Origin: an uncultured Acidimicrobiales bacterium
Lineage (GTDB): Bacteria; Actinomycetota; Acidimicrobiia; Acidimicrobiales; SHLQ01
Length of the DNA: 33,101 nt
Reading direction: 5' to 3'
NCBI GenBank assembly: GCA_938040365.1
Contig: CALHXU010000241.1
Location: 1 to 33,101, forward strand
In this document: positions 1 to 33,101 of the stretch, in pieces
How positions within the stretch are numbered: the first letter of the stretch is position 1
Layout: each line of letters starts with the position of its first letter
The notes under the pieces: generated by a model
Told to the model about the DNA's origin: nothing
Seen by the model: the letters and a program-made list of their open reading frames with translations, nothing else
The model's database searches: none
Made by a program: the position numbers and the translations under genes

Positions 1-494
1 AGTGGGTCGACGAGAAACTCGAGCACCTCATCACCGAGCTGGCGGCGAACGAGGTCGCCAACAGACTGATCGGCAGCGATATCTGCGGTTCCGGCCGCAG
101 CGATGTCTGCGGTTCCGGCCGCAGCGATGATCGCGCCCTCAGGCGAAATGAGCCCGGTGGTTGCGAGGTCTTCGGTCGCGGGTACGCCCAAGACGTTGGG
201 CGGGAGCGGGTGCAGTCGGCCGTTGCGGAAGATGCGTGCGGACTGCGCTGATGGGCGGGTGAGCGAATCTCCGAGGCCGACTTCCTGCGCGAGAGAAATG
301 ACTTCTGGCCTTCGAGCGAGAAACGCGTCGGGACCGGTCGGGAAGATCGAGCCGTCGATCGACGTCTCGGCGATCTTGCCGCCGAGCCTCGAACTCGCTT
401 CGAACAGCACGACTGAATGGCCATCAGAGACGAGTTGATACGCCGCGCTGAGCCCGGTGATACCACCACCGATGACGCCAACTCGTGTGCTCAT
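1..494 (-). CDS. hemY: Protoporphyrinogen/coproporphyrinogen oxidase, HemY-type, N-terminal part (continues beyond window edge)
   Basis: Reverse-strand translation from ATG at 494: MSTRVGVIGGGITGLSAAYQLVSDGHSVVLFEASSRLGGKI, a GxGxxG FAD-binding N-terminus; 23 nt after the hemE stop. Confidence 0.85.
   Translation of the reverse strand, partial: MSTRVGVIGGGITGLSAAYQLVSDGHSVVLFEASSRLGGKIAETSIDGSIFPTGPDAFLARRPEVISLAQEVGLGDSLTRPSAQSARIFRNGRLHPLPPNVLGVPATEDLATTGLISPEGAIIAAAGTADIAAAGTADIAADQSVGDLVRRQLGDEVLEFLVDP
73..129 (-). repeat. 24-nt in-frame tandem duplication in hemY (plus a 9-nt partial third copy)
   Basis: gcagcgatatctgcggttccggcc (73-96) and gcagcgatgtctgcggttccggcc (97-120), one mismatch, then gcagcgatg; encodes AAAGTADIAAAGTADIAA. 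Confidence 0.9.
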
Positions 495-517
495 AGTCTC
501 GTCCGTAAGTTCACGCG

Positions 518-1549
518 TTACGGGCGGTACGCGTGGACCCGCTCGACAACTTTCTCGAGCTTTTCTGGTTCGGTCTCGGGTGTGACGCCGTGGCCGAGGT
601 TGAAGATATGGCCGGGATGTCCGTTGTTGCTCTCGAGGACCTTGTCGACTTCGGCTTCGACGACCTCCCAAGGTGCTCCAAGAATCGCCGGGTCGAGATT
701 GCCCTGCAGTGCACGATCGCTAGGAACCCGAGTTCGGGCTTCGCCGAGCGGGATACGCCAGTCGACGCCGACGACATCGGCTCCGGCATCTGCCATGAGT
801 CCCAATAGCTCGCCGGTGCCCACACCGAAATGAATCCGAGGCACGCCGGTAGCGCCGATCGCTTCGAGCACCTTCGCGCTCGAGGGCATCGCGTACCTTT
901 CGTAGTCGGCAGCGCTCAGTGAGCCCGCCCACGAGTCGAAGAGTTGGATGGCTTCAGCGCCGTGGTCGACCTGAGACTGCAGCGAGGCAATCGCGAGGTC
1001 GGCGAGTCGGTCGGTGAGCGCGAACCAGAGGTCGGGACGAGCTTTCATCATGACCTTGGTGTTGTGATAGGTCCGAGATGGGCGTCCTTCGACGAGGTAG
1101 CTCGCCACGGTAAAGGGCGCACCAGCAAAGCCAATGAGTGGGATATCGAGTTCGGCTACGAGGTTGTCGATGGTCTCTAAGACGTAGGGAGTGTCGGCTT
1201 CGGCATCGAGTGGCCGGAGCCGGGTCAGGTCATCGGAACTTCGAAACGGTTGTTCGACGACAGGGCCAACACCAGGCAGGACATCTAGGCCAAATCCAAT
1301 CGCGTGTGCCGGAGTCACAATGTCGGAGTACAAGATCGCCGCATCCACGCCATACCGGCGGATTGGTTGCAGCGTGATCTCGGTTGCGAGGTCGGGGTTC
1401 GCAATTGCGTCGTTGATGCTGCCGGGACCGCGGATCTCTCGGTACTCGGGCAAGGACCGGCCTGCCTGGCGCATAAACCACACGGGCGTGACCTCGTGGG
1501 GTTCGCTTCGGCAGGCGGCGAGAAAGCAGGAATCGGGTTTCGAAGTCAC
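518..1549 (-). CDS. hemE: Uroporphyrinogen decarboxylase
   Basis: 343 aa; PVWFMRQAGRSLPEYRE and GFAGAPFTVASYLVEG motifs, NLGHGVTPETEPE C-terminus. Confidence 0.97.
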   Translation of the reverse strand: MTSKPDSCFLAACRSEPHEVTPVWFMRQAGRSLPEYREIRGPGSINDAIANPDLATEITLQPIRRYGVDAAILYSDIVTPAHAIGFGLDVLPGVGPVVEQPFRSSDDLTRLRPLDAEADTPYVLETIDNLVAELDIPLIGFAGAPFTVASYLVEGRPSRTYHNTKVMMKARPDLWFALTDRLADLAIASLQSQVDHGAEAIQLFDSWAGSLSAADYERYAMPSSAKVLEAIGATGVPRIHFGVGTGELLGLMADAGADVVGVDWRIPLGEARTRVPSDRALQGNLDPAILGAPWEVVEAEVDKVLESNNGHPGHIFNLGHGVTPETEPEKLEKVVERVHAYRP

Positions 1550-1604
1550 TCGCTTAGCGTACGAGATTGTCCCACCGCTGGAACGGCCGGACCCGAGATA
1601 GGAT

Positions 1605-3749
1605 TTGAAGTCCCTTTTTGAGCATTGCGAGGCAACAATTCACCCCGAACTCGAAGCCGAACAGAAGTACCTAGATTTCGCGCACGGATGTCTTGATGAG
1701 TCACGTGAGATGGCTCGCAAGTTGTCCGATTCGCTTGAAGTTGGCGCGGGTGGCACGAACCAAGCTCGGTTCGAACGCGAAGCGTTCACCGAGAACATCG
1801 TCGACCGTCTACAACAGCTCGACATTGGTGACGCGTCGTTGATCTTTGGCCGGATCGACCACGGCGGCGAGTACGACGACACGCTCTATATCGGTCGGGT
1901 TGGTGTGTGGGACCGCCAGCAAGATCCTGTGGTCGTCGATTGGCGCGCGCCGGCGAGCGAGCCGTTCTATCGGGCGACCGGTGGCGACTCGTTTGGCCTG
2001 GAACGGCGACGCCACTTTACGACTCGTGGCAAGACCCTGCTCGATATCGACGATGAACTCTTCGGCGACCTCAGCCGCCTCGACGCCGCGGGGGTCGACG
2101 GCCAAGGCGGTGTGGATGAGGTGGACGGCGCTTCGAGCGGGCGCAGAAAGATTCAAGGCCACGGCGCGCTCATCACCGCGCTCGAAACCGCTCGCACGGG
2201 ACGCCTCGGCGACATCGTGGCCACGATCCAAGGCGAACAAGACGAGATCATCCGGTCTCGCCTGCAGGGCTTGCTCGTCGTGCAAGGTGGCCCGGGTACC
2301 GGAAAGACCGTTGTCGCGCTGCACCGCGCTGCGTACCTGCTTTACTCGCACCGCTTCCCGCTCCAAGACCAAGGTGTGCTGGTCCTCGGCCCGAACCGGT
2401 TGTTCTTGGCCTACATCGAACAAGTCCTTCCCAGCCTCGGTGAAGCCGGTGTGCGCTTGGCGGTGCTTAGCGATCTCGTAACGCCGAAGGTCCGGACCGA
2501 TCGCCTCGGGTCCGAAGCCGCAGCCGCGGTGAAGGGTGGGCTCGACATGGTCGAGTTGATCCGTCGGGCGGTGCGCCAGCGACAGAACAGGCTGCGAACT
2601 GACTTGGTCGTGGGGTTTGGGTTGCAAAACCTCCGCTTGACCGTGTTCGAGAGCGAGCAGATCATTTCCGAGGCCCGTCGCCGCTTCCGCACGCACAACG
2701 CTGCACGGAAGTTCGTCGAGAACGAAGTATTTGCAACGCTCGCAAATAGTGGGCGAGAAGAGGTCGACCCAGGAGTCCTGCGTGATCGCATTCGTTGGAC
2801 CTACCCAATTCGCGAGACGCTCGAGTGGATGTGGCCCGTGCTCACGCCAGCCCAGCTCTTGCACGATCTGTTCCGCAGCCCTTCTCTTCTCGAGGCTGCT
2901 GGGCGAAACCTCTTCACCGTGGAGCAACTCGCCACGCTTCGCCATACGAGCGAGGTTCATGTCGATGCGCTCGTATGGACCTTCGACGATGCGCCGCTGC
3001 TCGACGAAGCTCGGGCGCACCTCGGCGCGCGGCCAGGTAGAAGGCAGGTCGACGAGGTCCGAACGTATGGTCACATCGTGATCGACGAAGCCCAAGATCT
3101 CGCGCCCATGGCGCTGCGGATGATCTCGCGTCGATCGCTCAACGGGTCGATGACGGTGGTCGGCGACCTCGCGCAGTCGACGGGTTCGTGGGCTCGCGAT
3201 TCGTGGGACGATGTTATTGCTCAGCTTCCCTCGAACGTGAAGCATGGGCCGATCCGCAAAGAACTCACCACTGGCTACCGAATACCGGCTCCTGCTATGG
3301 CGTTGGCGGCAAAGGTGCTCACCGAGGCTGCTCCGGGCCTCGAACCTCCGGTGGCGATTCGCGATGAGGGAACCGCACCGATCATCACCAAGGTTGACGA
3401 CGTTGTAGCAGCGCTACCCGACGCGATCCGCAAAGAGCTCGCCGAGATTGGTCAGGGCAATGTCGCGGTCGTCGTGCCGCGTTTGCTCGTCGAACCACTG
3501 ACCGCAGCGCTCGAGCGCGCCCAAGTCGATTTCGGTCGAGCCAGCAGGTCCGGTCTCGACCGCCAAGTAGCGGTCGTCCCGGTGCAGCTGGTCAAGGGGC
3601 TCGAAGTCGATGCTGTGCTGGTGGTCGAACCATCACGAATCGTTTCTGAAGAGCGCCAAGGTATGCGTGCGCTGTACGTAGCGCTCACAAGAGCGACAAA
3701 GCGGGTCGGCATTGTGCATGCCGACCCGCTTCCTCGCGTACTTCTCTAG
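1605..3749 (+). CDS. helD: HelD/HelR-like UvrD-family helicase (RNA polymerase recycling ATPase); TTG start uncertain
   Basis: 714 aa; N-terminal HPELEAEQKYLDFAHGCLDES, Walker A VVQGGPGTGKTVVALHRAAYLLY, DEAQDLAPMALRMI, C-terminal ALYVALTRATKRVGIVH. Confidence 0.85.
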   Translation: MKSLFEHCEATIHPELEAEQKYLDFAHGCLDESREMARKLSDSLEVGAGGTNQARFEREAFTENIVDRLQQLDIGDASLIFGRIDHGGEYDDTLYIGRVGVWDRQQDPVVVDWRAPASEPFYRATGGDSFGLERRRHFTTRGKTLLDIDDELFGDLSRLDAAGVDGQGGVDEVDGASSGRRKIQGHGALITALETARTGRLGDIVATIQGEQDEIIRSRLQGLLVVQGGPGTGKTVVALHRAAYLLYSHRFPLQDQGVLVLGPNRLFLAYIEQVLPSLGEAGVRLAVLSDLVTPKVRTDRLGSEAAAAVKGGLDMVELIRRAVRQRQNRLRTDLVVGFGLQNLRLTVFESEQIISEARRRFRTHNAARKFVENEVFATLANSGREEVDPGVLRDRIRWTYPIRETLEWMWPVLTPAQLLHDLFRSPSLLEAAGRNLFTVEQLATLRHTSEVHVDALVWTFDDAPLLDEARAHLGARPGRRQVDEVRTYGHIVIDEAQDLAPMALRMISRRSLNGSMTVVGDLAQSTGSWARDSWDDVIAQLPSNVKHGPIRKELTTGYRIPAPAMALAAKVLTEAAPGLEPPVAIRDEGTAPIITKVDDVVAALPDAIRKELAEIGQGNVAVVVPRLLVEPLTAALERAQVDFGRASRSGLDRQVAVVPVQLVKGLEVDAVLVVEPSRIVSEERQGMRALYVALTRATKRVGIVHADPLPRVLL

Positions 3750-3817
3750 GTTGTAGGTAATCGCACATGACCCGAAGGTGGCCGAGTGCGACTGCCTGCT
3801 GTGATTGCCTCGTGTGA

Positions 3818-6046
3818 CTACTCGGTCAGCGTTGGTGCTGTCGAGATTTCGAGGTTTGTTGGGTACGGCGAATCGAAGACGGGTCGTCCATTCGCAATGG
3901 CCGAGTCGGCATCGAGCGTGAGCGACACCGAAGGTGGGTTTGGCGAGATGTCGTTCAATCCCGTGAGATCGAGGACACCATCGGTTGCGAGTAGGTCGAC
4001 GGTCGTCGCTCCACCGATAGGGAATGCCGTTCCGTCTGGAAGCGTGATCGTTGCTTCGAGCAGTGTCACGTCGGCGAGAAGTCCTGCTGGGAGGGTGACG
4101 GCGCCCCAGCGAGAACCAGCGTTCTCGTCTTCACAATCACATGGAATGATGTCGGTCGTGATTTGCACGTCGACGCACGGGCCGAATCCGACAGGGTTGA
4201 AGGAGAAGAACACGGCCTTGTGACCAAGCCCGAGCACGCAACGGTCCGAGATCTGGTTGAATCCGTACGGAAATGCGTCGCCAGCTGAGGTGAATGGGTT
4301 GTTGGTGACAATCGAGTCCCCTGCACCATCTGTGCATGGTCCGCCGTCGGCTCCTCCGGCGTTCCAGTTCCAGCAGCCGACTCGGTTGGAGTCTCCGCCG
4401 GCGAAGAACGTGCGTTGATTGTTCCACGTGTAGGCGTCGCCACCGTAGGAACCACCGTTGAGTCCGGCGAAACCATTGCCCAGACCACTGAGTGAGTGGG
4501 CGCTTCCTGCACTCCAATCAACGCAGACGTTGTTTCCGGTCTGGATGTCCAGCACGCAAACACCGTTCGGTGTGTTTTGCGATGGATTCGAATTGTTGGG
4601 GGCGTAGCGGGTGAAGGTCAGGTTGTTGCCGACACCGTTGGCGAGGCTAGGCGCAAAGTGTTGACCACAGTGCGACACCACACCCGAGGCGTTCGAGAGG
4701 TCGAGGCAGCTGAATTGCACACCGGTGGCAGTGTCTTGGGTGACGATTAGCGTCGAACCGTTCTGCTCGCCATTTGCGATGTACGTGTCATTACTCTCGC
4801 CAGCGCCAGGGAAGAACGGTGGGAGTCTGGACGTATCTGCTCCGGGAACGGCGTGTGGCCCTGAGTTGGGTCCACAGAGCTGAAGGTCGAGGGTTGCACA
4901 TGCAACTTCGCCGTGTTGGGAGATGACGTAAAGACGGTTCTGGTACTCGAACGGACCATGACCGTGAATCCACGCTGGTTGGGTCACTGCGGGCGACGAG
5001 TTCCAGAGAGCGATGAACTCGTTGCTGCAGTAGTCCCTCGACTGTGGATCAAAGCAGGCAATGCCAAGTGCTCCAGCACCTGGCCTGCGAGCAGCGAAGT
5101 AGATCTTGCCGTCGTCTGCCTGGAATTCGATTGGACGGTTGCCGGTCTGATAGCGGAGTTGCCATCCGTCATCGGCCGTGTTGCCTCCTGGGCAAGGGTC
5201 GCCCAAGTTGCCGTCGGGTCCGTTGTCGAGCAGGCGGCAGAGGATTTCACCCTTGTCGCTACCATTCGAGTGGTGGTTTACCGCCCACGCTTCATCGAAG
5301 ATTCCATCGTCGTCACGGTCATAGAGCAATGGTCCGTAGCCATCACCATTACCGGTGCCGGCAAAGCCAACGAACGGCGGGTTCAAGATGATCTCGTTGT
5401 CGCAAACAGCGCCGCAGTTCGAAAGCAGCGACTGGGCGCTGCGTTCGATTTCAGGAGCGTCGCGAAGGATGTTCGAGAAGTACTGCTCACCCTCGCGGGT
5501 GATGCTCACGTCGATGAAGCGAACAAAGGTTGGGTTGTTGTTCAGGCCGGTGCCCGACTCGGCGAAGCCACGGGTGATCGTGATGACCGAGCCATCATCG
5601 GCGGTAAGCGTCGCGGTCGAAATGTGATCCGCGTTTCCAGGAATTGGCGGCGTTGGGTTTGGAACAGCGGCGAAGACGAATGCAGGAGGTGAACTAAAGA
5701 CGAGACCGCTGGTCTCGAGGAGTGCCTGCACCTGTGCGACCGCCTCTTGGAACGATTGCGCCTCGACGGCCTGCTGTTGTGCGGGCGTGAGGTCGGTCCA
5801 GCGAGTGGCCCCCAGTGACGCGAACTGGGCCTTGCTTGTGCGGTCGAACGTCGCAATGCCATTGAGTGAGCCAACGTCGGCAGCGCGCTGCTGCTCTTCG
5901 GTCTGGCGATACCACGCCCCAAGGTCGGTGGAGAACGCCGCAATAAAGAGCATGAGGAGCATCACGAGGGCGGTGAGCACGAGGATTGCGCCGCGTTCTT
6001 GTTCAGAACGGTCAATCCGGGCACGGAGGTCGGCAAAATAGTTCAC
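3818..6046 (-). CDS. TadE/TadG-like membrane-anchored secreted protein with Cys-rich repeat (putative beta-propeller) ectodomain
   Basis: Likely GTG start at 6046 (VNYFADLRARIDRSEQERGAILVLTALVMLLMLFIAAFSTDLGAWYRQTEEQQRAADVGSLNG), a typical TadG-like N-terminal anchor; the ORF-track start at 6319 would overlap lhr. Confidence 0.75.
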   Translation of the reverse strand: MNYFADLRARIDRSEQERGAILVLTALVMLLMLFIAAFSTDLGAWYRQTEEQQRAADVGSLNGIATFDRTSKAQFASLGATRWTDLTPAQQQAVEAQSFQEAVAQVQALLETSGLVFSSPPAFVFAAVPNPTPPIPGNADHISTATLTADDGSVITITRGFAESGTGLNNNPTFVRFIDVSITREGEQYFSNILRDAPEIERSAQSLLSNCGAVCDNEIILNPPFVGFAGTGNGDGYGPLLYDRDDDGIFDEAWAVNHHSNGSDKGEILCRLLDNGPDGNLGDPCPGGNTADDGWQLRYQTGNRPIEFQADDGKIYFAARRPGAGALGIACFDPQSRDYCSNEFIALWNSSPAVTQPAWIHGHGPFEYQNRLYVISQHGEVACATLDLQLCGPNSGPHAVPGADTSRLPPFFPGAGESNDTYIANGEQNGSTLIVTQDTATGVQFSCLDLSNASGVVSHCGQHFAPSLANGVGNNLTFTRYAPNNSNPSQNTPNGVCVLDIQTGNNVCVDWSAGSAHSLSGLGNGFAGLNGGSYGGDAYTWNNQRTFFAGGDSNRVGCWNWNAGGADGGPCTDGAGDSIVTNNPFTSAGDAFPYGFNQISDRCVLGLGHKAVFFSFNPVGFGPCVDVQITTDIIPCDCEDENAGSRWGAVTLPAGLLADVTLLEATITLPDGTAFPIGGATTVDLLATDGVLDLTGLNDISPNPPSVSLTLDADSAIANGRPVFDSPYPTNLEISTAPTLTE

Positions 6047-6080
6047 AGTGTGTCTACGGCACTTTCGTGCCCGAACTGTG
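6044..6080 (-). promoter_or_regulatory. Hairpin over the start codon of the TadG-like gene (GNRA tetraloop)
   Basis: mRNA sense CACAGU-UCG-GGCAC-GAAA-GUGCC-GUAGACAC-ACUGUG; the final GUG is the proposed start codon. Confidence 0.5.
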
Positions 6081-6217
6081 TAGGCAAAAAGTACCGAAAC
6101 ACCGGACTTCGCGTGACACTTGTCTCTCAAGGGGAAACTTCGCAGCGTTTCAGCCACTTTCCTCTGCTTGAAGCGCTCGATCTGAGAGAAGTTCCTCAGC
6201 CAAAGTATGTTTTCGGA

Positions 6218-9200
6218 GTGTCGCACCCATCGCTTGAGGAATTTTCTGCGCCAGTACGCGCGTGGTTCGAGACCTCGTTTCCCGAGCCGACGCCGCCGCA
6301 ACGTCTCGGCTGGCCTCATATCGCTACCGGAGCGAACAGCCTGATCGTGTCGCCGACCGGGTCGGGTAAGACGCTTTCAGCGTTCCTGTTCGGCATCGAC
6401 AAGCTGATGACGAGCCCCGTGCCCGAACGCGAGTCGCGGACTCGGTTGCTCTACATTTCGCCGTTGCGGGCGCTGGCGGTCGACGTCGAAAAAAACCTTC
6501 GCTCACCGCTTCGTGGAATCACGCTTGCAGCCGAGCGGCTCGGCACCGAAATCCACATCCCAACCGTTGGCATGCGCACTGGTGATACCCCAGCTGACGA
6601 GCGCCGAAAGCTCGTTCGTAACCCGCCCGACCTACTCATTACAACTCCCGAATCGCTCTACCTGATGTTGACATCGGCGGCGAAGGAAACGCTGCGGAGC
6701 GTCGATGCGGTCATCATCGACGAGATTCATTCGGTGGCGGGCACAAAGCGCGGCGCCCATCTCGCGTTGACAATGGAGCGACTCGAACATCTCGTGGGCC
6801 GGCCGGTGCAACGGATCGGCCTGTCTGCAACGCAGCGACCGCTCGATGAAATCTCGCGCTTTTTGGGCGGCCGCTCGGCCGTCGATGGCGTCCACACGTG
6901 GCGCCCGGTCGAGATCATCGATGCGGGCGCCGACCCAAACATGGACATCGAAGTCATCGTTCCGATCGAGGACATGGCAGAGCTTGGCAAGGTCACCGAC
7001 GAACCAATGTCGGGACCAGCATCGGCGGGCCCGCAGCGCACGAGCATCTGGCCGTCGGTTCACCCCCGGATTCTCGATCAGATCAAGGAGCACAATTCGT
7101 CGATCGTCTTTGTGAATTCGCGCCGACTGGCCGAACGTTTGGCTGGCCGGCTCAACGAGATGTGGGACGAAGAAGACGAGCTGGCCGCCGAAGCCGACGA
7201 CGAAGGAGTGGCCGAAACCGAGCAGTTTCAGCGCATTCGGGCCCATCACGGCTCGTTGTCGAAGGTTCGCCGCCTCGACATCGAAGATCAGCTCAAGCGG
7301 GGGGCGATTCGGGCCATCGTTGCCACGAGCTCGCTCGAACTCGGCATCGACATGGGGGCGGTCGACCTCGTCATCCAAGTCGAGTCACCCGGCTCGGTGA
7401 GCCGCGGGCTACAGCGGGTTGGTCGCGCTGGCCACCAAGTGGGCGCGAAGTCGATCGGCAAGGTGTTCCCAAAGCACCGATCTGATCTGCTCGAGACAGC
7501 GGTGGTCGTCGACCGGATGTACCAGGGCGAGATCGAAGAGACCCGATACCCACGCAACCCGCTCGACGTTTTGGCCCAGCAGATCGTTGCGATGACGGCG
7601 CTCGAAGACTGGGAACTCGACGAGCTCGTGGCGACGATTCGAAGCTCGGCGAACTTCTCGGAGCTCTCCGACGAAGTATTCGAAGGCGTTCTCGACCTGC
7701 TGTCTGGGCGCTACCCGTCAGAAGAGTTCAAGGAGCTTCGGCCACGGGTGGTGTGGGATCGCGTTGCCGGAACGATTCGAAGTCGCAAAGGTGCGCAGCG
7801 CCTCGCGGTCACAAACGCGGGAACCATTCCCGACCGTGGCCTGTACGGCGTGTTCTTGCCCGACGGTACGCGGGTGGGTGAACTCGACGAGGAGATGGTC
7901 TATGAGTCTCGGCCAGGCGAAACGTTCTTGCTCGGAGCCTCGACCTGGCGCATCGAAGACATCACCTTCGAACGCGTCGTCGTCACGCCCGCACCTGGCG
8001 AACCCGGAAAGATGCCCTTCTGGCATGGCGATGGTCCTGGGCGCCCAATCGAACTGGGTCGTGCGATGGGCGCATTCATTCGCGAGATCCAAGATGGCGA
8101 TACGAATGCCGCCACCGAACGGTTGGTGAAACGGCACGGCCTCGATCCGCTCGCTGCCGGAAACGTTCTCAATTACATTTCCGACCAACGCGAATCGACC
8201 GGCGTTGTACCCGACGATCAAACGATCGTGGTCGAACGGTTCCGCGACGAGATCGGCGACTGGCGAGTTTGCCTCCTGTCGCCATTTGGCGCCCAAGTAC
8301 ACGCGCCGTGGGGAATGGCATTGCGGGCACAACTCGCCGAACGATGGGGGATGGACGTCGAGATGATGTGGGCCGACGACGGCATCGTCATCCGCCTACC
8401 CGAAGCGACCGAAGAGGTCTCGCTCGATGACCTCATGATCGACCCGAACGAGATCGACGAACGGGTCGTGGCAGAACTACCCGGAAGCGCGCTGTTTGCG
8501 AGTCGTTTCCGTGAGTGCGCTGGCCGATCGCTTCTGCTGCCGCGCCGCCGGCCAGACCAACGAACGCCGCTGTGGCAACAGCGTCAGCGGGCCGCAGATC
8601 TTTTGGCGGTTGCGGCGAAGTATCCGAGCTTTCCCATCCTTCTCGAAGCAACCCGAGAATGCTTGAACGATGTGTTCGATGTCCCTGCGTTGCGCACGGT
8701 CTTGCAGGGATTGTCCGAACGGTCGATTCGTATGGTTCCGGTCGAGACGTCGAAAGCGTCGCCGTTTGCCCAATCGCTTTTGTTCGGTTGGATCGCCGTC
8801 TACATGTACGAAGGCGACGCGCCCCTAGCCGAACGTCGGGCTGCAGCGCTGTCGTTGGACCGAGAGCTGCTACGTGACCTTCTCGGCGCCGAAGAGCTGC
8901 GCGAGCTGCTCGACCCCGGCGTGCTTTCCGATCTCGAACTCGAACTGCAACGCCTCGTCGACGGCCGCCGCGCTCGAGATGGGGACGAGCTGCACGACCT
9001 CTTGCGAATCCTCGGACCGCTCGACCGATTCGAGATCGACGCGCGCTGCACCGAAGACGTCGACATCGACAGCACCCTCGCGCAACTGGCGAACGACCTT
9101 CGCGTCATCGAGGTCGGCATTGGTAACGATCGCCGGTTCTGTGCATCTGAAGATGCTGGTCGGTTGCGCGATGCCTTCGGCGTGTCCGTGCCCATTGGTC

Positions 9201-10708
9201 TTCCCGCTGCCTACACCGACAGTGTCGACGACCCGCTCGGCGATTTCGCGATGCGATTCGCTCGGACGCATGGCCCCTTCGTCACCGAACAGTTCGCCGA
9301 CCGGTACGGCATCTCGGTCGACCGTGCCCACGGCGCCCTCGACGCACTCGCCGTTCGCGGCAAGCTACAGCGCGGCGAATTCAGGCCCGATGGAAGCACC
9401 CGAGAATGGGTCGACGAAGCAGTTCTGAGTCAGCTTCGCAGGCGATCGCTCGCAGTTCTCCGGGCCGAAGTTGCGCCGGTCGAACGCAACACGCTCGCTC
9501 GGTTCCTTCCTCAGTGGCAGGGGGTGGGCATTCCTCGACGCGGCGCCGATGGCCTCGCCGACGTGCTCGTGATCATGCAAGGTGCTGCGATTCCGGCCTC
9601 GGTGCTCGAACGATCGGTGTTGCCCGCACGTATGGCCGAGTACCGCCCGGCCGACATGGACGCACTCATGACCTCGGGTGAAGTCATCTGGGTTGGGGCG
9701 GGTGCGATTGGCTCGAAAGATGGACGAATTCGGCTGGCATTCCGAGACCAAGCGGGGCTGCTTATCTCGCCGACCACCGACCCACCCGACGATCCGCTCC
9801 ACGACTGTCTTCGTTCGCATCTCGCCACGAACGGGGCCTCGTTCTGGTTCGACCTGCTCGGCGCGGCACAAGCAGTCGGGCTGCAATATGGCGATAAGGC
9901 CGTGCTCGCCGCGTTGTGGGACCTCGTCTGGGCGGGCGAAGTCACCAACGATTCACTCGCCCCGGTGCGAGCATTCGTCGGCGCCAAGAAAGCTGGATCT
10001 TCGACGCGGCAGCGACGGCCGAGAGTCGGCCAGATCCAAGCTGCGGGGCCGCCCCAGGCTGCGGGCCGCTGGTCGCTCGTCTCGACCGTCCTTTCTCCCC
10101 AGGCACCCTCGACACAACGAGCAACGGCCCAAGCGCTGCAACTCGTCGAGCGCTACGGCGTGCTTACACGAGAGGCCGCACTCGGCGAAGGCATCACCGG
10201 AGGGTTCGCTGGGGTCTATCCGATCTTGAAAGCCCTCGAAGACCGCGGCGACCTCCGACGCGGCTACTTCGTCGAAGGCCTGGGCGCAGCACAGTTTGCG
10301 CTCCCCGGAGCCGTCGATCGATTGCGAACCTCCGCCGCCACCGACTTCGAGGAAGACTCGGTTCTCTTGCTCGCCGCCACAGACACCGCGCAGCCATTCG
10401 GCGCATCACTCCCGTGGCCCGAATCAGATGGCCGGCCAGCGCGAGCCACCGGTGCCCACGTCGTGATCGTCAACGGCGAGGCGGCGATCTACATCGACCG
10501 CGGCGCAAAGACGATCGTTTCGTTCGCTCAAGCTCGAGAAAACGCCCTGTGGGTAGATGCGGTCAAAGACCTCGCCCGCAAACGCCTCGTTCGATCGATC
10601 GAGATCGCAAAAATCGACGGCGCTCCAGCATCTGAATCACCACTCGCCGAAACCCTCATCGAACACGGCTTCGTCAAGGCCTACAAAGGCATCACCTGGG
10701 TGCCTTAA
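6218..10708 (+). CDS. lhr: Lhr-family large ATP-dependent DEAD/DEAH helicase (start probably GTG 6218 rather than TTG 5999)
   Basis: [98 protein letters not shown]; ~1500 aa. Confidence 0.95.
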   Translation: [1496 protein letters not shown]

Positions 10709-10711
10709 CAT

Positions 10712-11025
10712 GCTGCCGCTTGCGGCAGACGTTTTCTCTTTGCGTCGTTGGGGCTTTTGCGCGCTGCCGCTAGCGGCAGATGCTGTCTTTCGCTGCCGCC
10801 AGCGGCAGACGTTTTCACGTTGCGTCGCTTGGGGCTTTTGCATGCTGCTGCTACATGCTGCCGCCAGCGGCAGATGTTTTGTCTCGGCGTCGCTTCAGGC
10901 TCTTTACACGCTGCCGCTTGCGGCAGATGTTTTCTCTTGGCGCTGTTGGGGCTTTTGCGCGCTACTGCTTGCGGCAGATGTTTTCTCTTTGCGCTGTTGA
11001 GTGAAATATTCGAGGCTGCCGCTTA
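10712..11025 (+). repeat. Tandem array of hairpin-forming repeats, consensus GCTGCCGCYWGCGGCAGAYGTTTTCTCTTTGCGTCGTTGGGGCTTTTGCGC
   Basis: Unit starts at 10712, 10763 (short), 10792, 10857, 10910, 10961 (degenerate left arm), 11015 (partial); full-unit period 51-54 nt. Confidence 0.93.
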
Positions 11026-11047
11026 GGTTAAGAACGCACACCGAAGA

Positions 11048-12523
<1,476 letters not shown>

Positions 12524-12540
12524 CGGTCGCCACCGCGAAC

Positions 12541-13281
12541 CTAGGTACCGAGCGGACGTCCGCCGTCGACGGCGATGATGGTCCCGGTCGTCATTGGAAG
12601 ATGATGCACAACCGCGCTCACCGCCGCGGCAACATCGTCCCCGCTCGCAAGCTTTCCAAGCGGTGCTGCGTCACGTTGAGCTTGAAGATATTCGTCGGGC
12701 AACGACTTGGCGTATTCACCCTCGACCCAACCCGGCGAAACCGAAACAACCCGGATCGACGGCCCGAGCGCGCGGCCGAGTGAGCGAGCCATGCTGTCGA
12801 GCGCCGCTTTCGATGCACAGTACGCAACGTTCGAACCAACGCCGGTAACCCCTGCGACCGATGAGATGTTGACGACGACCGCATCTGAGGATGCTTCGAG
12901 AAGTGTGCGCATCGAACGGATTGCGGCGAATGGGCCCCGCCAGTTGACTTTGAAGATCCAGTCGATGATTTCGTCTTCCAAACCATCCAAGTCGTCGTGG
13001 GGGACGGGTGTGGTTACGCCCCCGCAGTTGACCAACACATCGAGCCGACCGAACTCGCTCGAGATCTCCTCGGCGACCAAGTTGAGCGATGCCGAGCTGG
13101 TTACATCGGCGTGGACAGCCCGGTGTGGCGCCCCGCCAAGGTCGTTGACGAGCGCTTCGGCTCGTTCGTTGTTGTTCGCGTAGCCAACAAGGACCGAATG
13201 ACCTTCGGATGCGAGGCGACGACTAATCGCAGCCCCGATACCACCGCTTCCTCCAACGACCAGACTTACTCGGTCACTCAC
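12541..13281 (-). CDS. SDR-family oxidoreductase
   Basis: 246 aa; [40 protein letters not shown] (S..YxxxK), SPGWVEGEY. Confidence 0.93.
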
Positions 13282-14561
13282 GAATCCGCCACCGCCGTCC
13301 CGTAACGGGCGACTCGAATATCGGCTTGTGCCTTATGGCCAGCAAAGTTCTCGATTGCGCACAAGCGCGAGCAGTATTCACCAACGAGCGCACTTGCTTC
13401 GTTGGTCTCGACACGTTGGTACGTGCACGTCTTCAAGAACTTGCCTACCCACAGGCCGCCGGTGTAGCGAGCCGCGCCTTGGGTCGGCAGGGTGTGGTTC
13501 GTGCCGATTGCCTTGTCGCCATAGGCAACGTTTGTCCGGGGGCCGATGAAGAGCGCTCCATAGTTCGACATGTTCTCGGAGAAAAACGCGTCGTCGCTGG
13601 TCATGATCTGCACATGTTCGTTTGCAATGTCGTCGGCGACGGTCAGCATCTCGGCGTTGTCTTCGCAGAGGATGACACGGCCGTGATCTCGCCACGCCGG
13701 GCCTGCCGTGTCTTTCGTCGGCAGAGTTTCTAGCTGGCGTTCGACTTCGAGAATCGTGTCGTTCGCAAGCTGTTCCGATGTGGTGATGAGGATCGCTGGC
13801 GAGTTCGGCCCGTGCTCTGCCTGACCGAGAAGATCGGTGGCGCACATCTCGGCGTCGACGGTGTCATCGACGATCAGGAGCGTCTCGGTGGGGCCAGCGA
13901 GCAAGTCGATTCCAACCCGCCCGTAGAGCTGTCGTTTTGCTTCTGCCACGTAGGCGTTGCCTGGGCCAACGATCATGTCGACGGGCTCCATCGTTACGCC
14001 ATAGGCCATCGCAGCAAGTGCCTGCATGCCACCCAGCAAATAGATCTCGTCCGCGCCAGCGAGATGCATTGCCGCAACGGTTTCGGCAGGAATCTTGCCG
14101 TTGATCGGCGGCGTGCACGCGACGACTCGAGCGCACCCTGCAACCTTGGCGGTAAGCACGCTCATGTGTGCGCTCGCCACCATCGGGAAACGGCCGCCCG
14201 GTACGTAACAACCAACGTTCTCGACCGGAAGGTGCTTATGGCCGAGGAATACTCCCGGCAATGTCTCGACTTCGATATCGCTCATCGAGTTGAGTTGGTG
14301 CGTCGCGAAACCGCGAATCTGGTGTTGCGCCCATTTGATGTCCTCGATCACCGACGGCTCGACCGAGGCAATGATTTCCTCGATTTGATCGTTCGTCAGT
14401 CGGAACGATTCCGGCGACCACGAATCGAACTTGTCCGACAGCTCGCGGACTGCGGGTTCGCCGCGATCACGAATGTCGGCCAGGGTCTCGCGGACCAACG
14501 TCGAGAGTTCAAGATTTTCGCCGTGCGCATCCTTGGTCGTCGCGTCCTTTATTACCCTCAC
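13278..14561 (-). CDS. Histidinol-dehydrogenase-family NAD-dependent dehydrogenase, HpsN-like rather than biosynthetic HisD
   Basis: [39 protein letters not shown] catalytic pair; [35 protein letters not shown] start with SD AAGGAGG. Confidence 0.85.
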
Positions 14562-14677
14562 GCCACGGCCTCCTTCATCACGATCCCGAGTGGTTGCGGT
14601 GGAGCAACGGTGCCCGCCGAGCTCGGTAGAAGTTCAGAGTGTGCTGTTCGCAGGATCGCTTTGCCGACGCTGTCCAT
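14558..14677 (-). CDS. Putative 39-codon small ORF translationally coupled to the HisD-like gene
   Basis: ATG at 14677: [42 protein letters not shown] overlaps the GTG of the next gene; upstream GGGAG as possible SD. Confidence 0.45.
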
Positions 14678-14728
14678 GGGTGATCTTCTCCCTATTTAGA
14701 TAGTTTTCTCCGCTGGCGTCACGGTTGT

Positions 14729-14744
14729 TGACCCACGTGGTTCA
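14729..14744. promoter_or_regulatory. Candidate LacI-family operator
   Basis: TGACCCACGTGGTTCA: 16-nt palindrome with central CG, 7 of 8 half-site pairs symmetric, between the divergent lacI-type gene and the HisD-like operon. Confidence 0.6.
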
Positions 14745-14781
14745 CCGCGATTTGCCCGACGGACTGTCCTCGATAGCCGTG

Positions 14782-14787
14782 TACTGT
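14782..14787 (+). promoter_or_regulatory. Possible -10 element (TANNNT) for a near-leaderless lacI-type transcript
   Basis: TACTGT six nt upstream of ATG 14794. Confidence 0.35.
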
Positions 14788-14793
14788 ATACGT

Positions 14794-15831
14794 ATGCACA
14801 GGTCGAGTGGCCAACGGCGGCCGGTAAGTAGCGTCGATGTCGCAGCACACGCCGGAGTCAGTCAAGCAACGGTCTCGCGTGTCCTTGCCGGCAAAGACAA
14901 TGTCTCAAGCAAGACTCGACAGACCGTGCTCGCTTCGCTCGAGGAGCTCGGGTACCAGCCAAACCTCAGCGCGCGGGCACTGAAGACTCAACGGACCTCG
15001 ACGATCGCCGTCGTGGTTGCTGACATCACCAACCCGTTCTATCCAGAGCTGGTCGAGGCCCTCAGTGCAGCGCTCGCAGAGCGAGATCAGATGATGATTC
15101 TGTGGAACGATGCGAGCACCCCAGAAGACGATGTGGCACTCGCTGGGATGATGCAGGGGTTGGTAGACGGTGCGGTGTTCGCAACTGCCACAGAAGAGTC
15201 ACTCGCGCTTCGCCGGGCTCGTTCGCTCGAGCTACCGGTTGTGCTCGTGAACCGGCGTCTCGACCAAGAGTCATTTGATTCGGTTACCTCCGACAACGAG
15301 AACGGCGGACGACTGGTCGCCGAATACTTTCGTAACCATGGTCGTCGACCTGCCGTCATTGCTGGCCCGCGCACGGCGAGTACGAGTCGTTCGCGTGCGG
15401 CGGGCTTTCTCGACTACTGGGAGTCCACTGATCCATCGCCATCGCCGATCATCGAGTACGCCGACTTCTCCCACCAATCGGGCGTTGCATTCTGCGAAAA
15501 GATGATGAACCTCGACGATCCTCCAGATGCAATCTTTGCGACCAACGACCTCACGGCCTTTGGCGTTCTCGATCAAGCCCGCAGAATGAACGTGGCCGTC
15601 CCTCAAGATCTGTGGGTTGTTGGATACGACGATATCGAGATGGCCGGCTGGAAATCACTCGACCTGACAACCGTCGCGCAGCCCACGGCCCAGATGGCTG
15701 AATCGGCAGTGGAACTGCTGCTCGAACGAGTTGATGATCTGGCAAAGGGAATCGCGAGTGTTCGATTCGCGAGCGAGTTAATCATCCGCGGGTCGACGGC
15801 GTCTGCTCGGTTCGCCGGCCGGGCAGAATGA
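14794..15831 (+). CDS. LacI-family transcriptional regulator (start at ATG 14794)
   Basis: SSVDVAAHAGVSQATVSRVLAGKDNVSSKTRQTVLASLEELGYQPNLSARAL HTH; IAVVVADITNPFYPELVEAL periplasmic-binding-like domain. Confidence 0.95.
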   Translation: MHRSSGQRRPVSSVDVAAHAGVSQATVSRVLAGKDNVSSKTRQTVLASLEELGYQPNLSARALKTQRTSTIAVVVADITNPFYPELVEALSAALAERDQMMILWNDASTPEDDVALAGMMQGLVDGAVFATATEESLALRRARSLELPVVLVNRRLDQESFDSVTSDNENGGRLVAEYFRNHGRRPAVIAGPRTASTSRSRAAGFLDYWESTDPSPSPIIEYADFSHQSGVAFCEKMMNLDDPPDAIFATNDLTAFGVLDQARRMNVAVPQDLWVVGYDDIEMAGWKSLDLTTVAQPTAQMAESAVELLLERVDDLAKGIASVRFASELIIRGSTASARFAGRAE

Positions 15832-15835
15832 ACCT

Positions 15836-16183
15836 ATGACCGTCGTAAAGATCAACGCACTTGAAATTCCAGCAAACGCCGGAGACGAAATCGTCTCGCG
15901 ATTCACCGCCCGGATGGACAGCCTCAAAGACGTTGCTGGCTTTGAAGGCTTCGAACTCCTGCGTCCAACGGGCGATACCGAAACCCGCTGGTTCGTCTAC
16001 ACCCGTTGGGCCGACCAAGCGGCATACGAAAAATGGCGAGACGGTGATGGTGCCCGGGCCAGCCACGCAAACGGCCCTTCGGACGGTGATAAAGCAGCAC
16101 CGCGCAAGCCGGTGAGCATGGGTGCCACACTCCTCGAATTCGAGGTCGAAGTAGAAGCCGGCCCTAGCGGCGTCGCGTCTTAG
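15836..16183 (+). CDS. mhuD: MhuD-like heme-degrading monooxygenase (ABM/IsdG fold)
   Basis: MTVVKINALEIPANAGDEIVSRF...GFEGFELLRP...WFVYTRW...YEKWRDG..ASHANG...GATLLEFEVEV resembles mycobacterial MhuD as I recall it; Asn7, Trp and His retained. Confidence 0.82.
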   Translation: MTVVKINALEIPANAGDEIVSRFTARMDSLKDVAGFEGFELLRPTGDTETRWFVYTRWADQAAYEKWRDGDGARASHANGPSDGDKAAPRKPVSMGATLLEFEVEVEAGPSGVAS

Positions 16184-16194
16184 GAGCTGCGCTG

Positions 16195-16274
16195 ATAGGG
16201 CCCGAGCGGCCCGTCGCCGAAGGCGACCACGAACCCTGCGAGGGGTCATAACGAAGGGGGTCATTCGGCCCTAT
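16195..16274 (+). promoter_or_regulatory. Possible structured RNA leader (multibranch fold)
   Basis: ATAGGGCC (16195-16202) complementary to GGCCCTAT (16267-16274), enclosing hairpins GTCGCC-GAA-GGCGAC (16213-16227) and CCCT-GCG-AGGG (16234-16244). Confidence 0.35.
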
Positions 16275-16353
16275 TGTTTCGCTGGCGGAAACGCCGATTA
16301 TCTCTAGGTGTACCCGAAGTCCTTTCCCCACCTGATCGCGATTAACTAAGCCT

Positions 16354-17703
16354 GTGTCTACCTCGTTTATCCGGCGGAACCTGCTTGTCACGCTCTGCGC
16401 ACTGACGCTCATCCTTGCCGCCTGTGCAGGTGGCGAGGATGGCCAAGTCGCTACCGGCGACGGCGACCCCGCCGCAACGCTGCAACCTGCAGAACGAGGA
16501 GAGGAAATCGAAACCCCGCAGGGTGACCCGGTTTTGGCCGGAGATCCATCAACGCCCAGAGGGCTCACCGTCGTCGGGACCACCGAAGGGTCCATCGATC
16601 TCGTTTGGGATGAATCACGCGACGCCGACGTCACTCGATACCGCGTCCTTCGCACCGCGACCGGCGGCGCATCCACTTCGTTTGATGTGCAGGGCAGTTC
16701 GTTCAGCGACGGGGGACTCGAAGAAGGCGATGTCTTCAGCTACCGGGTCGTCGCCCTTCGCGGCGACGCTGAAAGCGCTCCAAGCGAGAGCGTCGTAGCA
16801 CGCGTCGGGATCGACACAAATGCTCCCCGCCGTCCCGGGCGACCGCTCGTTGAAGAAACCCCCGGTGGTCAAATCCTTACGTGGATCCCCACCCAAGATG
16901 TCTCTGGTATCGCTACCTATGTTCTGACCCGCGAGGTCGATGGCGACGTGACCACTATCGATGTTGGTTCCGAACCGATCTACCGCGACGATCTTCCCGC
17001 GGGGACGGTCGTGACCTACAGCGTTCGCGCCGTCGATGGCGTCGAAAACGTTAGCGAGCCGAGCCGCAGTACGACCTTGCTTACCGGCACCCCATCGGAC
17101 CGAGTCGCCGTTGTCGTTTCGGCCCAGGCCGACCCGGCAAACAACGCAGGCACAGCTCGTTTCGAACGCGAGCTCCTCGACGCAGGGTTTACGATCTCGT
17201 GGTTCGAAGACGGCGTCTTTGATAGCAACGTCACAAACAGCGACGACATCGTGATCCTCCTCGGTGATGTCGTAGGTGAAGGTTTCGACTGGAACGTCTT
17301 TGTTTCCGATGCGACCGTCATTGGGCTGAAGGCGCCGTTCGTGAGCGCCGGCGGGTTCAGCGATGTCGCGCTGAAGCTCGATCGCATCCAAACGATTGCC
17401 TACGATTCGCCTACCGCCGAGCAACGCTTCATCCCGATCACGGTCACGAGCGAGCCAAAGCCCGTCGTCATCATTCCGCCAAATGAGCAGATCCCCGACC
17501 TCGACGTGTGGGCAACTCCAGACTTCTCTGCAGAGCTCGCGATCGCTGGCATCATCCCGGCTGGTGGCGAGCTAGCGAACGGACGTGAAGCGGTTGGTTG
17601 CCGTGCGTTCTACCCCGGTAACACCGATGCCTTTGCCGAGATGAGCGAAGCCGGATGGAATGTGCTGATCGAGTTCATCGGCGACGTCGAAGCCGCCTGC
17701 TAG
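16354..17703 (+). CDS. Secreted lipoprotein with fibronectin type III-like domains and an unassigned C-terminal domain
   Basis: GTG start; signal peptide RRNLLVTLCALTLILAAC (lipobox); two Fn3-like stretches (STPRGLTVVGTTEGSIDLVWDES...; RRPGRPLVEETPGGQILTWIPTQD...). Confidence 0.75.
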   Translation: MSTSFIRRNLLVTLCALTLILAACAGGEDGQVATGDGDPAATLQPAERGEEIETPQGDPVLAGDPSTPRGLTVVGTTEGSIDLVWDESRDADVTRYRVLRTATGGASTSFDVQGSSFSDGGLEEGDVFSYRVVALRGDAESAPSESVVARVGIDTNAPRRPGRPLVEETPGGQILTWIPTQDVSGIATYVLTREVDGDVTTIDVGSEPIYRDDLPAGTVVTYSVRAVDGVENVSEPSRSTTLLTGTPSDRVAVVVSAQADPANNAGTARFERELLDAGFTISWFEDGVFDSNVTNSDDIVILLGDVVGEGFDWNVFVSDATVIGLKAPFVSAGGFSDVALKLDRIQTIAYDSPTAEQRFIPITVTSEPKPVVIIPPNEQIPDLDVWATPDFSAELAIAGIIPAGGELANGREAVGCRAFYPGNTDAFAEMSEAGWNVLIEFIGDVEAAC

Positions 17704-17735
17704 CAAGGCGCGCAGAAGAACAACCGAAGGCTCCA

Positions 17736-20045
17736 CTACGTCAATCCGAGGACCTGGTCGAGTAGTCGAATCGCTGCGTGTTTGTCGAGCGGTTCGTTTC
17801 CGTTGCCACACTTCGGTGATTGCACACACGACGGGCATCCGTCCGAGCACGCGCACGCCCGCATCGAGTCGCGGGTCGCTCGAAGGTGGCGGTCTCGTTC
17901 TTTGAAGCCGAGTTCGGCCACGCCCGATCCGCCAGGGTGAGCGTCGTAGATAAAGATGCTCGGCCCGCCAGCGCCCGAATGCCACGGGGTCGATACTCCA
18001 CCGACGTCCCACCGGTCACAGATCGTGAAGAGCGGCAACATGCCGATGCCTGCGTGTTCGGCTGCGTGGAGCGCGCCGGGAACCTCGGAAGCATCGACGC
18101 CTGCCGCTGCGATGATGCCAGCGGGAACGACATACCAGAACGAGCGGGTGTGCAACGTCGACGGTGGAAGGTCGAGCGTTTCGTTGCTGAGGATTCGCCT
18201 GCTCCGGACCTCGCGGCGCTGGTAACCGGTGACCTGGCTGGTCACCTCGACAGCGCCGACAAATACCTCGACCTGCTCATCTCCGCTAGGTACGCCGACA
18301 AGGCCGTGGTCGTCGGCCTTCACGACCGAAATATCGATCTTGGTGCGGGCTTGGGTGTACTCATTGCCATCGGCATCTTCGACCGTCGCAACTCGATCGT
18401 CGAGGTCGAGTTCGGTCACTCGGTACGGCTTTCCTTGATGCAGATACACCGCTCCGGGGTGGGTGACCGAACATGCTCGGGCCGAATCGACCGTACCGAC
18501 GATCGAGCCATCCTTTCGGACGATCTGGACTTCGTCGGAGCTGCCCGAACGAAGGCCGATGCCGCGTGATGGCCGCCCGCGCCCGGCATAGACCGCCAGC
18601 GGTGAACCAGTTCCTGATGGCTTTAGCTTGAGCCCGTCGTCGAGTACGCAGTCACGCACGCCGTCGTCGAGTGCGTCGCCCCAATACGAGTCGTCGGTGC
18701 GGGCGAGTGGCTTTTCGAAGGCAGCACACTTCAGGTGCGGGCCGAGGATGAACGGGTTCGTCGGGTTGATGACCGCCCGTTCGGGCTCGCGGGTGAGCAG
18801 CTCGTTTGGGTGCGCCATGATCCACTGGTCGAGCTGATCGTCGCCCGCGACCAGTACCGCCGTACTCGACTGATGCCCCCGGCCTGCGCGACCCATCTGT
18901 TGCCACATCGACGCGACCGTGCCCGGAAACCCGTTCAGCACGCACGCTTCGAGGCCGCCGACATCGATACCTAACTCGAGCGCAGAGGTCGCCACCACGC
19001 CGCTAAGCGTCCCCTCGAAGAGTTCGTGCTCGATCGTTCGGCGTTCGTGTGGCAGGTAACCAGCACGATACGAACGGACGCTGTCCTCTTTCCCCTTGGG
19101 AAGCCGACGGGCAATATCGCCGGTGATCAGCTCGGCGCCACGGCGACTCCGGCAAAAGACGATCGTGCGGTGATCGTTGCGAATGAGTTGGGCCGCCACG
19201 CTCGCTGTTTCGGTGTTCGACGACGTTCGAATGCCCTGCACCTCGTCGACGATCGGCGGGTTGAGCATCACGATCGTTCGCTCACCGCGCGGCGAGCCGT
19301 CGTTGGTCACCTCGGTGACTGGAACGCCACATAGTTCGCTCGCCAACTCGCCTGGAGCGCCGATCGTCGCCGACGTGAAGATGAACGTTGGGTCAGAGCC
19401 ATAGTGATGGCACAGGCGACGAAGCCGGCGAAGCACATGGGAGACGTGGGTACCAAAGACACCGCGAAGGACGTGAAGCTCGTCGATGACGACGTGGTCG
19501 AGGCGGCCGAGAAAGGTCGCCCAGCGGGCATGACCAGGGAGTATCGCGGCGTGGAGCATTTCGGGGTTGGTCAGCACCACATTGGCGGTCGAACGAACCC
19601 ACGTCCGCTGCTCGGGTGTCGAATCGCCGTCATATGTTCCAGCGACGACCTCGGGGAATCGCATCGTGCTGATCGCGCGCAGCTGATCTTGCGCGAGGGC
19701 CTTGGTCGGAAACAACATCAAGGCCGTGCCCATGTTGCCGGGCCGCGCCGCGGCTTCGGCGACGGGAATCTGGTAGCACCGTGACTTCCCCGATGCCGTG
19801 CCAGTTGCGATCACGACGGAATGGTTGGCGCGAATGAGGTCGATCGCTTCGGCCTGGTGGGTGAACAACCGCTCGTTTCCGAGCGCCTCCACGACGCCTG
19901 GTGAGATCGGCGCGATCGAATTTGCGTACCGTGCTGGCCGACTCGGTTGGCGTTCTACATGGGCGAGTCGCCCATCTTCGGCGAGCTGGTCGATCAGCTC
20001 AGAAAACGGCGGAAGGTTGTCTACGGGGGCCTCCACGATCGCCAT
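17736..20045 (-). CDS. DEAD/DEAH helicase with C-terminal MrfA-type Zn-binding (MZB/DUF1998) domain
   Basis: IATGTASGKSRCYQIP, DELHVLRGVFGTHVSHVLRRLRR, ATSALELGIDVGGLEACVLNGFPGTVASMWQQMGRAGR, C-terminal CACSDGCPSCVQSPKCGNGNEPLDK. Confidence 0.92.
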   Translation of the reverse strand: MAIVEAPVDNLPPFSELIDQLAEDGRLAHVERQPSRPARYANSIAPISPGVVEALGNERLFTHQAEAIDLIRANHSVVIATGTASGKSRCYQIPVAEAAARPGNMGTALMLFPTKALAQDQLRAISTMRFPEVVAGTYDGDSTPEQRTWVRSTANVVLTNPEMLHAAILPGHARWATFLGRLDHVVIDELHVLRGVFGTHVSHVLRRLRRLCHHYGSDPTFIFTSATIGAPGELASELCGVPVTEVTNDGSPRGERTIVMLNPPIVDEVQGIRTSSNTETASVAAQLIRNDHRTIVFCRSRRGAELITGDIARRLPKGKEDSVRSYRAGYLPHERRTIEHELFEGTLSGVVATSALELGIDVGGLEACVLNGFPGTVASMWQQMGRAGRGHQSSTAVLVAGDDQLDQWIMAHPNELLTREPERAVINPTNPFILGPHLKCAAFEKPLARTDDSYWGDALDDGVRDCVLDDGLKLKPSGTGSPLAVYAGRGRPSRGIGLRSGSSDEVQIVRKDGSIVGTVDSARACSVTHPGAVYLHQGKPYRVTELDLDDRVATVEDADGNEYTQARTKIDISVVKADDHGLVGVPSGDEQVEVFVGAVEVTSQVTGYQRREVRSRRILSNETLDLPPSTLHTRSFWYVVPAGIIAAAGVDASEVPGALHAAEHAGIGMLPLFTICDRWDVGGVSTPWHSGAGGPSIFIYDAHPGGSGVAELGFKERDRHLRATRDSMRACACSDGCPSCVQSPKCGNGNEPLDKHAAIRLLDQVLGLT

Positions 20046-20129
20046 ATCTCAGTATCGCACCTGAGGGTGACAGATCGGGTATGCGCGGCTGGTGACTAAA
20101 GACTGGTGCCGCGCGGCCGTTAGGATCTC

Positions 20130-20498
20130 ATGGTGCAGATTACGAGGCGCACCGACGCGCTTTTGGAGATGATGATCGTTCGCCTGTCCGGCGACTTCGA
20201 CCTCGGCGCGGTCGCATCTGTTCGTTCTGCGTTTCATGAAGTCGTCGCCGATGGGTGGTCGACCGTTCTCGTCGACCTCGAAGAAGTTTCATTCATCGAC
20301 TCGGCCGGACTCGGCATCCTCATCGGTCTAGCCCGTCGCTGCCGAGAGAACGGCGGCACCTGCGTGCTCCTCGGCGTGCAAGATGGCGTTGCGCGACTGC
20401 TCGAGGTCACCGGCCTCGATGGGCTCTTCCCGTCAGCGGAAAGCGCCGAAGCCGCAGCGGTGCTCGTCACCGGTCAAGCATCGGCACCAACACCATGA
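20130..20498 (+). CDS. STAS-domain anti-sigma factor antagonist (BldG-like)
   Basis: LSGDFDLGAVASVRSAF, VLVDLEEVSFIDSAGLGILIGL; phosphorylatable Ser58 in DSAGLG. Confidence 0.9.
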   Translation: MVQITRRTDALLEMMIVRLSGDFDLGAVASVRSAFHEVVADGWSTVLVDLEEVSFIDSAGLGILIGLARRCRENGGTCVLLGVQDGVARLLEVTGLDGLFPSAESAEAAAVLVTGQASAPTP

Positions 20499-20950
20499 CG
20501 GCCGGCAACACAATCACTGGTGACGAGGTAATTCTCCGAGTTCCAGCGAAATCCGACTACGTCGCGCTCGTTCGCGTCGTGCTCGCAGCCGCCGCAGCGA
20601 TCGACCCCGATTCGCGCGATGACCGCGTCGAAGATCTTCGCGTGGCGGTCTCCGAGGCGGTGACCAACGCCGTCGAATCGCACAAGGCCGCGGGCACCGA
20701 CAGCCACGTTGAAGTCCGTTGCTACACCGAAGGTCATTCGGTGGAGGTGACCGTCCGAGACCGCGGCCCTGGCTTCGATCCCGACTCGGTACCCGTCGTT
20801 CCCGATGCCGAGTCGCCCGAGCGACTGTTCTTCGAAAATGGCCTCGGTCTGCCCCTTATGCGACGCCTCGTCGACAAGACCGATATCGAAACCGGCGACG
20901 ACGGTACCTTGGTGCGTCTCGTCATCGACACATCAACCTCACCGAAGTGA
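20495..20950 (+). CDS. RsbW-like anti-sigma regulatory factor (GHKL ATPase)
   Basis: MTAGNTITGDEVILRVPAKSDY; N box AVSEAVTNAVE, DRGPGFD, GLGLPLMRRLVD; ATGA overlap with the STAS gene. Confidence 0.9.
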   Translation: MTAGNTITGDEVILRVPAKSDYVALVRVVLAAAAAIDPDSRDDRVEDLRVAVSEAVTNAVESHKAAGTDSHVEVRCYTEGHSVEVTVRDRGPGFDPDSVPVVPDAESPERLFFENGLGLPLMRRLVDKTDIETGDDGTLVRLVIDTSTSPK

Positions 20951-21002
20951 AATTGCAAGCAAACGCCCATGCTTTCTCCTACGGCACGCCAGAATAAAGC
21001 CT

Positions 21003-21023
21003 TGGGGGCAGCGAAATCCCCCA
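21003..21023 (+). other. Hairpin upstream of nhaA
   Basis: TGGGGG-CAGCGAAAT-CCCCCA, perfect 6-bp stem ending 20 nt before the nhaA ATG; no T tract. Confidence 0.45.
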
Positions 21024-21043
21024 TTCAATGAATTCGAAAGACT

Positions 21044-22435
21044 ATGTCCGGACCTAATCTTCCACCTCCAAAACTCACATGGATCGGCAGCGATCGCACG
21101 CTTGCGAGCAAAGTCGGTCGCCCGTTCCTGAGGTTCACCGAAATCGAGGCCGCGGGCGGCATCGTGCTCGTCGTCGCCACCATCGTTGCACTCATCTTGG
21201 CCAATTCGCCGCTGTCCGACGCCTATCACGACGTGCTCGACATCCACCTCGAAATCAACTTTGGCTCCCTGCACATCCTCGACGAGTCGATCGAACACCT
21301 CATCAACGATGGGTTGATCGTGATCTTCTTCTTCGTCGTTGGTCTCGAGATCAAACGCGAGCTGGTGGCAGGCGAGTTACGGTCTCCTCGCGCTGCAGCG
21401 CTTCCGACGATCGCGGCACTTGGCGGCATGATCCTTCCCGCATTGTTCTTCTTCGTGTTGAACCCGGGAAGCCCCGAGGTTCGTGGCGCTGGCATTCCCG
21501 TTGCGACCGATATTGCGTTTGCGCTCGGAATCATGTCGTTGCTCGGAAATCGAGTCTCGTCGCAACTCAAGCTGTTCCTGCTCGCGTTGGCGATCGTCGA
21601 CGACATCGGCGCAATCACCGTGATTGCGATCTTCTACACCGAGTCGATCAACGTACCGTGGGCGACGACCGCGGTGATCTTGCTCGCGCTCATCTTCGTG
21701 ATGCAGCGGGCAAGGATTTGGTACACCCCGATCTACGCCCTTATCGGCGTGGTCGTCTGGTACGCCGTGCTCGAATCTGGCGTGCACGCAACCGTGGCGG
21801 GTGTGGCGCTCGGCCTCCTGACGCCCGCAACACCGCTGCAGACCAAGGTCAAGCCGAGCGAAGTCGTCGGAACCGTCATCGATCCCGAAGATGTGAGCGT
21901 CGCCGGTACCCGACGCGCAAATCTGTACGTCCGTGAGACGGTGTCGGTGGCAGAACGGCTCGAGAAGTTGCTCCATCCGTTCTCCAGCTTCTTGATTTTG
22001 CCGCTCTTCGCCCTCGCCAACGCCGGAATTAGTCTCTCAGGCGACACGATTGCCGATGCCAGTACATCGACCGTGACGCTCGGCGTGATCTTTGGATTGC
22101 TCGGCGGCAAGACCATCGGTGTCACGCTATTTACCTACTTCGCGGTGAAGTCTGGCATTTCCGCGCTTCCTCGCGGAATCACGTGGCCGCAGGTCGTTGC
22201 CGTGGGCATGCTCGCTGGCATTGGATTCACCGTGTCGCTGTTCATCACCGGTCTTGCATTCGACCAGCCCGGACAAGAGGCGCTTGATACCCAAGCTCGT
22301 TTGGGTATCCTTGCGGCGTCCTTCATTGCGTCGACTGTTGGTTTGTGGTTACTGGCTCGATCAACCACGTCGTCGGAGGACATTCCTGATGCCGAGGTGG
22401 AATCGGCCCCCCAAGTACCACTAGAGGTTTCCTAA
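21044..22435 (+). CDS. nhaA: Na+/H+ antiporter NhaA
   Basis: 463 aa; GLVIFFFVVGLEIKRELVAGEL-like segment, GIPVATDIAFALGIMSLLG, ALAIVDDIGAITVIAIFYT, HPFSSFLILPLFALANAGI. Confidence 0.97.
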   Translation: MSGPNLPPPKLTWIGSDRTLASKVGRPFLRFTEIEAAGGIVLVVATIVALILANSPLSDAYHDVLDIHLEINFGSLHILDESIEHLINDGLIVIFFFVVGLEIKRELVAGELRSPRAAALPTIAALGGMILPALFFFVLNPGSPEVRGAGIPVATDIAFALGIMSLLGNRVSSQLKLFLLALAIVDDIGAITVIAIFYTESINVPWATTAVILLALIFVMQRARIWYTPIYALIGVVVWYAVLESGVHATVAGVALGLLTPATPLQTKVKPSEVVGTVIDPEDVSVAGTRRANLYVRETVSVAERLEKLLHPFSSFLILPLFALANAGISLSGDTIADASTSTVTLGVIFGLLGGKTIGVTLFTYFAVKSGISALPRGITWPQVVAVGMLAGIGFTVSLFITGLAFDQPGQEALDTQARLGILAASFIASTVGLWLLARSTTSSEDIPDAEVESAPQVPLEVS

Positions 22436-25189
22436 ATGCCCGCACTCGTTATTGTCGAGAGCCCTGCGAAAGCAAAGAAGATTGCCGAGTACCTCGGCGA
22501 CGACTTCATGGTCGAGTCATCGATCGGTCACATTCGCGACCTCCCTCGCAACGCCGCCGACGTTCCCGCTGCCTACAAGGCAGAGAAGTGGAGCCGGATG
22601 GGCATCGATGTCGAAAACGACTTCAAGCCGCTCTATGTCGTTTCGCCAGACAAGAAAGATCAGATCAAAAAGCTCAAGTCGCTGCTGAAGCAAAGTGACG
22701 AGCTCTATCTCGCGACCGATGAGGATCGCGAGGGCGAGGCAATTGCGTGGCACCTCCTCGAAGTGCTGAACCCTCAAGTTCCCGTCAAGCGAATGGTCTT
22801 TCACGAGATCACGAAGAAGGCGATTCTGAACGCACTCGAATCGCCGCGTGAGCTCGATCGACACCTGGTAGATGCCCAAGAAGCGCGCCGCATGCTCGAT
22901 CGCCTCTATGGCTACGAGGTGTCGCCGGTTCTGTGGAAGAAGGTCATGCCTCGCCTCAGCGCTGGCCGCGTGCAGAGTGTGGCGACACGGATCGTCGTCG
23001 AGCGCGAACGCGAGCGAATGGCGTTCATTCGCGCAAGTTACTGGGATCTTGAAGCCTCGTTCGAGGCGAACGGCGCTACCGATGGCTCGCCGTCGGTCTT
23101 TTCGGCGAAGTTGCTCGAACTCGATGGCAAGCGTGTCGCAAGTGGACGTGACTTCGACGAAACCGGAGCGCTATCGAAGACTGATGCTGTAGTTCTCGAC
23201 GAGGCCGGAGCGACCAACCTGGTCGACTCGCTGAAGTCGGCTGACTTCGAGGTTCGTTCGGTCGAACCAAAGCCGTACCGACGGCGCCCATCACCACCGT
23301 TCATGACGTCGACGTTCCAGCAAGAAGCTGGTCGCAAGCTCGGAATGAGTTCGTCGATGGCGATGCGCGGCGCACAGTCCCTTTACGAAAAGGGCCTGAT
23401 CACCTACATGCGTACCGACTCGACGACGCTGAGCCAGACCGCGATCGACGCGGCTCGCAGCATCGTCAAGGCCGAGTACGGCGAGAGGTTCGTTCCCGAT
23501 GAGCCGCGGACCTACGCCACAAAGTCGAAGAACGCTCAGGAAGCTCACGAGGCGATCCGGCCTGCCGGCGAGACGTTCGAGTCGCCCGCCGAGGTAGCGA
23601 AGCAAGTTCCAAAGTCGGAAGCCCGCGTCTATGAGCTGATCTGGAAACGCACGATCGCGTCGCAGATGACCGATGCCACCGGCGAAACCGTTTCGGTTCG
23701 GGTCGGAGCAACGTCAGCGGCTGGGCAAGACGTCTCGTTCTCGGCGAGCGGAACGATCATCGACCACCAAGGTTTCCGTCGTGCCTACATCGAGGACACC
23801 GACGGAGAGAAGGACGAGTCCGAGTCAAAACAATTGCCTCCACTTGCGGTTGGCGACTCGGTCACCACCGAATCGATGGGCGCAGACGGACACGAGACGC
23901 AACCGCCCGCTCGTTATACCGAAGCATCGCTGGTTAAGAAATTGGCCGAACTCGAGATTGGTCGTCCGTCAACCTACGCGTCGATCATGGGCACGATCCA
24001 AGATCGCGAGTACGTGTGGAAGAAGGGCTCGGCACTTATCCCGTCGTTCAAGGCATTCTCGGTCGTGGGCCTGCTCGAACAGCACTTTCCCGATCTCGTC
24101 GATTACACCTACACCCGTCGCATGGAAGAAGAACTCGACTCCATTGCGGGTGGTACGGGCGAGGCCATCCCATGGCTGAGCAAGTTCTACTTTGGTAACG
24201 AGGACACCGAAGGCCTAAAGCACAAGGTCGACGAACGCCTCGGCGAGATCGATGCTCGCGCGGTCAACTCGATTCCGCTCGGCGTCTCAGAAGATGGCGA
24301 GTTAGTCGTTGCAAGGGTCGGCAAATTTGGTCCGTATGTGCAACGCGGCGAGGGCGGGCCAGACAATCCGGGCAATACCGCGTCGATCCCGGACGACATC
24401 CCACCCGATGAGCTCACGGTTGACAAGGCCGTGCATTACATCGAGGAAGCAGCGAAGGGTCCGGTCTCGCTCGGTGATGACCCCGAGAGTGGCCTTCCCG
24501 TCTACGTGCTGAACGGACGCTTCGGGGCTTACGTGCAGCTCGGCGAGATGACCGATGGCGAAGAGAAGCCAAAGCGGGGCTCGCTCTTTGCTGGTATGAC
24601 CCCCGAGACCATCACGCTCGAAGAAGCCTTGAAGCTTCTGTCGCTACCACGGGTAGTTGGTGTCGATCCGGCTGACAATGTCGAGATCACTGTCCAGAAT
24701 GGCCGTTACGGGCCGTACCTGAAGAAGGAAAAGGACTCTCGGTCGCTCGAGTCTGAACAGCAGTTGTTCGACATCACGCTCGAGGAATGCCTGAAGATCC
24801 TCGCGCAACCAAAAACTCGTCGTGGCCAGGTCGTGAAACCGCCGCTGCGAGAGATGGGCGAAGACCCCGAGACCGGCAAGGACATGATCGTCAAGGACGG
24901 TCGTTTTGGTCCGTACGTCACCGACGGCGAGACGAACGCGTCGTTACGCAAAGGCGACACCGTCGAAGAACTCACGGTCGATCGGGCTTCTGAACTGCTC
25001 GCGATCCGGCGCGCGGCTGGCCCGGCCAAGAAGAAAAAGAAGAAAGCTCCGGCCAAGAAGAAAAAGGCTGCGGCAAAGAAGAAAGCACCGGCTAAGAAGA
25101 AAAAGGCTGCGGCAAAGAAGAAAGCACCAGCCAAGAAGAAGAAGGCCCCAGCAGAGGAAAAATCGGGCCCAGATTCTGCTGACGAATAG
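22436..25189 (+). CDS. topA: DNA topoisomerase I with Lys/Ala-rich C-terminal tail
   Basis: ALVIVESPAKAKKIAEYLG, ATDEDREGEAIAWHL, GLITYMRTDSTTLS, several Topo_C repeats (NGRFGAYVQLGE etc.), KKKKKKAPAKKKKAAAKKK tail. Confidence 0.98.
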   Translation: MPALVIVESPAKAKKIAEYLGDDFMVESSIGHIRDLPRNAADVPAAYKAEKWSRMGIDVENDFKPLYVVSPDKKDQIKKLKSLLKQSDELYLATDEDREGEAIAWHLLEVLNPQVPVKRMVFHEITKKAILNALESPRELDRHLVDAQEARRMLDRLYGYEVSPVLWKKVMPRLSAGRVQSVATRIVVERERERMAFIRASYWDLEASFEANGATDGSPSVFSAKLLELDGKRVASGRDFDETGALSKTDAVVLDEAGATNLVDSLKSADFEVRSVEPKPYRRRPSPPFMTSTFQQEAGRKLGMSSSMAMRGAQSLYEKGLITYMRTDSTTLSQTAIDAARSIVKAEYGERFVPDEPRTYATKSKNAQEAHEAIRPAGETFESPAEVAKQVPKSEARVYELIWKRTIASQMTDATGETVSVRVGATSAAGQDVSFSASGTIIDHQGFRRAYIEDTDGEKDESESKQLPPLAVGDSVTTESMGADGHETQPPARYTEASLVKKLAELEIGRPSTYASIMGTIQDREYVWKKGSALIPSFKAFSVVGLLEQHFPDLVDYTYTRRMEEELDSIAGGTGEAIPWLSKFYFGNEDTEGLKHKVDERLGEIDARAVNSIPLGVSEDGELVVARVGKFGPYVQRGEGGPDNPGNTASIPDDIPPDELTVDKAVHYIEEAAKGPVSLGDDPESGLPVYVLNGRFGAYVQLGEMTDGEEKPKRGSLFAGMTPETITLEEALKLLSLPRVVGVDPADNVEITVQNGRYGPYLKKEKDSRSLESEQQLFDITLEECLKILAQPKTRRGQVVKPPLREMGEDPETGKDMIVKDGRFGPYVTDGETNASLRKGDTVEELTVDRASELLAIRRAAGPAKKKKKKAPAKKKKAAAKKKAPAKKKKAAAKKKAPAKKKKAPAEEKSGPDSADE
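25046..25130 (+). repeat. 39-nt tandem repeat encoding the Lys/Ala-rich topA tail
   Basis: Unit A 25046-25084, unit B 25085-25123, partial C from 25124; encodes APAKKKKAAAKKK. Confidence 0.9.
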
Positions 25190-25205
25190 CGAGAAAATCG
25201 TTGTT

Positions 25206-25230
25206 CGGTTTGTCCAATTAGACCAAACCG
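25206..25230 (+). terminator. Possible hairpin terminator downstream of topA
   Basis: CGGTTTGTCCAATTAGACCAAACCG: CGGTTTG/CAAACCG stem; no clear T tract. Confidence 0.35.
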
Positions 25231-25269
25231 ACTACTTCAGAGCGCCTTTGTTTTGGCCGATAAAAGGTC

Positions 25270-26565
25270 ATGGAGCAAGGGATTCCTACGTCTAATGGTG
25301 ACGATGCTGGCCAGGTGGAGGACCACCTGAACGGCCTCCTCGATCGCCTCGACAGCTTGGTGACCCCAGACGCGGCTCCAGGAGCAGAGAATGCTTCGGG
25401 GCGTAGTTTGCATAGCGTTCCCGATCTCGATGCGGATCAGCAAGATGCCATTGCCGATTCGGATTTCTCCGATATGTCGAGTCCACCAATTCTTTCGGTC
25501 GTTCCCGACCTTGGAGAGCCAGCCGAGCCAGCCCCGACACACGACGCGCCGGCCGCCCCTGTCGAAGCGATTACCCCGGCACCGGTTGTCAACGCTGAGT
25601 CTTTGGCCGCGTTCCTCTCGGGTGGCGCCGTTGCAGAAGACCAGCCGGCTGCACCCGTACCTTTAGAAACTGTCGAGGCGTCGGTTCCATCCGAGGTCGT
25701 CGTTGAGGCGCCGGTCGTCCCAGCATCAGAAGTGGTGGCTGCGGTCGAGCCCGCCGTTGCCCCAGAGCCAGAAGTGGTGGCTGCGGTCGAAGCGGCCCCG
25801 GTCACAAACGACGCTCCGCTGCCAACCCGCCAGACCGGGTTCCTCGCTGATATGAAGCCGCGGTACGACGACTCTCACGAATACGCGGCATCGAGGCTCG
25901 GGTCGGCTCGCCCAGCTCAACTTCCTGCCGATGTTGCCTTCGATCGTCGACGGCCGAACGCTGGCATGAGTACGGTCCGTTCGGAGCTTCCACGCGCTGC
26001 ACGTCGTCGCGAGGACCAGCGATCCGACCGTTCAATGCCGGCTGCAGCACATCGGCCTCCGTTGTTAGCGAAGTCGCCAAAGTTACGGGCGAAGACGGCG
26101 AAACGTGCATCGCAGCCCAGTCAGCAGGTTCACGAGAACCGACGACAGACCGACAATCTACCGGCGAGCAGCACCGCGACGAAGCAGGCGAAAGTCGCGA
26201 AGAACGAACCCGTCAAAAACAAGGCGACTGCGAAGGCCGTCGAATCAAACGATGGAAAATTCGATCCATTCAGTCATCGTGAGTTCGACTTGCCCCGACA
26301 AGACGAACCAACCCAACCCGCCGAGTTCAGTCGTTCAGACGAGGGCGGTGAGGCGAACAACACCGAGAACACAACCGGTGATGATCAACGTGACGTTTTC
26401 CGGGCGCAGATGAGCGAAGCCGAGTGGGAACAGGCAATGGCCATTCGCTCCGGCGGTGTCGCAGGAAGCCAACCATCACCACTTGGCTCGATGACGTTTC
26501 GGAAGGTGATCATCTTCTTGCTCATCGTGGTCGCGATCTGGCTCCTCGTGCAGAACGCGCTCTAA
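25270..26565 (+). CDS. Hypothetical protein, largely disordered, with a single C-terminal transmembrane helix
   Basis: 431 aa; acidic A/E/P/V-rich N-half, basic central part, C-terminal TFRKVIIFLLIVVAIWLLVQNAL*. Confidence 0.75.
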   Translation: MEQGIPTSNGDDAGQVEDHLNGLLDRLDSLVTPDAAPGAENASGRSLHSVPDLDADQQDAIADSDFSDMSSPPILSVVPDLGEPAEPAPTHDAPAAPVEAITPAPVVNAESLAAFLSGGAVAEDQPAAPVPLETVEASVPSEVVVEAPVVPASEVVAAVEPAVAPEPEVVAAVEAAPVTNDAPLPTRQTGFLADMKPRYDDSHEYAASRLGSARPAQLPADVAFDRRRPNAGMSTVRSELPRAARRREDQRSDRSMPAAAHRPPLLAKSPKLRAKTAKRASQPSQQVHENRRQTDNLPASSTATKQAKVAKNEPVKNKATAKAVESNDGKFDPFSHREFDLPRQDEPTQPAEFSRSDEGGEANNTENTTGDDQRDVFRAQMSEAEWEQAMAIRSGGVAGSQPSPLGSMTFRKVIIFLLIVVAIWLLVQNAL

Positions 26566-26571
26566 CGAACA

Positions 26572-26590
26572 CGTTGGTTCCTCACCAACG
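26572..26590. terminator. Hairpin between convergent genes
   Basis: CGTTGGT-TCCTC-ACCAACG, 7-bp perfect stem in the 33-nt gap between 26565 and 26599. Confidence 0.5.
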
Positions 26591-26598
26591 CAGCTGGG

Positions 26599-27717
26599 TC
26601 AACCCTGAGTTGTGAGCGCGGAGTCTCGAGAGAACCGATAGCGGAAGGCAAGCCAGGCAAACAGTCCACTTGCGATCGGAAACCACAGTGACACGCCCCG
26701 ATACGCAAGAACGGCGACGGCCGCAGCGTCACTTGGGATACCCGAAAGCGTGAGCACGCCGGTGAGGCCAACCTCGACGAATCCAAAGCCGCCCGGGGTG
26801 ATCGAGATCATCGATAGCACGGCGCCCGACGCGTAGGCGACCATGACAAGGCTGAGTCGAGGCTCGGCATCTACTGCGTATAACGCAAAGACGAGCACGA
26901 GGTAGTCGAACGTCCAGTTCAAAGCGCTCGCAGCTGTGGCCTGCGGCCAGCGTTTTCCAAGCAACGACGAGAGCCGATCCCGTTCGGAGACGAGGGTCGA
27001 CGGTTCGACCCCCCAGTCCTTCTTGAATACCCTCCCGGCGATCTTCAGAATTCGATCGAGAACCACGCCGGCGATCAGAAGGGGCTTGGTTCGTCGAAGC
27101 GCAACAAAGCCAACGCCGAGCACGAGGGCACACAACACCGCAGATGCGATAGCGATTGGCGAGAGGCCTTCGGGAATCGGCGCTCCGAAGAAGGCGATCG
27201 TAAAGCCGACCGCTGGGATCGCGGCGAGCGCAGCCGTCGACAGAACCGATGTTGCAGCGAGCGCTCCTGCAGCAGATGCGGGGCTCGTTCCACTCACTGC
27301 CAGCATGCGATAGAGCGCGGCGCCACCCGCTGCTGGTCCGCCGCCACCCGGGACTACTCGGCTGATCGAGTTGGAAGTTAATTGGCTTGTCGCTGCTACG
27401 AACCAGGACACCTTCGGAAGCAAGATCCTGATCAACCACCACAGGCACGCAAAGCTTGCGATCTCGGCGGCGATCATTGCGGCGAACCAACGGGCGTCGA
27501 TCGTGCGCAACCGTTCTGCGCTGCTGAGGACTTCGAGCAACCGGTCGAAGAGCTGCGGTGCAAAGAACGAAAGGATGAGCACAATCGTTGCAAGAACCAT
27601 CGCTCGGCGAACGGCGCCACCGATGAAATCGAAGTCCTGGGTGGTCGAGTCGTCGCCGTTAACACCGTTTTGTGATGTCAGTACCGTCTCATCACGGTCC
27701 GGCGAATCGATGGACAT
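26599..27717 (-). CDS. Lysylphosphatidylglycerol synthase TM-region (YbhN/UPF0104-like) integral membrane protein
   Basis: Start at MSIDSPDRDE (27717); multiple TM segments, SNSISRVVPGGGGPAAGGAALYRML, ISITPGGFGFVEVGLTGVL. Confidence 0.85.
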   Translation of the reverse strand: MSIDSPDRDETVLTSQNGVNGDDSTTQDFDFIGGAVRRAMVLATIVLILSFFAPQLFDRLLEVLSSAERLRTIDARWFAAMIAAEIASFACLWWLIRILLPKVSWFVAATSQLTSNSISRVVPGGGGPAAGGAALYRMLAVSGTSPASAAGALAATSVLSTAALAAIPAVGFTIAFFGAPIPEGLSPIAIASAVLCALVLGVGFVALRRTKPLLIAGVVLDRILKIAGRVFKKDWGVEPSTLVSERDRLSSLLGKRWPQATAASALNWTFDYLVLVFALYAVDAEPRLSLVMVAYASGAVLSMISITPGGFGFVEVGLTGVLTLSGIPSDAAAVAVLAYRGVSLWFPIASGLFAWLAFRYRFSRDSALTTQG

Positions 27718-27829
27718 CTCCCAATCGTACAGCGGCCTCACCAACGGCGCCCGTCGAGCCGAGGACGGACCCCGCTTTCCTTCCAAGCCTTGCGGACGTA
27801 GCGCGTACGGACGCTAGTCTCCACTTCCA

Positions 27830-28465
27830 ATGAGTTCTTCAACGACGCACGGAACGAGGGGCCGGTTCATTGCATTCGAAGGCGGCGATGGGTCGGGGAA
27901 ATCGACCCAAGCAGGCCTGCTCGCTGAAACATTCGATGCCACGCTTACCCGCGAACCAGGTGGCACTATCGTCAGTACGAAAATTCGCGAGCTGGTCCTC
28001 GACCCTGCCCACCCCGAGCTCACCGCACGTACCGAAGCGCTACTCATGGCTGCGGCCCGAGCCCAGCACGTCGAGGAATTGATCGTGCCCACACTCGAGA
28101 GCGGGCGAGACGTGGTCTCAGACCGGTACGTTGCCTCCTCGCTCGCGTACCAAGGCGTTGGGCGCGGTCTCGGTGTCGATCTCATTGCTGACCTGAACGC
28201 CTTTGCGACCGCAGGCCTCGAACCCGACCTCACCGTCTTGCTCGATACCGACCCAGTAGCTGCGCGGTCTCGCCTTGGCGACGACCTCGATCGCATCGAA
28301 GAAGCCGGTGCCGACCTCGGCCTTCGAGTCGTCGAGTGCTATCGCTCGTTCGCAGCTGACGCTCCCGACAAATGGGTCGTTGTCGACGCCAACGGCTCAA
28401 TCGGCGACGTGGCATCTCGGGTTCACGCTGCCGTCACCGAACGACTCGGACGGGGCGCGCCGTGA
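27830..28465 (+). CDS. tmk: Thymidylate kinase
   Basis: GRFIAFEGGDGSGKSTQAGLLAE, TREPGGT, VSDRYVASSLAYQGVGRGLG. Confidence 0.97.
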   Translation: MSSSTTHGTRGRFIAFEGGDGSGKSTQAGLLAETFDATLTREPGGTIVSTKIRELVLDPAHPELTARTEALLMAAARAQHVEELIVPTLESGRDVVSDRYVASSLAYQGVGRGLGVDLIADLNAFATAGLEPDLTVLLDTDPVAARSRLGDDLDRIEEAGADLGLRVVECYRSFAADAPDKWVVVDANGSIGDVASRVHAAVTERLGRGAP

Positions 28466-29508
28466 CGACCGACGATCCGTTCGCGGACATCATTGGCCAA
28501 GAACGCGCCGTTGCTTTGCTTCGATCCGCAGTTCCGAACCCGGTGCATGCCTACCTGTTTGTCGGTCCGCGCGGAGCTGGTAAGCGCCGGGCTGCCGTTC
28601 GAATGGCTGGCGAGCTCGTCGGGGCCGAGTCCGACCGCGTGCGCAACCGCAACCTCGCAGTCCGTGAAGAGCATCCCGATGTTGTGGTCGTCGACCCCGG
28701 TGGCAACACCTATCTGATGGAGGAAGCAGAGGACATCATCGTCGAAGCATCTCGATCCCCGAAGGAATCAGGGCGAAAGGTCCTCATTCTCAACAGGTTT
28801 CACGATGCTGACGACAAAGTCGCGGCCACGCTCCTAAAGACGATCGAAGAACCGCCCGCGTCGACGATGTTCATCTTGCTGTCCGAGCACGTTCCGCCCG
28901 GCCACATCACCGTTGCGTCGCGATCGGTCAACGTCGACTTCCCTGCGGTGAACGAAGGCAAGATCGCGGAGGCGCTCATTGACCGTGGCGTCGATGCCGG
29001 GCTCGCTGAAGCGACTGCGCGTGGGGCATGTGGCGATGTGAATCGGGCCGAGTTATTACTCACCGACGAATCGTTCGTTGCGAGACGAGATCTTTGGTGG
29101 GGCCTTCCCTCGCGCCTCGATGGAACTGGCTATGCGGTGAGTCAGATCGTTTCAGAGATCGTCGCGGTCGTCGACGAGGCGCAGCGACCGCTCGACGAGA
29201 AGCATGCTCGTGAGGTCGAAGCGATGAACGAAACCGAGGAGCTCACCGGTACTCGTGGCTCGGGTCGTAAGGCCATGGAGGCTCGCCACAAGCGAGAGGT
29301 TCGACTCCATCGCACCGATGAATGGCGTATGGGTCTCGCAACGCTCGCGCACCGATACCGAGACGAACTGGTAAGCGGTTCGATCGAGACCGACGTCTTC
29401 TCATCGCTCAACGACTCGACCGCCGCGCTCGCTCGGAACCCGAACCCCGACCTGTGGCTGGCGACCACGTTGTTGTCGTTGCCCGCTATTTCCGGAGCGC
29501 GACCGTAG
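28462..29508 (+). CDS. holB: DNA polymerase III delta' subunit
   Basis: GTG start overlapping the tmk stop (GTGA); [58 protein letters not shown]. Confidence 0.93.
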
Positions 29509-30403
29509 AAACTGAATGGTTGGCGCCCTTGGTGAGGATGCAGCTGGCCCTCGGCCGCGTCGGCGCAATGTTTTGGCGAAGGTTGGGAGCGTTGATGTTG
29601 TCCCAGATGTCTGACGCCACCTCGGCGGCTTCTGCGCTACCGAGTTCCGCATAGTGTCGGAAATATGAGTCCGGATTCGAAAAGACCGAGGCTCGCAAGA
29701 GGAGGAAACGCTCCACGTACCACTGCTTGATCAAGGCCTCTTCAGCATCGACATAGATCGAGAAATCGAAGAAGTCAGACACGAACAGGTTTGACGAGTT
29801 CGGGTTTCCCTGCAGCACGTTGAGCCCCTCGACGATCAAAACATCGGGCTGGCGAATCTCTTCGACCGTGTCGGGAACGATGTCATACACGAGGTGGGAG
29901 TAGACGGGAACGCGAACGACTGGATCTCCCGACTTCACCGCACGAAGCGTGTCGATCAGGGCACCGGTGTTGTAGCTCTCAGGGAACCCCTTGCGTTCCA
30001 TCAGGCCGAGGCGTTCGAGTTCTGCGTTTGGATAGAGATAGCCGTCGGTGGTCAACAGGCCGACATTTGGATGGTCGTCCCAGCTCGACAAGAGCGACTG
30101 GAGTACTCGTGCTGTGGTGCTCTTGCCGACGGCGACACTGCCGCCGATTCCGATGATGTAGGGGACCGGTACTGGGGCCGTTCCGAGGAAGGTGTCGGCT
30201 ACCGTTGCCAATTGCTGGGTCTTTGTGATGTGGAGGTTGAGCAACCGCGACAGCGGAAGGTAGACCTCTTCGACCTCGTCAAGGTCGAGGCGTTCCTGGA
30301 TTCCGCGAATTCCGTCGAGGTGTTCGGCGGTCAAGGTCAGCGGGGTCGAGGACCGCAACGTTGCCCATTCGGCGCGACCGAACTCCTCAAACCGATGATC
30401 CAC
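29486..30403 (-). CDS. coaA: Pantothenate kinase type I
   Basis: [69 protein letters not shown]. Confidence 0.97.
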
Positions 30404-30478
30404 GCCAGCATTGTGCCAGCAAATGTCGCGAAAGTGCGAAACGGTCCAGCTCGTCTGTATGCAGTCGAGCTGTTCTGA

Positions 30479-30841
30479 CTATGCGGCTACTGCCGTAACT
30501 TCGTACTCGGTGATGTCGATCTCAGAGATCGTCGGAATCGACATTCCAAGCGTGTTTACCGCCGTGGTTGTCGGAGCCGTACCTCGCAGGAAATGTGACA
30601 ACTCGAGGTGCGCAATGCTCGTGAGCCACTCGACATCGTTTGCGTCTCGGTCGTCGCGCTTCATGCGAACCTGTGCTGCCTTGGCGAAGGTTTCGCCGAG
30701 GAGTTCAGCGGCCCGTACTGCGTTGCCTGCACGGCGAATGAAGAAGTCCGAGAGTTCTCGGCCTCGCTCGCCGTAAACGACGGCTGCGAGCTCTGCATCG
30801 ATCTCGTGGGGGGTGCGTGTGTTGCTTATCAATCCTGCCAT
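30479..30841 (-). CDS. Small protein resembling sigma-70 region 2 (ECF-like) without region 4
   Basis: GRELSDFFIRRAGNAVRAAELLGETFAKAAQVRMKRDDRDANDVEWLTSIAHLELSHFLRG aligns by eye to ECF region 2 (FF.RR.....AAEL.GETFAKA...WL..IA..EL..FLR); 120 aa total. Confidence 0.6.
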   Translation of the reverse strand: MAGLISNTRTPHEIDAELAAVVYGERGRELSDFFIRRAGNAVRAAELLGETFAKAAQVRMKRDDRDANDVEWLTSIAHLELSHFLRGTAPTTTAVNTLGMSIPTISEIDITEYEVTAVAA

Positions 30842-30947
30842 GGGTGTAACTTCGTGCCGAAAATACCCAAACTTTAGTCATTTCTGGGTCATTCGATCTA
30901 GAAGCGCAAACTGGCCCAGCTCACCACCGCACGATCTGACCGTCTGG

Positions 30948-32348
30948 CTATGGGGAGAGCTGCTTTTCTTTGCGAGTCGGCAGCGGCAGCAATGTGGCGA
31001 GCTCTCGGTTTTCTGCTGGATCGAGGATCCCGTGCTGTACACACGCCGGAATGAGCTCATCGGAGTCGGGGTGGCCCATGGTGTAGGCGCAGGCTTCGAG
31101 ACGCTCTTGTGCTTCGAGGATTCGAGGGTCGACCGCTCGAGTCCCGGCCTGGATATGTTCCCAACCAGCTGCAGTATCGGCGGCATCGATGAATTGATGC
31201 ATCACAAATGTCGTGGCGGTTGCCTTCCACCACGGCTGGGCAACGCCGCCGCCACGTTCGGCAAAGCGGCGCGCAAACTGGACAATCTCGGGGACGACAT
31301 CGGGTCGGCGTGCAATGCAGCGAAGGATGCGCACTGCTGATTCAGCTCGTCCACGGAGAATGAAGTTGCCAGGGAACGCGTCGTACCACGATTCGACCAT
31401 TGCGTGATCGAGGGGCTCGTCATCGTCGAGCAGCGGCACATAGGTGTCGCCGAGATAGGCCCCCCAGGTCACCCGATTGCATCGGGTATCGCCGACCTGC
31501 ATTGCGTTGTAACCAAGCGTCGTGCCGGCGCCGCGTTCGACCTCGCCCCACACAACATCGGAGGTGAGCTCGCGGTATCCCTCGGCCCATCGAGACTCAT
31601 TGCCGATGTACGCAGCGGGTTGGAACGAAAACATGCGCCAGCCCTGTGCGTGACAGCTACGGACAATATCGGCGACATCATCGAGGTTCTCGAGGGTGAC
31701 CGTCATATTGTGCGCGAGGTAGTTCGTGATGCCGTAGTCGGCTTCGAGGCGGTCGAACATCGCACAAAAAGCGGCGCGGTACTCGTGGAGTTCTTGTTCG
31801 GATTGTGGCTTTTTGATGCCCGTGCGGCCAACCATCGTCGTATCGAAATGCGCGGCGAAGGAAAGGTGCGGGAAGCGAGGTTCGTCGTTTTCATCCACCG
31901 CGATGGCTCGGAGGTAGTCGTAGTTGAAGTCGCCGTGGGTGAAGCTCATCGGGATGCGGCCGTGCGCCCGCATCGTCGCAATGGCCGCTGCGTGATCGCC
32001 AGGCTCGAGGAGGCTCACCTCGCCACCGATGAGCTGGGCGTAGGTTCCCCATCCGCGTTGCGAAGACAGATACTTCATCTGCCGGCCGACCTGCTCTCGG
32101 GTGTGCGGTCCGTCGACCCGTACCTTGTTCGCGTCGGCCGAGTGGTAGCACGGCTTGCACGCAAAGTTGCACTTTGGAAAGACGCCGTGGGTTGCTTCAC
32201 AGCCCGTGGTCTTTCGGCCGAGCATTTGGCCCGGAACTTGGTTCCGTTCGGGGAGCGACGCAAAGCGCTTGGCGAGGAAGGCAGCTGCCTCGGGGTCGAC
32301 GGGCCGACTCGCTTCTTCGAAGCTGCGAAGTCGGTGCAGCAATGTCAT
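30948..32348 (-). CDS. Radical SAM protein of unassigned function
   Basis: ATG at 32348 (MTLLHRLRSFEEA); CX3CX2C motif FPKCNFACKPCYHSADANKV; ~466 aa. Confidence 0.8.
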   Translation of the reverse strand: MTLLHRLRSFEEASRPVDPEAAAFLAKRFASLPERNQVPGQMLGRKTTGCEATHGVFPKCNFACKPCYHSADANKVRVDGPHTREQVGRQMKYLSSQRGWGTYAQLIGGEVSLLEPGDHAAAIATMRAHGRIPMSFTHGDFNYDYLRAIAVDENDEPRFPHLSFAAHFDTTMVGRTGIKKPQSEQELHEYRAAFCAMFDRLEADYGITNYLAHNMTVTLENLDDVADIVRSCHAQGWRMFSFQPAAYIGNESRWAEGYRELTSDVVWGEVERGAGTTLGYNAMQVGDTRCNRVTWGAYLGDTYVPLLDDDEPLDHAMVESWYDAFPGNFILRGRAESAVRILRCIARRPDVVPEIVQFARRFAERGGGVAQPWWKATATTFVMHQFIDAADTAAGWEHIQAGTRAVDPRILEAQERLEACAYTMGHPDSDELIPACVQHGILDPAENRELATLLPLPTRKEKQLSP

Positions 32349-32428
32349 GGTGTGAACTTTCCGGGGAGAGAGTGGTGGATAGGGGAACACCAACGTGGGT
32401 GCCTTAACATTCCCGCTGAGATCAACTT

Positions 32429-33088
32429 ATGAAACGTCCGCAATTTTCTCTCGCACTCATCAGGCTTATCGTCCTCGCGGTTCTTTTGACTGCGGCAACG
32501 GCCACGGTTGCGATCGTTGGCACCGACGGCATTGGTGAACTCATGGAAAATGCAGCCGAGAGTCGGGCTGGGGTTCTGGCGCTCTGTGGTCTGATCATCT
32601 TGGGCGTAGTGATTATGGTGCCAGGCACGCTCGGAACGTTAACCGCTGGTGCTTTGCTTGGGTTCACAGTCGGTTTCCCGGTCGCGTACTTCTCGGCGTT
32701 GATTGGCTTGATTATCGCGTTCTTCATCTCTCGAGCTGTCGGCCAAGAGGGCATGCAACAACTCCTCGGGGATCGAATGACCTCGATCGACGATTGGCTG
32801 ATGAAGAACGATTTCCTCTCGATGCTGGTGCTGCGGTTGTTGCCCGTCGTACCGTTCAACGCGTTGAACTATGCAGCTGGCCTGACCGGTGTTCGGACGA
32901 GTCGCTACATTGCCGCATCTGCGATCGGGATCGCGCCGGGGTCCGCGTTGTCGGCCTTTGCAGCCTCTCGCGCCGACGATATGAGAAGCACGCCATTTAT
33001 CATCGCCGCCGTCGCACTAGCCTTCTTCACCCTCGCCAGCATCGTCATCGCCCGACGGTTCACCAAGGGGCGCGATACCGTCCAATAA
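32429..33088 (+). CDS. TVP38/TMEM64 (DedA/SNARE-associated) family membrane protein
   Basis: MVPGTLGTLTAGALLGFTVGFPVAYFSALIGLIIAFFISRAVG, LRLLPVVPFNALNYAAGLTGVRTSRYIAAS. Confidence 0.93.
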   Translation: MKRPQFSLALIRLIVLAVLLTAATATVAIVGTDGIGELMENAAESRAGVLALCGLIILGVVIMVPGTLGTLTAGALLGFTVGFPVAYFSALIGLIIAFFISRAVGQEGMQQLLGDRMTSIDDWLMKNDFLSMLVLRLLPVVPFNALNYAAGLTGVRTSRYIAASAIGIAPGSALSAFAASRADDMRSTPFIIAAVALAFFTLASIVIARRFTKGRDTVQ

Positions 33089-33101
33089 CGGTATTTCGGG
33101 G

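Follow-up and report, generated by a model that had tools for sequence, protein, structure and literature searches.

Modular surface proteins in which a binding domain is grafted on a pilin-like or membrane anchor are known, and vWA and lectin heads are among the best studied. The orphan CpaL of Caulobacter crescentus, whose gene lies apart from the pilus cluster, is predicted to fuse a Tad minor-pilin-like module to a vWA domain (PMC12607857). Modular pilins are widespread, while PilY1 is not itself a pilin (PMC8179133); PilY1/PilC proteins place a propeller (PF05567) at the tip of type IV pili and are Cys-rich in some lineages (PMC13190605). Stapling of a propeller by disulphides has been described in Plasmodium, where five of the blades in the non-enzymatic PfCyRPA contain one sequential disulphide apiece and the closing blade is unstapled (PMC5349852).

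Here we describe a gene carried on a 33,101-nucleotide stretch of DNA (the window) from an uncultured Acidimicrobiales bacterium, whose lineage is environmental and known mostly from metagenomes. The first-pass annotation, made from the sequence alone, had proposed that the encoded protein displays a disulphide-stapled beta-propeller on a Tad-type anchor and that this architecture is undescribed. In agreement, a literature search covering mostly papers outside subscription journals found none that combines a TadG- or TadE-like segment with a propeller.

Results

Gene and domain organization

The gene occupies positions 3818..6046 of the reverse strand, stop included, and all features of its product given below lie on that strand. 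It encodes 742 amino acids from a GTG start, and this gene model is supported by its relatives, whose alignments begin at residues 1-15. The proposed TadE/G-type N-terminus was recovered as PF13400, the sole Pfam match in the protein, at residues 19-61 (5864..5992; 24.9 bits, cut-off 22.3). Between this membrane segment and the propeller, residues 62-205 (5432..5863) form a helical stalk and a small beta module, with AlphaFold helices to residue 112 and strands at 143-185. The predicted beta-propeller domain spans residues 206-640 (4127..5431) and is followed by a C-terminal beta-rich module at residues 641-742 (3821..4126), in which AlphaFold places strands at 660-668, 707-715 and 728-735.

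NCBIfam gave no above-threshold match for the protein, and searches of PDB sequences with the protein and two profiles returned nothing meaningful. As judged by these sequence comparisons, the propeller domain is an undescribed family that neither Pfam nor NCBIfam models cover. Weak Pfam matches of two members to RPE65 and KIB1-4 were not repeated with the wide alignment and were rejected.

Location relative to Tad pilus genes

The gene had been called an orphan, and this description holds: Pfam scans of the window ORFs, with small ORFs scanned in part, found no tadA/B/C or flp, and a neighbourhood test in which some contigs were short placed no T2SSE pilus ATPase near the propeller gene in any of 13 genomes. 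In the genome of the window, T2SSE ATPase, T2SSF, CpaE-like ATPase and TadG-like genes share contig C211, and the propeller gene is on a different contig. The sole contig among the 13 genomes to carry both a T2SSE and a propeller gene (G391:C20) has them 77 kb apart. Since a T2SSE ATPase is present somewhere in every genome tested, both across the whole genus and in the 13-genome set, simple co-occurrence with Tad genes is uninformative.

Minor pilins of the TadE/TadF class have a prepilin site with Glu or Phe at position +5 after the Gly. In the window protein (RGAILVL) and its relatives this residue is hydrophobic, versus RGQATVE in a TadE of the same genome. Thus, an uncleaved TadG-type anchor is likelier than a classical minor pilin, and the anchor is probably not processed as a pilin. 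Other TadG-like proteins of Acidimicrobiales share the PF13400-type N-terminal segment and carry a different ectodomain, typically with a PMGSPEN motif, that does not match the propeller profile.

By analogy with the proposals made for CpaL and PilY1, the TadG-like helix could nevertheless enter, or dock on, a Tad pilus built from a distant cluster, with the propeller acting as a tip adhesin or mechanosensor. The parallels are the equally orphan CpaL with its predicted pilin module and vWA domain (PMC12607857), the breadth of modular pilins (PMC8179133) and the propeller of PilY1, which can be Cys-rich (PMC13190605); in addition, the genome of the window has the pilus genes of contig C211, and a T2SSE ATPase occurs in all genomes of the genus. 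We nonetheless regard a pilus-tip role as unlikely, in view of the hydrophobic +5 residue, of the gene never lying beside a pilus ATPase in the 13 genomes, and of relatives that reach the surface through non-pilus anchors (see below).

Cysteine pairs

The protein has 18 Cys residues in nine pairs, and seven of these pairs fall one per repeat. In both the sequence and a 26-member alignment, the seven are C270/C285 (5192..5239), C331/C340 (5027..5056), C383/C391 (4874..4900), C447/C460 (4667..4708), C497/C508 (4523..4558), C558/C571 (4334..4375) and C603/C624 (4175..4240). The first Cys residues of successive pairs are separated by 45-64 residues, the size expected of propeller blades. The seven Cys segments quoted in the first-pass annotation are present letter for letter between these residues, and its count of about seven pairs at blade-like intervals was right for the repeats and missed two further pairs. 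One of them, C211/C215 (5402..5416), sits at the junction of anchor and propeller and belongs only to the Tad-anchored side of the family; its columns hold Cys in 16-17 of the 26 rows and are blank in the sortase-tailed and other forms. The other is a closing PCxC pair after the propeller, C636/C638 (4133..4141), each position of which is Cys in 19 of the 21 rows aligned there.

Comparison of motifs among the members yields a repeat unit of the form strand - C - [FWV] - D - xx - T - xxx - C. When the 11 proteins of the genus are aligned, 17 of the 18 Cys columns are all Cys wherever a residue is aligned; in the window protein, an indel moves the second Cys of the fourth pair out of register, and at the third pair a single row has a gap. 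In the wide alignment, whose 26 members include sequences sharing as little as 18% identity with the window protein, there are 12 invariant columns, and every one is a Cys of these pairs. Paired Cys residues lie mostly on or beside neighbouring strands of the AlphaFold model, which fits cross-strand staples. Together, the conserved pairs and the predicted strand positions suggest that disulphides probably form within the blades.

Predicted fold

Two AlphaFold2 predictions, which overlap in sequence and draw on the same relatives through input alignments of 11 sequences, both give a beta-propeller: the whole protein with a pTM of 0.61 and a mean pLDDT of 74.7, and residues 204-640 alone with a pTM of 0.76 and a mean pLDDT of 69.2. 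In Foldseek searches of the PDB, most of the top 50 matches of the whole model are propellers, as are nearly all of those of the isolated domain, for which BamB comes first and the list also includes the eight-bladed design Tako8, WDR5 and NHL domains. The query-normalised TM-scores of the isolated domain against its top PDB matches are mostly 0.35-0.46, with rmsd values mostly of 7-9 A. A search of a viral fold library returned propellers and unnamed phage proteins, the relevance of which is not clear. Thus, the proposed propeller is supported for residues 206-640 at moderate model confidence. The models are compatible with seven stapled blades and possibly an eighth, unstapled one.

Sequence models point in the same direction at sub-threshold level, PF13360 (PQQ_2/BamB) being the commonest weak Pfam match (4 of 26 members, best E 0.041); among NCBIfam models, TIGR03300 (BamB) gives the best of the weak matches (E 0.049). 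Since both models score under their cut-offs across the 26 members, we do not claim PQQ_2/BamB membership. The PQQ repeat follows the pattern strand - x - [A or C] - h - D - xx - T, which resembles the repeat of the window protein; Cys pairs are not part of it.

Propeller enzymes among the PDB matches of the whole model are GH43, a sialidase-type enzyme, prolyl oligopeptidases and a lyase, in line with a catalytic propeller (glycosidase, lyase or quinoprotein-like) that the anchor holds at the cell surface. We judge an extracellular enzyme to be improbable, as no catalytic-type residue is conserved: beyond the invariant Cys columns of the wide alignment, near-invariant positions amount to an N-terminal DG, one D and one Y, and Pfam gave no above-threshold match to an enzyme family. 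A fold other than a propeller, in which a Cys-rich beta repeat (a solenoid or a string of hairpins) was forced into a ring by the prediction, would be in keeping with the 11 aligned sequences, the mean pLDDT values of 75 and 69 and the rmsd values of the domain search, but appears very improbable given that two predictions and the fold searches converge on propellers, that BamB emerges as the foremost weak match in Pfam and NCBIfam from sequence alone, and that the repeat length fits blades.

Distribution and anchors

Full-length proteins are encoded in 9 of the 11 genomes of the genus, including that of the window, with identities of 32-45%; those relatives whose public records carry titles are metagenome assemblies of Acidimicrobiales. 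In one genome (G006), the propeller gene is present in three tandem copies. Searching the order with an ectodomain profile detected the domain in 30 of 397 genomes, which represent 17 of 203 genera. With a wider profile, 21 of 395 class genomes were positive, as were 5 of 397 at the phylum level, and one of these 5 lies outside the order. The propeller domain is thus present in about 5-8% of the sampled genomes of the order and class.

The first-pass annotation had placed the propeller on a Tad-type anchor. This stands for the window protein and its nearest relatives: PF13400 is matched at E <= 1 in 10 of 11 close members, the eleventh being truncated by a contig end, and at E <= 0.01, in some cases below the cut-off, in all 12 order-level members classed as Tad-anchored. 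The domain as such is not tied to Tad, since relatives carry sortase-type tails or a dockerin. The tailed forms (L101, L102, L104, L106 twice, L112 and L116) have no Tad segment; their C-termini consist of LALTG, LAFTG, LAVTG or LPFTG, then a hydrophobic stretch and basic residues. Extra domains beside the propeller are a dockerin (L099), DUF7507 and SdrD_B (L102), fn3 and Ig-like domains (L107), and fn3 with DUF6923 (L114). Cell-wall tails of the LAxTG type and dockerin, fn3, Ig-like and SdrD_B domains typically occur in proteins that are secreted or exposed at the surface.

A maximum-likelihood tree groups the Tad-anchored heads, with the dockerin form nested within them (inner group support 100/99), and separates them, at moderate support (84/80), from the sortase and other forms. 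Presence of the C211/C215 pair distinguishes the Tad-type side. The profile searches and the tree describe the propeller domain as a family found across the order and riding on several kinds of anchor.

Three individual cases deserve mention. The dockerin form (L099 3589-5394, genome G153) is a propeller of the Tad lineage in which a dockerin replaces the Tad segment, and the same genome also has a Tad form (L094). Within the genus of the window, G007 encodes a Tad-anchored form together with a 1461-aa protein (L102 1260-5642) that combines a distant propeller with DUF7507 and SdrD_B repeats and a LAFTG tail. Propeller genes at L108 6131-7757 (G203), L103 1485-3430 (G346) and L111 5996-7798 (G181) are interrupted or split over several frames, and are possibly pseudogenes or assembly errors.

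The uvrD-lhr site and exchange of the head

The propeller gene lies between two helicase genes of the forward strand, a convergent UvrD-like gene at 1605..3749 (PF00580) and a divergent lhr gene at 6137..10708 (WH_Lhr, DEAD_assoc), whose true start is probably near 6205, where its relatives begin to match. The same two genes flank the propeller gene in G005, G006, G007 and G010, and on a contig end in G008. At this locus, the UvrD-like and lhr proteins are 69-82% identical, versus 33-42% for the propeller protein. The two helicase genes are adjacent, and the site empty, in G002, G003 and G009, and about 6.3 kb of unrelated genes fill it in G001 (L056 5712-11500). The gap between uvrD and lhr (window 3749-6205) is an optional insertion site.

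In G006, two of the three tandem copies do not differ over a stretch of 652 bases that starts 101 bases upstream of the gene and reaches codon 183, at the border of the propeller, where identity drops abruptly; past this border the heads share 52% protein identity with a dS of 1.18, versus a dS of 0 in the anchor. A similar break is seen between G007 and G010: one flank is 79-96% identical, the other 94-100%, and the anchor about 82-85%, whereas identity falls to 42-55% in the ectodomain. The break-points lie near codon 76 and immediately ahead of the stop; between these two species, the ectodomain alone has been replaced. Assembly chimerism is an unlikely cause of this pattern, as it needs two joins within one contig at gene-internal positions. 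Synonymous sites of the head are near saturation (dS 2.2), indicating replacement by recombination and not only fast change of the protein. Positive selection on the head was considered but is not supported, since dN/dS stays below 1 in those pairs that allowed its calculation. These sequence patterns show that anchor and head recombine, the head apparently being exchanged as a cassette while the anchor and the neighbouring genes stay constant.

A second location is shared by G003 (L136 9290-11371) and G001 (L137 6233-9364); there, the next gene in both genomes is a large one (832 and 815 aa) whose products resemble each other at the N-terminus, and a similar enzyme gene comes after it. Elsewhere in the window, positions 17736-20045 of the reverse strand encode an HRQ1/MrfA-type helicase (DEAD, MZB, WHD_HRQ1), so that the window carries three different helicase genes, and positions 16354-17703 of the forward strand encode a 449-aa ORF in which Pfam assigns one fn3 domain and nothing else.

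Discussion

Taking these data together, we lean towards a cell-surface recognition or adhesion protein with a predicted propeller head and a putative, ligand-directed binding function. The helical stalk would be held by a single TadG-type membrane helix with a short cytoplasmic tail, and a BamB/PQQ-like propeller would be seated on the stalk, presumably outside the cell. In each of seven blades, the Cys pair would probably link two neighbouring strands as a disulphide, and such staples could keep the ring folded outside the cell and under pulling forces. Variable loops on one face of the propeller may bind the putative ligand, which could be the surface of a partner cell, a polymer or a matrix. 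The head would behave as a cassette that recombination swaps, leaving the anchor and the neighbouring genes unchanged, and replacement of a head on a constant anchor is what is expected of a surface receptor under pressure to change its specificity.

More tentatively, the family as a whole may represent a general scaffold for surface recognition in Acidimicrobiales, in which a propeller with one disulphide per blade is combined with anchors of the membrane, cell-wall and dockerin kinds, is multiplied into tandem copies, and has its heads exchanged by recombination while the anchor stays constant, as a cassette system for changing surface specificity. The pattern of constant anchor and exchanged head gives direct access to the question of how surface specificity may change in these bacteria, and marks the propeller domain as a candidate for an adhesin, a phage receptor or a module of partner recognition. 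With its unusually regular Cys pairing, it is a new type of head, outside the searched family libraries and common to unrelated anchors. A stapled propeller could also serve as a robust scaffold for protein engineering.

Among known propellers, BamB is the closest, being both the best PDB fold match and the best weak sequence match (PF13360, TIGR03300). As a lipoprotein, BamB belongs to the outer-membrane BAM complex of diderms, whereas the window protein scores below the thresholds of these models and is anchored by a TadG-type segment. PilY1 likewise presents a surface-exposed propeller that is Cys-rich in some lineages, but its Cys residues are not described as one pair per blade in the part of the report available (PMC13190605), and Pfam scans of the genus members and of the wide 26-member set gave no match to PF05567. 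The resemblance to PfCyRPA, which is eukaryotic and has a six-bladed sialidase fold, is one of principle and concerns the stapling alone (PMC5349852). With CpaL, the protein shares a Tad-type N-terminal membrane helix, a large C-terminal functional module and a gene located away from the pilus cluster (PMC12607857); it differs in having a Cys-paired propeller in place of the vWA domain and in lacking the prepilin site with Glu or Phe at +5. Modular anchored surface proteins as such are already known, and what this locus adds to them is a domain family found across an order, carried by several anchors and exchanged as a cassette.
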